DNA of 64,000 bases from Radicibacter daui (lineage in GTDB: Bacteria > Pseudomonadota > Alphaproteobacteria > Radicibacterales > Radicibacteraceae): NCBI GenBank assembly GCA_030657355.1, contig CP131056.1, positions 3,616,501-3,680,500 on the forward strand. The letters run 5' to 3'. The first letter of the stretch is position 1, and every line of letters begins with the position of its first letter. Of this stretch, positions 1 to 64,000 are shown piece by piece. A model generated the notes under the pieces. It saw only the letters and a program-made list of their open reading frames with translations, was not told where the DNA came from and made no database searches. The position numbers and the translations under genes are program-made.

Positions 1-690
1 CCCTCCAATCCGCGTGTCATCGGCCCGGCGATTGCCGATGCCGTGACCGGACAATATGCCGCCATGGCCGTGCTGGCCGCGCTGCTTGAACGGCAGAAGA
101 GTGGCAAGGGCCGCCGCGTCGACATCTCGATGCTGGAGGCGATGGCCCACTTCAATCTCGACAGCTTCACCCACTATTTCTCGGTCGGCGAAGTGATGGG
201 CCCGCTCTCCCGCCCGGTCGTCTCGCAGTCCTACACCTTCGAATGCGCCGACGGTAAATGGGTCGCCTTTCACCTCTCCTCCCCCGTCAAGTTCTGGGAG
301 GGGCTTCTGGAAGCCACCGGCCAGCAGCAGCTCGCCGCCGACCCGCGCTTTGCCGAGCGCCCGGGCCGCATCGCCCATCAGGACGAGCTCATCGACATCT
401 TCACGCCTGTTTTCAAACAGCAGCCGCGTGACGAATGGTGCCGCCGACTGGAAGCGGCCGAGGTGCCCTATTCCCCTGCCTACGATTCCAGCGAGGCGCT
501 GGAAGACCCGCAGGCCCGGCATCTGCACATCAAGGTCAGCGCCGAGCACGCCGAGATGGGCACCTTCACCACGGTGCGCCCGCCATACAGCTTCGATGGC
601 GAACCCGACCTCAGCGTGCTGCCGCCGCCGACCCTCAATGAACATGGCGACGAAATCCGCCGGGAACTGGCCCGCAGAAAGGCCGGCTGA
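1..690 (+). CDS. CaiB/BaiF family CoA-transferase, C-terminal part (5' end outside window)
   Basis: The frame is open from the first base, so the start lies upstream of the window; 229 codons are visible. The stretch GPAIADAVTGQYAAMAVLAALLERQ followed by GRRVDISMLEAMAHFN is characteristic of class III (CaiB/BaiF) CoA-transferases, which move CoA between a CoA-thioester and a carboxylic acid. The visible part corresponds to the second half of a protein usually near 400 residues; the catalytic Asp would lie upstream. It is followed after 30 bp by a YciI gene and then a TRAP transporter on the same strand, so its substrate may be the acid that the transporter imports (inference). Confidence 0.85.
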   Translation, partial: PSNPRVIGPAIADAVTGQYAAMAVLAALLERQKSGKGRRVDISMLEAMAHFNLDSFTHYFSVGEVMGPLSRPVVSQSYTFECADGKWVAFHLSSPVKFWEGLLEATGQQQLAADPRFAERPGRIAHQDELIDIFTPVFKQQPRDEWCRRLEAAEVPYSPAYDSSEALEDPQARHLHIKVSAEHAEMGTFTTVRPPYSFDGEPDLSVLPPPTLNEHGDEIRRELARRKAG

Positions 691-720
691 AACAGCAAAA
701 ACAAAACAGGGAGGATGAAA

Positions 721-1125
721 ATGGGCGACAGCGAGAACCCGCAATCCGTACCGGCCGCCGCCGTGCGCGAGGCCGGCAAGGGCATGCTGCAAAAGCAGCT
801 CTACGCCATCTTCACCACACCGACGAACGGGCTGGGGCCCGTCTTCGCCAACATTGAAGAACATCTGAAATTTCAGGTCGGGCTGGAAAAGCAGGGCGTC
901 ATGTTTGCCGCCGGCCCGCTCTGGACCGATGACGGCGAGGCCTGGGAGGGCGAAGGCCTCGTCATCGTGCGCGCCGCCTCGAAGGACGAGGCACGGGCGA
1001 TTGCCGAGCGCGACCCCATGCATGTCAGCGGCGCACGCAGGTTCCGTATCCGCCCGTGGATGATCAACGAGGGGTCGCTCACCGTCCGCCTCGATTTCTC
1101 GACGCAGAGTTTCGTCATTTCCTGA
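721..1125 (+). CDS. YciI family protein
   Basis: About 134 residues, made mainly of one YCII-related domain (a ferredoxin-like alpha+beta fold often fused to or found beside catabolic enzymes). Visible features are LYAIFTTP at the start of the domain, EHLKFQVGLEKQGVMFAAGPL, and ARAIAERDPMHVSGARRFRIRPW. There are two in-frame ATGs, at 715 and 721; the GGGAGG box at 709-714 touches the first, so the second, with 6 nt spacing, is the better start. The gene lies between a CoA-transferase and a TRAP substrate-binding protein in the same direction. Its role is unknown; it is probably an accessory enzyme of the same pathway. Confidence 0.75.
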   Translation: MGDSENPQSVPAAAVREAGKGMLQKQLYAIFTTPTNGLGPVFANIEEHLKFQVGLEKQGVMFAAGPLWTDDGEAWEGEGLVIVRAASKDEARAIAERDPMHVSGARRFRIRPWMINEGSLTVRLDFSTQSFVIS

Positions 1126-1159
1126 TCGCTTCAAAAAACAAGACAACAGGGAGGAAAGA

Positions 1160-2239
1160 ATGAAAGCACTGTTCGGACTGGTAACGGCCGGCCTTCTGGC
1201 CCTGCCCGGCACCCTCCTCGCCCAGGAAAGCATCAAACTGACGGTGGCCTCCAGCCACCCGACGGTCGTGCCCTGGGTCGGCATGATCAAGACCCATTTC
1301 ATGGCCCGGACCGACGAGATTCTCGCCAAATCCGGCCATTACAAGATCGACTGGACCGAGGCTTTCGGCGGCCAGATCTATCAGGCCAACGCCACCCTCT
1401 CCTCGGTCGAGGAAGGCATCACCGATATCGGCTGGGTGTTCTCCTTCCTGGAGCCGGCGCAGCTTCCGCTGAGCCAGGTTTCCACCAACACCCCGTTCAG
1501 CACCACCAACGTGCCGGTGCTGCTGGAAGTGATGCAAAACCTGCTGGAGACCAACACCGCCTTCCGCAAGGAATGGGAAAGCCACAATCTCAAGGTGCTC
1601 GGCCTTACCGCCACCGACCTTTACGACATCTACACCAAGAAGCCGCTCACCGGCATTGACGACATCAAGGGCATGAAGCTCTCCGCCCCCGGCGTGCTCG
1701 GCAACTGGCTGCGCGGCACCGGCGCCAATGCCGTCGATGGCGCGCTGACAACCTTCTACACCAACGTGCAGACCGGCGTTTCCGACGGCGTGCTGTCGCT
1801 GGCGCTCGGCGCGCTGCCGATCAAGCTTTACGAGGTTGCGCCCTACATCAACCGCTTCGATGCGGCGGCGGCCTTCTCCGGCGCCATCGCCATCAACAAG
1901 GATAGCTGGGACCGGCTGCCGGCAGAGGTGCAGGAGGCCATGATCGAGGCCGGCAAGTACTACACCAAGAGCCACGGCGAGGACATGGTGAACGGCCATG
2001 AAGCCGCCTTGCAGAAGATGGTCACGCTGGGGGCGAACCAGAACCCCAAGGTCACCATCGTGCCCATGCCTGCCGCCGAGCGTCAGAAGTGGGTGGCAAA
2101 GCTGCCGAACCTTGCCGGTGAGTGGGCGACCCCGCTGGAAGCGAAGGGCATTCCGGCCAAGGAATTCCTGAAGGACTACATGGAAGCCCTCAGGGCACGC
2201 GGCGAACAGCCGATCCGTGTCTGGGACCAGGAACTCTGA
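1160..2239 (+). CDS. TRAP transporter solute-binding protein (DctP family)
   Basis: 359 residues. A Sec signal peptide is clear: Lys2, a hydrophobic run through residue 20 and a likely cut after LLA (residue 21). The mature part matches the DctP fold, with GGQIYQANATLSSVEEGITDIGW early, then LTGIDDIKGMKL and a hinge segment with YEVAPYINRF. It binds an organic acid in the periplasm and delivers it to the two membrane subunits encoded next. A GGGAGGA ribosome site precedes the ATG. The binding-pocket Arg of dicarboxylate-type DctP could not be assigned by eye, so the ligand is left open. The context (CoA-transferase, YciI) suggests a carboxylate that is activated with CoA. Confidence 0.9.
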   Translation: MKALFGLVTAGLLALPGTLLAQESIKLTVASSHPTVVPWVGMIKTHFMARTDEILAKSGHYKIDWTEAFGGQIYQANATLSSVEEGITDIGWVFSFLEPAQLPLSQVSTNTPFSTTNVPVLLEVMQNLLETNTAFRKEWESHNLKVLGLTATDLYDIYTKKPLTGIDDIKGMKLSAPGVLGNWLRGTGANAVDGALTTFYTNVQTGVSDGVLSLALGALPIKLYEVAPYINRFDAAAAFSGAIAINKDSWDRLPAEVQEAMIEAGKYYTKSHGEDMVNGHEAALQKMVTLGANQNPKVTIVPMPAAERQKWVAKLPNLAGEWATPLEAKGIPAKEFLKDYMEALRARGEQPIRVWDQEL

Positions 2240-2256
2240 GCCCGGCAGCGATCCCC

Positions 2257-2823
2257 GTGACAAACCCCACCCCAAGCGCCGCCCCCTCCGGGGGGCGGCC
2301 CGCCACCGTGATCGGGCGCGGCTGGGCCGTCATCGTCGACGGCCTCGCCGCCCTCGGCACCGTGCTCATCGGCATCCTGATGCTCATCATCTGCGCCGAC
2401 ATCGTGGCGCGGAACATCTTCGGCTCCTCGCTTCCGCTGGTGTCGGAAAGCGGCGCACTGCTGGTGGTGCTGATCGTCGCCCTTCAGCTGGCCAGCACCA
2501 TCCGCGCCGGACGACTGGCCTTCGTCGAGCTTTTCATCGGCGAGGTCACGGACCGGTTTCCACGTTTCGGCGCCGTGCTGAAAGCCAGCTTCTGTCTTGC
2601 CGGCGCGGCGATGCTGGGCATCGTCGCCTGGGCATCGGCCGGCATCTTCAGCAAGGACCTGGCCGCCGGCGAGTTCATCGGCGTGACCGGCATGGGCACC
2701 CTGCCGACCTGGCCGTTCCGGGCGCTCATCATGCTCGGCATGGCGGCTGCGGCCCTTCAATTCGTCGATCTTGCCCTGCGGGAGCTCGGCAAACTGTTCC
2801 CGTCCCGGAGGAACCCGTCATGA
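2257..2823 (+). CDS. TRAP transporter small permease (DctQ family)
   Basis: 188 residues from a GTG at 2257, which starts just after the DctP stop at 2237-2239. A longer frame opens at 2122 inside DctP but is only the overlap reading. There are four hydrophobic segments, beginning near WAVIVDGLAALGTVLIGILM, with the family signature CADIVARNIF after the first helix. DctQ pairs with DctM in the inner membrane to form the Na+-coupled transporter. Its stop overlaps the DctM start by four bases (ATGA at 2820-2823), which implies translational coupling. Confidence 0.88.
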   Translation: MTNPTPSAAPSGGRPATVIGRGWAVIVDGLAALGTVLIGILMLIICADIVARNIFGSSLPLVSESGALLVVLIVALQLASTIRAGRLAFVELFIGEVTDRFPRFGAVLKASFCLAGAAMLGIVAWASAGIFSKDLAAGEFIGVTGMGTLPTWPFRALIMLGMAAAALQFVDLALRELGKLFPSRRNPS

Positions 2824-4133
2824 GCCCGGTCGAAATCGGATGGATCGCCATCGCCGCGCTCATCCTGCTCATCTTCCTCTCCATGCCCATCGGCGTGGCA
2901 ATGCTGCTCGTTTCCTTCGGTGCCGTCTCCTTCATCCGCGGCGAACCGGTGGCTGTGCGCATGCTGGGCGCCGTCGCCAATGACAGCCTTGAGGAATATC
3001 TCTACGCGGTCGTGCCGCTCTTCGTGCTGATGGGGCTCCTGGTCACCATCTCCGGGGTCGGCAGGGATACGTTCGATGTTTTTCAGCGCGCCCTGCACCG
3101 GGTCACGGCCGGGCTCGGCATCGCCACTGTGTTTGCCAACGCGGTCTTTGCCGCCATCACCGGCATCTCCATCGCTTCGGCCACCGTCTTCAGCCGCATC
3201 GCGGTGCCGGAGATGCAACGCCATGGCTATACGCGCAAATTCGCCACCGGCGTCGTTGCCGGCTCCTCCGTGCTGGGCATGCTCATCCCGCCCTCGCTGC
3301 TCTTCATCATCTATGCGGTGCTGGCGGAAGAGTCGGTCGGGCGCATGTTCCTGGCGGGCATCGGCCCCGGCATCCTGCTCACCGTCATCTTTACCCTGAC
3401 GATTCTGTTGCTGGCAAAGCGCCGTCCGGACTTCGTTTTCTCTGCCACGGAAAACAAGGAAAGCGCCGAGGCGTTCAGCACCCTCATCCTCGTGCGCAAA
3501 TTCACGCCCATCCTCGTGCTGATGCTACTGGTGCTGGGCGGGCTGTATGGCGGCTTTTTCAACCCGACCGAGGCCGGGGCTGCAGGGGCGGCAGGAGCGT
3601 TGGTCATAGCCCTGCTCAGAAAGTCCCTCGATGGCAGGGCCTTCTGGCGAATTCTGGTGCAGACCGGACAGATCACCGTGTCGGTGCTGTTCCTTATCCT
3701 GGCCGCGAGTTTCTTCAGCCGCATGCTGGCGCTCTCCGGCATGCCACGGGAGCTGGCTTCCTATTTTCTGGACAGCGCCGTCGGACCGGTCGGGTTCCTG
3801 TGTTTCTACCTGATCCTGATCATTCTGCTTGGCTGCCTGATCGACAGCATCTCGATCATGCTGATTCTGCTGCCGATTGCCCTGCCGGTCGCCCATTCCG
3901 CCGGGTTCGACCCGATCTGGTTTGGCGTGCTGACGGTAATTGCCATCGAAACCGGGCTGTTGACGCCGCCCTTCGGGCTTTCTGTCTACACCATCAAATC
4001 GGCGATGGATGATCCCGGCCTGACCGTTGGCGAGATCTTCCGCGGGGCCTTCCCCTTCGTCATCGCCATGCTGGTCGCGCTGGTCATCATCGCCTTATGC
4101 CCCCCCATCGCCACCTGGCTCGCCCGCTTCTAG
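2820..4133 (+). CDS. TRAP transporter large permease (DctM family)
   Basis: 437 residues and around a dozen membrane spans, the normal size for DctM, which forms the ion-coupled transport channel. Family features include LILLIFLSMPIGVAMLL at the start, GISIASATVFSRIAVPEM, the loop AGSSVLGMLIPPSLLFIIYA, and LLGCLIDSISIMLILLPI near the end. The open frame extends upstream to 2217, but the ATG at 2820, overlapping the DctQ stop, is the real start. Together with the two preceding genes it is a complete tripartite TRAP system. Confidence 0.93.
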   Translation: MSPVEIGWIAIAALILLIFLSMPIGVAMLLVSFGAVSFIRGEPVAVRMLGAVANDSLEEYLYAVVPLFVLMGLLVTISGVGRDTFDVFQRALHRVTAGLGIATVFANAVFAAITGISIASATVFSRIAVPEMQRHGYTRKFATGVVAGSSVLGMLIPPSLLFIIYAVLAEESVGRMFLAGIGPGILLTVIFTLTILLLAKRRPDFVFSATENKESAEAFSTLILVRKFTPILVLMLLVLGGLYGGFFNPTEAGAAGAAGALVIALLRKSLDGRAFWRILVQTGQITVSVLFLILAASFFSRMLALSGMPRELASYFLDSAVGPVGFLCFYLILIILLGCLIDSISIMLILLPIALPVAHSAGFDPIWFGVLTVIAIETGLLTPPFGLSVYTIKSAMDDPGLTVGEIFRGAFPFVIAMLVALVIIALCPPIATWLARF

Positions 4134-4161
4134 GGCTCACCATCCGCAAAGTGGGAAAACC

Positions 4162-4695
4162 ATGCCGAGTTTACTGTTTCTTGTGGGAAGCCTGCGCCAG
4201 GCCTCGTCGGCAAAAGCGACCGCCCGGGCGATGATCCATCGGCTGGACCCGGCGGTTGAGGTGCAGATGGCCGATATCGGCGCCCTGCCCCATTATAATG
4301 CCGATATTACCGACAATGGCGCTGTCGCAGCCTTCCTGCACCAGATCGCGGCAGCGGACGGGCTGGTCTTCGTGACGCCGGAATATAATTACGGCGTACC
4401 CGGCGTGCTCAAGAACGCCATCGATTGGGCGTCCCGTCCTGCCTATGAGTCAGTGCTCAAGGACAAACCCTGTTTCATCGTCTCGACGTCTGGCGGAGCC
4501 CTTGGCGGTGTACGGGCTCAGGCGCAGCTCAAATATACGCTGAACGGGGTCCTCGCCCGCGTCTTCATCGGCAAGGAAATCGTGGTGCCTTTCGCCAATA
4601 CCAAGGTCGAGGCCGGATTGCTGGTGGACGACGCCATTCTGGCCTTTGCCGGGGAGAGCCTGACGGCCTTTGTTGCCGGCCTTGCCGCGCGCTGA
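4162..4695 (+). CDS. NAD(P)H-dependent FMN reductase family oxidoreductase
   Basis: 177 residues, a typical length for the ChrR/SsuE-like flavodoxin-fold reductases. The phosphate-binding loop GSLRQASSAKATARA (about residues 8-22) and the family signature FVTPEYNYGVPGVLKNAIDW (about 71-90) are both present. These enzymes reduce FMN or quinones with NAD(P)H in the cytoplasm. It begins 28 bp after dctM on the same strand, so it is probably the last gene of the TRAP operon. It could supply reduced flavin to a monooxygenase or detoxify quinones; nothing here decides. Confidence 0.85.
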   Translation: MPSLLFLVGSLRQASSAKATARAMIHRLDPAVEVQMADIGALPHYNADITDNGAVAAFLHQIAAADGLVFVTPEYNYGVPGVLKNAIDWASRPAYESVLKDKPCFIVSTSGGALGGVRAQAQLKYTLNGVLARVFIGKEIVVPFANTKVEAGLLVDDAILAFAGESLTAFVAGLAAR

Positions 4696-4877
4696 CGGCA
4701 ATCCCTGCCGCTCCTGAATACCGGGAGACTCAATCGGGTTGGCAGATCGTGGCTGCCCCTATATGGTAACTCATCACATTCCGGCCATAATCCGCGTGCT
4801 TGCCCCTGGTTGGCACGCTGCGTGCTTGGATCGGGAAAGGTGAATTGCCGCATGTAGCAGCACGAAGGATAAGCCGA

Positions 4878-7800
4878 ATGCCCCAAGGCGCGTCGAACGG
4901 CTTTGGCCGACTTTTCCGCTCCCTTTCCTCAGAAGCCGCCCTTCGTCGCTGGCTGACAACAACCTCTATTCTGGCAGCCGGTGCCGGGCTTGCCGCCTGC
5001 GCCGGCCCCGGCGGCCAAAGCGGCCTGACCACCGGCGCTACTCCCGACGCCACGCCGGCCAAACCGGCCTCTCAGCCCGGGATTCTGCCCGAAATCAAGC
5101 AGGACGCACCGAAGACGCTGAGCGTCGAGGCGTCCCCGGCAGCCACCACCGGCACGGCGGCTTCCGTTGCCATGGCGCCGAGTGCTGAGGCCGCGGCCAC
5201 TGCCGTCGATATCGCCACCAGCCATGCCGACGCCGCCCAGGCTGTTGCGACCACGACCGTTGCCAATGCCAACCGCAAGCCCGACGCGAGCACGCCTGCC
5301 GCGACCGAAACGGTCGCTGCGGCAACCCCGCCGGATACCAGCAGCAAGGACGGCTGGAACATCGTCGGCAAGACAGTGCTGGTTGATGCTGAAACCGCGG
5401 CACGAGGACCCGCCAACATCCTGCTGGTGCATGATGCCGAACTGCTGGGCATGCAGCTGGAAGCCCGCATCGCCTATCGCCGCGAGATGCTGGATGGCCT
5501 GCGCCGTGTGCTGGATGATGGCACGCTGGCCAAACCCGGTAGCGACCGCGACTTTACCGTCGGCAACTATGCCTTCGTGACCCGCGAGGCGCCGACCACC
5601 TTCCTCGCCCGCCTCAAGGCACCGGAAGGAAGCGCGGCGGCGACGGCTGTCGCCAGTATGGTGCCACAGCCACGCCCGGCCACCGCAATGCCGGAAGAAA
5701 AGCCGGCGGCGCATATGGCCGCAGCGCTCCCTGCCGTCCCGCCCGCTCCGGCTGCCGCAAATCAAGACAAACCGGCAACGCTCGCTGAAGCGCCGGTTGC
5801 CGCCACGCCCGCCGTCGTTCCGCCCGCTGCCGAAGCTGAAATTGCCGAGGCTGCCGCTCCGGCTGCCAGCCAGCCTGACGTGCAAAAGCCTGCGGCCGTT
5901 GTCGAGGCCGCGCCGAAGGTAGCTGCCAAGACGCCGGCTCCGGTCGCCGCTGCTGTGGTGCCGCCGGCCGCCCTCGTGCGTGCGCTGCCCGCCATTGCCG
6001 TGACAGCCGACACCGCCCCGGCAAATGACAATGACGCGGCCATGCCCGTCTCGCTGCGCGGCGCCCTGCCGACACCGCAGCTCGATATCGACCAGGCGGA
6101 TGCCGTCCAGGGCCCGCAGCACATCGCGACCCTGATCGCCGACGAATACAAGTCGGCCTTCGGCAAGGACCTGCCGGTTATCAACTGGCACTGGCTGATC
6201 AATACCGAGACCGGCACCGTCTATACCGACGGCAATGCCCGCATCGCCGCGCGCGCCGGCCGCCACCTGCTGGCCCGCAGCGCCGAGGAATTCGAGTGGC
6301 TGAAGCGCAATGCCAGCCAGCGGGCCATTGCCATTGCCGATCCGGAGATGCGCCGCGTTTCCGAAGCGCTGGAGCGGGAATATTCCCCGGTGCTGGACGC
6401 CGAGGAAGAAGAGATCGCCATACGTCTCGCCCAGCGGGACGATCTGTGGGACGCCACCCGCCTGTTCGTAACCGGCCTGCCAGGCAAGGAAGGCCAGCTG
6501 CTGCGCCGGGTGGAGCGCCATGCGCTGATCCTGCCCGATGCCAAGCAGCGCATCTATGCGCGCTATGCCGTCGAGCTGTGCGACCGCACCGAGGCCCGGC
6601 CCGTTGCCCAGCGCCTGCGCAAGACGCGTTTTCCCGATGATGTAGCAACCGCCATGCAGGCCATCGGCCAGCAGGCGGGCCTGAAGCTCACGCCGGCCAA
6701 CTACCAGATCGCGTTGCAGGATATCGAGACTGACCTCATCTCCTATGCCGATCTGCTGCGTCTCAGCCCCGAGGTAGCGGCTGCGCGCCTCATCAGCGAC
6801 AAGGGTGCCGTCGGCCCCAATCAGGTCATCGGCGCCTGGATGCAGGACCGCAAGGCGGAAGGGATGTCCATCCACTTCGTCTCCGATGTGGATACGCTGC
6901 GCAAGAAGGTCGAGGCCAGCGTGGCCGAAGCCCGGCTCAAGGCCAGCAAAGGCCTCAGCACTGCGGCGGCCGGACGCTGGCTGGAACGCACGCTCATCGG
7001 CCTTGATGACCGGTTCGACCGCGACCGCATGTCGGTCATGACGACGCGCCAGTTCGTCGAGACCTATCACGCCCTCGACGGTTTCGGCCTTGCGGCGGAT
7101 TCCCAGCTGCATTTCGCCATGGAAGCCTATCTGCGCGGCCTCGGCAGCGCGCAGCGCCTCGCCCGGCAATATGTCGGCCAGGGCCTGCAGGCGGAGATGG
7201 ACCCGGAGACCTTCCTGCGCGACCGCCGCATCCGCGACGGGTACGCCGCCAAGAAGCTGGCGCATCTCAAGATGATGTCGGTGCAGGACCAGATGCGCGA
7301 GACGCTGGTGGCCGAAGCGCGCGCTGCCGGCCAGCCCGCCGTGCAGATGGCCGATGCCCCGCCGACCGTTATTCTACCGCCGCAACCGGCCGTTCAGGTC
7401 GCCGCGCTGCCGCCTGCGGCGGATGATGCCGCCACTGCCGCCAGCCGCGAGCAGGAAACTCTGCCCGATACTGCCGCTGTCGAAACCGCACCGCAGATCA
7501 TCCTGCCGCCGCCCGTCGAGCCGGTGGAAGAAACGGTAATCATCCCGGCGCCGACCGAACCGGCCCCTGCCCCGCATGCCGAAGCCGGCACCATCCCGGA
7601 CGGGCTGCAGACCGTGGCCGAGATCGTCCCCGTGCCGGTTCCCGCCGCCGCGGCCCGCCGCGCGGCGGAAAGCCAGCTGCGTTTGCAGGCCGATATCCTG
7701 CCCGGGACAAATCCCAACTGGCAGGCGGAGATCACACTGGTCTCGGCTGTCGATCCCGGCAATGCCGAGATCATGCGGGCGCTGGCGCACAATGCGCGCG

Positions 7801-7985
7801 TCAGCTGGGGCGAGGCATTGCAGAACCGGCGCGAGCGCGAGGCGCGTAACCGCGAGCTTACCCGCCTGCTGGCGGCCATGGCCCAGCGCCTTGCCGGGAT
7901 GCCGGCTGCCGAGCGAGCGCGTTATGCCCCGCAGCTGATGGAACTGGTGGGTCTGGCACAGCAGGCACTCACGGCGACGGCCTGA
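4878..7985 (+). CDS. Very large Pro/Ala-rich putative outer-membrane lipoprotein, function unknown
   Basis: 1035 residues from the ATG at 4878, which has AAGGA at 4865-4869; an upstream TTG in the same frame has no such support. Residues 22-41 read like a lipoprotein signal: Arg-Arg, a hydrophobic stretch and the lipobox LAAC with Cys41, followed by AGPGG, which favours outer-membrane retention. Residues 45-420 are low-complexity Ala/Pro/Thr/Val. About 430-830 looks folded and helix-rich (for example IATLIADEYKSAFGKDLPV, INWHWLINTETGTVY, VERHALILPDAKQRIYARYA, RRIRDGYAAKKLAHLKMM). A second Pro-rich linker at 840-950 precedes a charged helical tail. I recognise no family. The shape suggests a cell-envelope-spanning tether, but that is inference. 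Confidence 0.7.
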   Translation: MPQGASNGFGRLFRSLSSEAALRRWLTTTSILAAGAGLAACAGPGGQSGLTTGATPDATPAKPASQPGILPEIKQDAPKTLSVEASPAATTGTAASVAMAPSAEAAATAVDIATSHADAAQAVATTTVANANRKPDASTPAATETVAAATPPDTSSKDGWNIVGKTVLVDAETAARGPANILLVHDAELLGMQLEARIAYRREMLDGLRRVLDDGTLAKPGSDRDFTVGNYAFVTREAPTTFLARLKAPEGSAAATAVASMVPQPRPATAMPEEKPAAHMAAALPAVPPAPAAANQDKPATLAEAPVAATPAVVPPAAEAEIAEAAAPAASQPDVQKPAAVVEAAPKVAAKTPAPVAAAVVPPAALVRALPAIAVTADTAPANDNDAAMPVSLRGALPTPQLDIDQADAVQGPQHIATLIADEYKSAFGKDLPVINWHWLINTETGTVYTDGNARIAARAGRHLLARSAEEFEWLKRNASQRAIAIADPEMRRVSEALEREYSPVLDAEEEEIAIRLAQRDDLWDATRLFVTGLPGKEGQLLRRVERHALILPDAKQRIYARYAVELCDRTEARPVAQRLRKTRFPDDVATAMQAIGQQAGLKLTPANYQIALQDIETDLISYADLLRLSPEVAAARLISDKGAVGPNQVIGAWMQDRKAEGMSIHFVSDVDTLRKKVEASVAEARLKASKGLSTAAAGRWLERTLIGLDDRFDRDRMSVMTTRQFVETYHALDGFGLAADSQLHFAMEAYLRGLGSAQRLARQYVGQGLQAEMDPETFLRDRRIRDGYAAKKLAHLKMMSVQDQMRETLVAEARAAGQPAVQMADAPPTVILPPQPAVQVAALPPAADDAATAASREQETLPDTAAVETAPQIILPPPVEPVEETVIIPAPTEPAPAPHAEAGTIPDGLQTVAEIVPVPVPAAAARRAAESQLRLQADILPGTNPNWQAEITLVSAVDPGNAEIMRALAHNARVSWGEALQNRREREARNRELTRLLAAMAQRLAGMPAAERARYAPQLMELVGLAQQALTATA

Positions 7986-8023
7986 GGCTTGACACCGCCC
8001 CTGCCGCAGCCTTTCCTGCCGGC

Positions 8024-10894
8024 ATGAGCGACCTGCCCGAAACCGCCCAGAGCGGCGCCGCCCCTGCCGATGCCGGCCCGACCACGCTTTACCTCGTGGA
8101 CGGCTCAGGCTTCATCTTCCGTGCCTTCCACAGCCTGCCGCCGATGACACGGCCGGACGGCACGCCGGTGAACGCCGTCTATGGCTTCACCAACATGCTG
8201 ATGAAGCTGCTGCGGGACCACCACGCCCATCATCTGGCGGTGATCTTCGACGCCAAGCGCGAGAATTTCCGCAACGAGTTCTATCCGGACTACAAGGCCC
8301 ACCGCCCGCCGGCGCCGGAAGAACTGGTGCCGCAGTTCCCGATTATCCACGAATGCGTGCGCGCCTTTGACCTGCCCTGCATCGAGATGGAAGGTTATGA
8401 GGCCGACGACCTGATTGCCACCTATGCCCGCCTTGCACGCGAGCGCGGCTGGCATGTGACGGTCGTCTCCTCCGACAAGGACCTGATGCAGCTGGTTCGC
8501 GACGGCGTCGACCTGTTCGACCCGATGAAGAACAAGGCCATCGGCCCGGACGAAGTGTTCGAGAAATTCGGCGTCGCGCCGGACCGGGTGGTCGATGTGC
8601 AGTCGCTGGCCGGCGACAGCGTCGACAACGTACCCGGCGTGCCCGGCATCGGCCTCAAGACCGCCGCCCAGCTCATTACCGAATATGGCGATCTCGATGC
8701 CCTGCTGGAGCGTGCCGGCGAGATCAAGCAGCCCAAGCGCCGCGAAAGCCTGATCGAGCATGCCGAGATGGCCCGCATCTCCCGCCGCCTCGTCCAGCTC
8801 GATGCTCATGCCCCGGTGACCGAGGGGCTGGACGAGCTGACGGCAAAGCTGAAGTCCGACGGCAAGCTGGTCTCCTTCCTGGAAGAGCAGGGCTTCAGAT
8901 CCATCGTCTCCAAGCTCGGCGTCGATGGTACCGCCCAGCGCGCCAGTGCACCAAAGCCGATGCCTGCAGCCGGCAAGAGCGCCGGAAACATGGCCGGGGC
9001 AGAAGAGCAGAAGCTTGCTGGCCCGCACGCCACCATCACCGCCACGCCCGACCGCTCGGCTTACGAGCTGGTGCAGGATGAGGAGGCGCTCGCCCGCTGG
9101 GTTACGCTGGCAACGAAGCAGGGCCGTGTGGCCGTCGACACCGAAACCGACAGTCTGCGGGCCTCCACCGCCCGGCTTGTTGGCGTGTCGCTGGCGCTCG
9201 CCCCCGGCAAGGCCTGCTACATTCCTCTCGGCCATGCCGCCGCGCCGGAAGGCGGGCTCGATTTCAGCGCCGACAAGCCGAAGCAGATCGAGATGGGGCG
9301 GGCGATTGCCCTGCTGAAGCCGCTGCTGGAGGACCCGGGCGTCCTCAAGATCGGCCATAACCTCAAATATGACTGGCAGGTGCTGGCCCAGCACGGCATC
9401 GATATCGCCCCCTGGGACGACACGATGCTGATGCATTACTGTGTCTCCGGGCGCGGGCGCGGCAACTCGCTGGACGATGTCTCCGAAGCGCTGCTCGGTC
9501 ACACCACCATCAAGTTCGAAGACGTATGCGGCAAGGGCAAGGGCCAGATCGGCTTTGCGCAGGTGCCGCTGGAAGCGGCGCGTGACTACGCCGCCGAGGA
9601 TGCGGACGTGACCTGGTGCCTGTGGGAGCACCTGACCCAGAAGCTGCTGACCTCCGGCAAGAAGGCGCTTTATGAAACGGTGGAGCGCCCGCTCACCCGT
9701 GTCGTCGCCCGCATGGAAACGGCAGGCATCCTTGTCGACCGCGAACACCTGAAGCGCCTGTCGCAAAGCTATGGCGAGCGCATGGTGGCGCTGGAGGGCG
9801 AGGTGCACAAACTCGCCGGCGAGCCGTTCAATCTCGGTTCCCCCAAGCAGCTCGGCGATATCCTCTTCGGCAAACTGGGCTTGCAGGGCGGGCGCAAGGG
9901 CAAGACCGGCGCCTACTCCACCGACGTGTCCGTGCTGGAGCCGCTGGCACTGGAGCATGAGGTGGTGGCCAGGCTCCTTGAATGGCGCCATGTCGCCAAG
10001 CTCAAGAGCACCTACACCGACGCTTTGCAGGAAGAGATCGAGCAGGCCACGGGCCGCGTGCACACTTCCTTTGCCATCACGGCAACCAGCACAGGCCGCT
10101 TCTCCTCCACCGACCCGAATCTTCAGAACATCCCGACCCGTGACGAGGAAGGAAAGCGCATCCGCCGCGCCTTCATCGCCCCGGAAGGCATGAAACTGCT
10201 GTCGGTCGACTATTCGCAGATCGAACTGCGCCTTGCCGCCGAGATGGCGGGCGTGGAAGCGCTCAAACAGGCCTTCCGCGACAAGGTCGACATTCACGCC
10301 CTGACGGCGAGCCAGGTCTTCAATGTTCCGATGGCGGAGATGACGTCCGAAATCCGCCGCCGCGCCAAGGCGATCAATTTCGGCATTATCTACGGCATCT
10401 CCGGCTTCGGCCTCGGCCAGCAGCTGGGCATCGGCACCGGCGAGGCACAGAGCTTCATCACTGCCTATTTCGCCCGCTTCCCGGAAATCCGCGATTTCAT
10501 GGAAGAGACCAAGACCTTCGCCCGCGCCAACGGCTATGTGACGACGCTCTTTGGCCGGCGCTGCGAGATTGACGGCATCCAGGACAAGAACCCCGCCCGC
10601 CGCAGCGGCGCGGAACGTCAGGCCATCAACGCCCCCATTCAGGGCAGCGCCGCCGACCTGCTGAAGCGCGCCATGGCCCGCGTGCCCGGCGCGCTGGAAA
10701 AGGCCGGCCTTGCCGCCCGCATGCTGCTGACGGTGCATGACGAACTGGTGTTCGAGGTGCCGGACGCAGAGCTGGAAGCCACTTCCGCACTGGTGCGGCA
10801 GGTGATGGAAGGGGCAGCCGCCCCGGCACTGACCTTGTCGGTGCCGCTGGTGGCCGAGGCAGGGGCGGGCACCAGCTGGGCTGATGCCCACTGA
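8024..10894 (+). CDS. polA: DNA polymerase I
   Basis: 956 residues. The 5'-3' exonuclease domain occupies about 22-310 (YLVDGSGFIFRAFHSLP, MEGYEADDLIAT, SLAGDSVDNVPGVPGIGLKTA). A proofreading 3'-5' exonuclease follows, with DTE at 372-374, GHNLKYD and YAAEDAD, so it appears active. The polymerase domain has DPNLQNIPTR, motif A SVDYSQIELRLAAE with Asp729, motif B RRRAKAINFGIIYG and motif C LTVHDELVFEV with Asp906. All catalytic residues are present, so this is a full three-activity Pol I that removes RNA primers and fills repair gaps. A hairpin with a short T run follows the stop codon. Confidence 0.98.
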   Translation: MSDLPETAQSGAAPADAGPTTLYLVDGSGFIFRAFHSLPPMTRPDGTPVNAVYGFTNMLMKLLRDHHAHHLAVIFDAKRENFRNEFYPDYKAHRPPAPEELVPQFPIIHECVRAFDLPCIEMEGYEADDLIATYARLARERGWHVTVVSSDKDLMQLVRDGVDLFDPMKNKAIGPDEVFEKFGVAPDRVVDVQSLAGDSVDNVPGVPGIGLKTAAQLITEYGDLDALLERAGEIKQPKRRESLIEHAEMARISRRLVQLDAHAPVTEGLDELTAKLKSDGKLVSFLEEQGFRSIVSKLGVDGTAQRASAPKPMPAAGKSAGNMAGAEEQKLAGPHATITATPDRSAYELVQDEEALARWVTLATKQGRVAVDTETDSLRASTARLVGVSLALAPGKACYIPLGHAAAPEGGLDFSADKPKQIEMGRAIALLKPLLEDPGVLKIGHNLKYDWQVLAQHGIDIAPWDDTMLMHYCVSGRGRGNSLDDVSEALLGHTTIKFEDVCGKGKGQIGFAQVPLEAARDYAAEDADVTWCLWEHLTQKLLTSGKKALYETVERPLTRVVARMETAGILVDREHLKRLSQSYGERMVALEGEVHKLAGEPFNLGSPKQLGDILFGKLGLQGGRKGKTGAYSTDVSVLEPLALEHEVVARLLEWRHVAKLKSTYTDALQEEIEQATGRVHTSFAITATSTGRFSSTDPNLQNIPTRDEEGKRIRRAFIAPEGMKLLSVDYSQIELRLAAEMAGVEALKQAFRDKVDIHALTASQVFNVPMAEMTSEIRRRAKAINFGIIYGISGFGLGQQLGIGTGEAQSFITAYFARFPEIRDFMEETKTFARANGYVTTLFGRRCEIDGIQDKNPARRSGAERQAINAPIQGSAADLLKRAMARVPGALEKAGLAARMLLTVHDELVFEVPDAELEATSALVRQVMEGAAAPALTLSVPLVAEAGAGTSWADAH

Positions 10895-10906
10895 CGCCAT
10901 GCTTAT

Positions 10907-10936
10907 CCGGCGGCGCGCTCTCGCCGCCGCCGGTTT
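10907..10936 (+). terminator. Rho-independent terminator after polA
   Basis: CGGCGGCG (10908-10915) pairs with CGCCGCCG (10922-10929) across a 6-nt loop, followed by CCGGTTTT. It begins 13 bp after the polA stop. Confidence 0.6.
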
Positions 10937-11098
10937 TGGCCTGCGCGCTTAGGCTCCTTCCCCCTGCCGGATGCTATGGGATTCCCAGCGGCGCCAAGCT
11001 GATCTATCCTGCACCCTGTTGACGGGCCTTGCTTTTGCCTGAGGCCCGCCTCCACCCGTAGAGCTTCGGCCTCCCGCAAGGACGCCAGAGGAGAAGCG

Positions 11099-12058
11099 AT
11101 GGCGCAGGCCAGGGAAGGATATCAGGCACTGCTCCTGGAAATGCTGGGCCCGCCTGCCGAGGAGCGTATCGACGCCGACCGGCTGGAGCGGCTGCGCCAG
11201 GGTTTGCAGGAACGGGGCACGCTCTGGGTCGATGAAGTCACCATGGGCGAGGTGCTGGCGCTTCAGCGCGAACAGCAGCGCCCGATGCTGACCGTCACCT
11301 GGTTTCCTCCGGCAGACCCGCTGGCCCAGCGTGGCCAACGCGCCTTTATCGAAGCTTTTGAAAACAAGATTCACGGACAGTTTCCGCTGCTCATCGTCGA
11401 TGACAGCCGCCTGATCGGCGAGGCCTCGCTGAAACCCGGTGAAGTCCGCCTTGCCGCGCTGCGGGCCGGCAATGTCATCCGGCAGGAACTGTTGCAGGCA
11501 GACCGGGCAACGGAAGCCAGCGATGGCCGCCAGAAAGCGATGACTGCCCTCGTCTGGCTGCTTGACGCCGAACCTCCCCAGCAACCCCGGGGGCCGCAGA
11601 ATGTGGAGGCCCGGCAGGCGCTGGAAGCGGAAGCCGCCAGCTCCGGTGCCAGCCCCGAGGTCAAGGCGATCACCCGCTCGCTGCTGTGGGAAAAGTTCTT
11701 CATGCTCCAGCGCAGCACGCAGGCGCAGGTCAACGAACTGATCATCACCTGCAAATATCCGCTGATGGTGGTGGAGTTCGAAGCCAACGAAACCCCGCCG
11801 CTGATGCATGCCTTCCTGCGCTCGGCACTCAAGGAGTTTCGCGGCAAGCCGCTGCTGCTGGCGATCAACTGGACGGAAAATACCGGCACCTACAAGGGCC
11901 AACCGGGCACCGTCACCATCGTCTATTACGACAAGGGCCAGCCCCGGCATCGCGACGTCATCTCGGGCTTTGGCACCAAGAGTGCGGGCGACCTCAAGAA
12001 CCTGCTGGCGAGTTACCTGCCCTGGCGCGAGGACGGCAAGGCAGACCAGGACATCTGA
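11099..12058 (+). CDS. Unknown protein with a possible thioredoxin-like C-terminal half
   Basis: 319 residues, starting at an ATG with AGGAGA 5 nt upstream. No signal peptide is visible. The N-terminal 200 residues are charged and helical. The C-terminal part (about 220-310) alternates strands and helices in the order expected for a thioredoxin-like fold (YPLMVVEFEANETPP, KPLLLAINWTEN, GTVTIVYYDKG, GTKSAGDLKNLLASYLPW), but the CxxC active site is absent, so any such fold would be non-catalytic. I do not recognise the family. It stands alone between polA and a convergent gene for a secreted protein. Confidence 0.65.
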   Translation: MAQAREGYQALLLEMLGPPAEERIDADRLERLRQGLQERGTLWVDEVTMGEVLALQREQQRPMLTVTWFPPADPLAQRGQRAFIEAFENKIHGQFPLLIVDDSRLIGEASLKPGEVRLAALRAGNVIRQELLQADRATEASDGRQKAMTALVWLLDAEPPQQPRGPQNVEARQALEAEAASSGASPEVKAITRSLLWEKFFMLQRSTQAQVNELIITCKYPLMVVEFEANETPPLMHAFLRSALKEFRGKPLLLAINWTENTGTYKGQPGTVTIVYYDKGQPRHRDVISGFGTKSAGDLKNLLASYLPWREDGKADQDI

Positions 12059-12070
12059 ATCTGCGGCGGC

Positions 12071-12532
12071 CTACTCCCGCACGAAATCATGGTCGATGTC
12101 CTGCACATAGACCTCGCAGCGCAGATAACCGTCCCAGCCCCCGTCGTGGAAAAAATAATAGATCTGGTTACGCGTGGCGTAGCCATTGGGGTCGGAGAGA
12201 ATGGCCGGGTTCATCCACGCCACGCCGACCTGATAAATCTCGGCAAAGCGTGCGCGATACAGCATCAGGTAACGTTGGTTGAACTGCCGGTCCCGGCAGG
12301 CCTGGGTCAGCGCGGTATCGAGCCGCAGCCTGTCGCGCATATGGGTAGGCGAGTCCCAGATAATGAGGTGCCGCACTTCCTGCAGCGTTTCCGCCGCGGC
12401 GGTGCGTTTGCCGGCATCGCCGCCTGCTCCCTGCGTCCGCGCAGTACCGGCAGCCCCACCACCTGCTGACTGGGCGCTCGCAGGCGCCGGCAGGCTGCTC
12501 CCGGCCAGCCCGGCGAGCAGCAAAACCTGCAT
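12071..12532 (-). CDS. Small secreted protein of unknown function
   Basis: 153 residues from the ATG at 12532. Hydrophobic residues 2-13 and an ASA-Q junction at 18-21 make a Sec signal peptide likely. A TTG at 12619 in the same frame, preceded by GGGAGG, would add 29 residues with several Lys/Arg and give a more normal signal-peptide n-region, so the true start may be there. After a Gly/Ala linker the mature domain (about 48-153) is compact and rich in Tyr, Trp and Asp ([51 protein letters not shown]) and contains two Cys. The open frame extends far upstream as antisense to glgC, which I discount. No family is recognised. Confidence 0.6.
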
Positions 12533-12724
12533 AATCCGGCGGACCTTTCGCCACGGCGCACCTCCCGAAGCCGGTGTGCCAGCCTCCCCGCTGAATACCT
12601 TCGCAACCCGGACCTTCAAGCGGCTCGACCTCCCGTTGTGCCGTGGTTTCGCCTGTGGCAGGCTGCCTTGAGCAGCCGCGACATCACACTGATAACATCG
12701 CGCCGCCAGGGAGAAAAACGCACC

Positions 12725-13996
12725 ATGGCCTCCGACATGCCTCTGGGGCAATTGCCCCGTCATACCCTCGCTCTCGTCCTGGCCGGAGGCCGCGGCAGTC
12801 GCCTCAAGCAGCTGACTGACCGCCGCGCCAAGCCGAGCGTCTATTTCGGCGGCAAGTATCGCATCATCGATTTCGTGCTGTCGAACTGCATCAATTCCGG
12901 CTTCCGCCGCATTGCCGTGCTGACCCAGTACAAGGCTCACAGCCTGATGCGCCACCTGCAGCAGGGCTGGAGTTTCCTGCGCGCCGACCTCAACGAGTTC
13001 GTCGAGGTCTGGCCGGCACAGCAGCGCATTTCCGAGGAGATGTGGTACCGCGGCACGGCCGACGCCGTGTACCAGAACCTCGACATCATCCAGTCGCTGG
13101 CCCCGCGCCATATCGTCATCCTGGCCGGCGATCATATCTACAAGCAGGACTACAGCCTGATGCTGGAGGACCATGTGCGGCGCGGCGCGGCGGTTACCGT
13201 CGGCTGCGTGGAAGTGCCGCGCATGGAAGCGACCGAGTTCGGCGTCATGCATGTGGACGAGAACGACCACATCATCAGCTTTGTGGAGAAACCCAAGGAC
13301 CCGCCAGCCATTCCGGGCCAGCCGGACAAGGCGCTGGCCTCCATGGGCATCTACATCTTCAATGCCGACGCACTTTATTCCGAACTGAATGAAGACGCCC
13401 TCGGCGCCGCCACGGATCATGATTTCGGCAAGAACATCATTCCGAGCCTGGTGGCGAAGGGCGCCCCCATATTCGCCCACCGCCTCTCCTACTCCTGCGT
13501 TTCCCAGCAGCCGGGCCACGATCCCTACTGGCGCGATGTCGGCACGCTCGATGCCTATCACGAAGCCCATATGGACCTGTGCTCGGTCACGCCGTCGCTC
13601 GATCTTTACGATCCCAGCTGGCCGATCTGGACGCTCGCCCAGCAGGCCCCGCCCGCCAAGTTCGTCCATGATGACCTGAACCGGCGTGGCGAGGCGGTCA
13701 GCAGCCTCGTTTCCGGCGGCTGCATCATCTCCGGCTCTTCCATCCGGCGTTCCATCATCTCCTACGGCTCGCGCTGCAACTCCTTCAGCTGGCTGGATGA
13801 GTGCGTCATCCTGCCCGAGGTGGACGTGGCCCGGCATGCCCGACTCACGCGCTGCGTGGTTGATCGCGGCGTCCATATTCCCGAAGGGCTGGTGGTCGGC
13901 GAGGACGCTGAACTGGACGCAAAACGCTTCTACCGCACCGCAGGGGGCATAACCCTCATCACCCAGGAGATGCTGGACGCACTTGGAAAGGCATAA
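12725..13996 (+). CDS. glgC: Glucose-1-phosphate adenylyltransferase (ADP-glucose pyrophosphorylase)
   Basis: 423 residues. The enzyme makes ADP-glucose from ATP and glucose-1-phosphate, the committed step of bacterial glycogen synthesis. Signatures are [36 protein letters not shown] near the N-terminus, [12 protein letters not shown], the DHIYK nucleotide motif, [14 protein letters not shown], and a left-handed beta-helix tail ([31 protein letters not shown]). The frame is open upstream to 12638; the ATG at 12725 with a GGGAG site is chosen because the conserved domain begins 12 residues later. glgA follows after a terminator-like hairpin, so glgC may have its own transcript end. Confidence 0.97.
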
Positions 13997-14043
13997 TTCA
14001 TCAAGTGCTTGAGGGCAGTACCGGTTTAAGGGTACCGCTTAGA

Positions 14044-14073
14044 GGCCCGGTCGGATATCCGGCCGGGCCTTTT
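14044..14073 (+). terminator. Terminator between glgC and glgA
   Basis: GGCCCGG (14044-14050) pairs with CCGGGCC (14063-14069), the loop contains a further CGGATATCCG palindrome, and TTTT follows. It lies about 50 bp after glgC and 36 bp before glgA. Confidence 0.7.
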
Positions 14074-14108
14074 CGCTCCCGCCCCATCCACTTGCCGGAT
14101 GCCTGCCG

Positions 14109-15569
14109 ATGCGCGTTCTCTTCGTCACGTCCGAGGTTCACCCGCTGATCAAGACCGGGGGCCTTGCCGATGTGAGTGGAGCGCTGCCGCCGGCGCTTGA
14201 AAAGCTGGGCCTCTCGGTCAAGGTGCTGCTACCCGGCTACCCCGCCGTGATGCAGAAGATCGCCCGCAGCGAGATCGGCACTCCCATCGACATTCCCGGC
14301 CCGCTCGGCACCACCAGCGCCCGCCTGCTGCCAGTGCGCTACGGCGCGCTCGACCTCCTCGTGCTGGATGCGCCGGACCTCTTTACCCGGCCAGGCGGCC
14401 CCTACAACGCCCCCGGCGGACAGGACTGGCCGGATAACCAGTTCCGCTTCGGCGCCCTCTGCCACGCCGCCGCCTGGCTGTCGCTCTCCGACACGCCGCT
14501 CGGCTGGCGCCCGGATATCCTGCACGGGCATGACTGGCAGGCCGGCCTTGCCGTTGCCTACTGCCACCTCTGGGGCCAGCATGGCCGCCCGCGCACCGTC
14601 TTTACCGTGCACAACCTCGCCTATCAGGGCCAGTTTGCCGCGGAAAACGTGCCCCACCTGCGCCTGCCATGGGAGGCCTACCGCCATGACGGGCTGGAGT
14701 TCTGGGGCGGCATGAGCTTCCTCAAGGCCGGGCTCTGGTATGCTGACCAGCTGACGACCGTCAGCCCCACCTACGCACGCGAAATCCAGACGCCCGAGCT
14801 GGGCTGCGGCCTCGACGGGCTGCTTTCCATGCGCTCGTCAAACCTCGCCGGCATCCTCAACGGCATTGACGATACCGAATGGAACCCCGGAATCGACCCC
14901 TTCATGCCGGCGACCTTCAGCGACAGCAAGATGGCGGGCAAGGCAACGGTCAAGCGGGCACTCCAGGTCGCCTCGGCCCTTACCCCTGACCCGCAGACCC
15001 CGCTTTTCTGCGTGGTAAGCCGCCTCACGCACCAGAAGGGCCTCGACCTGCTGGCCGACTGCCTGCCCGACCTCGTGGGACGCGGCGCACAGTTCGTGCT
15101 GGTGGGCACCGGCGACCCGGCACTGGAACATCGTTACCGCATGCTGGCAGCCGCCTACCCCGGCCGCATCAGCGCCCAGCTCAAATATGACGAGGGCTTC
15201 TCCCATCTTGTTATCGGCGGGTCTGACGCCATCATCGTGCCCTCGCGCTTCGAGCCTTGCGGCCTCACCCAGATGTACGGGCTGCGCTATGGCACGCTGC
15301 CGGTCGTGCGCCGCACCGGCGGCCTTGCCGATACGGTCACGGATGCCACGCCAGCCGCCATCGAGAATGGCAGCGCCACCGGCTTCACCTTCGACCATGC
15401 CGATGCCGCCGGACTTTCCTGGGCACTCAGCCGGGCGCTCGACCTGTGGAAACACCCGAAGCTGTGGAAGCAGGTGATGCGCAGTGCCATGACGCACGAC
15501 AACAGCTGGGACAAGGCTGCGCTCGACTATCAGGCGCTTTACGAAGGGCTGCTGGCAAAGCCGCTCTGA
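14109..15569 (+). CDS. glgA: Glycogen synthase (ADP-glucose dependent)
   Basis: 486 residues, standard for GlgA (GT5 family). It extends alpha-1,4-glucan chains from ADP-glucose. The N-terminal KTGGLADVSGALPPAL motif (Lys15) binds the ADP-glucose phosphates. The C-terminal half has VVSRLTHQKGLDLL, the catalytic region SRFEPCGLTQMYGLRYG and VRRTGGLADTV. It lies after glgC on the same strand; no branching enzyme, glgX or glgP is present in the window, so the pathway is completed elsewhere. Confidence 0.97.
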   Translation: MRVLFVTSEVHPLIKTGGLADVSGALPPALEKLGLSVKVLLPGYPAVMQKIARSEIGTPIDIPGPLGTTSARLLPVRYGALDLLVLDAPDLFTRPGGPYNAPGGQDWPDNQFRFGALCHAAAWLSLSDTPLGWRPDILHGHDWQAGLAVAYCHLWGQHGRPRTVFTVHNLAYQGQFAAENVPHLRLPWEAYRHDGLEFWGGMSFLKAGLWYADQLTTVSPTYAREIQTPELGCGLDGLLSMRSSNLAGILNGIDDTEWNPGIDPFMPATFSDSKMAGKATVKRALQVASALTPDPQTPLFCVVSRLTHQKGLDLLADCLPDLVGRGAQFVLVGTGDPALEHRYRMLAAAYPGRISAQLKYDEGFSHLVIGGSDAIIVPSRFEPCGLTQMYGLRYGTLPVVRRTGGLADTVTDATPAAIENGSATGFTFDHADAAGLSWALSRALDLWKHPKLWKQVMRSAMTHDNSWDKAALDYQALYEGLLAKPL

Positions 15570-15698
15570 AAGCGGGCATGGACAAGGCGGCAAACTGCGG
15601 TTATTCCGGGCGCATCTTTCGCCCCGCCGATTGCCGGGGATGATGCGGGGTATCCACCTCCCCGCGCCAAATCGCCAGAAAACAGAAGGGCCACCTTC

Positions 15699-16400
15699 AT
15701 GACCTTTACCCCCGCCGCCAGCCCCGCCGTGCTCGCGGAGAATGATTTTGCACGCCGTGCCGCCCGTATCCTGATCGAGACCGAGGCCGTGCTCTTCCGC
15801 CCGGACGAGCCCTTCATTTTCACCTCCGGCCGCGCCAGCCCGGTTTATGTCGACTGCCGCCGCCTGATCGGCTTCCCGCGCGCCCGCGCCCAGCTGATGG
15901 ATATGGGCGTCGCCCAGCTTGACCGCGCCGTGGGCGTCGAGGCTTTCGACTGCGTGGCCGGCGGCGAGACCGCAGGCATTCCCTTTGCTGCCTTCATCGC
16001 CGAGCGCATGGGCCTGCCGATGGTCTATGTGCGCAAGAAGCCCAAGGGCTTTGGCCGCAACGCCCAGATCGAAGGCCTGCTGCCGGAAGGCGCGCGCACC
16101 TTGCTGGTGGAAGATCTGGCAACCGATGGCGGCTCCAAGATCAATTTCGTCAACGCCCTGCGCACCGCCGGCGCGCGCGTTCACCACACCTTCGTCATTT
16201 TCCACTACGGCATCTTCCCGGAAGGCATTGCCAAGCTGAAGGAAGAGGGCGTGGACCTGCATGGCCTTGCCACCTGGCATGACGTGGTGGCCGAGGCTGA
16301 TGCGCAGGGTTACTTCACCGGCGACCAGCTGGAGGCGGTCAAGGCCTTCCTCGCCGCGCCGGTGGAATGGTCCCGTGCCCATGGCGGCAAGGAAGACTGA
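15699..16400 (+). CDS. pyrE: Orotate phosphoribosyltransferase
   Basis: 233 residues. It converts orotate and PRPP to OMP in pyrimidine synthesis. The PRPP-binding loop is [14 protein letters not shown] with the acidic pair Glu138-Asp139, preceded by [20 protein letters not shown], which holds the mobile catalytic loop. [20 protein letters not shown] is the N-terminal substrate region. The start ATG follows AGAAGG. A strong hairpin follows the stop. Confidence 0.95.
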
Positions 16401-16412
16401 GCACCTTAAGAA

Positions 16413-16444
16413 ACAAGGGCCGCCCGGAAGAGGCGGCCCTTGTT
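16413..16444 (+). terminator. Terminator after pyrE
   Basis: A perfect 12-bp stem (16413-16424 with 16432-16443) encloses a 7-nt loop. The 3' side ends CTTGTTGT rather than in a full T run. It separates pyrE from the HIT gene that starts 22 bp later. Confidence 0.75.
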
Positions 16445-16465
16445 GTATCCGGGAGATGAAGCGCC

Positions 16466-16906
16466 ATGTCCGCAACAGGTTTTGCCCTCGATCCACGCCT
16501 TGAGGCTGACTGGCTGCCTGTGGGGGAATTCCCGCTCTCGCGCCTGATGATCAAGCGCGACTGCCGCCTGCCCTGGTTCATTCTGGTGCCCCGCCGGGCG
16601 GGCGCGGTGGAAATCCACCGGCTGAGTGCGGACGACCAGCGGCAGCTCTTCAAAGAGACCATGCAAGTGGCCGAAATGATCGAAGCCACTTTCCCCTGCG
16701 ACAAGCTCAACATCGGCGCCCTTGGCAACATCGTCTCCCAGCTGCATGTACATCTGGTGGCCCGCCGGGTGGGCGATTTCGCCTGGCCGGGCGCCATCTG
16801 GGGGGTGGGCACCGCCGAGCCATGGCAGGAAGCTGCGCTGGAAGCAACGCTGGCACGCGTGCGCGCCGCGCTGCCCGCTTTGACGGCTCCGGCCCTACGC
16901 GGTTAG
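16466..16906 (+). CDS. HIT (histidine triad) family protein
   Basis: 146 residues. The triad region reads GNIVSQLHVHLVARRVGD, with Gln92 in place of the first His and His94-x-His96 kept; His94 would be the nucleophile by analogy with Hint. WPGAIWG follows, as is common in the alphaproteobacterial branch of the family. These are nucleotide hydrolases or transferases acting on phosphoramidates or dinucleoside polyphosphates; the true substrate is unknown. The gene lies between pyrE and a VIT-type transporter. Confidence 0.88.
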   Translation: MSATGFALDPRLEADWLPVGEFPLSRLMIKRDCRLPWFILVPRRAGAVEIHRLSADDQRQLFKETMQVAEMIEATFPCDKLNIGALGNIVSQLHVHLVARRVGDFAWPGAIWGVGTAEPWQEAALEATLARVRAALPALTAPALRG

Positions 16907-16945
16907 GCTGTTTAAAAGCCTCCCGATCCGCTCCCAGGTGCCCCG

Positions 16946-17647
16946 ATGCCCGACCGTCTGCCGCATGGTGAAACCCACTTTATCAGCCGCATTGGCTGGC
17001 TGCGCGCGGCCGTGCTGGGCGCCAATGACGGCATTGTTTCGACAGCCAGCCTCGTGGTCGGTGTTTCCGCCGCTGCCGCCTCACAGCAGGAAGTGCTGCT
17101 GGCCGGCATCGCCGGCATGGTAGCCGGAGCGATGTCGATGGCGGCGGGTGAATATGTCTCCGTCAGCTCGCAGGCAGACACCGAAGCTGCGGACCTTGCC
17201 CGCGAAGAGCAGGAATTGCGGGACGAGCCGGAGTTCGAGCTGCACGAACTGACGGAGATTTATGTCGAGCGCGGCCTTAGCCGCGAACTTGCCGGCGAAG
17301 TTGCCCGGCAACTGACGGCCCGGGATCCGCTGGCTGCCCATGCCCGGGACGAACTCGGCATATCTGAAATTTCCACCGCCCGCCCCATCCAGGCTGCCCT
17401 CGCCTCGGCAGCCTCCTTTGCTATCGGTGCGGCTTTGCCGCTTGTCGTCGCCGCGCTGTCGCCGCTCACCCTCCAGGCCTGGTCGGTTTCGCTCGCCTCC
17501 CTCCTCTGCCTTGCCATCCTCGGTGCCCTCGGAGCACGGGCCGGCGGCGCCAGCCCGTGGCGGGCCGCCACCCGGGTGACGCTCTGGGGAGCACTTGCCA
17601 TGCTGGTCACCTACGGCATCGGCCATCTGGTCGGCGCCGTAATCTAG
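16946..17647 (+). CDS. VIT1/CCC1 family Fe2+/Mn2+ transporter
   Basis: 233 residues. The first membrane helices carry the family signature: WLRAAVLGANDGIVSTASLVVGV and GMVAGAMSMAAGEYVSVSSQADTE. These are followed by the cytoplasmic metal-binding region rich in Glu (EEQELRDEPEFELHELTEIY) and three C-terminal helices. Plant VIT1 and yeast CCC1 relatives move Fe2+ or Mn2+ out of the cytosol. The erythrin-like ferritin domain found in the MbfA branch is absent. Nothing in the neighbourhood (HIT protein, sulfotransferase-like protein) points to iron regulation, and I saw no Fur or Irr box. Confidence 0.9.
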   Translation: MPDRLPHGETHFISRIGWLRAAVLGANDGIVSTASLVVGVSAAAASQQEVLLAGIAGMVAGAMSMAAGEYVSVSSQADTEAADLAREEQELRDEPEFELHELTEIYVERGLSRELAGEVARQLTARDPLAAHARDELGISEISTARPIQAALASAASFAIGAALPLVVAALSPLTLQAWSVSLASLLCLAILGALGARAGGASPWRAATRVTLWGALAMLVTYGIGHLVGAVI

Positions 17648-17761
17648 CCCGGCAGTTCGAGAAAAAGCGCCCGCCCCGCCGGGCCTCGTCCGTTGTAAGC
17701 AGCAGCCGGGTTGCCATGGCAGGCTCCCGGCCGGCAGCTCTCCAGCGGGCAGGAGGCCCCG

Positions 17762-18394
17762 ATGCTCTACACCGACAAGTTCGTCTGGCTGCATTTCGGC
17801 AAAACCGGCGGCACCACCACCTGCGACATCCTCATCACCCTCTTTCCGCAGATCGAGGGGGTGCGGGAGCCCTATAATGTGCTCCAGCATGAATCGCTCT
17901 CGGCGCTGAAGACCCGCACCGGCATCGATCTCAGTGACCGGGATGTCTTTCTCGGCTTCCGCCGCCTTGCCGGCTGGGCCGTCTCGCACCTTCATCATCA
18001 ATTCGGGCAGGAAGTCCCGCGGGAGATGATCGAGCGCACGGCAGCGGGCGAACTTGTGTTCGCGGACGAGTCCGCCGCCCGAAAAATCGGCCTCTTCGAG
18101 GGCATCACCACACTGGACGGCATCCTCGGCTATTTCCTTGAGAAGGAGCCCCGCCACTATCTGCGGCTCGAACATCTGGGGCAGGACCTCTACGCAGCCG
18201 TGAAGGACCATGTAAAGGTGCGGCCGGAGCAGGTGCAGGGCATGGCCGGCGGCGCGCTCAATCGCGGCAAATATAACCGCCGCGTACCGACACTGACCGA
18301 AGGCGAGATTACAGAGCTCTACCGCAACTGCCCGCGCTGGGCCGGGCTGGAAGCACGCCTCTATGATCCGGCAGAGGCGCGCGGCGCCGCCTGA
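17762..18394 (+). CDS. Sulfotransferase-like protein
   Basis: 210 residues from the ATG at 17762, which follows a clear AGGAGG; the frame is also open upstream to 17711. The N-terminus (FVWLHFGKTGGTTTCDIL) matches the PAPS 5'-phosphosulfate loop of carbohydrate-type sulfotransferases (usual form HIPKTAGTS). The expected second PAPS 3'-phosphate motif (R...S) is not obvious, and the protein is shorter than most family members. It may transfer sulfate to a surface glycan or lipid, or be a degenerate relative. It ends just before a bidirectional terminator shared with rne. Confidence 0.65.
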   Translation: MLYTDKFVWLHFGKTGGTTTCDILITLFPQIEGVREPYNVLQHESLSALKTRTGIDLSDRDVFLGFRRLAGWAVSHLHHQFGQEVPREMIERTAAGELVFADESAARKIGLFEGITTLDGILGYFLEKEPRHYLRLEHLGQDLYAAVKDHVKVRPEQVQGMAGGALNRGKYNRRVPTLTEGEITELYRNCPRWAGLEARLYDPAEARGAA

Positions 18395-18413
18395 CAGCTG
18401 AAGACAGAAAAAG

Positions 18414-18449
18414 AAAAGGCCCGCCCCGGAGCTCCGGGGCGGGCCTTTT
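18414..18449. terminator. Bidirectional terminator, perfect 36-bp palindrome
   Basis: The 36 bases are self-complementary: AAAAGGCCCGCCCCGGAG on the left matches its exact complement on the right. The plus-strand reading ends in TTTT after the sulfotransferase-like gene; the minus-strand reading ends in TTTT after rne. Confidence 0.9.
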
Positions 18450-18467
18450 GTCTGTTAACGCCGGGCC

Positions 18468-21284
18468 TCAGGAAACGAGGCGACGCCACCAGCCGCCACG
18501 GCGGGGCTGGTTACCATCCTTGTTGCCGCCTTCCACCTCGATCACCGTGGTGTGGGACGGGGTGGCCGCAGTGTCCTCGGCTGCCGGTGCTTCCGGTTCC
18601 GGGGCGGGTGCGGCTTTGGTTTCAACCTTCACTTCAGCAGCGGGCTGCGGTGCGGGCTCGGCCACGGCTTCCGCTGCAGGCGCGGCCTCGGCCGGTGCTT
18701 CGGCAGCAGCGGTCTTGGCGGACTTGCGAGGAGCAGCGCGGCGACGGCGCGGCTTGGCTTCTGCTTCGACCGGAGCCTCGGCAGCAGCTTCCGGCGCGGC
18801 TTCCGCAGCAGGCTCTGCGGTTTCGGCAGCCGGGGCCTCTTCCGTTGCCGCGGTCTTGCGGCGGCGCACGGTACGGCGCGGCTTGGCAGCCGGCTTTTCC
18901 CCGGTTGCTTCGGCAGTCACCTCGGCCACGGGTTCGGAGACCACCTCGGCAACGCTCACCGCCACTTCGGCGGCTTCAGCGATCACCGGCTGGGCGCCAT
19001 CCTCATCGGAGGCATCGCCCTCGTCATCGCTTTCGCCCTCGCCACCTTCGGCGGCCATTCCCTCTTCACCATCCTCACGGCGGCGAGCGGAACGGCGGCG
19101 GCCACCCCGGCGGCCACGGCGGCGGCGGCGGCGCTGGCCGTCGGCATCGGTGTCATCACCTTCGCCGCGCGGCGCGGCCTCGGCCTCACCCTCTTCGTCA
19201 TCGCCCTCTTCACCGGCGTCCTCATCGGAAGCGGCGGCATCGGCGGACTGCTGACCGTCCTCGGCGCCCTCGCCTTCGGCGCCGCCACGACGGCGACGGC
19301 GACGGCGCTTGCGACGACGGCCATTGCCACCATCCTCTTCACCGCGGGCGGTGGAGGTGGTTTCGGCTTCGGCCTCTTCGTCCTCGATCAGATCCTCTTC
19401 CTCTTCCGGCTCGTTGACCGGAGCGAGGGCGGGCGGCGGCTCGTTCTGGCGATACTGGATCGCCGGCGGCTGCTCGTCCGCCGCACGCGCCTTGACGCGC
19501 TCGATGCGGAAGATCGGGTTAACCAGCGTTTCGTCGCTTTCCAGCGACACGCGCATGCCATAGCGCTGCTCGATGGAGAGCAGGGCGTCACGCTTGTGGT
19601 TGAGGATATAGAGCGCGATGACCGCCGGGGTATAGACGATCACCTCGGAAGCGCGGTGGCGCAGGCCCTCTTCCTCCACACCGCGCAGCACATGAAGCGC
19701 CGCGCTGTCGGTGGTGCGAATGAGGCCGGTACCGGCGCAATGCGGGCACTCGACATAGGTGGTTTCGGTCAGGCTCGGGCGCAGGCGCTGACGCGACAGC
19801 TCCAGCAGGCCAAACGGGCTGATGCGGCCAACCTGGATGCGGGCGCGGTCGGACTTCATCGCCTCTTTCAGGCGCCGCTCCACCGCATGGTCGTGCCGGT
19901 GCTCGTCCATATCGATGAAGTCGATGACGATGAGGCCGGCAAGGTCGCGCAGGCGCAGCTGGCGGGCCACCTCGTCGGCGGCCTCCAGATTGGTCTTGAG
20001 CGCCGTCTCCTCGATGTTCCGCTCGCGGGTGGAACGGCCGGAGTTGACGTCGATGGCAACCAGCGCCTCGGCCTGGTCGATAACGATGTAGCCGCCCGAC
20101 TTCAGCTGCACGATCGGGCTGTGCATGCTGTCGATCTGCTGCTCGATCTGGTAGCGCTGGAACAGCGGGATCGCCGCGTCCCGGTAGGGCTGGACCCGGC
20201 GCGCATGGCTCGGCATGAGCATGCGCATGAAGTCCTTGGCGATGCGGTAGCCCTCTTCGCCCTCGACCTGGATTTCGTCGATGTCACGGGTATAGAGGTC
20301 GCGGATGGCGCGGCGGATAAGGCTCGCTTCCTCGAAGATCAGCGAGGGTGCCATCGAGGAGAGCGTGCGCTCGCGGATATCGTCCCACAGGCGCAGGAGA
20401 TAGTCGGCGTCGCGCTTGATCTCGGCCTTGGTGCGCTCCATGCCTGCGGTGCGCAGAATGACGGACATGCCCTGCGGCAGTTCCAGCGCCTCGATGATGC
20501 TCTTGAGACGCTTGCGGTCCTGCACGTTGGTGATCTTGCGGGAGACACCGCCACCGCGACCGGTGTTGGGCATCAGCACGCAATAACGACCGGCCAGCGA
20601 CATGTAGGTGGTCAGCGCCGCGCCCTTGTTGCCGCGCTCTTCCTTGACCACCTGCACCAGCATCACCTGCCGGCGCTTGATCACTTCCTGGATCTTGTAG
20701 CGCTGCTGGATGCGCACCCGGCGGCGCTCGGCCTGAACCTCGACGTCGCCGCCCAGCTCCTCGACCTTGGGCTTGCGGGGAGCCTGGGCCGGTTCGGCAG
20801 CGGCAGCCTCGTCACCGGCGCTCTCGCCGGCTTCTTCGCTCACGCTGTGGACAGCCTCGTCCTCACCCTCGACCGGGGCCGCCATGGCGCCAACAGTCTC
20901 GATCTCTTCAACGGGAGCAGCAGCTTCCGGCGCCGCAACTTCGGCGACGGGCTCTTCCTGCTCGTCTTCGTCTTCGTCCTCTTCCTCCTCGGCTTCGGCA
21001 AGAGCGCGCTCACGCTCCAGCGCCTGCCGGTCTGCATAGGGGATCTGGTAATAGTCGGGGTGGATTTCGGCGAAGGGCAGGAAGCCATGGCGGTTGCCGC
21101 CATACTCCACGAACGCCGCCTGGAGCGAAGGCTCCACGCGCGTTACCCGCGCCAGATAGATGTTACCCTTGAGCTGCTTCTTGGAAGCGACCTCGAAGTC
21201 GAAGTCTTCCAGGCGATTGCCGTCGACCACGGCCACCCGGGTTTCCTCCGGGTGGGTGGCGTCGAGGAGCATACGTGTTGCCAT
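18468..21284 (-). CDS. rne: Ribonuclease E
   Basis: 938 residues from the ATG at 21284 (MATRMLLDATHPEE), which has AAGGA about 10 nt upstream; the frame is open six codons further. The N-terminal S1 RNA-binding domain is split by a long acidic insertion (about residues 75-175), usual for alphaproteobacterial RNase E. The DNase I-like catalytic region holds VAIDVNSGRSTRERNIEETA and IDFIDM with the metal-binding Asp residues, and the Zn-link CPHC is at 513-516. From about 620 on the chain is low-complexity Glu/Arg/Ala, the degradosome scaffold. RNase E starts most mRNA decay and matures rRNA. It is divergent from amiC and has a 5' leader with a possible hairpin. Confidence 0.96.
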   Translation of the reverse strand: MATRMLLDATHPEETRVAVVDGNRLEDFDFEVASKKQLKGNIYLARVTRVEPSLQAAFVEYGGNRHGFLPFAEIHPDYYQIPYADRQALERERALAEAEEEEDEDEDEQEEPVAEVAAPEAAAPVEEIETVGAMAAPVEGEDEAVHSVSEEAGESAGDEAAAAEPAQAPRKPKVEELGGDVEVQAERRRVRIQQRYKIQEVIKRRQVMLVQVVKEERGNKGAALTTYMSLAGRYCVLMPNTGRGGGVSRKITNVQDRKRLKSIIEALELPQGMSVILRTAGMERTKAEIKRDADYLLRLWDDIRERTLSSMAPSLIFEEASLIRRAIRDLYTRDIDEIQVEGEEGYRIAKDFMRMLMPSHARRVQPYRDAAIPLFQRYQIEQQIDSMHSPIVQLKSGGYIVIDQAEALVAIDVNSGRSTRERNIEETALKTNLEAADEVARQLRLRDLAGLIVIDFIDMDEHRHDHAVERRLKEAMKSDRARIQVGRISPFGLLELSRQRLRPSLTETTYVECPHCAGTGLIRTTDSAALHVLRGVEEEGLRHRASEVIVYTPAVIALYILNHKRDALLSIEQRYGMRVSLESDETLVNPIFRIERVKARAADEQPPAIQYRQNEPPPALAPVNEPEEEEDLIEDEEAEAETTSTARGEEDGGNGRRRKRRRRRRRGGAEGEGAEDGQQSADAAASDEDAGEEGDDEEGEAEAAPRGEGDDTDADGQRRRRRRGRRGGRRRSARRREDGEEGMAAEGGEGESDDEGDASDEDGAQPVIAEAAEVAVSVAEVVSEPVAEVTAEATGEKPAAKPRRTVRRRKTAATEEAPAAETAEPAAEAAPEAAAEAPVEAEAKPRRRRAAPRKSAKTAAAEAPAEAAPAAEAVAEPAPQPAAEVKVETKAAPAPEPEAPAAEDTAATPSHTTVIEVEGGNKDGNQPRRGGWWRRLVS

Positions 21285-21940
21285 TGAGTGAAATCCTTGC
21301 AACGCGCCCGGGGCCCGCCGTGCGACAAGGGCAGGCCGGCGCGTCTGAATTTGATGCGAGGGGCATATCGGCAGCTACGGGGTTATCGGCTGGGACGGAC
21401 GCGCCACGCAGGGCAACAGCGCCGCAAAACGGCCGCGTGCCCTCCAAGCGCATGTCCTGTCCGAACCTGACCAATCGGCCCATCCCCATCCCTGCTCGAC
21501 CCCACGTATGAAAGGAGGGTCAAGTACCAAGCCAGCACGCGCCCCATGAGCCCCGTCCAACAACCCGCCTGTTTTCCCGTTTGAAAGGCGTTTTTCGCCA
21601 TCGGGAAGGCAGGTCAAACTCTTGAGTGACGGGACCCAACCACACAGTCTCACGAAGGTGTTCGTCGATGGCTGGGGCCGCGACTGGTATGTCGCATTTG
21701 GCACCATAAACACCCGCACGGGCTTAAACAAGAAACAATGCGCGCGGGGTGCAGCGATTGGCACCAGCGCAGCCCTGCCCTGCGGCCCCCGCCCCTTGCC
21801 CAACCGCCAAAGAACGCGTAACAGCAGGCGTTTGCAGTTGATTAGACCGATTCGCTCAGATAAAAACTGAGAAGGATCACCCTTTTACTCCAGGATCGAT
21901 CGACCTTCGCACCAAGCCCAAGGTCCTGAAACTGAAGCCC
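21285..21940. other. Intergenic region between divergent rne and amiC (656 bp)
   Basis: No convincing gene is seen. The small open frames here (21622-21870 plus, 21375-21803 minus) lack family resemblance and good ribosome sites. A folded element lies at 21568-21613. The last 110 bp before amiC contain a weak promoter-like pair, TTGATT (21838-21843) and TAAAAA 17 bp later. Long 5' leaders are typical of rne genes, which regulate their own decay (established for E. coli). Confidence 0.5.
21568..21613 (-). promoter_or_regulatory. Possible hairpin in the rne 5' leader
   Basis: Read on the minus strand, CCTG and TTCCCG pair with CGGGAA and CAGG around an inner GGCG-AAAAA-CGCC stem-loop. It lies about 280-330 nt upstream of the rne start. 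A role in RNase E self-recognition is only inferred from the E. coli precedent. Confidence 0.35.
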
Positions 21941-23437
21941 ATGCGCGTTGCGCCCCTCCTGCGCCCCAGATTGTGGCTTATGGCCCTGCTGGCGGCACTC
22001 GTGGCGACGGTATGCCTTGACGGCATTCCGGCGGATGCTGCCACGCGCGCCATGGAAATGCGTGTCGGTCAGCATGCCGACTATACGCGCTTCGTGATCG
22101 AGCTGGGCGCACGCCTGCCCTTCAAGGCGACCGCGCTTGCCAAACCCGACCGTATTGCCATCGATTTTCCGGCACTTGACTGGCAGGCCGGCCCCGCCGT
22201 CGGCCGGCTCGATCGCGGTGTGGTGTGGGGCTACCGGCTCATTCAGGTGCGCCCCAACGTCACCCGCATCGAGCTGACGCTGGCGCGCCCCGGCCGCATC
22301 CTGGCCGCCACCGTGCTGCCGCCACAGGATGGATTCGGCCCGCGTTTCGTGCTCGATGTCGCCGCTGCGCCGAACGGCACGGTCAACGCCGTCGCCACGC
22401 CGGCTGACTGGTCGTGGAATGCCGATATCGACCTGCCCGGCGGCTCCGCCATCGATACGCAGAGCACCGCCCTGCTGGTGCCGCCCCCGGCGCCGGACGT
22501 ACAGCCGCTGACGCCTGCCGACAACAATGCTGCGGTACGCCTTACCCCGCCACCGCCGCGGGCCGTCGGTGCCGGTGCGGGTAGCGCCGTGACCACCGAT
22601 CTCAGCGCCCTGCCGGCCGCCGTCCCGACGCCGCCGGCGAGCGCACCAGCCGAGCCACCGCCCGCCGCACTCGAAACCGCCAGTCTGCTGCCGCCCTTGC
22701 CGGCGCCGGCACCCGGACGTGGCACGCCAGTCATCCCGCGCCATATCGTCGTCATCGATGCCGGCCATGGCGGGCAGGATCCGGGCGCCATCGGCCTTGG
22801 CGGTGTCTATGAAAAAAACATCACCCTCGCCACCGCCCTGTTGCTGCGCGACGAGCTGAACAAGCTTGGCGGTTATGAGGTGCACATGACACGCAGCACC
22901 GACGTGTTCCTGCCGCTACGCGACCGCGTCGATGTGGCCCGCCACGTCAACGCCGACCTCTTCATCTCCCTGCACGCCGATTCCATCCCGGGCCGCGCGA
23001 TCCGGGGCGCCAGCATCTACACCCTCTCCAACAAGGCATCCGACAAGGAAGCCGAATTGCTGGCCCAGAGCGAAAACCGCGCCGACATCATCAATGGCGA
23101 GGATCTGTCGGGTTACGACAACAACCTTGCCAACATCCTCATCGACCTCGCCCAGGAAAGCACCATGCGCCTGTCCCGGCGCTTCGCCAGCCTGGTGGTG
23201 ACGGAGGTGCGGGACGGGCAGGGCATCCGCATGCTGGAAAATCCGCAGCGTCAGGCCGGCTTTGTTGTCCTGAAGGCGCCGGACGTGCCCTCCGTGCTGA
23301 TCGAGATGGGTTTCCTTTCCAGCGATGCCGATCTCAAGCGCCTGACGGATGACACCCAGCGCGACCGCCTTGCCGCCGCCATCGCCACGGCCGTGCAGGG
23401 TTATTTCACCCAGGTCGCCCGCCTGCAGGAAGGCTGA
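21941..23437 (+). CDS. amiC: N-acetylmuramoyl-L-alanine amidase with AMIN domain
   Basis: 498 residues. The N-terminal signal or anchor helix (about 10-27) is followed by an AMIN domain (about 40-140; YTRFVIELGARLPF, PDRIAIDFPALDW), which localises the enzyme to septal peptidoglycan. A Pro-rich linker (160-255) leads to an Amidase_3 domain with the zinc ligands His276 (DAGHGG), Glu291 (EKNITLA) and His345 (HADS) and catalytic Glu455 (IEMGF). It cleaves the bond between MurNAc and L-Ala to separate daughter cells. The order rne (divergent), amidase, PBP1A is conserved in many alphaproteobacteria. Confidence 0.94.
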   Translation: MRVAPLLRPRLWLMALLAALVATVCLDGIPADAATRAMEMRVGQHADYTRFVIELGARLPFKATALAKPDRIAIDFPALDWQAGPAVGRLDRGVVWGYRLIQVRPNVTRIELTLARPGRILAATVLPPQDGFGPRFVLDVAAAPNGTVNAVATPADWSWNADIDLPGGSAIDTQSTALLVPPPAPDVQPLTPADNNAAVRLTPPPPRAVGAGAGSAVTTDLSALPAAVPTPPASAPAEPPPAALETASLLPPLPAPAPGRGTPVIPRHIVVIDAGHGGQDPGAIGLGGVYEKNITLATALLLRDELNKLGGYEVHMTRSTDVFLPLRDRVDVARHVNADLFISLHADSIPGRAIRGASIYTLSNKASDKEAELLAQSENRADIINGEDLSGYDNNLANILIDLAQESTMRLSRRFASLVVTEVRDGQGIRMLENPQRQAGFVVLKAPDVPSVLIEMGFLSSDADLKRLTDDTQRDRLAAAIATAVQGYFTQVARLQEG

Positions 23438-23755
23438 GCCCAAACGGCTCCCGCGCCCCACCGCAACTCTTCGCACTCCACAAGCGTTGCCGTCAGGTCG
23501 GGCGCGCACACTCCGTCATGCCGGCTTCGCCTGCCAGCTTTGCTCGGCATAACGTGGCGTTCCTGATACAGTCGCGGCAAAGTTGATGGCGGCGCCGAGC
23601 GCGACGTCGAAACCGCGCCACATTTGCGCTCTAAGCAGGGCCGCAAACTTTCTGGTCGCTTCGATAGCGGAGAGGCCGGTCAGTGATCCGGCCCCGGCTG
23701 GCTGAAGCAACCCCGAGCAAGAGCCGGAGCCCGGCAACGGACCCCAAGAGCCTAG
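23438..23755. other. Intergenic region between amiC and mrcA (318 bp)
   Basis: No gene is recognised; a 73-residue minus-strand frame here has no supporting features. A GGCCGG/CCGGCC hairpin with an 8-nt loop sits at 23674-23693, about 60 bp before mrcA. No T run follows it. Confidence 0.4.
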
Positions 23756-26671
23756 ATGAGCGATACCCCTCCCTTCTCCGCCCCGCGCCGCCCTGCCAAC
23801 CCCGCCTCGGACAAAACCCCGTCCCTCAGGACCGGTGGTGCCATTTCCGCCGGCGGCGACGGGCGGCTGGCGCCAAGCCTCGGCCCGGATACCGCGTCGT
23901 CGGCGGCTGGCCCGTCGCGGCCGGCGCCACTAGCTGCCGGCGGCGGCCTTTTGGGCGACCATGCCGGCACGCCCGCCGGTGGCGGGGACCAGGGCGGCAA
24001 GGGCGGCGGGAATAACGGCGGCAATGGCGGGGGCGATGGCAGCTCCGGCCCGGAAAAGGACGGCAAGCCCGGGGCCAAAAAAGCTGTCGCCGCACGCAAA
24101 CGCTCCACCAGCTCGCCGATCGGCTGGCTCTACACGCTCGGCTCGCTCGCCTACACCGGCGCCATTGCCGGTTTTGCTACCGCTGTCGGTGTAACCGCCT
24201 ACTTCACGGCCGACCTGCCGAGCTACGACTGGCTCGCCACCTACGAGCCGGCGCTGGTTACCCGCGTGCATGCCGCCGATGGCCGCCTGATGGGCGAGTT
24301 CGCCACCGAACGGCGCGTTTTCGTGCCCATCGCCTCCATCCCCAAGCATGTGGCCGACGCCTTCCTCGCCGCCGAGGATAAGAATTTCTACGACCATCCG
24401 GGCATCGACGTGACCGGCATTGGCCGCGCCATCGTCGTCAACCTGGAAAACTTCGCCCATGGCGGCCACCGCCTTGTCGGTGCCTCCACCATCACCCAGC
24501 AGGTCGCGCGCAACCTCTTGCTGACGCTCGACCAGCGCTTCGATCGCAAGATCAAGGAAATCATCCTTTCCCTGCGCATCGAGCAGATCCTGCCCAAGGA
24601 CCGCATCCTCGAGCTTTATCTCAACGAAATTTACCTCGGCCAGCGCTCCTATGGCGTGGCGGCGGCAGCGCTCAGCTATTTCGACAAGTCGCTCGATAAC
24701 CTGACGATTGCCGAAGCCGCCTATCTCGCCGCCCTGCCCAAGGGCCCGAACAACTACAATCCGGTGACGCGCCGCCAGGCCGCCCTGGATCGCCGCAACT
24801 GGGTGATCGGGCGCATGTTCGAGGACGGGCGCATCACCCACGAGCAGGCCGAGGCCGCTCTGGCAGAACCCTTCAATGCCGGCCTGCCGCGCGACACCGA
24901 GACGGTGCAAGCCGGTTATTTCGCCGAGGAAGTGCGCCGCGAACTCATCGACAAATATGGCCGCGACGCGCTCTACGAGCAGGGCTATTCGGTGCGCACG
25001 ACCATGGACCCGCGCCTGCAGGAGATCGCCCGCCGGTCGCTGCGCGACGGCCTCGTGGAGTTCGACCGGCGCGAGGGCTATCGCGGGCCGATCACGCACT
25101 TCGCCAGCATGGATGACTGGAAGAAGCAGCTGACCGAAGTGTCGACCACGCCGGGGGATGATGACTGGCGCCTCGCCGTCGTGCTCGAGGTCAGCCGCGA
25201 CAAGGCCACCATAGGCTTTTCCGACGGCTCGCACGGCACCATCAAGCGCGAATGGATCACCTGGGCCCGCCGCTTCATCACCTATAACCAGCAAGGCCCG
25301 GCCGTGGGCGGCGCCGATGATGTGCTGAAGGTCGGCGACGTCATCTACGCCATGCCGATGGAAACGCTGGATGGCAAGAAGCTGCCGGAAGGCAGTTTCG
25401 CGCTGCGCCAGATCCCCAAGGTTGAAGGCGGCATGGTCGCCATGGACCCGCACACGGGGCGCGTGCTCGCGCTGGTCGGCGGCTTCTCCTACAACATCAG
25501 TCAGTATAACCGCGCCACCCAGGCCATGCGGCAAACGGGGTCGGCCTTCAAGCCCTTCGTCTATCTGGCGGCGCTGGAGCGCGGTTTCACCCCGTCTACC
25601 ATCATCGATGACGATTACATCGAGCTGGAGCAGGGCCCCGGCCTGCCGCTGTGGACACCCGGCAACTATCATGGCGAGAGCCTTGGCCCCACCACCTTCC
25701 GTGAGGGAGTGGAGAAGTCCAAGAACATGATGACGGTGCGCCTTGCCGCCTATATCGGCATGCAGCCGATCAGCGATGTGGGCGAGCGCTTCGGCATCTA
25801 TGACAAGATGCCGCCCTATCTCTCCTATGCCCTTGGCGCCGGCGAGACGACGGTTCTGCGCCTGACCAACGCCTATGCCATGCTGGTCAATGGCGGCAAA
25901 CGCATCCAACCGACGCTGATCGACCGCATCCAGGACCGGTATGGCCACACCATCTATCGGCATGACGAGCGGCCCTGCACGGCTTGCGAGAATGTGACCT
26001 TCGACCCGTCCCAGCCGGTGCCGAACCCGCCGGATGAGCGCGAGCAGGTGGTCGATCCGCGCTACGCCTACCAGATGGTCAGCATCATGGAAGGCGTCAT
26101 CCAGCGCGGTACCGGCGTGCGCATCGCCTCCCTCGGCCGGCCGCTTGCTGGCAAGACCGGTACCTCCAACGACAGCAAGGACACCTGGTTCGTCGGCTTC
26201 TCGCCTGACCTTGCCGTGGGTGTCTATGTCGGTTACGACCAGCCGGCCTCGCTGGGTAAAAGCGAGACCGGCTCCTCCGTCGCCGCGCCGATCTGGAAGG
26301 AATTCATGGGCGATGCCCTGAAGGACACGCCAGCCATCCCCTTCCGCGTGCCGCCCGGCCTCGTCATGACGCGTGTCAATGTCGATACCGGACAGCCGCC
26401 GGAGCTGGGCGATCCCGCCCGCAAGGTGATCTGGGAAGCCTTCCTCCCCGGCAGCGAGCCGGAGCCGGGCGCCCCGGTGCAGATGCTGGATTCCATCCCC
26501 GGCGACGAACATCACCGCGTCGGCTTCGTGCCGCTGCACGGCGGCACCGGGGTCTATGTCCCGGTCTCGCAAGGCGGCCCGGATGCTGCGCGTCCCAATG
26601 CCGTCCCTCAGGAGCCGGTGGGGCAGACCCCGCTGCCGCTGCTCAACTCCGGCACCGGCGGCATCTACTAA
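23756..26671 (+). CDS. mrcA: Penicillin-binding protein 1A (bifunctional peptidoglycan synthase)
   Basis: 971 residues. The first ~118 residues are an unusual cytoplasmic Pro/Gly/Ala-rich tail ending in a basic patch (KKAVAARKRS). One membrane helix follows (IGWLYTLGSLAYTGAIAGFA). The GT51 glycosyltransferase domain has the catalytic Glu207 in AAEDKNFYDHPG, with STITQQVARNL and LNEIYLGQ after it. An OB-like insertion (about 440-560) precedes the transpeptidase, whose Ser596-x-x-Lys599 (TGSAFKPF), SKN and K800TGT motifs are intact. It polymerises and cross-links glycan strands at the outer face of the inner membrane. It follows amiC; prfB, the common next gene, is absent and a GNAT gene follows instead. 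Confidence 0.95.
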   Translation: MSDTPPFSAPRRPANPASDKTPSLRTGGAISAGGDGRLAPSLGPDTASSAAGPSRPAPLAAGGGLLGDHAGTPAGGGDQGGKGGGNNGGNGGGDGSSGPEKDGKPGAKKAVAARKRSTSSPIGWLYTLGSLAYTGAIAGFATAVGVTAYFTADLPSYDWLATYEPALVTRVHAADGRLMGEFATERRVFVPIASIPKHVADAFLAAEDKNFYDHPGIDVTGIGRAIVVNLENFAHGGHRLVGASTITQQVARNLLLTLDQRFDRKIKEIILSLRIEQILPKDRILELYLNEIYLGQRSYGVAAAALSYFDKSLDNLTIAEAAYLAALPKGPNNYNPVTRRQAALDRRNWVIGRMFEDGRITHEQAEAALAEPFNAGLPRDTETVQAGYFAEEVRRELIDKYGRDALYEQGYSVRTTMDPRLQEIARRSLRDGLVEFDRREGYRGPITHFASMDDWKKQLTEVSTTPGDDDWRLAVVLEVSRDKATIGFSDGSHGTIKREWITWARRFITYNQQGPAVGGADDVLKVGDVIYAMPMETLDGKKLPEGSFALRQIPKVEGGMVAMDPHTGRVLALVGGFSYNISQYNRATQAMRQTGSAFKPFVYLAALERGFTPSTIIDDDYIELEQGPGLPLWTPGNYHGESLGPTTFREGVEKSKNMMTVRLAAYIGMQPISDVGERFGIYDKMPPYLSYALGAGETTVLRLTNAYAMLVNGGKRIQPTLIDRIQDRYGHTIYRHDERPCTACENVTFDPSQPVPNPPDEREQVVDPRYAYQMVSIMEGVIQRGTGVRIASLGRPLAGKTGTSNDSKDTWFVGFSPDLAVGVYVGYDQPASLGKSETGSSVAAPIWKEFMGDALKDTPAIPFRVPPGLVMTRVNVDTGQPPELGDPARKVIWEAFLPGSEPEPGAPVQMLDSIPGDEHHRVGFVPLHGGTGVYVPVSQGGPDAARPNAVPQEPVGQTPLPLLNSGTGGIY

Positions 26672-26692
26672 GGTTCCCGAAAGGCAGGCCCC

Positions 26693-27142
26693 ATGACAGC
26701 GGGCGGATGCATCATCACCCCGCTGTCGGGGCCGGACGATCCCGGTTTTGCCGCGCTGCTTGCCGATTGCACAGCAGACGGCAACCGCATCGCCACGCGC
26801 TTTGCCGAGAACTGGCGCAGCGGCGCCAACCGGTTCGACCGGCCGGGGGAGCTGCTGCTTTCTGCGCATCTGGGCGGAAGACTGGCCGGTTTCTGCGGCC
26901 GCAATATTGACCCTTATGCCGGCGACCCGTCAGCAGGCCGTGTCCGGCACCTCTATGTCAGTTCGGCCAACCGCCGTCACGGCATCGGGTCAGCGCTGGT
27001 AAGGGCTGTCATAGACGGTGCCGAGCGGTATTTCCGCCACCTCAACACCCGGGCGCCAGATACGGCGTTTGCGTTCTATGAGGCGCTGGGGTTCCAGCCT
27101 GTGGCCGGCGAGGAAACCGTCACCCACCGGTTGATGCTGTAA
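26693..27142 (+). CDS. GNAT family N-acetyltransferase
   Basis: 149 residues. The acetyl-CoA binding stretch reads VRHLYVSSANRRHGIGSALVRAVI (R-x-x-G-I-G form, about 83-106), followed by NTRAPDTAFAFYEALGFQPV, the usual end of the domain. Acceptor unknown. The last 23 bp overlap the 3' end of the convergent DUF429 gene. Confidence 0.88.
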   Translation: MTAGGCIITPLSGPDDPGFAALLADCTADGNRIATRFAENWRSGANRFDRPGELLLSAHLGGRLAGFCGRNIDPYAGDPSAGRVRHLYVSSANRRHGIGSALVRAVIDGAERYFRHLNTRAPDTAFAFYEALGFQPVAGEETVTHRLML

Positions 27143-27995
27143 GCCCGACGCCGAAGATCCACCCCTCGCAACGCCGTGCCAGATCATCAAGCGCCGGCGG
27201 TTGCCAGACGCCTTTGATGCCCGACAGCCAGCGCAGCCCGACGGCGGAGACCAGCGCATCGGCATCATTGTCGTCCAGCGCCTCCGGCAAGCTCTCCGGC
27301 ACCCCGGCCCCCATGGCAGCCAGCACAGCCGCAAGCTGCTGCGGGCTGCGAACCTTGGCGCCGCCATGGCCGAAGCGGCGCAGGAACAGGCGCGGATAGA
27401 TTTCCACCGCCAGGGACGGCGCATCCGTCCCGTCAAAGGGCCACACCCCCAGCCTGCTGCCCGAACGAACGCGCAGGCGGTGCAAAAGGCGCATGCCGGC
27501 AAGGCCGCCCATGCCCACCTGTTTCGCCCCGATGAGCTTGTAGGGACTTTCCGGCGCCCCCAGCCCGTCCGCCCGGCAGGCCATCTCCGTGGCCCGGTGC
27601 GGTTCAAGATAACCTTCAGGTCGCGGGCCGGAGCGCCAGTAGTCGTTGGCATAGTCGAGGTGGCTGACAAAGCCATGGCCGGAAAGGTCATCGCTTTCTC
27701 CGCCCAGCGCATCGATACGCGCCCAGAGGGCCGGCGCGTCCGGCAGGCCATAATGGCCGGCCCGCTCCCACGGCAGCGAAAAAGCACAGTCGATGCCGAT
27801 CAGTACCCGCTCTGCGGTGACAAGCCCGGCGAGGTAGTCCAGCACCTCGCCTCGCGACCAGTGTTTGTCCGCAGGTTTCACCAGCCGGGGGGCACCGTTG
27901 CCCGGAACGGCTTCGGCAAGCGCGATGCCCCGGGCCACCCGGGCGCCTGACCAGTCGATGGCAACGAACCGGTCAAAGCGCCCGGCAGGGCTCAC
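27120..27995 (-). CDS. DUF429 family protein
   Basis: 291 residues from a GTG at 27995 that overlaps the preceding lipoprotein stop (bases 27992-27995 read GTGA). The start FDRFVAIDWSGARVARGIALAE and later VLIGIDCAFSLPWERAG are typical of DUF429, a family predicted to have an RNase H-like or actin-like fold with conserved acidic residues near the first and second strands. Biochemical function is not established. It is the last gene in the overlapping minus-strand cluster from the MT-A70 methylase. Confidence 0.8.
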   Translation of the reverse strand: MSPAGRFDRFVAIDWSGARVARGIALAEAVPGNGAPRLVKPADKHWSRGEVLDYLAGLVTAERVLIGIDCAFSLPWERAGHYGLPDAPALWARIDALGGESDDLSGHGFVSHLDYANDYWRSGPRPEGYLEPHRATEMACRADGLGAPESPYKLIGAKQVGMGGLAGMRLLHRLRVRSGSRLGVWPFDGTDAPSLAVEIYPRLFLRRFGHGGAKVRSPQQLAAVLAAMGAGVPESLPEALDDNDADALVSAVGLRWLSGIKGVWQPPALDDLARRCEGWIFGVGLTASTGG

Positions 27996-28546
27996 GAGCA
28001 GGTCTTGTAGGCGAGGGTGCCCAGAAAACTGCCGCCGATGGCGACATTCTCGCTGGCCCAGCAGGCACCGGTCGGCACGGTCGAGCCCACCGGCACGAGG
28101 ATGACCTCGGCCTCGCCCGGTAGCGGCTCGGTGCCGGCGGCATGCAGGGAGGCCTTGCCGTCCCCGCCCAGCGAGCCGACACAGTCGACCTTGGCGCCGT
28201 TGGAAGCAGCGATACGCATGCCGGCGGAGCCGTGATTCATCGGCCAGGCCTTGAGGATGATGGGTGCAGGCCCCACCGGCTGGGCAAGGCAGGCGCTGAT
28301 GGCAGGCTTGAGATCGGGCAGGAATTTGGCCCAGCCGGGATAGGAGGACGCACCGCCGCTGCCGGCGGCATCGCCGCCACCCGTCGTGGCACAGGCCGAA
28401 AGGGCAAGGGCCGTTACCGCAAGCAGTGCAGCAAGCCGCCGGCCCGGCGCCTTACTGGCCGCCCCCGTGCCGCTGGCCGCGCAGCCGTGCCCAATAGGCA
28501 AGCCGCTTGCTGATCTCACGTTCGAAGCCACGTTCCACAGGCTCAT
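27992..28546 (-). CDS. Putative lipoprotein of unknown function (start uncertain)
   Basis: The sequence RRLAALLAVTALALSAC is a lipoprotein signal with lipobox LSAC. The start is uncertain because all candidates lie inside the 3' end of rarA: an ATG at 28546 has GGGAG at a good distance but gives a 40-residue n-region; a GTG at 28519 and a TTG at 28501 would give shorter ones. The mature part (about 130 residues) has four Cys (SACLAQ, VDCVG, GACWA, KTCS), suggesting two disulfides in the periplasm. The end overlaps the DUF429 start by four bases. No family is recognised. Confidence 0.6.
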   Translation of the reverse strand: MSLWNVASNVRSASGLPIGHGCAASGTGAASKAPGRRLAALLAVTALALSACATTGGGDAAGSGGASSYPGWAKFLPDLKPAISACLAQPVGPAPIILKAWPMNHGSAGMRIAASNGAKVDCVGSLGGDGKASLHAAGTEPLPGEAEVILVPVGSTVPTGACWASENVAIGGSFLGTLAYKTCS

Positions 28547-29756
28547 AAAATCGCTCCCGCTCCATCCCGTCCGGGAAGTAGTTCTGCCCCGAAAAACCAT
28601 CCGGCGCATCATGGTCATAGGCGTACCCCGCACCATACCCCATATCCTTCATCATGCCGGTCGGCGCGTTAAGGATGTGTTTGGGCGGGGGCACACTGCC
28701 CGACTTTTTGGCCGAAACAGTGGCTGCCTTGTAGGCGACGTAGCCGGCGTTCGATTTCGGCGCCGTCGCCAGATATATGACGCACTGGGCGAGCGCGAGT
28801 TCCCCTTCCGGTGAGCCGAGACGTTCATAAGTGTCCCACGCCGCATTGGCGACCAGCATCGCCTGCGGATCGGCAAGGCCGATATCCTCCACTGCCATGC
28901 GCACAAGGCGCCGGGCGAGATAGGTCGGATCCTCACCGCCGGCCAGCATGCGCGCCATCCAGTAAAGCGCGGCGTCGCAGTCCGATCCGCGCACGGATTT
29001 GTGCAGGGCGGAGATGAGATTGTAGTGACTGTCCTGCTTCTTGTCGTAGACGGGCATGCGCCGCTGGATGGCGCCGGACAGGCGCTTTTCGTCCAGCAGC
29101 GGTTCGGCCGGCAGCTGGAACAGGGCTTCGGCCATGTTGAGCATGTAGCGCCCGTCACCATCCGCCATCGCCTTCAGCGCCTCGCGCGCCTCCGGCGTCA
29201 GCGGCAGCACCCGGCCCATCTCGGCTTCAGCGCGGTCCAGCAACTGGTTGAGCGCGCTATCGGTCAGCCGGTTAAGGACGAAGACCTGGCTGCGCGACAG
29301 AAGCGCGGCATTCAGCTCGAAGCTCGGATTTTCCGTCGTCGCGCCGACGAGCACGATGGTGCCGTCCTCGACATAGGGCAGAAAACCGTCCTGCTGGGAT
29401 TTGTTGAAACGGTGGATCTCGTCGACGAAAAGCAGCGTGCCCTGCCCCATCGCGCGCCGTCCCCGCGCCGCCTCGAACACGCGCTTGAGGTCCGCCACGC
29501 CGGAGAAGATGGCGGAGAGCGGCTCGAAATAAAGATCGGTGGCATCGGCGAGCAGCCGCGCCATCGTCGTCTTGCCGCAACCGGGCGGGCCCCAGAGGAT
29601 CATCGAGATCATGTGGCCGGTGCGCACCATGCGCCCGATCGGCCCATCCGGGCCCAGCAGGTGCCCCTGCCCCACCACTTCGGCCAGCGTACGCGGCCTC
29701 AGCCGATCAGCCAGCGGGCGCGGCGCGCCGGCATCGAAGAGGCCGACACCGCTCAT
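28452..29756 (-). CDS. rarA: Replication-associated recombination protein A (RarA/MgsA, AAA+ ATPase)
   Basis: 434 residues. Walker A is [15 protein letters not shown] and Walker B is [16 protein letters not shown], with the sensor region [18 protein letters not shown], all highly conserved in this clamp-loader-like family. The C-terminal tetramerisation region includes [22 protein letters not shown]. RarA acts at stalled replication forks. Its ATG overlaps the upstream protease stop (ATGA at 29753-29756), so the two are probably co-translated. Confidence 0.96.
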
Positions 29757-31216
29757 CGCGTAAAGCTCATGCTGCGCATCTGCCCGTCACGGCGGATGGC
29801 GATCTGCCAGCGCCCGCCGGCCGCCGACAACGCGCGGACGAGCTGGCTGACGCTGGTGATGCGCTGGTCATTGAGGCTCACGACCATATCGCCTTCGGCA
29901 AAGCCCAGACGCCCGGCCTGGCTGCCGTCCGGCACCTCCACCAGCACCACGCCGCTGCCATCGGCATAACCCTTCTCCTGCGCCAGCGCCGGGTTGAGGT
30001 TGGCCGCGGTCGCGCCCTGCAGCGGCGTTGCGTCCTTCATCACCGTGGTGTCGCGCGGCGGGTTCTCCGGCGGGGCCTCCAGTGCCACCGCCACATCGCG
30101 CGCCTTGCCGCCCCGCAGCACATGCAGGCTCACCTGCCCGCCTATAGGCTTGGTGGCGAGGCGGAATTTCAGCGCCTGCGGATCGTCCACCGGCTTGCCA
30201 TCCACTTCGGTAATCACATCGCCCTGCTGGATGCCCGCGCGCGCCGCCGGACTGCCAACGGTCACGGTATCGATGATGACGCCGGCCGGCCGGTCGATGC
30301 GCGCGGCCTCCGCCATCTCGGCGGTCACCGCCTCACCCTCCGCACCGAACCAGGGCAAGAGCAGCGGGCCGCCCTTTTCGGCCGCATGCAGCATGGTCAG
30401 CACCATTTCCGACGGGATGGCAAAGCCGATACCGAGCGAGCCGCCATCGCGGCTGTAGATGGCGCTGTTGATGCCCACCAGCTGCCCGTCCATGCCGATG
30501 AGCGCGCCGCCGGAATTGCCCGGATTTACCGCCGCATCGGTCTGGATGAAGAAGTTGAAGTCATTGACGCCCACCGTGGTGCGGGCGAGCGCGGAGACGA
30601 TGCCGCTGGTGACCGTCTGCCCGACGCCGAACGGATTGCCGATGGCGAGCACCAGATCGCCCACTTCCAGACTGTCGGAGGGGCGGATAGCCAGGGTGGG
30701 GAACTTGCGCCCGCCGGTATCGAGCAGCCTCAGCACCGCAAGGTCCATATGCTTGTCGGAGCGCAGCACCTCGGCCTTGTATTCGCGCCTGTCATTCAGC
30801 ACGACGCGGATTTCGTCCGCCCCGTCGATAACATGGTGGTTGGTCACCACCAGCCCGTCCTCGCGCAGGATGACGCCGGAGCCGAGCGACTGGGCCACAC
30901 GCTCGCGCACGCCACCCGGAAAAGCATCGCCGAAGAAACGGCGGAAGAACGGATCGGCGGCAAAGGGGCTCGCCACCCGTTCCTTCACCGTTTTGCGGGA
31001 GAAGACATTGACCACCGCCGGGGCGGCCTTGCGCACCAGCGGCGCGAAGGAGAGCGTGATCTGCTCCCGGCTTTGCGGCACCTGGCTATTGTCTTCGGCA
31101 ACGGCAGGCACGGCATGGCCCGAGACGAACAACAAGGCAGCGGCAAGGATGGCCAGCACCAGCCTTGTTCGCCCGAAACCCACCGCCGTCATTGCCCTTG
31201 CCCGAAGCTCAGCCAT
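29753..31216 (-). CDS. Do/DegP-like periplasmic serine protease
   Basis: 487 residues from the ATG at 31216, which has GGGAGA just upstream; a second ATG at 31192 (MTAVGFGR) is possible. A signal peptide or anchor covers [23 protein letters not shown]. The trypsin-like domain has the complete triad His128 (TNHHVID), Asp158 (MDLAVL) and Ser235 (NPGNSGGAL). Two PDZ domains follow ([19 protein letters not shown] and [18 protein letters not shown]). It degrades or refolds damaged envelope proteins. It overlaps the MT-A70 gene by 8 bp at its start and rarA by 4 bp at its end. Confidence 0.93.
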
Positions 31217-31865
31217 TGTCTCCCACCACACGGATATGCGGCGCCGGGTGGTCCCGATCCGGCGCGCCCTGATGTTCATTGCCCCACTGCCACCAGCCGG
31301 GACGGCCGTGCCGGGCGAACATTTCCAGATAGGGGCCGGGGCTGCAGCGCTCCACCACCTCATAGAACTCGTCCGGCTTGCGGCTGTGTTCGCGTTTGAC
31401 GGTGGCGAGCAGGTTGGGCTCGCGCCGGCCGGCTTCCTTGGTGCGGGCATTCTTGCCGCGGGTGCCGAACAGCACGATCTCCGTCACGTTGCGGAAGTAA
31501 AAGCCCACCCCGCGCCGGTCCGGCCCGCCATCCTTGCGCACCTTGTACCAGATGTAATTGGTCTTGTAGGTGAAGCCCCAGCGTCGCATCACCTCCAGCC
31601 CCTCTGCCAGCAGGGCGTTGGGCACCCACAGATAAAGGTGGGACGTCGGCTGCGCGATCTGCGCCACCGGCAGCTCCATGATCTCGTCCATGGTCATGGT
31701 GCCATAGCGCGACAGGCGGTGGTGCTCGGGCGCCATCTTTCCCGTGCGGTTGGAAAAGCGCCAGGGCGGATCGGCCAGGATGGTGGCGAAGCGCTGCGTG
31801 CCGGCGAGCCGCAGAAGGTCGTCGCCAGCGGAAATTTCATCTGACGGCGGCAGCGGGGAAGTCAT
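31209..31865 (-). CDS. MT-A70 family adenine methyltransferase (likely modification enzyme)
   Basis: 218 residues from the ATG at 31865. The catalytic DPPW is at residues 32-35 (ATILADPPWRF), followed by YLWVPNALLAEGLEVMRRWGF and NYIWYK, which fit the MT-A70 class that forms N6-methyladenine. The restriction endonuclease gene lies 107 bp upstream on the same strand, so this is most likely the protective DNA methylase of a type II system. Unusually, its 3' end overlaps the housekeeping protease gene by 8 bp. Confidence 0.85.
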   Translation of the reverse strand: MTSPLPPSDEISAGDDLLRLAGTQRFATILADPPWRFSNRTGKMAPEHHRLSRYGTMTMDEIMELPVAQIAQPTSHLYLWVPNALLAEGLEVMRRWGFTYKTNYIWYKVRKDGGPDRRGVGFYFRNVTEIVLFGTRGKNARTKEAGRREPNLLATVKREHSRKPDEFYEVVERCSPGPYLEMFARHGRPGWWQWGNEHQGAPDRDHPAPHIRVVGDNG

Positions 31866-31931
31866 CGGCAAACCATCCTGACCAACAAGAACGACACAAA
31901 AGAACAAAAAGAGAACATAAGCTATTTCCTC

Positions 31932-31955
31932 CCCGCCGCAAGGCCCTGCGGCGGG
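31932..31955 (-). terminator. Hairpin between the endonuclease and methylase genes
   Basis: CCCGCCGCA (31932-31940) pairs with TGCGGCGGG (31947-31955) across a 6-nt loop, 18 bp after the endonuclease stop. No T run follows on the minus strand, so it may attenuate rather than end transcription. Confidence 0.45.
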
Positions 31956-31972
31956 AAGCTTTCACCCCTTAC

Positions 31973-32581
31973 TCAGGCATCAACATAAACAGCCTCGCGG
32001 ATGCCGAACACCGCAATGGGGCATCCGCCGCCGCCGCCGCCTTCGATGCGGGGCACCAGCTTGGACATATGGGTGGTGGAGGAGCCGTAACTGCCGCCCT
32101 TGCCCAGCCGGTCGAACAGCGACTGCAACTCGTCGCAGCGGGTGATAATCACCCCGGCATCTATGGCGCGCAGTTCGAACAGCAGGCGGAAGTTGTTGAG
32201 ATCGCGGTCGAAGAACGGATCCTTGTTGTTCCACTCCACCTCAAGGGCGATGCGGTTCTTGTAACAATCCACCTTGTGGGTCGGCGTGACATGGGCCTGC
32301 CCGTCCACCACGATGCGGGTATCGAAGCCTTTTTCGACCCAGCCCAGCTGGAGGAAATGGCGGTCGAAACGGTCGGCGATAGAAGACTTGTTCTTGCCCG
32401 GCGCTTCCACCTCGGAGCGGTGCAGGCGGAAGGTACGCAGGACGGTCTGGATATCCATCCACTCACGCGGATAGGCCGCGCTCAGCACGGCAAAAGCATT
32501 GCGCCACTCGTAAACCTCGTACATTTCCGCAAGATCGCGCGGCACGAGCGGGCTGACCGAATCGCGGTAGAACAAATCCAT
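31973..32581 (-). CDS. BglII/BstYI-like type II restriction endonuclease
   Basis: 202 residues, the size of BglII/BstYI enzymes. The segment HKVDCYKNRIALEVEWNNKD gives Asp105-x8-Glu114-x-Glu116, matching the reported BglII catalytic spacing (Asp84, Glu93, Gln95) with Glu in the third position. DPFFDRDLNNFRLLFELRAIDAGVIITR continues the PD-(D/E)XK core, and the C-terminus has a Gly-rich loop (GGGGGG). The expected target is a 6-bp GATC-centred site such as AGATCT or RGATCY (inference). Base composition is like the neighbours. The cognate methylase follows downstream. Confidence 0.8.
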   Translation of the reverse strand: MDLFYRDSVSPLVPRDLAEMYEVYEWRNAFAVLSAAYPREWMDIQTVLRTFRLHRSEVEAPGKNKSSIADRFDRHFLQLGWVEKGFDTRIVVDGQAHVTPTHKVDCYKNRIALEVEWNNKDPFFDRDLNNFRLLFELRAIDAGVIITRCDELQSLFDRLGKGGSYGSSTTHMSKLVPRIEGGGGGGCPIAVFGIREAVYVDA

Positions 32582-32782
32582 TGGCTGGCAGGGTCCTGAT
32601 ATTCAAGCAAGAACGGGATTTGGAGCGGTCAGCCACAGCCCCGCCCCGTTGCGCCACCATAGACGCGCGGCGTCATGCTTCAAGTGGCGCTCGCTCCGGT
32701 GCTCGGATACTCTTGGCATCGACCTCGCCCTTTTCGCACGCCGGCGGCCCTTGCGCCTCGCCCGGCCATCCAGCGGAGCTTC

Positions 32783-33643
32783 ATGTCGCAGGGAATATTC
32801 CATCCGGCCGGCGCCACCATCACAGCCGTGATCGAGCGGCTGGAAGAAAACTATGCCGAACTGTTCGGCCAGAGGGATGACGGCCCCATTGCCATTCTGG
32901 GGGCGGTTGCCCGCAACGCCCTTTTCGCCATCGCCGATACCAACTGCGCCTATCACGATCTCAGCCACACCATCATGGTGACCGAGGTGGGGCAGGAGAT
33001 CCTGCGCTGCCGCCAGCTGTCTGGCGCGCGCGTGACCAGCGATGACTGGTTGCACATGGTCTGCGCCATGCTGTGCCATGATGTGGGTTATGTGCGCGGC
33101 ATCTGCCGCGGCGACCGCGACAACACCTATGTCACCGGCACCGGCGGCGAGACCGTGACCCTGCTGCCGACAGCCACCGACGCCGCGCTCACCCCCTGGC
33201 ATGTCGACCGCGGCAAGATCTTCGTTCATGAGCGCCTTGCCGCCTACAGCCCGCTCGATATCGACCGCATTGCCGCTGCCATCGAGCGCACGCGTTTTCC
33301 CGTACCGCCGGGCAGCAGCCATGCCCCGACGGACGATCTGCCGGGCATGGTGCGCGCCGCCGACCTGATCGGCCAGTTGGCGGACCTTGATTACCTGCAC
33401 AAGATCGAGGGCCTGTTCCGCGAGTTCGAGGAGACGGGCACCAACCGCGCCAAGGGCAACCGCAATGCTTCCGAGCTGCGCCGCGCCTATCCCGCTTTCT
33501 TCTGGAACACGGCGCTGCCGCTGATCGAGCCGGCACTGGAGCTGCTGCCCGCCACCCGCGAGGGGCGACAGTGGATTGCCAACCTCTATGCCAATGTCTT
33601 TGCCATCGAGCATGACATGCCGGGCCTAGGCCCCACGCACTGA
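32783..33643 (+). CDS. HD-domain metal-dependent phosphohydrolase
   Basis: 286 residues from the ATG at 32783, which has CGGAG upstream; the longer open frame from 32675 is not used. Metal ligands are visible as His58 (YHDLSH, with His62) and the His99-Asp100 pair (CHDVGYV), with further Asp residues downstream (DLPGMVRAADLIGQLAD), in the pattern of cyclic-nucleotide phosphodiesterase-like HD domains. The substrate is unknown. A ribbon-helix-helix protein gene starts 6 bp later, so the two are likely co-transcribed. Confidence 0.8.
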   Translation: MSQGIFHPAGATITAVIERLEENYAELFGQRDDGPIAILGAVARNALFAIADTNCAYHDLSHTIMVTEVGQEILRCRQLSGARVTSDDWLHMVCAMLCHDVGYVRGICRGDRDNTYVTGTGGETVTLLPTATDAALTPWHVDRGKIFVHERLAAYSPLDIDRIAAAIERTRFPVPPGSSHAPTDDLPGMVRAADLIGQLADLDYLHKIEGLFREFEETGTNRAKGNRNASELRRAYPAFFWNTALPLIEPALELLPATREGRQWIANLYANVFAIEHDMPGLGPTH

Positions 33644-33649
33644 ACTGCC

Positions 33650-33922
33650 ATGACCGATATCCCGACCCCGGCGGAAATCGCCGCCGCCGATGATGGCAGC
33701 ATCGTCAAACATTCGGTCAACATCGCCGGGCACCGCACCAGCATTTCGCTGGAAGCGCCGTTCTGGGCGGCGCTGCGCGCGATTGCCGATGCCGATGGTA
33801 CCAGCATCGCCGCCATCATCACCGAGATCGACGCCAACCGGCGCGGCAACCTTTCCAGCGCGCTCCGGGTCTATGTGCTGGCGCGGGTGCAGCTTGGCTT
33901 GCCGGCGGACGAGACGGCTTAG
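33650..33922 (+). CDS. Ribbon-helix-helix domain protein (RHH_4 type)
   Basis: 90 residues. VKHSVNIAGHRTSISLEAPFWAAL forms the ribbon strand and first helix, and ADGTSIAAIITEIDANR the second helix, of the alphaproteobacterial RHH_4 family, which is often found next to DUF4169 genes. It is probably a DNA-binding regulator acting as a dimer. The stop codon overlaps the convergent AsmA gene by four bases. Confidence 0.85.
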   Translation: MTDIPTPAEIAAADDGSIVKHSVNIAGHRTSISLEAPFWAALRAIADADGTSIAAIITEIDANRRGNLSSALRVYVLARVQLGLPADETA

Positions 33923-36900
33923 CCGCCCGTCCCGCCGCCCAGCGATTTCAGGATGTCGTTGATGAATTGCTGCGTGCTCGGCTGCTGCTGACGTGCCTTT
34001 TCAGCGGCCGCTTTTTCTGCCGCAGCCTTGTCTGCAGCTGCCTTGTCGGCTGCGGCTTTCTCCGCCGCCGCTTTCTCGGCCGCGGCCTTTTCTGCGGCGG
34101 CCTTCTCGGCGGCCGCTTTCTCCGCAGCAGCCTTCTCTGCCGCGGCCTGGGCGGCAGCCGCATCCGCCGCTGCCTTTTCTGCTGCCGCTTTTTCGGCGGC
34201 GGCCTTTTCCGCTGCTGCCTGCTCCGCCGCGGCTTTCTCCGCAGCAGCCTTCTCGGCAGCCGCTTTGTCTGCCGCCGCCTTCTCCGCCGCTGCACGGGCG
34301 GCGGCATCGGCATTGGCGCGGCTCACGATGTCGGAGACATCGACCGCCGGCAGCAGATTGTCGAGCGGGCCGGAAACCCCGATCCGGGCCGGCGGCACCG
34401 CGGCATTGGTGATGCTGAACGGCCCGGCCAGCACCACCTGCCATTGTGGCAGGTTGACCGTGCCGGTGAGCTTGCCGCTGCCGGCAGGCAGGCTGAGCGC
34501 TACATCGTCAAGGCGGGCAACCCCGCCCTCAAGCGTGAAGCTGCCCTTGAAGCTGGAGAAGGGCGTCTTGCCGCCGGCCTGAGCCGCCTTGGCCAGTGCC
34601 TCCGGCCCGCCGGGATTGCCGATCTTCACCGCCGCTGCGGCCACGGCATTCAGGTCGATGCCGGCGAGCTGGCCGCTGGTCAGGGCGAAATCACCGCTGC
34701 CGGTGAGGGAGGAGATCAGCGCATTTCGGCTTGCCCCGCTGGCGCTCACATCGAAGGAATAATCGAGCAGACCTTCACCCACCGGGGTGATCTTGCCATC
34801 CTCCAGCACCGCGCCGAGACCGCCGCCCTTGAGCGTCAGCGCTGCTTTTACCTCACCGCCCTGCCCGCCCGGCGCTGCCGTCACCCGGCCGGAGCCGGAG
34901 AGTTTGCCGCGGAAGGCATCGCCATTCAGCGAGGACACGGTCAGCGCGCCATCTTCCAGCGCCGCCTCCACCGTGGCATTGCCAAGATCGAATGCGCCCC
35001 AGGTAAGGCCGCGCAGCTTGAGTTTGAAGGTGCCGTCGATCGCGTGCAGCAGGGACCAGTCGAGCGCGGCGTCCGACCATGCGGCGCTGCCGCCGGGCAG
35101 CGGCAAGGCGGCGACCCTGGGCGGGCCGGCGAGGAAACGGTCGACCAGAATATCGCCGGTCTGCAGATCGGCAGTTACCACCGGCCGGTCCTTGTTGGTG
35201 TCGACCGCAAGGTTGCCGACGACGGGAATGCCGCCCACCTGCCCCTGGATGCCGGAGAGCTGCAACTTGCCGTCGCCGCCCTTGCCCTCGGCATAAAGAT
35301 CGAGGTCCCCCAGATCGTCCGGCAGGCGGGTTGCCGGCAGCAGCAATGCCAGCGCATTGGCAAAGGAGGCCTGCTTGACCCGGGCCTTGAAGGCATAGGC
35401 GGGGCGTGAGGAGAGATTGCTCACGCTGCCGGCGGCCTCGGCGGAAAAACCGCCGCCATGGCCGGAAAGGCCAAGCTGCAGGGCATCGTGCTCACCCGCC
35501 ACCGTCAGCTTCGCATCCACATCGGCAAAAGCCCGCGACTTGGCGCCGGGATCGAAACCAAAGCTGCGCAGCAACGGCGCGGCATCGGCCGCCTTGACGG
35601 CAAGGGTGAGATCGAGCCCGGAAAGCGGCTTCAGCCCCCCGACCCGGCCCGCCAGCGTCAGCGCACTGCCGGAAACATCGGACGCAGAGAAATCGCGCAG
35701 CGCCAGAGCGCCCTGGCTCAGTGTGGCATCCAGATGCACGCCGTCATAATTGACGCCGCCCGCTGCCAGCTCGCCGATGCGGGCGGAGACATTCATGTCG
35801 GCAAGGCCGGCAAGATCGCCAAGGCGCTGCGGCAGTACCAGCAGGGCACTGCCCTTCGCCTCCCCGGCAGGAACCGGAAAATAGGCATCGAGATTGATCC
35901 GGTCGGCATCAAGGCGCGCGCCGATACCGGGGCGCCCGCCCTCGCCGGCCGCGGCGGCATAGGTGAGCGCGCCGGTGAGCCGTCCGGTATCGAGGCCGAG
36001 ATTGATGTCGCCGGCGGTGAAGTGATCCGGCGTGCCGGTGAGGTGTGTGGAAAGATCAAGCTTGCGCAGCCGGTCGGCCGGCACTGCGCCCGCATCGTAA
36101 CCAAGCCAGGTGAGCGTGGTGCGCAGATCATCGGCGTTGGCGGTCAGCTGCAAATCGCCCTGAAGCCCGTCCCCGCCGGGCTTCACAGTACCCGCCAGCT
36201 GGAACTGGGCGCCGCCCGGCAGCAGCGCGCTTGCCCGCTCAACGGCGAGCGAGCCATCAGCGGCGAAGGAGGCGCCGAAATGCACATCGCGCATCGGCGC
36301 ATCGCGCCACTCCGCCGCTTCCACGGAAAGATCGAGGCTGCCGGTCAGGCCGGAGGGCAGCGGCACCCCGCTCTTCCAGTCCAGCCAGGGCGCCACCTCC
36401 ACCCGGCTCAGCGCCAGCGCCACATCAAGGCGCGGCACATCGCCGAAACCGTAGGAAACTGCACCGGTCGCCCGCATGGCATCGCCGAGGCTGAACTCGA
36501 CATTGTTGGTTTCGATACCGCTGGCGGTCACCGCCAGCTGGCCGCGGCCCTGAAAGTTTCCGGCAACCGGCGCCGGCAGATCCTCTGCGCCGGTAAGCGC
36601 CAGCAGATCGGCAAGGCTGCCGCCCTGGCCGCGCAGTTCGCCCTGCAGCAGCGTATCGCCCTTGGGGAAAAACAGGCCCTGATAGGAAAAGTCGCCGGCG
36701 ATATTGCCCTGCTCATCCTTCACCTGCGTGCGCAGCCGGATGGGCCAGACGCCGGTGGTGGCGCGGTGGGCGGCGCCCATATCCACCAGCAGGTCCAGCG
36801 GATGCGGGGTCACGCCATAGGCCGTCATGGTGCCCTTGGCGGTCAGCGGCCCCTCCAGCGACTGGGCCGCGATACGCATGTTGATCTTTTCCAGCCGGCG

Positions 36901-37374
36901 CTCGACGCCCTGGCGCTGGTCGCGCCAGATGAGCGTGCCGTTGCTGATGGTCACGTCGCGGATCTGCATGCCCGGCAGCGAACGCTGGCCCATCTGCCAG
37001 CTCACCTGTCCATCGGCCAGCACCTCCAGCACCAGACGCGGGGATACCAGCGTCACGCTCTCCACCTCGATACGGCCGGAGAAGAGCGGCGCCATCGCCA
37101 GCTTTACCTCAAGCGTGTCGAGGCTGAGGAAATCCTGCTCGGCCGCCCCTTCGGGATTGGCGATGTGGGCATTGCTGACATAAAGCACCGGGGACGGCAG
37201 GAAAGAAAATCTGAGTTCGCCATCAAGGCTCACCTGCCGGCCCGTCGCAGCGCTCAGTTGCTGGGCCAGCGTGTCGCGGTAACTCGACCAGTCGACAAAA
37301 CCGGGAATGATCAGGGCGGCACCCAGTGCCAGCGCGATCAACACCACAAAGGCAAGCAGCAGGTTCTTGATCAC
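33919..37374 (-). CDS. AsmA family protein with a TolA-like repeat tail
   Basis: 1151 residues from the GTG at 37374 (VIKNLLLAFVVLIALALGA); the frame opens further upstream but the membrane helix at 2-22 fits this start. AsmA/TamB-like bridge proteins are anchored in the inner membrane and span the periplasm as long beta-structures, carrying lipids to or tuning the outer membrane. The N-terminal AsmA domain (GFVDWSSYRDTLAQQLSAATGRQV, LDGELRFSFLPSPVLYVSN) and the C-terminal AsmA_2 region (SLTGSGDFALTSGQLAGIDL, FSSFKGSFTLEGG) are visible. After the conserved body a run of about 100 residues of AAAEK/AAADK pentads and the tail TQQFINDILKSLGGGTGG are added, which is not usual for AsmA. Confidence 0.88.
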   Translation of the reverse strand: MIKNLLLAFVVLIALALGAALIIPGFVDWSSYRDTLAQQLSAATGRQVSLDGELRFSFLPSPVLYVSNAHIANPEGAAEQDFLSLDTLEVKLAMAPLFSGRIEVESVTLVSPRLVLEVLADGQVSWQMGQRSLPGMQIRDVTISNGTLIWRDQRQGVERRLEKINMRIAAQSLEGPLTAKGTMTAYGVTPHPLDLLVDMGAAHRATTGVWPIRLRTQVKDEQGNIAGDFSYQGLFFPKGDTLLQGELRGQGGSLADLLALTGAEDLPAPVAGNFQGRGQLAVTASGIETNNVEFSLGDAMRATGAVSYGFGDVPRLDVALALSRVEVAPWLDWKSGVPLPSGLTGSLDLSVEAAEWRDAPMRDVHFGASFAADGSLAVERASALLPGGAQFQLAGTVKPGGDGLQGDLQLTANADDLRTTLTWLGYDAGAVPADRLRKLDLSTHLTGTPDHFTAGDINLGLDTGRLTGALTYAAAAGEGGRPGIGARLDADRINLDAYFPVPAGEAKGSALLVLPQRLGDLAGLADMNVSARIGELAAGGVNYDGVHLDATLSQGALALRDFSASDVSGSALTLAGRVGGLKPLSGLDLTLAVKAADAAPLLRSFGFDPGAKSRAFADVDAKLTVAGEHDALQLGLSGHGGGFSAEAAGSVSNLSSRPAYAFKARVKQASFANALALLLPATRLPDDLGDLDLYAEGKGGDGKLQLSGIQGQVGGIPVVGNLAVDTNKDRPVVTADLQTGDILVDRFLAGPPRVAALPLPGGSAAWSDAALDWSLLHAIDGTFKLKLRGLTWGAFDLGNATVEAALEDGALTVSSLNGDAFRGKLSGSGRVTAAPGGQGGEVKAALTLKGGGLGAVLEDGKITPVGEGLLDYSFDVSASGASRNALISSLTGSGDFALTSGQLAGIDLNAVAAAAVKIGNPGGPEALAKAAQAGGKTPFSSFKGSFTLEGGVARLDDVALSLPAGSGKLTGTVNLPQWQVVLAGPFSITNAAVPPARIGVSGPLDNLLPAVDVSDIVSRANADAAARAAAEKAAADKAAAEKAAAEKAAAEQAAAEKAAAEKAAAEKAAADAAAAQAAAEKAAAEKAAAEKAAAEKAAAEKAAAEKAAADKAAADKAAAEKAAAEKARQQQPSTQQFINDILKSLGGGTGG
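33994..34293 (-). repeat. Tandem AAAEK pentapeptide-coding repeat in the AsmA gene
   Basis: About 19 in-frame 15-bp units encode AAAEK or AAADK variants, interrupted once by AAADA-AAAQ. The predicted product is one long alpha helix like the TolA stalk. The opposite-strand open frame with SAAAF repeats is only its shadow. Confidence 0.9.
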
Positions 37375-37622
37375 GCGCGCACTTCCGTTGCCGTCGTCAG
37401 GTTCTTCCCCTTGCGGGCGACCCCGGGCCCCCTCAGGCCTCGTTGCCGCAGGGGTGATTTTGAGAACCACCCCCGGCCGGTATTTTCCATTTGTAGCGAA
37501 GGCGTTGCTGCCATGCAAAGCGCTATGCGAAAGGCTATGAGACGTGACTAGGAGAGGCGTGTCATGCTGGGCTACACTGTTGTGACAGCCGGTGATGCAC
37601 CGGGCTTGTTAGGGAGCGGGCT

Positions 37623-37820
37623 ATGGGAGACGTGGTCAACCTGAACCAGTTCCGCAAGGAACGCGAACGCCGCCGCAAGATTGCGCAGGCCTCCATGAAC
37701 CGTGAGAAATTTGGCCGCACCAAGGCTGAAAAACAGGCCGACCGCGAGGAACAGACCCGCACGGAACGCAGCCTGGATGGTGCCAAGCTTACCACGCCGG
37801 AAGACGAAACCGCGCGGTAG
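37623..37820 (+). CDS. DUF4169 family protein
   Basis: 65 residues, very basic and charged: MGDVVNLNQFRKERERRRK, then FGRTKAEKQADREEQTRTERSLDGAKL. This is the full-length form of DUF4169, a small alphaproteobacterial family of unknown function usually found beside the RHH_4 protein; here the AsmA gene separates them. GGGAG lies just before the ATG. Confidence 0.88.
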   Translation: MGDVVNLNQFRKERERRRKIAQASMNREKFGRTKAEKQADREEQTRTERSLDGAKLTTPEDETAR

Positions 37821-37876
37821 GACAGCCCTTTTCAAAGGGTGTCGCGGGCGAGGCGGCCAGGCGCCCCGCCCGGCCC

Positions 37877-39196
37877 TTAGCCTTCAACTTCCAGCGCCGT
37901 TCCTTCCACCCCGTCTGCGGCGATCGACCGCGGCGTGGCCAGTTCGTGGCCCAGCCAGCGCAGCACGGCAAGCGTCAATACCAGCGAGAGAACGGTGGCG
38001 ATGGCGCCGAAGAGAAACGGCACCCCGGCCAGCAGTGTGCCCGCCGCCCCCACGGTGTAGCGGGCAAAAAGCGGCGAGCCGATGAAGGGGGAGATTGCAA
38101 AGACAAGGCTCTGGAGCCCCATGAGCGCTCCCATGATCGCCCCCTGCTGCCCGGCGGCGGCGCTACGCGAGATGATGCTTTGCAGCGTCGGCCCCGCAAC
38201 CCCGCCCAGCCCGAACGGGATGAGGCTGAGCGCAAAGGGCAGGCTTGCCGGCGAAAAGGCAAAACCGAAATAGGCCAGCGCCGTCAGCACGCCGCCCAGC
38301 ACCATCGTGCGCGCCTCCCCCAGCCATCTGACCGACGGACCAACCAGCGCGCCCTGCGCAATCGCCACCAGAAGCCCGATGGCGGCCAGAGACAGGCCGT
38401 TGGCCGTGGCGGTCCAGCCGAACCGCTCGCCGGTATAAAGCACCCAGATTGCCTGCAGCACGCCCATGCCGAACACGCCCAGCATGGAGCCCATGGCAAG
38501 GCCCAGCGTCAGCCGGCGCTGGAACAGTACCGCAAATGCCGCCAGCGGATTGCACGAGCGCCAGGAAAAGGGTTGCCGTGCGGCCCGCGGCAGCGATTCC
38601 GGCAGGACGAAGAGGCCATAGATCAGATTGAGGCCGGCCAACACGGCGCCGACCACGAAAGGCAGGCGCAGGCCATAATCCCCAAGCGGACCGCCGATTG
38701 CCGGGCCGATGATGAAGCTGATGCCGAAGGCCGCGCCGATGAGGCCGAAATTGCGCGCCCGCCGCTCCGGCGGCGTGATGTCCGCCATATAGGCGCTCGC
38801 GGTAGCAAAATTCGCCGCGCAGAAACCGGCAACGAGCCGGCCGGCCAGATACCAGAAAAGTGACGGCGCAAAGACCAGCGCCAGCTGGTTGATGCCGAGC
38901 CCGAAGACGGACAGCAGGATGATCGGCCGCCGCCCGAACCGGTCGCTGAGCGCACCCAGAAAAGGTGCGCCGACGAACTGGAGCAGCGAAAACCCGCTAA
39001 AGGAAAAGCCCACCCACCAGGCTGCCGAAGCCACATCGCCGCCGGTGAACTGCTTGACCAGCTCCGGCATTACTGGCGCGGAGATGCCCATCACCAGCAT
39101 GTCGAGAAAGACGGTCACGAGGATGAAAGGCAGCGCCGCCGCCGGGCGGCCACGGCCTTTTTGTGGGGAAGAAAGCGGGCTGGAAGGGCCGGACAT
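37877..39196 (-). CDS. TetA-like MFS drug exporter
   Basis: 439 residues with 12 predicted membrane spans. [24 protein letters not shown] opens the first helix and [21 protein letters not shown] is the MFS loop 2-3 motif. [35 protein letters not shown] is the motif C region of tetracycline/H+ antiporters. It probably exports a hydrophobic drug in exchange for protons. The 134-bp region upstream carries paired inverted repeats (39207-39286), so expression is likely inducible. No tetR-type gene is adjacent; the nearest regulator is the LysR gene upstream on the same strand. Confidence 0.9.
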
Positions 39197-39206
39197 CGGC
39201 GCACCT

Positions 39207-39286
39207 TTTTATACGGGTATTAATGCAAAAGTGAGATGCACCAGAAACTTGCCCGGATCCACTTTTTCAATTTTACCCGTATAAAA
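39207..39286. promoter_or_regulatory. Paired inverted-repeat operators upstream of the MFS exporter
   Basis: TTTTATACGGGTA (39207-39219) and TACCCGTATAAAA (39274-39286) are exact inverted copies 54 bp apart. Each half is itself a small palindrome (ATAC-GG-GTAT and TAC-CC-GTA). The arrangement suits two dimers of a TetR- or LysR-type repressor flanking the promoter. Confidence 0.6.
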
Positions 39287-39329
39287 TATCTGAAAACTGT
39301 TGCCGGACCACCACAGACATCAAGAGCCG

Positions 39330-40283
39330 CTAGGCTGCCGCCGACGCCACCAGATAACGGCCGAGAGCCCCGACCGCAGGGCGGGCGAGCGCCGCCTCGC
39401 TTGCCACCAGCGCGTAACTCGCGCCGGTTTTCCAGCCCGTGCCCGGCAGCAATTCCAGCAGTGCCCCGGCAGCCAGCTCTGCTGCCACGATCAACCGGGG
39501 CAGAAGCCCGACACCGAGACCTGCCTTGGCCGCCTCCATCACCATGAAGAAATGCTCCAGCCGCAATTGTGCCGGCCTCGCGATGGCTGCGCGCCGCCGC
39601 TCCGGTGCCACGCCCTGCCTCTCCGCCCAGCCGGCCCACGCCCCGGCGCGGGTAGTGTGCTCGATCCGCGGCAGTGCCAGCAACGCTTCGGCGTCGGCAG
39701 GTGGCCCCTTCGCCACCAGAGCCGGGGCGGCAACCGCTACCAGCTCTTCCAGCGCCAGCGTGGTCGCCGTCAGGCCGCGCCAGCCGCCATGCCCCCAGGT
39801 GATGACGAGGTCGAGCGCGGCAGGATCCCAGCGCACCGGGTCCTTGTGTGCGGCAGTAAAATCCGCATCGATCGTTACCAGCTCCACCGCCACTTCCGGG
39901 TGGGCGGCCAGAAAACCACCGAGCCGCGGGGCCAGCCAGAAGGCGCCGACCGACGGCAGCGCCCCCACCCGCACCACGCCCTGCGCCCGCCCGCCCAGCG
40001 CATGCCGCGCCCCTTCTACAAGGCCAAGGGCAGCCCGCGCCGTCGCCGCCAGCCGCTCCCCGGCTGCCGTAATCACCAGCCGGCGCCCCTGGCGGGAAAA
40101 CAGCACCGTCCCCAGCCCCTGTTCCAGATGCTGGATACGGCGCGAAAGGGCACTTTGCGTCAGGCCCAGCTCGCGGGCAGCCGCCGTCAGGTTGCCATGT
40201 CGGGCCGCCGCCTCGAACAGCGGCAAGGCCGAGAGCAGCTGGGCATCCGGCAGGCTGCCGGCGTTGAAGTCAGGATCGGGCAT
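39330..40283 (-). CDS. LysR family transcriptional regulator
   Basis: 317 residues. The N-terminal HTH covers about 19-60 (LPLFEAAARHGNLTAAARELGLTQSALSRRIQHLE), followed by the effector-binding domain with VRVGALPSVGAFWLAPRLGGFLAAHPEVAVEL. It is divergent from the VOC-nitrilase pair, and the intergenic region has a palindrome of LysR form at 40316-40330, so those genes are its likely targets. It may also read through to the downstream exporter. Confidence 0.93.
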   Translation of the reverse strand: MPDPDFNAGSLPDAQLLSALPLFEAAARHGNLTAAARELGLTQSALSRRIQHLEQGLGTVLFSRQGRRLVITAAGERLAATARAALGLVEGARHALGGRAQGVVRVGALPSVGAFWLAPRLGGFLAAHPEVAVELVTIDADFTAAHKDPVRWDPAALDLVITWGHGGWRGLTATTLALEELVAVAAPALVAKGPPADAEALLALPRIEHTTRAGAWAGWAERQGVAPERRRAAIARPAQLRLEHFFMVMEAAKAGLGVGLLPRLIVAAELAAGALLELLPGTGWKTGASYALVASEAALARPAVGALGRYLVASAAA

Positions 40284-40315
40284 GGTTCAGGACGGCCGTT
40301 TCAAAGGACATTTCC

Positions 40316-40330
40316 ATGAGTTTAACTCAT
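40316..40330. promoter_or_regulatory. LysR-type operator (T-N11-A palindrome)
   Basis: ATGAGTT-T-AACTCAT is a perfect 7-bp inverted repeat containing T-N11-A, in the divergent region between the LysR gene (start 40283) and the VOC gene (start 40425). Confidence 0.6.
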
Positions 40331-40424
40331 GTATGATTGCGCCGTCACCGGCTGGGCGTGGCACTGCGGTCAGCTTATGATCCGGTTTCGCGAAATTTCG
40401 CCCCCGCTTTCTGGAGCTTTCCCC

Positions 40425-40859
40425 ATGTCCGGCACCCGCCCGTTCCATCTTGCCTTTCCGGTGACCGACCTTGACGAGACCCGCCAGTTCTATGGCGAGA
40501 CGCTTGGCTGCCAGATCGGCCGCGAGAGCCCGGGCCACTGGGTGGATTTTTCGCTCTACGGGCATCAACTCTCCGCCCATCTGCGCCCGCAAAGCACCGT
40601 GCAGGCCGCAAGCCTCGGCCAGGTGGATGGCGACGCAGTGCCGATCCCGCATTTCGGCGTCATCGTGACCATGGAGCAGTGGAAAGACCTCGCCGCCCGG
40701 CTGGAAGCGAACCCGGAAACGCGCTGGGGCATGAAGCCCAAGACCCGTTTTGTCGGCGAGCCCGGCGAGCAGGCGACGCTGTTCTTCTTCGACCCCTCGG
40801 GCAATGCGCTGGAATTCAAGGCTTTTGCCGACGACAGCGGTATCTTCCAGACCGCCTGA
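40425..40859 (+). CDS. VOC (glyoxalase/dioxygenase) superfamily protein
   Basis: 144 residues from the ATG at 40425 (TGGAG upstream). Repeated beta-alpha-beta-beta-beta modules begin with PFHLAFPVTDLDETRQFYGETLGCQIG and PIPHFGVIVTMEQWKDLAARLEA and end FFDPSGNALEFKAF. The metal-ligand positions would be His in FHLAF, His in PHFGV and Glu in LEFKAF, as in extradiol-type or glyoxalase I enzymes. Substrate unknown. A nitrilase gene follows 37 bp later, so the two probably act in one catabolic step series under the LysR regulator. Confidence 0.88.
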   Translation: MSGTRPFHLAFPVTDLDETRQFYGETLGCQIGRESPGHWVDFSLYGHQLSAHLRPQSTVQAASLGQVDGDAVPIPHFGVIVTMEQWKDLAARLEANPETRWGMKPKTRFVGEPGEQATLFFFDPSGNALEFKAFADDSGIFQTA

Positions 40860-40896
40860 CCTGAGAGCAAAGCCCATAAAAGCGGAAGAAACACCC

Positions 40897-41886
40897 ATGG
40901 ACATTATCACCGCCGCCCCGGCGAGCGACATCCGGCCGGAAGACAGGCTGACCCTTGCCATGGTGCAGATGGCGCCGGTGTGGCTGAAGCGGGAAGCGAC
41001 GCTCGACAAGATGATCGCCGCCCTGCGTCAGGCCGCCGATGCCGGGGCTGAACTGGTGTGTTTCGGCGAGGCGCTGGTGCCGGGTTACCCGTTCTGGATC
41101 GAGCGCACCGACGGCGCCCGCTTTAACGATCCGAAGCAGAAGGCGATCTATGCCCGTTACCTCGATCAGGGCGTGATGATCGAGCGCGGCGATCTGGACG
41201 GGATTTGTGCTGCCGCGCGTGAGCGGGGCGTTGCGGTTTATCTCGGCTGTATGGAGCGGGCGCCTGACCGCGGCGGCCACAGCCTTTATTGCACGCTCGT
41301 CTATATTGACCGGCAGGGCACCATCGGCTCCGTGCACCGCAAGCTGCACCCGACCTATGAGGAGCGGCTTGCCTGGGCCACCGGCGACGGGCACGGGCTC
41401 AAGGTGCATGAGCTGGGGCCGTTCCGCGTCGGCGGGCTCAACTGCTACGAAAACTGGATGCCGCTTTCCCGCGCCGCGCTTTATGCGCAGGGCGAGAGCC
41501 TGCATGTCTCCGTCTGGCCCGGCGGCCTGCACAACACCGAAGACCTGCCGCGTTTCATTGCCAAAGAAGCCCGCAGTTATGTTGTTGCCGTCTGCGGCCT
41601 GATGCGACCGGAAGACTTCCCCGAGGACACGCTGGAACTGGCCGAAATCCTGGCAAGCAGCGGCCCGTTCCTCGCCAATGGCGGCAGCGCCCTGACGGCG
41701 CCGGACGGCAGCTGGGTGGTGGAGCCGGTGGTGGGCAAGGAAGCCATCCTCCTGGCCACGCTCGATGCCGGCAAGGTGCGCGGCGAACGCCAGAACCTCG
41801 ACTTTGCCGGCCACTACGCCCGGCCGGATGTCACCCGCCTGGTGGTGGACCGCCGCCGGCAGGGCATTGCCGAATTCATCGACTGA
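40897..41886 (+). CDS. Nitrilase family carbon-nitrogen hydrolase
   Basis: 329 residues from the ATG at 40897. The catalytic triad is complete: Glu58 (CFGEALVPGYPFW), Lys149 (HRKLHPTYEERLAW) and Cys183 (GLNCYENWMPL). The NCYENW and GYPFW signatures point to branch 1 (true nitrilases, hydrolysing R-CN to acid and ammonia) rather than amidases. Its 3' end overlaps the convergent MocR gene by 11 bp. Confidence 0.92.
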   Translation: MDIITAAPASDIRPEDRLTLAMVQMAPVWLKREATLDKMIAALRQAADAGAELVCFGEALVPGYPFWIERTDGARFNDPKQKAIYARYLDQGVMIERGDLDGICAAARERGVAVYLGCMERAPDRGGHSLYCTLVYIDRQGTIGSVHRKLHPTYEERLAWATGDGHGLKVHELGPFRVGGLNCYENWMPLSRAALYAQGESLHVSVWPGGLHNTEDLPRFIAKEARSYVVAVCGLMRPEDFPEDTLELAEILASSGPFLANGGSALTAPDGSWVVEPVVGKEAILLATLDAGKVRGERQNLDFAGHYARPDVTRLVVDRRRQGIAEFID

Positions 41887-43357
41887 CGGCGAAGGCCGGG
41901 TCTTTCAGAAGCCCGGCCAGCGTCCCGGCAAACCGCTCCGCCAGAGCGGGGGTGACAGCGCCAAAGCCGATCAGCAGGCCGGGCACGCTGGGGCCGAGAT
42001 AATAGGCGGAAAGGGCGGGCACACTGTAGCCCCTGGCGGCCAGCGCCCGCGACAGGGCAAAATCATCCGTGCCGGCTGGCAGGTTGAGGGCAATCTGCAA
42101 TCCGCCGGTCGGCGGCTCAATCCCGGCACCCGGGCCCAGATGGCGCCCCAGCGCCGCCACCAGCATCTGGCAGCGCTCCTCATAAGAGCGGGCGATGCGG
42201 CGCAGATGGGCGCGGTAATGCCCGGCATCGATAAAATCGGCGAGCGCGGCCTGCGCATGCACATTGGCAAGCGCCCCGAGGTTACGCAGCGCAAGGCGCA
42301 GCGGCCCGGCCAGCGGCCCCGGCACGGCCATATAGGCAAGGCGCAGGCCCGGCAGCAGGCTCTTGGCACTGGTGGCGAGATAGATCACCTCCCCCGCCTG
42401 CCCCAGCCCCTGCAAGGCGGCCAGCGGCCGCCCGCGCCACAGAAACTCGCTGTCATAATCATCTTCCACTACCACCGCGCCCAGCCGCCGTGCTGCCTCA
42501 AGCAGGGCGAGCCGGCGCGGCAGCGTCATGCGCACGCCGGTGGGATATTGATGCGAGGGGGTGAGGTAGATGAGGCGCGGCGGCGCTTCCCGCCCCTCGG
42601 CAACAGCCGCTTCCAGCGCGGCAGGATTGGCGCCTTCACTATCGACGGGCAGGGGCCGCAGGGTGAGCCCGGCGGCGGTAAAGGCAGCGCGGGCGCCGAG
42701 ATAACCCGGCTCCTCCATCCACACCGTCTCGCCCGGCTCGGCCAGCGACAGGGCGATCAGCGCCAGCGCGGCCTGCGAGCTGCCGGTAACGATGATCTGC
42801 CCTTCCTCAGCCACCACGCCGCGCTCGGCCGCCAGATAGCGCGCCAGCACCTGCCGCAGCACCGGCAAACCTTCAAAATGATCATAGACCGCCTGCCGCC
42901 CCACCACGCTGCGGGCCGCCCGGCGCAGTGACCGCGCCCAGAGATCACGCGGAAACAGCGCCTCATCCGGCACGCCCGGTTGCAACAGCCCGTCGGGGCG
43001 GGAATAGGCGGCGGCGCGGACATTGGCGGAGAGGGCAAGGCCCCGCGTAGACAACAGCGGCGCCTTTCCGGTTGCCGGTGGCGGCACACCCACCGCCTTC
43101 TGTGGCTCCCCCGTGCCCGGCAGGATGGCCGGCGCCGCCCCGGCTTTGACCGACACCACCCCCTCCGCCCGCAACAGCTCATAAGCGGCGTTGACGGTGT
43201 TGCGCGAAACCTCCAGTTCCGCCGCCAGTGCGCGGGAGGATGGCAGCCGGCCCGCCTTGCCAAAATGGCCGGAACGGATGGCGCCCAGCAGCTGGCGGTA
43301 AATCTGCTCCGGCAGCGGGGCCGCACCGTCCCTCTCCAGCTGCAGATAACTGGGCAT
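41876..43357 (-). CDS. MocR-type regulator (GntR HTH fused to a PLP aminotransferase domain)
   Basis: 493 residues from the ATG at 43357 with GGAG 9 nt upstream; a TTG at 43381 is less likely. The GntR winged helix is at about 10-75 (LPEQIYRQLLGAIRSGHFGKAGRLPSSRALAAELEVSRNTVNAAYELL), followed by an aminotransferase-like domain with the PLP Lys332 (TSAKSLLPGLRLAYM) and the acid-rich EDDYDSEF. MocR proteins such as PdxR and GabR sense PLP or amino compounds. The divergent flavin-binding gene, 103 bp away, is the obvious target. Confidence 0.93.
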   Translation of the reverse strand: MPSYLQLERDGAAPLPEQIYRQLLGAIRSGHFGKAGRLPSSRALAAELEVSRNTVNAAYELLRAEGVVSVKAGAAPAILPGTGEPQKAVGVPPPATGKAPLLSTRGLALSANVRAAAYSRPDGLLQPGVPDEALFPRDLWARSLRRAARSVVGRQAVYDHFEGLPVLRQVLARYLAAERGVVAEEGQIIVTGSSQAALALIALSLAEPGETVWMEEPGYLGARAAFTAAGLTLRPLPVDSEGANPAALEAAVAEGREAPPRLIYLTPSHQYPTGVRMTLPRRLALLEAARRLGAVVVEDDYDSEFLWRGRPLAALQGLGQAGEVIYLATSAKSLLPGLRLAYMAVPGPLAGPLRLALRNLGALANVHAQAALADFIDAGHYRAHLRRIARSYEERCQMLVAALGRHLGPGAGIEPPTGGLQIALNLPAGTDDFALSRALAARGYSVPALSAYYLGPSVPGLLIGFGAVTPALAERFAGTLAGLLKDPAFAVSR

Positions 43358-43460
43358 CAACTGGTACTCCAGAATTTTCAAAAGCTGATCTTCTATGAGG
43401 CCAGATGAGACGGCAGAGTGCGGGCAACAGCAAGCCCCTTTGTTCGCCGGACCTTAAGCC

Positions 43461-44135
43461 ATGAAGCCCAGCCGCCCCGACCTGCCCGCCTTCGCCATTG
43501 CCCGCCAGGGCAAGCGCGCCGCCTATGACGCGGCCACCATCCACGCCATCCTCGACCAGGCACTGGTCGGGCATGTGGGGTTTGTGAGTGAAGGCCGTCC
43601 GATGGTGATCCCCATGGCTTTCGCCCGCGATCCGCAGGCCGAAGGTGGCCGGCTCTATATCCACGGCGCCAGCACCACCCGCATCGTCAAAGGCTTCAAG
43701 GAAGGCGATCCGGTGTGCCTGACGGTCACGCTGGTGGATGGCATCGTCGCCGCCCGCTCCGCCTTCCACCACTCGGTCAATTACCGCTCCGCCGTGGTGC
43801 ATGGCAGCGCCCGGCTGGTGACGGATGCCGACGAACATGCCCATGCCCTGACCCTCATCACCGAGCATCTGCTGCCCGGCCGCTGGGACGAGGTGCGCCC
43901 GATGCTGGCCAAGGAAGAAAAGGCCACCGGCGTGCTGGCGCTGGAGATCGAGGCAGCTTCCGCCAAGATACGCCAGGGCCCGCCGGTGGATGATGACGAG
44001 GATTACGCCCTGCCGATCTGGGCGGGCGTGGTGCCCGTCACCACCGCCCTCGGCCTGCCCGTCGGCGATGGCCGCACGCCGGGCGAAGTGCCGCCTCCGG
44101 CGTCAATCCTCAAGGCTCGGCAGAAGTTTGCCTGA
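43461..44135 (+). CDS. Pyridoxamine 5'-phosphate oxidase-like flavin-binding protein
   Basis: 224 residues, split-barrel FMN-binding family (PNPOx-related). Typical stretches are ILDQALVGHVGFVSEGRPMVIPMAFARD, GRLYIHGASTTRI, and the middle strand AFHHSVNYRSAVVHGSARLVTD. These proteins reduce or sequester flavin or B6 vitamers. Pairing with a divergent MocR regulator is common and supports regulation by PLP status (inference). Confidence 0.88.
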   Translation: MKPSRPDLPAFAIARQGKRAAYDAATIHAILDQALVGHVGFVSEGRPMVIPMAFARDPQAEGGRLYIHGASTTRIVKGFKEGDPVCLTVTLVDGIVAARSAFHHSVNYRSAVVHGSARLVTDADEHAHALTLITEHLLPGRWDEVRPMLAKEEKATGVLALEIEAASAKIRQGPPVDDDEDYALPIWAGVVPVTTALGLPVGDGRTPGEVPPPASILKARQKFA

Positions 44136-44139
44136 CCCA

Positions 44140-44289
44140 TCCTCCCCTGCCGAGAGGCGGGGGAGGTGCCCGCATCGCGGGCGGAGGGGGATGTGGGCCG
44201 GCGATCACGCTCCGACAGTGCCTGATGGAGAAGCCCACACCCTCACCCGGCCCTTCGGGCCACCCTCTCCCCTCCGGTGGAGAGGGAAG
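44140..44289. repeat. Intergenic palindromic element, copy 1
   Basis: Two inverted G/C-rich units of about 55 bp (44140-44198 and 44230-44288) flank a 31-bp core. They share GGGGATGTGGGC on the left with GCCCACACCCTC on the right, and each contains its own small hairpin. It is related to the elements at 47216 and 59324 but has a different inner end (GTGGGC instead of TAATGAG). It lies between convergent genes. Confidence 0.75.
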
Positions 44290-44290
44290 A

Positions 44291-45193
44291 CTATCCCCAG
44301 ATCAGCGACCGGTGCGCACAAACCCCTGCAAAAGCCCCGGCCGCCGCGGCCAGCGGCGCGCTGTGCATTGTCTGCGCGATATCACCGGCCGCAAAGACGC
44401 CCGGTATGCTGGTCTCCTTCATCTCGTTGACCCGGAGATAAGGCCCCATCGGCGCCTCGTCGAAGACGCAGCCGAGCTGCTCCGCCAACGGCGAGGCCGG
44501 GCTTACCTGCGGGGCGACGAACAGACCGCCCAGCGCCGCCACCCGACCGTCCGCAAGCCGCACAGCCTCCAGCCCCGGCGCCGGGCCCAGCAACTCCACC
44601 ACCGGGGAGCGCTCGACGCTCACGCCGCGCGCCGCAAACAGGGCCGCGCTTTCTGCGTCCGGCTCCACCTTGCCTTGCGTGAAGAAGGTGGCCGGCCCCC
44701 AGTCTGCTGCCAGAACGGCCCCGTGCAGCGAATGCACGCCCACACCCAGCACGCCGAGTGGCCCGGGCGGGAGTTCGTAACCGTGGCAGTAAGGGCAATG
44801 CACGACAGACTGGCCCCAGCGTTCGGCAAGGCCCGGCAGCCCGGGCAGCGTGTCCTTCACGCCGGTTGCCAGCACCAGCCGGCGGGCCGTGACTTCGCTG
44901 CCGTCCGCCAGGGCAATGGTGAAGGCGTCCTTCTGTCCGCTCGTCCGCACTGCCTCTCCTTTAAAGAGGGTTGCCGTGGGGTAGAGCATGAACTGGCGCT
45001 GCGCCTCTTCCATCGCGTCCAGCGGCGCCTTGCCGTCATGCCCGTAAAAATTATGCGCCCCGTGGGAGAAGCGGTTGCGCGGTTTGCCCGCATCCACCAT
45101 CAGCACCCGCCGCCGTGCCCGGGCCAGCGGCAGCGCCGCCGACACCCCGGCGAAATTGCCGCCAATCACCACCACGTCGAATTTTTCACCCAT
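44291..45193 (-). CDS. NAD(P)/FAD-dependent disulfide oxidoreductase (thioredoxin reductase-like)
   Basis: 300 residues. An FAD dinucleotide-binding motif (VVVIGGNFAGVSAALPLARA, about 7-26) opens the protein, a redox-active Cys133-Pro-Tyr-Cys136 follows, and VFAAGDIAQT near 265 is the second FAD site. The usual GxGxxA NAD(P) motif is altered (GVGVHSLHGAVL), so the electron donor is uncertain. It is divergent from an Rrf2 regulator, a pairing often seen for redox-responsive control. Its substrate is unlikely to be the housekeeping thioredoxin. Confidence 0.87.
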   Translation of the reverse strand: MGEKFDVVVIGGNFAGVSAALPLARARRRVLMVDAGKPRNRFSHGAHNFYGHDGKAPLDAMEEAQRQFMLYPTATLFKGEAVRTSGQKDAFTIALADGSEVTARRLVLATGVKDTLPGLPGLAERWGQSVVHCPYCHGYELPPGPLGVLGVGVHSLHGAVLAADWGPATFFTQGKVEPDAESAALFAARGVSVERSPVVELLGPAPGLEAVRLADGRVAALGGLFVAPQVSPASPLAEQLGCVFDEAPMGPYLRVNEMKETSIPGVFAAGDIAQTMHSAPLAAAAGAFAGVCAHRSLIWG

Positions 45194-45225
45194 GCCCTCT
45201 CCTCTGGCGCCACAGCACCACCACG

Positions 45226-45255
45226 TATCATTGATAGTTACATGATGGGATGTAA
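45226..45255. promoter_or_regulatory. Palindromic operator candidates between flavoprotein and Rrf2 genes
   Basis: TATCA-T-TGATA (45226-45236) and TTACAT-GATGGG-ATGTAA (45238-45255) lie next to each other in the divergent intergenic region. An AACGTT-centred site follows near 45272. They are probably bound by the Rrf2 regulator. Confidence 0.5.
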
Positions 45256-45343
45256 AAGCACATCACGCAACTAACGTTGTTACAGATGGGAAACTGCCCT
45301 AGGGTGAAGGCTCCCTGACCCCTTGCCGGAGCCCCGACAGCCG

Positions 45344-45814
45344 ATGCGCCGCGACAGCCGCCTTTCCCGCATGCTGCATGTGCTGATCCATATGAGCCGC
45401 CATAACGGCCCGGCGACGTCGGAGCAGATATCCCGCATGCTGGCCACCAATCCGGTGGTGGTGCGGCGCACGATGGCAGGCCTGCGCGACAAGGGTTATG
45501 TGCGCTCGGAAAAGGGCCATGGCGGCGGCTGGGTGCTGGACCTTCCGCTCACGGAAATCACCCTGCTCGATATCCACAAGGCACTCGGGGAGCCCACGCT
45601 CTTTGCCGTCGGCCCGGCCAGCGACAATCCGGACTGCCTTGTCGAGCAGGCCGTCAATGCCGCGCTGGGACAGGCCTTTGCCGACGCCGAAGCGCAGCTT
45701 CTCGCCCGCTTCGGTGCCGTGACCCTTGCCGATCTTGCCGCCGATTTCGATGCCCGCTACCGCGCCCTCGGCTCCCCACCCTGGCCCCACGAGCATTACC
45801 CGGCGGAGGACTAA
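45344..45814 (+). CDS. Rrf2 family transcriptional regulator
   Basis: 156 residues from the ATG at 45344 (a TTG at 45323 is a weaker choice). The winged-helix region runs SRLSRMLHVLIHMSRHNGPATSEQISRMLATNPVVVRRTMAGLRDKGYVRSEKGHGGGWVL. Only one Cys remains (PDCLVEQ), so the three-Cys Fe-S cluster of IscR/NsrR is missing. It resembles the CymR/YwnA group that senses thiol status or another ligand. It is divergent from a disulfide oxidoreductase. Confidence 0.9.
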   Translation: MRRDSRLSRMLHVLIHMSRHNGPATSEQISRMLATNPVVVRRTMAGLRDKGYVRSEKGHGGGWVLDLPLTEITLLDIHKALGEPTLFAVGPASDNPDCLVEQAVNAALGQAFADAEAQLLARFGAVTLADLAADFDARYRALGSPPWPHEHYPAED

Positions 45815-45842
45815 CCTTCTCCCCGCTTTCGCGCGGAGAGGG
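45815..45842. repeat. Partial unit of the palindromic intergenic repeat
   Basis: CTTCTCCCCGCTTTCGCG and CGGAGAGGG form a single short hairpin resembling one arm of the larger elements, between the convergent Rrf2 and SbmA genes. It may serve as a terminator. Confidence 0.4.
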
Positions 45843-45849
45843 ATTTGCC

Positions 45850-47088
45850 TTAGTCGTGGATCGGGGCCAGCCGGTCGATATCCGGCAGTTCCTTGTCATG
45901 GATCGCGGCTTCGAAGCTGCGCAGACGCTTGTAGATGGACAGCAGCTCCACGATCGTCACCCACGAGGTGATCAGGTACTGGAAGCTGGAGCGCACCTGA
46001 TCGAAGGCATTCAGGATCTGGTTCATAATGCCCAGCGTGATACGGCCGGCAACGATGGTCGGCCCCAGCACGATGTAGGCGAAGATGTTGTCCGTCTGCA
46101 GATAGAGAATGCGGGCGACGTTAAAATACATGTAGTGGAAATAGAGGCGGAAATAGTTGCGTCGCACATTGTTGAAGAGCTCGATGACCGTCGCCGGGCG
46201 GGCCCGGCCTTCGTCATCTTCGCCATAGACCAGTTCCTTGCGGTAGGCAGCCTCGACCCGCTGGTTGCGGAATTCAAGGCCCGGCAGCTTGATGCCGACC
46301 AGCGCGAGGAAGAGCGTACCGAACGCCGACCAGATGATGGCGACCCACACCAGCGCCATCGGCACATGGCCGACAAGCGGCAGTTCGGTGATGTCGGCGG
46401 ACAGGTGCAGCAGCACCGGCAGGAAGGCGATCAGCGTCATGATGCTGTTGATGAAGTTGGATCCCAGCGCTTCCAGCGTGGATGAAAAGCGCATGGTGTC
46501 TTCCTGCACACGCTGGCTGGCACCTTCGATGAGGCGCAGCTTGGGCCAGTAGGACATGTAGTAGTCGTTCATCGCCGTGCGCCAGCGGAAGATATAATGG
46601 CTGGTGAAGAAGGCGGAGATCACATAGAGCGCAACGGCGACTGACAGCAGATAGAAGATGGTGAAGAGCTGGCCGTAGAACTCGGCCGCCGTCACTTCGC
46701 CCGGCTTGGAGAGCGCCTTCTGGATCATGTCATAGAAGGGGCCGTACCAGTCATTGACCGCGACGCTGACCTGGACCTGATAATAGGTGGAAAACAGGAT
46801 GAGCGAGGAGCCGAGGATGGACCAGCGCATCCAGGGATGCGGCGCCAGAATGCGCCAGGCGCCATAGAAGAGCGCTGTCGCCACCACGTAGTAGATGTAG
46901 AACCACAGGAATTCCGGGGACCAGAAGGTGGAGATGCCGATGATCGGCTCCGCCCGGTCCGGCCGCGCCAGCCCGATGTAAGCCCCCAGCTGGTCACCGC
47001 CCGCATACCAGGACGCCATGACCAGCGCGATCCACGCCACCACGGTCCAGAAGAAGATCTTCGGCTTGGGGAAGAACGAGACGAACAA
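45850..47088 (-). CDS. sbmA: SbmA/BacA-like peptide transporter
   Basis: 412 residues with about eight membrane spans. The N-terminus [18 protein letters not shown], the middle [33 protein letters not shown] and the C-terminal [25 protein letters not shown] are hallmarks of SbmA/BacA. The family is proton-driven and imports proline-rich peptides, microcins and bleomycin; in rhizobia and Brucella it is needed for chronic host infection. No ATPase domain is fused, unlike the BacA-ABC relatives. Confidence 0.95.
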
Positions 47089-47215
47089 GGACGGGATCCT
47101 TCCGGGCTCTTAAAGCGGAACTTCAAAGCCCGCATAAAATCAGAGCTTTCCCGGCAAGGCACATGAATTCTTGTTCATGTGAATGTGAACGACGGCCTCG
47201 CTCGCCTGATAAAAC

Positions 47216-47355
47216 TCCTCCCCTCCCGGGGAGGTGGCCCGCAAGGGCCGGTGGGGGTAATGAGCGAGCCAACGAACAAAAGTCTTCGAAGACTTTCACT
47301 CATTACCCCCATCCGCGGCTGCGCCGCACCTTCCCCGCCTGACGGCAGGGAAGGA
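47216..47355. repeat. Intergenic palindromic element, copy 2
   Basis: The left unit ends GTGGGGGTAATGAG and the right unit begins CTCATTACCCCCATCC; outer arms are CTCCTCCCC and GGGAAGGA. The core contains a perfect palindrome AAAGTCTTCGAAGACTTT (47279-47296). It abuts the displaced oxoprolinase fragment. The same inner sequence ends occur in copy 3 at 59324. Confidence 0.85.
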
Positions 47356-47371
47356 TATGGCGCCTGCTGTC

Positions 47372-47590
47372 TTAGACCTTCCCGTAACCGCCGCCACCCG
47401 GCGTTTCCACCGTAATGGCTTCGCCGGCGGCCAGTTCCACGCGTTCGGTCGAGGCGAGGACCTGGATGGTGCCGTCCTTGCGGCGCACCGAGGTACGGCC
47501 GACGGCGCCGGTTTCGCCGCCGTTGAGGCCGAACGGGGCGACAAGGCGGTGGTTGGCGAGGGTGTCAGCCGTCATCGGCTCGAGGAAGCG
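47372..47590 (-). pseudogene. Displaced 3' fragment of the oxoprolinase gene (direct repeat copy A)
   Basis: 219 bp that match the last 219 bp of the oxoprolinase gene at 49657-49875 with no gap and 9 mismatches by eye (about 96 percent). It encodes [20 protein letters not shown] and ends GGGGYGKV-stop, against TAAILANH and GYGKA in the intact gene. The match stops sharply at 47590; further upstream the frame reads unrelated sequence. It is most likely the original gene end, pushed away by the AT-rich insert. Confidence 0.9.
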
Positions 47591-47853
47591 CCGCTTATGG
47601 ATGCCGCCACGACCGGGATCACTCGGCTTACCCAGACAATGCGGTTCCATCTTTGCCTACAGGGCGCCAGTCAGTATCAAGCGTTCCATCAGAAGCTTGA
47701 ATCATGTTCAAGCCGGATTGGGAATCCTTAATCTCAATAAGCCATAGCACCGCTTCTTAAGCGGCACTCTCAACTTGAATTATGGACAGCTGAATATACC
47801 GTTTCTTAATCAGATTTTGCATAACTATATAAACATCTACCGGGAGCACAGAG
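47591..47853. other. Left part of the insert upstream of the HEPN-like gene
   Basis: 263 bp with no convincing gene. GC falls from left to right. CCGCTT-CTT-AAGCGG (47750-47764) is a small inverted repeat. TATAAA at 47828-47833 is a likely -10 region, with a poor -35 (CTTAAT or TTCTTA) upstream, and GGGAG (47842-47846) is the ribosome site, 7 nt before the ATG. Confidence 0.45.
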
Positions 47854-49608
47854 ATGGTAAGCACCACCACAAAGAATACTCAAAAAGATGGATTTTCTTT
47901 CTTTTTTGATGCGATTTTAGAACTCCTTAGTGATGATGTTTTTGATAGTTATCGAGTGCCAGCCATGTCGATGCCTTTCCGCTTCAATGAAGCGGCAATG
48001 GTCTCCACAACCGCGTCAAAAAATATCGCTGATCGGAAAATCCTGATACCCATTATAGAAGAAATTGAATACTTTTCAAAAGAAGACTTTTTACTCAAAG
48101 ACGATGATTTTTTTAAATCCTCGATAGAAAATTTAAAGGAAATACATTCTAAAGGAGATCTAAGATTACTTAACAGCATGAGCATGGTGCTGTTTAAGTA
48201 TTGTAGAGATTTCTATAATAATAATTTATTTAAGAAAATAAAATACACCTGTCTAGATGGAAAGAATAAATATAACGCCTATGATTTAGCAAAGTCCCTA
48301 TGTTCATACCTAACAAACTGTGGTTATTCTAGGAGGTACATAATAGAATGCGCAAAGGAATCAAAAAATAATATAGATTTATTTGAAAAAATGTTAAATT
48401 TTGAACGAAACAATTACACCGTGATAATCCCATGCGAATCATTAGTTGCCACGATACTCAACGAATTAGGTGAAGATAAATACAAAATAATAGAAAGAGA
48501 TCAAATTTGCGACGACCAAATAAAATACATGGAATTTAAAACATCTCATGATAAAGAAATTAAATACGTACAAATCAACGTAAACAATCAAAACGATCAA
48601 TACAGGGCTTATTCTACTGCACAGAAGATGGTAAATTCTATTATATCGATAACACGCACAGCACATATCGATGTGGAATTTGACATTGGGTCAAAAATTA
48701 TCGTAAAAAAACAAGAAGAAAAAGAAAAAATTAGCGAAAATATATACAAAATAGATGAAGAAATGTCGCCCATAAAAAGAAGAAAGACAAAAAATGAAAT
48801 AGAAAATATTAGAAAAGCAATTTCCAGAAAATACGATTTACTTCAAAATGAAGAAACCAATAAAAGTGTTTATGTCCACTTTCAAAGAAGTATATTTCTT
48901 TTTTTAAACGCCTATGAAGCAAAATTTCCAGAAACCCAAATAATAAACTTATGGTCTGCCTTTGAGGCCTTATTACCAGAACCGACAACAAAGCCAAGGA
49001 TTTCTTTTTTTCTCTCTCTTTGCAAGCCTGCCATAGGTTTACACTATCTGGAACGGCGTATTTCTGCGGCCTATGATGACGTAAGGACCATCATGGGAAA
49101 CCAACTGCCGGCAACTCTTGGAGCGACAACAGACGATGAAGCACTTGAGCGATTTGTTCGATTGTTAACTGGAGAGCACCAAGATAAAGAAAAAATAAAT
49201 GCGATATGCGACTACATGTCAAAAGTAGATCTAAAAATGAATTCGCTCTGGAAGCTTTCAGAAGTCCTAAGAAGCCCAAAACAATCTTTAGAAAGAATAG
49301 AAACTCACGAAAAGATCGTTTCTTGGCAGTTAAACAGAATATACAGATTAAGAAATAGCCTCTCCCATGCCGGATTTTCTTGGCCGTTCATCGAAGTGGC
49401 AACAATGAATATGCAAGAATATTATGATAACACGGTAGAAGAAATTCACTTATTTTCCCAAAGGCGGGATCTATCAATGATGGAGATATTCAACACAATT
49501 TCCTCTTACAACACTGCGCGAAAATCAATGCTCAAAAGAAACGAAAGTGTTTCAAGAGTCATTGACATGAATTACCTACATTTACATAGAAGTATACTCC
49601 CTTCTTAG
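47854..49608 (+). CDS. HEPN-like (Apea-like) domain protein, putative RNase effector of a defence island
   Basis: 584 residues, AT-rich and Lys/Asn/Ile-rich, unlike every neighbour. The C-terminal third looks like an Apea-type HEPN domain: a helix with LWSAFEALLPEP (about 368-380), RISFFLSLCKPAIGLHYLERRI after it, and the motif RLRNSLSHAG with Arg500-x4-His505, the usual RNase active site. The N-terminal 330 residues are mostly helical with no family I recognise; a Lys/Glu-rich hinge sits at about 285-325. HEPN RNases cleave cellular RNA in abortive-infection and toxin systems; no partner (antitoxin, nucleotidyltransferase) is encoded beside it, so sensing and killing may reside in the one chain (inference). 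Confidence 0.7.
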   Translation: MVSTTTKNTQKDGFSFFFDAILELLSDDVFDSYRVPAMSMPFRFNEAAMVSTTASKNIADRKILIPIIEEIEYFSKEDFLLKDDDFFKSSIENLKEIHSKGDLRLLNSMSMVLFKYCRDFYNNNLFKKIKYTCLDGKNKYNAYDLAKSLCSYLTNCGYSRRYIIECAKESKNNIDLFEKMLNFERNNYTVIIPCESLVATILNELGEDKYKIIERDQICDDQIKYMEFKTSHDKEIKYVQINVNNQNDQYRAYSTAQKMVNSIISITRTAHIDVEFDIGSKIIVKKQEEKEKISENIYKIDEEMSPIKRRKTKNEIENIRKAISRKYDLLQNEETNKSVYVHFQRSIFLFLNAYEAKFPETQIINLWSAFEALLPEPTTKPRISFFLSLCKPAIGLHYLERRISAAYDDVRTIMGNQLPATLGATTDDEALERFVRLLTGEHQDKEKINAICDYMSKVDLKMNSLWKLSEVLRSPKQSLERIETHEKIVSWQLNRIYRLRNSLSHAGFSWPFIEVATMNMQEYYDNTVEEIHLFSQRRDLSMMEIFNTISSYNTARKSMLKRNESVSRVIDMNYLHLHRSILPS

Positions 49609-49615
49609 GAACGTG

Positions 49616-49645
49616 GCGAGGCAGCTGTTTAAACAGCTGCCTCGC
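49616..49645. terminator. 30-bp perfect palindrome between convergent HEPN-like and oxoprolinase genes
   Basis: GCGAGGCAGCTGTTT is followed immediately by its exact complement. It starts 8 bp after the HEPN-like stop and ends 11 bp before the oxoprolinase stop. No strong T run follows on either side (CAACAAATTTTA on the plus side). It probably ends transcription in both directions. Confidence 0.65.
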
Positions 49646-49656
49646 ACCAACAAATT

Positions 49657-49875
49657 TTACGCCTTCCCGTAACCGCCGCCACCCGGCGTTTCCACCGTGA
49701 TGGCTTCGCCGGCGGCCAGTTCCACACGCTCGGTCGAGGCGAGGACCTGGATGGTGCCGTCCTTGCGGCGCACCGAGGTGCGGCCGACGGCGCCGGTTTC
49801 GCCGCCATTGAGGCCGAACGGGGCGACAAGGCGGTGGTTGGCGAGGATGGCAGCCGTCATCGGCTCGAGGAAGCG
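49657..49875 (-). repeat. Direct repeat copy B (3' end of the intact oxoprolinase gene)
   Basis: Same orientation and length as copy A at 47372-47590. Because the insert lies on its 3' side, this copy may have been supplied by the element to restore the reading frame. Confidence 0.88.
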
Positions 49876-52800
49876 TAGCGTTCTCACGGTGCCATCCCCG
49901 CCCTTCCAGCGGCCCCTCCCGCCGGAACCCGAACGCAGGGCAAAACTCTCCAGCAGCACCGGATAGCGCCATTCCAGCACTTCCGGATCGGTGAGGCGGC
50001 TGTTGGTCATGTGCGTGTGCACACCCGACGTGCCGTCAAAGCCGTTGCCGGCACTGTCCACGCCGGCACCGGCGCCGCCGCAGATCGTCTCGTAATACTG
50101 GTAGGTGGCGTTGCCGAAGGTCAGGTTGTTCATGGTGCCCTGCGCCGCGGCCATCACGCCGAGCGCACCATAAAGCGCGTCGGTCACGCACTGGCTGGTC
50201 TCGACATTGCCGGCCACGACCGCCGCCGGGGCAACCGGGCTCAGCATGGAGCCGGCCGGCACGGTGATGCGGATGGGCTTGAGGCAGCCTTCATTCATCG
50301 GGATGCTGTCATCCACCAGCGTGCGGAAGACATACATCACCGCCGCCCGCGTGACCGGACGCGGCGCGTTGAAGTTGTTGTCGAGCTGGGCAGAGGTGCC
50401 GGTGAAATCCACCACCGCCTCGCGCGCCTTCTTGTCCACCGTCACCTTCACGCGGATGACGGCACCATTGTCGAGCGGCCAGTCGAACTGGCCATCGGCA
50501 AGCCGGTCGATGACCCGGCGCACCTGCTCCTCGGCATTGTCCTGCACGTGGCCCATATAGGCCGTCACCACATCGAGGCCGAACTGGCCGACCATGCGGG
50601 CCAGTTCCTGCGCGCCCTTTTCGTTGGCGGCGATCTGGGCCTTAAGGTCACCGATGTTCTGCTCGACATTGCGCGCCGGGTAGGTGCCGCTGGCAAAAAG
50701 CGCCCGCACGGCGGCGTCGCGGAAGCTGCCATCTTCCACCAGCACGAAATTGTCGATCAGCACACCCTCCTCCTCCAGCACCTTTGAGTGCGGGGGCATG
50801 GAGCCGGGGGTGAGGCCGCCGATATCGGCATGGTGGCCGCGCGAGGCAGTGAAGAAGAGCAGCTTTTTGCCCGCCTCGTCGAACACCGGGGTGATAACGG
50901 TGATGTCCGGCAGGTGGGTGCCCCCGTTATAGGGGTCGTTCAGCATATAGACCCAGCCGGGGCGGAAGGTGCCGGCACGCTGGTTAATGAGATGGCGCAC
51001 GCTCTCGCCCATCGAGCCCAGATGCACCGGCATGTGGGGCGCGTTGGCGATCAGGTTGCCTTCGGCATCAAAGAGCGCGCAGGAGAAATCGAGCCGTTCC
51101 TTGATGTTGACGGAATAGGCCGTCTTTTCCAGCGTCAGGCCCATCTGCTCGGCAATGTGCATGAAGAGGTTGTTGAACACCTCCAGCATCACCGGGTCCG
51201 CCTCGGTGCCGATGGCATACTGGCCTTCGCGCGCCTTGTAGCGGGTGAGCACGATGTCGCCGATATCGGTCATCTCGGCGCGCCAGCCCTCTTCCACCAC
51301 GGTGGTGGAGGTCGGCTCGCGCAGGATGGCAGGGCCATCCACCGTCTCGCCGGCCAGCATCTCACCGCGGTCATAAACCTTCCAGCCAAGGCTGGCGGCC
51401 AGCGGGGTCAAGAGGCCCGGGCGATAATGCGGATCGGTGACGGCCACGCCCTGCTCGGAGCGGTGGGACACCTCGACCGACACGCTGTCGATGGCGAGCG
51501 GCTTGTCCGGCAGCACGAAACCATAGAGCTGGCGATGGGCTGCCTCGAAGCGGGCCTTCACTTCCTCAAGCGCGCTGTTTTCCACTTCCAGCGCGGCGTC
51601 GGTGCCCTGGTATTTCAGCAGCAGCTTGCGGCTGACGGCCAGTTCGGCACCGGCAATGCCCTGCTGGGAAAGCTCTGCCCGCGCCTCGGCCTCCAGTTCG
51701 GCAAACACGCTGGCTGCGGCGGCAAGGCCGGTGGCAAGGGGGGCTTCCACCGTCTTCTGGCGCAGGGCGCGGGTGTCGGCCAGACCAATGCCGAGGGCGG
51801 ACAGAACGCCGGCATGCGGGTGCAGATGCACCGTCTTGATGCCAAGCGCATCGGCAACGAGGCAGGCATGCTGGCCGCCCGCGCCGCCGAAGCAGGAAAG
51901 GGCGTAACGCGTCACGTCATAACCGCGCTGCACCGAGATGTGCTTGATGGCGTTCGCCATGTTTTCCACGGCGATCTTCAGGAAACCTTCGGCGATCTCC
52001 TCCGGCGTGCGCTCCACGCCCAGCGACTTCTTCACCTCGGCAGCAAGCTCGGTGAACTTGCGGCGCACCACCTCGGCGTCGAGCGGCAGGTTGCCCTCGG
52101 GACCGAACACGGCGGGGAAGAATTCGGGCTGCAGCTTGCCGAGCATGACGTTGCAGTCGGTCACCGTCAGCGGGCCGCCGCGGCGATAACAGGCCGGGCC
52201 CGGATTGGCACCGGCGCTCTCCGGGCCAACGCGGAACTTGGCGCCGTCGAAGAAGCAGATGGAGCCGCCGCCGGCCGCCACGGTGTGGATCATCATCATC
52301 GGCACGCGCATGCGCACGCCGGCCACTTCGGTTTCGAAGGCGCGCTCATATTCGCCGTCGAAATGCGACACGTCGGTGGAGGTGCCACCCATGTCGAAGC
52401 CGATGAGCTTGCGGAAACCCGCCGCCTCGCCGGTGCGCACCGCACCCACCACGCCGCCGGCCGGGCCGGAGAGGATGGCGCCGCGGCCCTGGAACAGCGC
52501 CGCATCGGTGAGGCCGCCGTTGGACTGCATGAACATGAGCCGGGCATCGTCCGGAATCTCGGCCGCCACCTGGTCCACATACCGGCGCAGAATGGGGGAG
52601 AGATAGGCATCGACCACGGTGGTATCGCCGCGGCCCACCAGCTTCATGAGCGGGCTCACCTCATGGCTGACCGACACCTGGGTAAAGCCGATCTCGCGGG
52701 CAATTTCCGCAAGGCGGGCTTCATGTTCGGTGAAGCGATAGCCATGCATCAGCACGATAGCGCAGGCACGGATACCGTCATCATAGGCAGCCTGAAGGCC

Positions 52801-53274
52801 AGTACGGGCGCTGTCTTCAACCAGCTTCTTTTCCACGGTGCCGTCGGCGCGCACACGCTCGTCGATCTCGACAACGCTGGAATAGACCTGCTCGGGCAGG
52901 ATGATCTGGCGGGCGAAGATATGCGGACGGGCCTGGTAGCCCAGCCGCAGCGCATCGCGGAAGCCTTTGGTGATCGCCAGCACCGTGCGGTCGCCCTTGC
53001 GCTCCAGCAGGGCGTTGGTGGCAACCGTAGTGCCCATCTTCACCGCTTCGACAAGGCCGGTGGGGATCGGCTGGCCGGCCGGCACGCCCAGCAGGTCGCG
53101 GATGCCCTGGATGGCGGCGTCGCGGTAGCGCTCCGGATTTTCCGACAGCATCTTGTGGGTCACAAGGCGGCCGTCCGGCTTGCGGGCGACGATATCGGTA
53201 AAGGTGCCGCCGCGATCGATCCAGAACTGCCACTTGCCGGTGGCGGCGGGATTGGAGGTGCTCGGGGTGGTCAT
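49657..53274 (-). CDS. 5-oxoprolinase/hydantoinase, fused HyuA-HyuB type
   Basis: 1205 residues. The HyuA half (about 1-690) starts [21 protein letters not shown] and has the ATPase motif [16 protein letters not shown]. The HyuB half (about 715-1205) starts [41 protein letters not shown] and ends GGGGYGKA. This fused form hydrolyses 5-oxoproline (or a related lactam or hydantoin) to the open amino acid with ATP. It lies just downstream of a TRAP transporter on the same strand, which probably brings in the substrate. A good AGGAG precedes the ATG. Its last 219 bp are duplicated at 47372-47590. Confidence 0.93.
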
Positions 53275-53360
53275 GGCGCGGATCTCCTGCGCTACGGGCC
53301 GAATGTCGGGCCGGCCCGTCTGGTCGAGAGTATAAGGAAGGGGGGCGAGGAAAGGGGCGC

Positions 53361-54665
53361 TTAACTGGCTGTCATGGTCAGCGGCAACCAGGTTGCGATG
53401 CCCGGGAAGGCCACCAGCAGGCAGACCATCAGGCAGAGGACGAGGAAGAAGGGAATGGCGGCCCGTGCGATCGAGAAGATGTCACGCCCGGCAAGCCCTT
53501 GCAGGACAAAGAGATTGAAGCCGACAGGCGGGGTGATCTGGCTCATCTCCACCACGATGACGAGATAGATGCCGAACCACATGAGGTCGATGCCTGCAGC
53601 CTGCACCATCGGCAGCACCACGGAGGTGGTGAGCACAACGATGGAGATGCCGTCGAGGAAACAGCCCGCCAGGATGAAGAACAGGGTGAGCGCGAAGATG
53701 AGCGCCACCGGGGCCAGATGCAGCGACTGGATCCAGGCGGCAAGGTCGCTCGGCAGGTTGGTAAAGCCCATCGCGGCGGTCAGGAACGCAGCGCCCACCA
53801 GAATGAAGCCGATCATGCAGGTGGTGCGCGTTGCCCCCATCAGGCTCTCCTTGAAGGAGGCGAAGGAGAGCGAACCGGTGACGAGCGAAAGCAGCAGCGC
53901 GCCGACCACACCGATGGCAGCCGCCTCGGTCGGGGTGGCGATGCCGACATAGATGGAGCCGATGACGGCAACGATGAGGGCGATGACCGGGAAGAGGCGC
54001 GAGCTGGCGCGAACCTTCTCCATGAAGGGCATCGGGGCTTCGGCGGCCGGCATGCGGTGGCGGTTCAGCAGCGACCAGACCATGATGTAGCCCATGAAGA
54101 GGGCGATCAGCACGATCCCCGGCACCACGCCGGCCATGAACAGGCGGGCAATGGAAACATCCGCGCTCACGCCATAGACGATCATGATGAGCGAGGGCGG
54201 GATGAGGAAACCGAGCGTGGCGGAACCTGCCAGAGTGCCCAGCACCATGTCGTCGTCGTAACCGCGCTTGCGCAGTTCCGGCACGGTCATGCGGCCGATG
54301 GTGGCTGCCGTTGCGGCGGAAGAGCCCGAGACGGCGGCGAAGATGCCGCAGCCCAGCACGTTGGCGTGCAGCAGGCGGCCCGGCAGACGGCCGACCCAGG
54401 GGGCAAGGCCGGTGAACATGTCCTGGCTGAGACGGGTGCGGAACAGGATCTCGCCCATCCAGATGAAGAGCGGCAGCGGAGCGAGCGACCAGCTGGCGAT
54501 ACCGTCCCAGACCGCGCCGCCGAAGACGCGGCCGACCGGCAGGCTGGTAAAGCCCTCAAGGGCGACAAGGCCGATTCCGGCGAGCGAGAAGGCGACCCAC
54601 ACGCCGCTGCCGAGCAGCACGACAAGGGTGACGACGACGGCAAGGCCGAGAAATACGAGGCTCAT
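53361..54665 (-). CDS. TRAP transporter large permease (DctM family)
   Basis: 434 residues. Motifs [62 protein letters not shown] and [24 protein letters not shown] are typical of DctM. It starts 3 bp after dctQ and is followed 86 bp later by the oxoprolinase gene. It forms the ion-coupled channel of the second TRAP system in this window. Confidence 0.94.
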
Positions 54666-54668
54666 GGC

Positions 54669-55190
54669 TCAGACCTCACCCGGGACACCGGCTTCATCCG
54701 GCGCACCTTCATAAGGGGCAGCCTCACCGCGAATGACGCTGACAAGGCAATCGAGAAGGCAGATCACGAAGATGGCGGCGCCCAGCACCATGACCATCTG
54801 CGGGATCCAGAGCGGCACGCCCAGCAGGCCCGGCGACAGGCTGTGGCGGGCAATCGACTTCACCGCCATGCCCCACAGATTCCAGGCGAGGAAAGCGGCA
54901 AGGCCGGTTCCGACGGCAAGGCACCAGATCTCGATGCCGCGGTTAAAGCTGGTGGGCAGCGCGCGGATCAGCAGGCTTACCCGGATGTGTCCGCCAGCCC
55001 GGAAAGTGGGGGCGAGTGCCAGGAAGGTTGTGGCCGCTACAAGGTAACCGGAAATTTCAGCGCCCGAGGGCACCACCACGCCGAGGGGGCGCAGTATCGT
55101 TTGCGAGAGGATGACGAGCGCGATGAGCAGGAGCGATATCGCCGCCGCCGCCGCACTCAGGGCATAGAGCCCGTCGAGGATACGTCGCAT
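54669..55190 (-). CDS. TRAP transporter small permease (DctQ family)
   Basis: 173 residues from the ATG at 55190 (MRRILDGLYALSAAAAAISLLLI), which has AAGGTGG upstream; a TTG at 55244 in the same frame is less likely. Four hydrophobic helices are seen, with PSGAEISGYLVAATTFLALAPTFRAGGHIRVSLL, which is typical of DctQ. It is separated from the solute-binding gene by a strong hairpin. Confidence 0.88.
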   Translation of the reverse strand: MRRILDGLYALSAAAAAISLLLIALVILSQTILRPLGVVVPSGAEISGYLVAATTFLALAPTFRAGGHIRVSLLIRALPTSFNRGIEIWCLAVGTGLAAFLAWNLWGMAVKSIARHSLSPGLLGVPLWIPQMVMVLGAAIFVICLLDCLVSVIRGEAAPYEGAPDEAGVPGEV

Positions 55191-55291
55191 GGAAGCCACC
55201 TTGCGCGAGCCGTTGTCGCCATCCCTTTCCTTCAAGTCAGGCAAAGGGTGGGCCGGAAGGCCAGTATGCGGGAGACCAGAGAAAGTGGGGA

Positions 55292-55334
55292 GGATGCTGC
55301 CCGCCGACTTGGAGGCATCGGGCGGGCAGCATCC
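55292..55334 (-). terminator. Hairpin (attenuator) between dctP and dctQM
   Basis: GGATGCTGCCCGCC (55292-55305) is the exact complement of GGCGGGCAGCATCC (55321-55334), with a 15-nt loop. No T run follows. Such structures often let dctP be made in excess over the membrane subunits. Confidence 0.7.
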
Positions 55335-55382
55335 GCCGCCGGAAGGCGCGTCAGGGAAGACCGCCCCTTCCGGCTGAACACC

Positions 55383-56360
55383 TTACTTGGAGTAGGCGTC
55401 GATCACCTGCTTGCCGGCATCGCCTGCCTTGGCCAGCCATTCGCCGGTCATGGTCTTGCCGATATCGGCAAGAGAAGCCTTCAGCGCATCGCTCGGCTCG
55501 GCAACGGCAATGCCGTGGTCGGCGAGCTGCTGGGTGAGCGTGCCCTTGGACTCTTCAGAGGTCTTCCAGCCGCGTTCCTCGGCCTTGGCTGCCGCATCCA
55601 GAACGGCCTTCTGGTCGTCCTTGGACAGGGCGTCGAAAGCCTCCTGGCTCACGAACACCATGTTCTTCGGCACCCAGGCCTGCACGTCGGTGTAGTTCTT
55701 CACGAAGTCCCAGGCCTGGCTGGAAACACCGGTCGCCGGGGAGGTAACCATGGCGTCGACGAGGCCGGTGGCGAAAGCCTGCGGAATGTCCGGGGTCTCG
55801 ATCTGGGCCGGCACGGCCTTCAGCAGCTGGGCAAGGCGTGCGGAAGCGGCGTTATAAGTGCGGAACTTCTTGCCGGCGAGATCTTCGGCCTTGGTCACCG
55901 GGCTCTTGGTGTAGAGGCCCTGCGGCTGCCATGGCACGGCGAAGAGAAGCTTGAGGCCGTCGCCGGCGAGCTTCTGCTCGATCACCGGGCGCGATGCCTT
56001 CCACAGCTTGGCGGCATCGCCATAGGAGGTGGCGAGGAACGGTACGGCATCGACGCCGTAGATCGGGTCTTCGTTCTCCAGCAGCGACATCAGCACTTCG
56101 CCGGCCTGAACGACGCCGTCCTGCACGGATTCCTTAATGGACGGGTGCTTGATGAGCGAGCCGCCGGAATAGACGTTTATGTTGAGGTCGCCCTTGGTCG
56201 CCGCCTTAACGTCGTCGGCAAACTGGCGAATGTTCTGGGTGTGGAAAACGGTGTCGCCGTAGGGCGTGGCCATGCTCCAGTCGGCGGCATGGGCGCCGGT
56301 GACGGCAAGGGTGCAAAGGGCACTACCGGCGGCGAAAGCCGCGATCAACTGCTTACGCAT
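55383..56360 (-). CDS. TRAP transporter solute-binding protein (DctP family)
   Basis: 325 residues. The signal peptide is MRKQLIAAFAAGSALCTLAV with a likely cut after AHA (about 25). The mature part contains DWSMATPYGDTVFHTQNIRQFADDV, YSGGSLIKHPSIKESVQDGVVQAGEVLMSLLENEDPI, and FRTYNAASARLAQLLKAVPAQIETPDIPQAFATGLVDAM, of which the last holds the family's hinge region. It is the first gene of the TRAP-oxoprolinase unit; a repeated 26-bp motif lies about 100 bp upstream. Likely ligands are 5-oxoproline or another cyclic amide acid (inference from the downstream enzyme). Confidence 0.93.
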   Translation of the reverse strand: MRKQLIAAFAAGSALCTLAVTGAHAADWSMATPYGDTVFHTQNIRQFADDVKAATKGDLNINVYSGGSLIKHPSIKESVQDGVVQAGEVLMSLLENEDPIYGVDAVPFLATSYGDAAKLWKASRPVIEQKLAGDGLKLLFAVPWQPQGLYTKSPVTKAEDLAGKKFRTYNAASARLAQLLKAVPAQIETPDIPQAFATGLVDAMVTSPATGVSSQAWDFVKNYTDVQAWVPKNMVFVSQEAFDALSKDDQKAVLDAAAKAEERGWKTSEESKGTLTQQLADHGIAVAEPSDALKASLADIGKTMTGEWLAKAGDAGKQVIDAYSK

Positions 56361-56457
56361 CGAAGTCTCCTGTTCAGGGAAGGTGCCTGTTCAAACTGGC
56401 GGGTCTTGACGCCCGCATTGCGATAACACGGGCAAGCCTCTCACCCTTTCCGTCACC

Positions 56458-56483
56458 TTGTCAACAAATTGTCGATAAAATGT
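56458..56483. promoter_or_regulatory. 26-bp operator candidate upstream of the TRAP genes
   Basis: TTGTCAAC-5 nt-GTCGATAAA-4 nt, matched at 22 of 26 positions by the site at 57107-57132 in front of the MarR-like gene. It consists of two near-tandem TGTC(A/G)A units. An extra inverted repeat TCGATA/TATCGA (56472-56492) overlaps this copy only. Confidence 0.65.
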
Positions 56484-56527
56484 CTCTATCGATGAAAAAG
56501 CCGTTTTCGGGGCCGGAAAACCTCTCC

Positions 56528-57037
56528 CTAAAGTGAGCTTGCCGCTCGAGCCGCCTGGTCGTAATGGCCGGAAAGGGCACGGATGCGCCGCGCCATCGAG
56601 GCCAGATCGTCAAGGCTGATTCCGCCCAGCGCATCCAGCGTCTCGACAAGGCAGGCCTGCCGCACCTCGCGGTAACGCGCACAGGCTTCCTGCCCCTTGG
56701 GGGAGGTGCGATAGGTCACTTCCTTGCCCGAGCGGGTAGACTCCACAAGGCCCATATTCCGCAGCTTTTTCAGCGCGTAATTGACGAGGTGCGTATCCTC
56801 GATATTGAGCGTGAAGCAGATTTCGCTGAGGCGCTTGTCGCGGGCGCGGTGGTTGACATTGTGCAGCACCAGCACTTCCAGCGACGAAAGTTCCGATGTT
56901 CCCGCAGCCGACATGCAGCGTACCATCCAGCGATTGAAGGCGTTGTGGCAGGTGATGAGCGCGAACTCATATTCGCTGAGCCCTTCCGACCCTTCGGCAA
57001 GATGGGCGGAAGAGACGATGGCGGTGCCCTTGGACAT
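56528..57037 (-). CDS. MarR-like winged-helix transcriptional regulator
   Basis: 169 residues. EYEFALITCHNAFNRWMVRCM leads into SSLEVLVLHNVNHRARDKRLSEICFTLNIEDTHLVNYALKKLRNMGLVESTRSGKEVTYRTSPKGQEAC, the winged helix. It is placed between the oxoprolinase-TRAP unit and an unrelated gene. The same 26-bp motif lies upstream of this gene and of dctP, so it likely regulates itself and the transport operon. Confidence 0.88.
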   Translation of the reverse strand: MSKGTAIVSSAHLAEGSEGLSEYEFALITCHNAFNRWMVRCMSAAGTSELSSLEVLVLHNVNHRARDKRLSEICFTLNIEDTHLVNYALKKLRNMGLVESTRSGKEVTYRTSPKGQEACARYREVRQACLVETLDALGGISLDDLASMARRIRALSGHYDQAARAASSL

Positions 57038-57106
57038 GGGTAAACTTCCCTTTTTATCGCTCCGGCGGTCTGCAGAACGGGATCTGGCGGCTTTATGAGC
57101 GAATCA

Positions 57107-57132
57107 TTGTCAACGAAACGTCGATAAATTGT
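57107..57132. promoter_or_regulatory. 26-bp operator candidate upstream of the MarR-like gene
   Basis: TTGTCAAC-5 nt-GTCGATAAA-TTGT, the partner of the site at 56458-56483 in the same orientation and spacing, about 70 bp before the regulator start. On the transcribed strand it includes TTGACA, so binding could block a -35 box. Confidence 0.65.
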
Positions 57133-57197
57133 AGCGTGAATTTCCGGTTTTTACCCGATAAGGGTGAAAGCAGGGCGGCAGGAGGAAAATCAGGCCG

Positions 57198-57785
57198 ATG
57201 ATCGACAGGCTGCTGCGAGGCCTCCGCGACGAGAGGCCTGAGGAAGACGAGGTCGCCGGCTGGATCGAGGATGGCCGGCTTGCCGAAGCGCCCGGCCTTG
57301 TTTTTGCTGCCACCGGCACCGGATGGGCCGAGCTGCTGTTGCGCTATCGGGCCGAAGGCGCCGCCTTTGCACTCGAGCGCTACAGCGCGCGGCTCGGCCG
57401 TGACGGGCAGGTTGAGGCCATCGACAGCCTGCATGAACCGCCCGTGCTGATCAGCGGCCATGCCCTTGCCCGGCTGGAGCAGCGCGCCCCGCATCTGACG
57501 CCGGCCGACATCGCGCATCTGCTCTGGCGCCTGTCGGACAGTCTTCTTGCCATCGAGGCGTGGGAGGCCTTGCCGCTTGCCAGCCCGCTGGACCTGCGCG
57601 TGCCCGGCGGCCTCATCGCCGCCAGCGTGGAGGAAGAAGGGGTGGTGATCGCCACCTATATCGATGAAAAGCAGCTGCGCCCCGCCCAGCGCGACATGCC
57701 CCTGCCCCCGCCGCCGGAAAGCGCCCTGCCCCCCGGCCCCCGCCGCCTGTGGCTGGCGGGGCTCGCGATTACCGCCGGTGCCTGA
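57198..57785 (+). CDS. Unknown protein, 195 residues
   Basis: It starts at an ATG with GGAGG 11 nt upstream. The middle contains SGHALARLEQRAPHLTPADIAHLLWRL followed by a strand pair (GLIAASVEEEGVVIATYID), an order that loosely recalls DUF4258-like BECR nuclease folds, but the usual catalytic set is not clear. The tail is Pro-rich. It abuts the convergent methyltransferase gene with no gap. I do not assign a function. Confidence 0.6.
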   Translation: MIDRLLRGLRDERPEEDEVAGWIEDGRLAEAPGLVFAATGTGWAELLLRYRAEGAAFALERYSARLGRDGQVEAIDSLHEPPVLISGHALARLEQRAPHLTPADIAHLLWRLSDSLLAIEAWEALPLASPLDLRVPGGLIAASVEEEGVVIATYIDEKQLRPAQRDMPLPPPPESALPPGPRRLWLAGLAITAGA

Positions 57786-59198
57786 TCAGCCGGCGCGCTC
57801 CAGCACATAAAAGCCGCCGATCACCGGTACATTGCGGTCAACCCTGAGCGTCTCGAAGCGCTCCAGCCGGATGGCGAGGCCGGCAGCTTCCGCGACCTGG
57901 CGCAGATAGACTGGGCTATGGGCAAAACGCCGGCTTTCCTGGAAGGTGAAGTCCATCGGTGCCGCACCTTCGCCCCCCTCCAGCCGCTCGATGGTCAGGG
58001 CAAACAGCCCTTCGGGGGCGAGCTTGCCGGCCACGGCCGTAAAAAGCGGCTCCAGCGCGCCGATATAGTTAAGCACATCGCAGGCAACCACGAGGTCCCA
58101 GCCCTCGCCCGTCGCCCCGCCCGGCCGGCGCTCTACCGCCTTCACCACATCCTCGGCGGCAAGGCTCTTGTAGATGCCGCGCCCGGCGGCTTCCTCCAGC
58201 ATGCGCTCGGAAAGATCGACGCCGTGCAGCTCGCCCGCCAGATCGGCCAGCACCTCACCGGAAAGGCCGGTACCGCAGCCAAGATCGAACACGGACCAGC
58301 CGCGCCCGACGAGCGGTTCTCCAACCGCCTCTTCCAACGCGGCGCGCAGCAGCGCCGGCCCGCGATAACCCAGCTTCTCGACCAGATGTTTGCTGAAGCG
58401 GTGGGCGTACTGGTCGAAGAGCGAGCGCACAAAAGCCGCCGGCAAGGTCTCCGGCCGGCCTTCGCTGAGGGCGGCCATGCGCTCTGCCGCGCCCAGCGTA
58501 TTTTCAGGATCGCGCGCCAGGCACGCGCGGTAGGCATCGGCGGCCTTTTGCTGCTCGCAGGCTTCTTCCAGCGCGCGCGCCAGCCAGAAACGCAGGGCAG
58601 CTTCATCGGGCCAGCGGCGGATGGCGGCATAGGCTTCCTTGAGCGCCAGCTCAAGGCGGCTTGCCCCCACAAGGCATTCCACGAAACCGGCCACATCGCC
58701 CGGCGCATCGAGCGGACGTTCGGAGGCCAGCGCTTCATAAAGCGGCAGCGCGACGTCAAAACGCCCCTGCCGGCGCTCTGCTTCGGCCAGCAGCGCCATC
58801 AGCTGGCGATTTGCCGGCCGATATTGCCGGGCTTCATGCAGCGCAAGCGCGGCCTCCCCGGCACGGTTGCCGGCAAAAAGCGCATCCACCAGCGCCAGCA
58901 GCGACCACAGATCTTCCCGGTCTGCCGCCACGATGGTGCGCCAGAGCGCAATCGCCCCTTCAACATCACCGGCAGCGAAACGGGCGTCGGCCTCTTCCTG
59001 CGGGCTCAGCGCCGCTTCGGGGCTGAGCAGCGGAGTCGACCCGGCAGGCACAGCGGCAGCGAGGCCAGTCAGCGCCCCTTCGGGGGCAACAAGCGGAAGC
59101 ACGGGGTCAAGCACGGGGTTGGGCACGGGGTTTGCTGCCGGGGCGACTTGCGCCTCCTGCCCATGCGGAGCCTCGGGCGACGGAATACGCCGCACCAT
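57786..59198 (-). CDS. TPR-repeat protein with a C-terminal SAM-dependent methyltransferase
   Basis: 470 residues. After a low-complexity N-terminus (1-65) come TPR-like helices (about 68-245; ADARFAAGDVEGAIALWRTIVAADREDLWSLLALVDALFA and similar). The methyltransferase follows with the SAM motif FDLGCGTGLSGEVLADL around Cys308, GVDLSERMLEEA, and DLVVACDVLNYIGALEPLF. The architecture matches alphaproteobacterial TPR-methyltransferases of unknown substrate. It is the only gene on this strand here. Confidence 0.88.
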   Translation of the reverse strand: MVRRIPSPEAPHGQEAQVAPAANPVPNPVLDPVLPLVAPEGALTGLAAAVPAGSTPLLSPEAALSPQEEADARFAAGDVEGAIALWRTIVAADREDLWSLLALVDALFAGNRAGEAALALHEARQYRPANRQLMALLAEAERRQGRFDVALPLYEALASERPLDAPGDVAGFVECLVGASRLELALKEAYAAIRRWPDEAALRFWLARALEEACEQQKAADAYRACLARDPENTLGAAERMAALSEGRPETLPAAFVRSLFDQYAHRFSKHLVEKLGYRGPALLRAALEEAVGEPLVGRGWSVFDLGCGTGLSGEVLADLAGELHGVDLSERMLEEAAGRGIYKSLAAEDVVKAVERRPGGATGEGWDLVVACDVLNYIGALEPLFTAVAGKLAPEGLFALTIERLEGGEGAAPMDFTFQESRRFAHSPVYLRQVAEAAGLAIRLERFETLRVDRNVPVIGGFYVLERAG

Positions 59199-59803
59199 GG
59201 ATGAGCCTCACTGAAGCCTGAAACCCGGCCTTACATGCGGGATTATTCCTCCGCATGTCCGGGCGCAGCGGATCTAGTGCCGGCTCGCCTTTTTGGCAAG
59301 CCTGACCTTTTGAATGTGATCAATCCTCCCCTCTCGGGGAGGTGCCCGCAAAGCGGGCGGAAGGGGCAATGAGCTAATCAACAGGCAAAGGCCTCCGGTC
59401 AACCCTGCCTCATTACCCCCATCCGCCGCTTTCGCGGCACCTTCCCCCCGCTGCCGCGCGGGGAAGGATGACAGCTAGGTGAGGCACCTCACACAGCAGG
59501 CACCCGGTTGTGAGCGCCTTCACCGACGCCGGACCCCACCGGTCCTAACTATGATTGCAGGGGCGTGACACAGCTTCTCCCCCAGGCGACCTTCTCCCCC
59601 CTCCCGGCGCCTGGCTCCCCCCAAGCCTGTGTCACCCCCACTTTTCTCCCGCTGCCGGCCCTTTCCCCCGAAAGATGGCGCATTCCCCCAACTCCTGCCC
59701 CAAACGGTCAAGAAGCAACCACGCAGCAGACCCATAGTCCCTGTCACATGCAGGCATAGCGGCCCCGAAAGGCCGCACGGCCCCGGAATAAGGAGATCCC
59801 GCC
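59199..59803. other. 605-bp intergenic region
   Basis: It contains one large palindromic repeat (59324-59469). The remainder is C-rich with no convincing gene; the 104-residue minus-strand frame at 59520-59834 lacks any recognisable feature. A GCGGCC-CCGAAA-GGCCGC hairpin (59759-59776) lies just before the small gene at 59804. Confidence 0.5.
59324..59469. repeat. Intergenic palindromic element, copy 3
   Basis: The left unit begins TCCTCCCCTCTCGGGGAGG and runs into GGCAATGAG; the right unit begins CTCATTACCCCCATCC and ends GGGGAAGGA. The layout and inner ends are the same as at 47216-47355, with a different core of about 30 bp. Confidence 0.85.
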
Positions 59804-59959
59804 ATGAAAGGACCCTTCCGCTCCCCCAAGGCACTGGTCGCTACCGTGCTTGCCATCTGGGTTGGCGCCGCCTGGGCCATGGTCTCTGCCAGCACCACCC
59901 GCCAGCAGGCCGAGCCTCCCGCCACCACCAGCGTGATGAACGGCCCGGAAGCCGGCTGA
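59804..59959 (+). CDS. Small single-helix membrane protein (51 residues)
   Basis: AAGGAG lies 9 nt before the ATG. The sequence is a basic start (MKGPFRSPK), one hydrophobic helix (ALVATVLAIWVGAAWAMVSA) and a polar tail ending NGPEAG. It is too short for most gene finders' default cut-off, but ribosome site, start and transmembrane helix agree. It ends 3 bp before the convergent LysR gene. No known small-protein family is recognised. Confidence 0.6.
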   Translation: MKGPFRSPKALVATVLAIWVGAAWAMVSASTTRQQAEPPATTSVMNGPEAG

Positions 59960-59962
59960 CCC

Positions 59963-60871
59963 CTAAAGGGCCGTGCCGAACCGCTCCACCACAAAATCGA
60001 TGAAGCTGCGCAGCTTGGGCGACATCAGCCGGTCGCGTAGATAGACGATGTGCAGCGGCCTTGGCGGAAAGGCATAGTCCGGCAATACCCGGACGAGATC
60101 ACCGGCAGCCACCTCGCGGGCGGTAAAAACCTCCGACAGCATGGCGATGCCCATGCCGGCCATCACCGCTTCCAGCGAGGCACGCGAATTATCCAGCATC
60201 AGCCGCGGCCGGATGGTGACGACATGTTCGCCATCCGGCCCGCGCAGTGGCCATTCCGTGCGCGCCAGATACCATTCCGACCGGGCACCGAAACTGAAGC
60301 CCAGGCAATCATGCTGCGCGAGATCACGCGGGTGCCGGGGCAAACCGCGCCGGGCGATATAGTCCGGGCTTGCGCACAGCACCAGCCGGTAAGGCCCGAG
60401 CTGCCGGGCAACCAGACTGCTGTCCGGCAGAACGCCAAGGCGGATTGCCGCCTCGAACCCGCCTTCCACCAGATCCTGCACCTGGTCGGAAAAGACGATA
60501 TCCAGCTCCACTTCCGGGAAGCGGTCCATATAGTCCGCCAGCGCCGGCACCAGCCGCGCCGTGCCGAAGGAGGTGGGCGCGGTAATGCGCAGGCGTCCGC
60601 GCGGAGTGGCCACCGCCTCCTGCGCCATGGCGTTGGCCTCGGCCACGCTCAGCAGGATGTCCTGACAGCGCCCGTAATAGAGATGGCCGAATTCCGTCAG
60701 GCTCTGGCGGCGGGTGGTGCGCTGTACCAGCCGCGCGCCCAGCTTTTCTTCCAGCGCCTGCAGGTGATTGCCAACCATGGTCGCGGAGATACCAAGATCG
60801 TTTGCCGCCGCCGTCAGGCTGCCGGCATCCGCCACCTTCACGAACACTTCCATCGCCCGCAGCATGTCCAT
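59963..60871 (-). CDS. LysR family transcriptional regulator
   Basis: 302 residues from the ATG at 60871 (MDMLRAMEVFVKVADAGSLTAAANDLGISATMVGNHLQALEEKLGARL), where the HTH begins at once; the frame opens 13 codons earlier at a TTG. The effector domain has LRITAPTSFGTARLVPALADYMDRFPEVELDIVFSD. It belongs to the CrgA/DsdC-like group by its start. It is divergent from a DHA2 MFS exporter, the likely target. Confidence 0.92.
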   Translation of the reverse strand: MDMLRAMEVFVKVADAGSLTAAANDLGISATMVGNHLQALEEKLGARLVQRTTRRQSLTEFGHLYYGRCQDILLSVAEANAMAQEAVATPRGRLRITAPTSFGTARLVPALADYMDRFPEVELDIVFSDQVQDLVEGGFEAAIRLGVLPDSSLVARQLGPYRLVLCASPDYIARRGLPRHPRDLAQHDCLGFSFGARSEWYLARTEWPLRGPDGEHVVTIRPRLMLDNSRASLEAVMAGMGIAMLSEVFTAREVAAGDLVRVLPDYAFPPRPLHIVYLRDRLMSPKLRSFIDFVVERFGTAL

Positions 60872-60922
60872 GCGCGCACCATTCCCAAACAAAACTTTTG
60901 AGTGACCCAAGATAGCGCGGCT

Positions 60923-60938
60923 TTATCAAGCAACATAA
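60923..60938. promoter_or_regulatory. Possible LysR operator in the LysR-MFS intergenic region
   Basis: TTAT-CAAGCAAC-ATAA is a short inverted repeat between the divergent starts at 60871 and 61010. The arms are only 4 bp, so support is modest. Confidence 0.35.
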
Positions 60939-61009
60939 GGCAATCATATAGCCAGCCTGTGCCCGTCGCCCTTGCCGGCCCCGGCGCCCTTCCCAAGGCC
61001 ACTTTTGCA

Positions 61010-62437
61010 ATGACCGCTTCTTTCGATACCGCCGCCACTGCGACAACCAAACGTCAACAGACCATGACGCTGGCCGCCACCTCGCTCGGCTTCTGCCTCA
61101 TCATCCTCGATGTAACGGTGGTAAATGTGGCGCTGGAGCGGGTGCAGGCAGACCTCGCCATGACGCTCTCCGGCCTGCAATGGGTGGCCAATGCCTATAC
61201 CCTCGTCTTCGCCTCGCTGCTGCTGACCGGCGGCGCGCTGGGGGACAAGCTGGGAGCCAAGCAGGTTTTTATCGGCGGTTCGGCACTCTTTACCCTCGCG
61301 TCCCTCACCTGCGGCCTTGCGCCCGATGCCACCACGCTGGTGGCAAGCCGCCTGATGCAGGGCATTGGCGCCGCGCTCTGCCTGCCAACCGCGCTCGCCC
61401 TGCTCAACATCGCCTTTCCCGATGCCGGCGGCCGGGCGCGTGCCGTCGGCATCTGGGCGGGCATGGGCGGGCTGGCGCTGGCTGCCGGGCCGGTGGTGGG
61501 CGGCGTGCTGGTGGAGATGATCGGCTGGCGCAGCATCTTCCTCATCAACCTGCCGCTTGGTGCCCTTGCCATCTGGGCCGCCGCAAAGGAGGCGCCGGCC
61601 GCGCCGCGCCACACCGGTCGCGGCATCGACCTGCCCGGCCAGCTGCTCGGCATCCTTGCCCTCGGCGGCCTCACCATCGCGCTCATCGAGGGGCATGAAC
61701 TGGGCTGGCAGCACCCGCTGGTGCTGGGGGGCTTTGTACTGGCGCTGGTAGCAGGCGGCTTCTTTATTGTTGTCGAGGCGCGCAGTGCCAACCCGATGCT
61801 GCCGCTTTCCCTCTTTGCCAACCGTACCGTCGCCGCCGGCAGCCTTGTCGGCCTCCTCAACAATTTCGGCTATTACGGGCTGCTCTTTATCCTCAGCCTG
61901 TTTTTCCAGACGGCCAAGGGTTACTCCCCGCTGATGACGGGCCTTGCCTTCCTGCCGATGACAGCCTCCGTCACCCTGATCAATCTTGCCGCCGGGCGCC
62001 TGACGGCCCGCTTCGGCGCCCGCCCGCCGATGGTGATCGGCCAGGCCATCGCCGCTGCCGCCTATCTCAGCATGACGGGTATTGATGCCGGCACCCCTTA
62101 CTGGATGATGGCCATTCCCCTGCTGATCGCGGCCAGCGGCACTGCGCTTTCCGTGCCGGCCATGACAGCCGCCGTGCTGGGTGCAGCGGACCGCAAACGC
62201 TCCGGCATTGCCGCCGGTGCCTTCAACGCGGCGCGGCAGGTGGGCGGCATGATTGGCGTGAGTGTCGTTGGCGCCCTCGCCGCAGCCGGCGGCGCGGAAC
62301 TGGGCGCCAATATCAGCCTCGCCTTCATTCTCGCCGGCGGTGCCTCGCTGGCGGCCAGCCTGCTGAGCCTCATCGGTATTCGCGAACCGTCCCGTGCCCT
62401 CAGCGCTACAGAACTGGCGGAAGAAAGCGCGGTCTGA
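61010..62437 (+). CDS. DHA2-type MFS multidrug exporter (EmrB/QacA-like)
   Basis: 475 residues from the ATG at 61010 with AAGG upstream; the longer frame from 60902 has no support. About 14 spans are predicted. LGFCLIILDVTVVNVALERVQADL is the first helix motif (D-x-T-V-V-N-V-A) and LQWVANAYTLVFASLLLTGGALGDKLGAKQVFIGG the second to third. GWRSIFLINLPLGALAIWAA is typical of DHA2. It exports drugs or metabolites against a proton gradient. Confidence 0.93.
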   Translation: MTASFDTAATATTKRQQTMTLAATSLGFCLIILDVTVVNVALERVQADLAMTLSGLQWVANAYTLVFASLLLTGGALGDKLGAKQVFIGGSALFTLASLTCGLAPDATTLVASRLMQGIGAALCLPTALALLNIAFPDAGGRARAVGIWAGMGGLALAAGPVVGGVLVEMIGWRSIFLINLPLGALAIWAAAKEAPAAPRHTGRGIDLPGQLLGILALGGLTIALIEGHELGWQHPLVLGGFVLALVAGGFFIVVEARSANPMLPLSLFANRTVAAGSLVGLLNNFGYYGLLFILSLFFQTAKGYSPLMTGLAFLPMTASVTLINLAAGRLTARFGARPPMVIGQAIAAAAYLSMTGIDAGTPYWMMAIPLLIAASGTALSVPAMTAAVLGAADRKRSGIAAGAFNAARQVGGMIGVSVVGALAAAGGAELGANISLAFILAGGASLAASLLSLIGIREPSRALSATELAEESAV

Positions 62438-62447
62438 CGCCAGGGCC

Positions 62448-63479
62448 CTATCCGGCGGCGCGCGACAGACACCAGCCGGCCGCTTCCGCCACCACCGGAT
62501 CAGGATCAGCCATCAGCGGGCGGGCCTTCTCGATAAGGTTGGCCTGCCCGCTATTGCCGAGCGCGATCAGCACATTGCGCAGAAAGCGGCTTCGGCCGAT
62601 GCGCTTGATCGGCGAGCCGGAAAAGAACGCCCGAAAATCCGCATCGGTGAAATCCAGAAAATCGGCAAGGCGCGGCGCCGTCAGCTCCGCCCGGGGAATG
62701 AAGGCCAGCTCCCGCGTAGCGCTGGCAAACTTGTTCCACGGGCACACGGCAAGGCAATCGTCGCAGCCATAGATGCGGTTGCCCATCGCGGCGCGAAACT
62801 CTTCCGGGATCGGCCCGTCATGCTCGATGGTGAGATAGGAAAGGCAGCGCCTCGGGTCGAGCGTGTAGGGTTTGGGAAAGGCATTGGTCGGGCACGCCGT
62901 CTGGCAGGCGGTGCAGCGCCCGCAATGGTCCGCCTCCGGCCCGTCCGGCTCAAGCTCCAGCGTGGTGAAGATTTCGCCAAGAAAAAGCCAGCTGCCGAAC
63001 TGGCGCGAGACGAGGTTGGTGTGCTTGCCCTGCCAGCCGAGCGCCGAACGCGCGGCAAGCGCCTTTTCCATCACCGGCGCGGTATCGACAAACACCTTCA
63101 CATCGCCGCCCGCCTCGGCAATCAGCCAGCGGGCCAGCTGTTTCAGGCGCTTCTTGACGATGTCATGATAATCCTTGTTACGGGCATAGACGGAGATGTT
63201 GGCCCGCTCGGGATGCTCCAGCAGCGAGAGTGCCGGCTGCCTTGGCCCGTAATTGGCGCCGAGCACAATGACGCTGCGCACCGCGCCCCACAGCGCCTTC
63301 GGGTCACGCCGCTCATCGGCGCGCGCCGCCAGCCAGCCCATGGTGCCGTATTCGCCGCGCTCGATCAGCTCATCAAGGCGCGCCTGCTCGCGCGGGCCCA
63401 CCGATGCCTCGGCAAAACCCACCGCGTCAAAGCCGATCTCGCGCGCATAGGCGGCAAGCCGCTCCTTGAGATCTGCCAA
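62448..63479 (-). CDS. queG: Epoxyqueuosine reductase
   Basis: 343 residues from a TTG at 63479 with GGAG upstream. The cobalamin-dependent catalytic part has VDTAPVMEKALAARSALGW with Asp132 (proton donor). Two [4Fe-4S] clusters are complete: Cys186/189/192/196 (CGRCTACQTACP) and Cys212/239/242/246 (CDDCLAVCPW). A HEAT-like tail follows. It performs the last step of queuosine formation in tRNA. Confidence 0.96.
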   Translation of the reverse strand: MADLKERLAAYAREIGFDAVGFAEASVGPREQARLDELIERGEYGTMGWLAARADERRDPKALWGAVRSVIVLGANYGPRQPALSLLEHPERANISVYARNKDYHDIVKKRLKQLARWLIAEAGGDVKVFVDTAPVMEKALAARSALGWQGKHTNLVSRQFGSWLFLGEIFTTLELEPDGPEADHCGRCTACQTACPTNAFPKPYTLDPRRCLSYLTIEHDGPIPEEFRAAMGNRIYGCDDCLAVCPWNKFASATRELAFIPRAELTAPRLADFLDFTDADFRAFFSGSPIKRIGRSRFLRNVLIALGNSGQANLIEKARPLMADPDPVVAEAAGWCLSRAAG

Positions 63480-63602
63480 TATTGAACTCCGCTGATGCCG
63501 GGGAAGCTCGCCCTGAGCCCCGCCGGCGTTCTAACATGAAGCAAAGCCGCCCGGCGACCCTCGCCCGCGGCGCAAGCAAGAGCCAGATCAGGAACAGGCC
63601 CG

Positions 63603-64000
63603 ATGCAGGAAACGCCGGTCAGCGCCATAACCAGCTATCACGCCCACATCTATTTCCGCGACGATGCGGAGCGGAAAGTGGCGATGGAAATCCGGCAGGC
63701 CATCGGCGAATGTTTTGCCGTCGCCCTTGGCCGCGTGCATGACCGGCTGGTGGGCCCCCACACGGCGCCGATGTATCAGGTGGCCTTCAATGTGGAGGAT
63801 TTTCCCAGCCTCGTGCCCTGGTTGATGCTGAACCGGGGCGGGCTTTCCATCCTTCTCCACCCCAATACCCGCTTCCAGAAGGAAGACCACCTCACCACCT
63901 CCTTCTGGCTGGGTGACAGGCTGCCGCTCATCAATACTGACCAGCTGGAAGACGAGGCGGAGCCGGAAGGCCGGGTGGTACCGAACACGGTGCCGACGCG
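63603..64000 (+). CDS. DOPA 4,5-dioxygenase family protein (3' end outside window)
   Basis: The frame starts at ATG 63603 and is still open at the window edge (132 codons). YHAHIYFRDDAERKVAMEIRQAI, RVHDRLVGPHTAPMYQVAF and WLMLNRGGLSILLHPNT match the small DOPA 4,5-dioxygenase-like family (about 115-130 residues), so nearly the whole protein is visible. Bacterial members cleave catechol rings in vitro or have unknown roles. Confidence 0.85.
   Translation, partial: MQETPVSAITSYHAHIYFRDDAERKVAMEIRQAIGECFAVALGRVHDRLVGPHTAPMYQVAFNVEDFPSLVPWLMLNRGGLSILLHPNTRFQKEDHLTTSFWLGDRLPLINTDQLEDEAEPEGRVVPNTVPT

Follow-up and report, generated by a model that had tools for sequence, protein, structure and literature searches.

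In the window, the 64-kb stretch of DNA analysed here, a regulator gene is followed downstream, on the same strand, by dctP, dctQ and dctM and then by a gene for a fused 1205-aa hydantoinase A/B protein. Two closely similar sites flank the regulator gene (Table 1).

Table 1. Genes and sites around the regulator gene, in window coordinates.
Feature	Position	Strand	Description	Score
Site A	56458-56483		plus-strand sequence TTGTCAACAAATTGTCGATAAAATGT; 97 nt upstream of dctP ATG (56360)	
Site B	57107-57132		plus-strand sequence TTGTCAACGAAACGTCGATAAATTGT; 69 nt upstream of regulator ATG (57037)	
Operator A (predicted)	56458..56478	.	inverted repeat TTGTCAAC-N5-GTCGATAA upstream of dctP	33.1 bits
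Operator B (predicted)	57107..57127	.	inverted repeat TTGTCAAC-N5-GTCGATAA upstream of regulator gene	29.4 bits
Weaker overlapping copy	56469..56491	-	11 bp from operator A	20.7 bits
MarR-type regulator	56528..57037	-	169 aa; Pfam HTH_27 (PF13463)	75.6 bits, cut-off 22.2
dctP	55383..56360	-	TRAP solute receptor, pyroglutamate type; best PDB matches 2pfy, 2pfz	
dctQ	54669..55244	-	TRAP small membrane subunit; PF04290; start codon uncertain, TTG listed	69.9 bits
dctM	53361..54665	-	TRAP large membrane subunit; PF06808; TIGR00786	281.1 bits; 366.8 bits, cut-off 268.45
Fused hydantoinase A/B protein	49657..53274	-	1205 aa; PF05378, PF01968, PF02538 in one chain	

Among solved structures, the window DctP matched 2pfy with an E-value of 5.9e-97 and 2pfz with 1.7e-79, followed by 6wgm (5.3e-62) and a fourth entry at 3.8e-16. 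According to the accessible parts of the literature, 2pfy and 2pfz are Bordetella pertussis receptors that bind pyroglutamate (PMC5812351, PMC13274462, PMC12344293). By sequence, the window DctP is nearest to these receptors and is assigned to the pyroglutamate type through this relationship; DctP-family matches number 18 in its own genome. The fused protein unites hydantoinase A and hydantoinase B in a single chain, as in the eukaryotic type of enzyme, and its best PDB match is to the 1288-aa chain 7hk5, named N-methylhydantoinase, over the full length (E 2.2e-133). No NCBIfam equivalog reached its cut-off with this enzyme, the best models being caprolactamase subunits, far below; PxpA was not found in the window's genome. 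Judged by the DctP and by the Pxp substitution in relatives described below, the fused enzyme is probably a 5-oxoprolinase. Convergent with its gene, at 47854-49608, lies a 584-aa gene within an island of 30-40% GC in a region of ~60-65% GC; it has no Pfam match over the cut-off and no PADLOC match, and looks recently acquired.

The regulator displays the winged-helix DNA-binding domain of the MarR group through its HTH_27 profile, with MarR_2 at 22.0 bits (cut-off 27) and no NCBIfam model above cut-off. The broad HTH_27 family occurs at 17 places in the own genome, and a sequence search there returned no second homologue of this regulator at E <= 0.001. A MarR-type fold is predicted by the AlphaFold2 model of the monomer (43 sequences, pLDDT 88.6, pTM 0.81), which has the winged helix and the long terminal helices that this fold requires. 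The structural matches listed (Foldseek, VIA) are mainly MarR-family proteins, with a best Z of 14.6 and an rmsd of 2.2 over 136 residues, in lists that cover only the families listed, so that other families may match too. The regulator is 8-20% identical to the listed matches, and a sequence search of solved structures with it gave nothing significant (best E 0.41).

Sites A and B have the same orientation and are identical at 22/26 positions, differing at the other four. The sequence-only reading of this DNA had described them in these terms, one before dctP and one before the regulator gene, and direct comparison confirmed it; its MarR-like regulator holds by profile, predicted fold and structural matches, and its TRAP-oxoprolinase unit by the Pfam and PDB matches of the TRAP proteins and the fused oxoprolinase-type protein. 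The unit of 26 bp has now been refined to an imperfect inverted repeat of ~21-23 bp (56458-56478 and 57107-57127). With a matrix trained on other loci only, both operators scored on the minus strand, operator A at 56458-56480 and operator B at 57107-57129, and away from both sites no place in the 64 kb scored above 13.7 bits. The weaker copy overlapping operator A is possibly a second dimer site.

An IUPAC consensus of the two sites, allowing up to three mismatches, found A and B as its sole matches in the window (100 dinucleotide shuffles gave 0) and also in the 5.06-Mb genome (reversed control 0), in a test that is post hoc because the consensus was drawn from sites A and B themselves. The dyad pattern YRTYRAC-N5-RTYGAYRW likewise has exact genome matches only at A and B, on both strands at each because the site is nearly symmetric, and its reversed control gave zero. 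A one-mismatch pattern gave a further match in the own genome and outside the window, at C1:6007-6026 between genes (17.1 bits; scored as C1:6007-6029, L229:1508-1530), with oxidoreductase-like and ABC-transporter-like genes nearby, by eye; this match is unexplained and may be due to chance. Direct 26-mer pairs with at least 22 matches and at most 1.5 kb apart number 21 in the window, and five mono-shuffles gave 0. Of the 20 pairs listed, 17 lie inside one tandem-repeat array (33992-34290), and the remaining three are the A/B pair, 18685/18763 and 53744/54530. Identity at 22/26 is thus by itself not unique in the window, and it is the relatives that decide the question. The array itself (33994-34290) is built from 15-bp units in tandem, which encode a long AAEKAAAEKAAA-type tail close to the C-terminal end of a protein of 1199 aa that looks AsmA-like.

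Relatives were collected by a scan for the regulator, and the best 80 of 241 loci (53-63% identity) were analysed. They are mostly from Alphaproteobacteria, with four betaproteobacterial loci (L047, L048, L054, L055) and one gammaproteobacterial bin (L100). Among these best 80 of 241, 66 carry the oxoprolinase gene, 57 carry dctM and 52 both; at least one oxoprolinase, TRAP or Pxp gene is present at 73, in widely varying order, the seven loci with none being L039 (at a contig end), L048, L061, L084, L090, L096 and L102. Motif discovery by EM on 53 intergenic regions, taken at junctions of divergent module genes and excluding the window, returned the motif AATCGTTGACGATTTATCGACGA (26.9 bits), with the same 23-bp element in 53/53 regions, each of which has a copy of at least 22 bits. 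This element is an imperfect inverted repeat of about TTRTCRAC-N5-GTYGAYAA. Its edges are sharp: over 52 distinct sites, conservation stays within ~23 bp, and the columns beyond carry 0.62 bit at most, the majority less than 0.3. Its half-sites are nearly symmetric, with a matrix correlation of 0.64 about the central dyad and 0.845 within the half-site; when each of the 72 best sites is read on its higher-scoring strand, the strict core RTYRAC-N5-RTYGAY fits 41 of them, and the dyad is therefore imperfect.

A site of at least 16 bits was found at 72 of the best 80 of 241 loci, usually one each, and nearly always upstream of the oxoprolinase gene, dctP, dctQ or the regulator gene. The junctions concerned differ, between oxoprolinase and regulator, oxoprolinase and dctP, oxoprolinase and dctQ, or dctP and regulator. 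Outside the training set, 19/27 loci have a site, mostly upstream of the oxoprolinase gene, the TRAP operon or the regulator gene. The 80 loci hold 175 matrix positions of at least 16 bits, overlapping registers included. Twenty column-permuted matrices gave 1.55 such positions on average and never more than 7, and mono-shuffled loci gave 1. Since the loci are related, these counts are not independent events. The betaproteobacterial L047, L048, L054 and L055 score 29.8, 16.2, 24.1 and 28.7 bits; with about one chance match expected per Mb at 16 bits, the weakest sites, such as that of L048, are insecure. TRAP, oxoprolinase or Pxp genes accompany the site at 68/72 loci, and the exceptions, L048, L084, L096 and L102, imply either that this class of regulator serves other genes too or that the linkage is looser. 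Eight of the 80 loci have no site of at least 16 bits: contigs are cut near the regulator or operon in L036, L039 and L049, sub-threshold sites are present in L042 (15.7 bits), L043 (15.3) and L100 (15.0), and L061 and L090 have none.

In a second set, 190 genomes of the class including that of the window, 83 have a close oxoprolinase and 22 any regulator match; this set overlaps the best 80 loci (L070, G188), and the two are not independent. Where the regulator (at least 50% identity) lies alongside the oxoprolinase, a site of at least 18 bits is present in 12/13 fetched loci, G027 being the sole exception; these 13 leave out G050, G055 and G153, with no fused enzyme nearby. In genomes without a close regulator homologue, 0/59 oxoprolinase upstream regions reach 13 bits (best 12.8). 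These 59 regions came as two batches of 22 and 37, with G095 counted as lacking the regulator despite a 29%-identity match and L164 offering only 327 bp upstream. The element thus tracks the regulator and not the enzyme. In agreement with this, no site was found at the oxoprolinase in G050 and G055, where the regulator is elsewhere in the genome; L159 and L163, from genomes that hold it elsewhere, are without a site and outside the 59. Also outside the 59, scores are below 13 bits for L196 (a second copy in a regulator-positive genome) and for L203 and L224, in whose genomes the regulator has only distant homologues. Incomplete or split oxoprolinase rows (G004, G043, G083, G098, G121, G136) were left out of the counts and G161 was taken only in part. 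As a presence/absence marker, the one-mismatch pattern was rejected as too noisy, since it matches 76 of the 190 genomes against ~32 for the reversed control, and only positions relative to the oxoprolinase were used before matrix scans took its place. A side case is G014 (L021:1247-1968), in which a regulator homologue of 36-38% identity has a 30.5-bit site upstream and the oxoprolinase lies ~120 kb away; operator specificity may outlast regulator divergence.

Conservation of the ~23-bp inverted repeat goes together with the regulator family, in Alpha- as in Betaproteobacteria, and the repeat is not found where the regulator is absent. The motif that the earlier reading proposed to look for upstream of orthologous TRAP and oxoprolinase genes is conserved, in the 53/53 training regions and at 19/27 held-out loci, and its proposal that the regulator controls uptake and ring-opening gains strong comparative support from this conservation and from the absence of the element upstream of oxoprolinase genes lacking a close regulator homologue.

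In some relatives the fused enzyme is replaced. In L033, L042, L043, L052 and L071, the regulator and TRAP genes are accompanied by PxpB and PxpC; L043 and L071 have PxpA as well. The regulator of G050 adjoins PxpB, PxpC and PxpA, and PxpABC is thus complete in three of these six Pxp-type relatives. PxpA exceeded its subfamily cut-off in both cases tested and PxpB did so in G050 only; PxpC passed the cut-off of the broader TIGR00724 in G050 and L052 and fell under the PxpC equivalog cut-off in 3/3 tested, the Pxp pieces of L043 and L052 being scored as alignment ranges and not as full genes. The fused oxoprolinase is absent from the DNA examined at all six loci; that of G050 lies 1.2 Mb away and has no site. 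The rhodobacterial L042, L043 and L071 share the two-site plan of the window, with weaker sites (10.8-19.2 bits) that lie before the regulator gene and in the interval from dctP to pxpB. L033, also rhodobacterial, has a clear site between dctP and pxpB only. The occurrence of the fused enzyme and of the unrelated PxpABC beside one regulator points to 5-oxoproline as the signal and is the best available evidence for it.

Other homologues have different neighbours. In G055 (L178:9365-16792), the gene of a homologue of 51% identity is closely followed by a 26.6-bit site, which in turn precedes genes for a beta-eliminating lyase, a split hydantoinase A/B and an X-Pro dipeptidyl peptidase; the operator class may there serve a different peptide or hydantoin pathway. 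In L102 (6578-8361), a 26.8-bit site lies between the regulator homologue and the gene of a family-5 (peptide-type) ABC binding protein, and no TRAP, oxoprolinase or Pxp gene was found nearby. Homologues in L061 (4387-6507) and L048 (2513-6501) lie near an FAD-dependent oxidoreductase gene, of the DAO family by Pfam in L061 and alike by eye in L048, and the L061 binding-protein gene is 68% identical to one near the G050 regulator.

Very probably, the MarR-type regulator uses sites A and B, which flank its gene, as its operators; this degree of probability applies to the whole link of regulator, operator and target. That their similarity reflects promoter homology or chance is scarcely credible: the lack of uniqueness of a 22/26 identity in the window and the resemblance of TTGACA in the minus-strand site to a -35 box would fit it, but the element recurs in differently arranged junctions, has sharp edges and is absent without the regulator. 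A chance repeat was ruled out by the shuffles, genome uniqueness, the de novo motif, the matrix scores and the sharp edges, and general promoter homology by the varied gene order and, again, the edges. Ownership of the element by another transcription factor, inherited together with the module, is also quite unlikely. The linkage of element and regulator is correlational, which would be compatible with such a factor; yet the element tracks the regulator gene and precedes that gene itself. A pseudo-palindromic dyad stands close to the regulator's own gene in the window and in relatives, with half-sites about one helix turn apart, the spacing at which a MarR dimer is expected to bind.

With the MarR-type regulator as owner of the sites, its homodimer would bind each of them, controlling its own gene from site B and the dctP-dctQ-dctM-oxoprolinase operon from site A, most likely by repressing both promoters. 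5-Oxoproline (pyroglutamate) would enter via the TRAP transporter and release the regulator; with repression relieved in this way, uptake and ATP-dependent ring-opening to glutamate would be induced together. From gene context, 5-oxoproline is probably the signal. A neighbouring metabolite, such as glutamate, glutamine, a pyroglutamyl peptide or a hydantoin, seems improbable as effector, even if some homologues have other neighbours, namely a split hydantoinase A/B together with an X-Pro dipeptidyl peptidase, an ABC transporter of the peptide type or a DAO-family oxidoreductase, and the window enzyme is drawn to caprolactamase and N-methylhydantoinase names; two unrelated types of 5-oxoprolinase and a pyroglutamate-type DctP converge on 5-oxoproline instead. 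The promoter hexamer scan found no sigma-70-like promoter near sites A and B, and the sign of control is therefore unreadable from position. Most characterised catabolic MarR regulators repress, and repression appears likely here as well. A regulator acting as an activator or in a dual manner, whose 5-oxoproline-bound form switches the TRAP-oxoprolinase operon on, would suit the position of site A, 97 nt upstream of dctP with no promoter hexamers found there, as an upstream activator site; this is nonetheless doubtful, as the habit of the family and the analogous 5-oxoproline sensor PxpR, a repressor according to the accessible part of PMC13274462, both count against it.

PxpR of Corynebacterium glutamicum, described in the same part of that paper as a GntR-family repressor of pxpTABC that binds 5-oxoproline (PMC13274462), is by analogy the nearest characterised counterpart of the window regulator. 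Both are local regulators of an operon for taking up 5-oxoproline and opening its ring, and in both systems the inverted-repeat operator precedes the transporter gene. They differ in that the PxpR system combines a GntR regulator, the secondary transporter PxpT and PxpABC, whereas the window has a MarR-type regulator, a TRAP transporter and a fused oxoprolinase, and in that regulation was measured for PxpR and is predicted here. Among solved structures, those closest to the window DctP are of B. pertussis DctP6 and DctP7 (2PFZ/2PFY), near whose genes a eukaryotic-type oxoprolinase gene is located (PMC13274462, accessible part). The accessible text describes no regulator at that locus, to which the window adds a regulator and predicted operators. 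MarR, SlyA, CouR and HpaR, among the structural hits, have in common with the window regulator the predicted fold and a dyad operator next to the own gene, and none of the ligands that the listed MarR-family structure titles name is 5-oxoproline. As stated in the accessible part of the 2026 paper, bacterial regulation of 5-oxoproline metabolism had, to its authors' knowledge, been unstudied before (PMC13274462), and the part available of PMC4809877 names MarR regulators and hydantoinase/oxoprolinase only in separate table rows. We found no description of a MarR-type or other regulator of oxoprolinase, TRAP or pyroglutamate genes in the literature searched, RegPrecise and most subscription papers being outside the search. 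The circuit is of a familiar kind, a local MarR-type regulon, for which no experimental description was found.

Altogether, these data incline us to the view that pyroglutamate uptake in Alpha- and Betaproteobacteria is controlled by a widespread 5-oxoproline sensor of the MarR type, which has an operator class to itself and works with either of the two unrelated types of oxoprolinase, and that more distant paralogues sharing this operator possibly act at other peptide or hydantoin modules. 5-Oxoproline forms spontaneously from glutamate and glutamine. For the TRAP/oxoprolinase route, the finding supplies a regulator gene, a precise predicted operator and a regulon prediction, as well as a candidate biosensor for 5-oxoproline.
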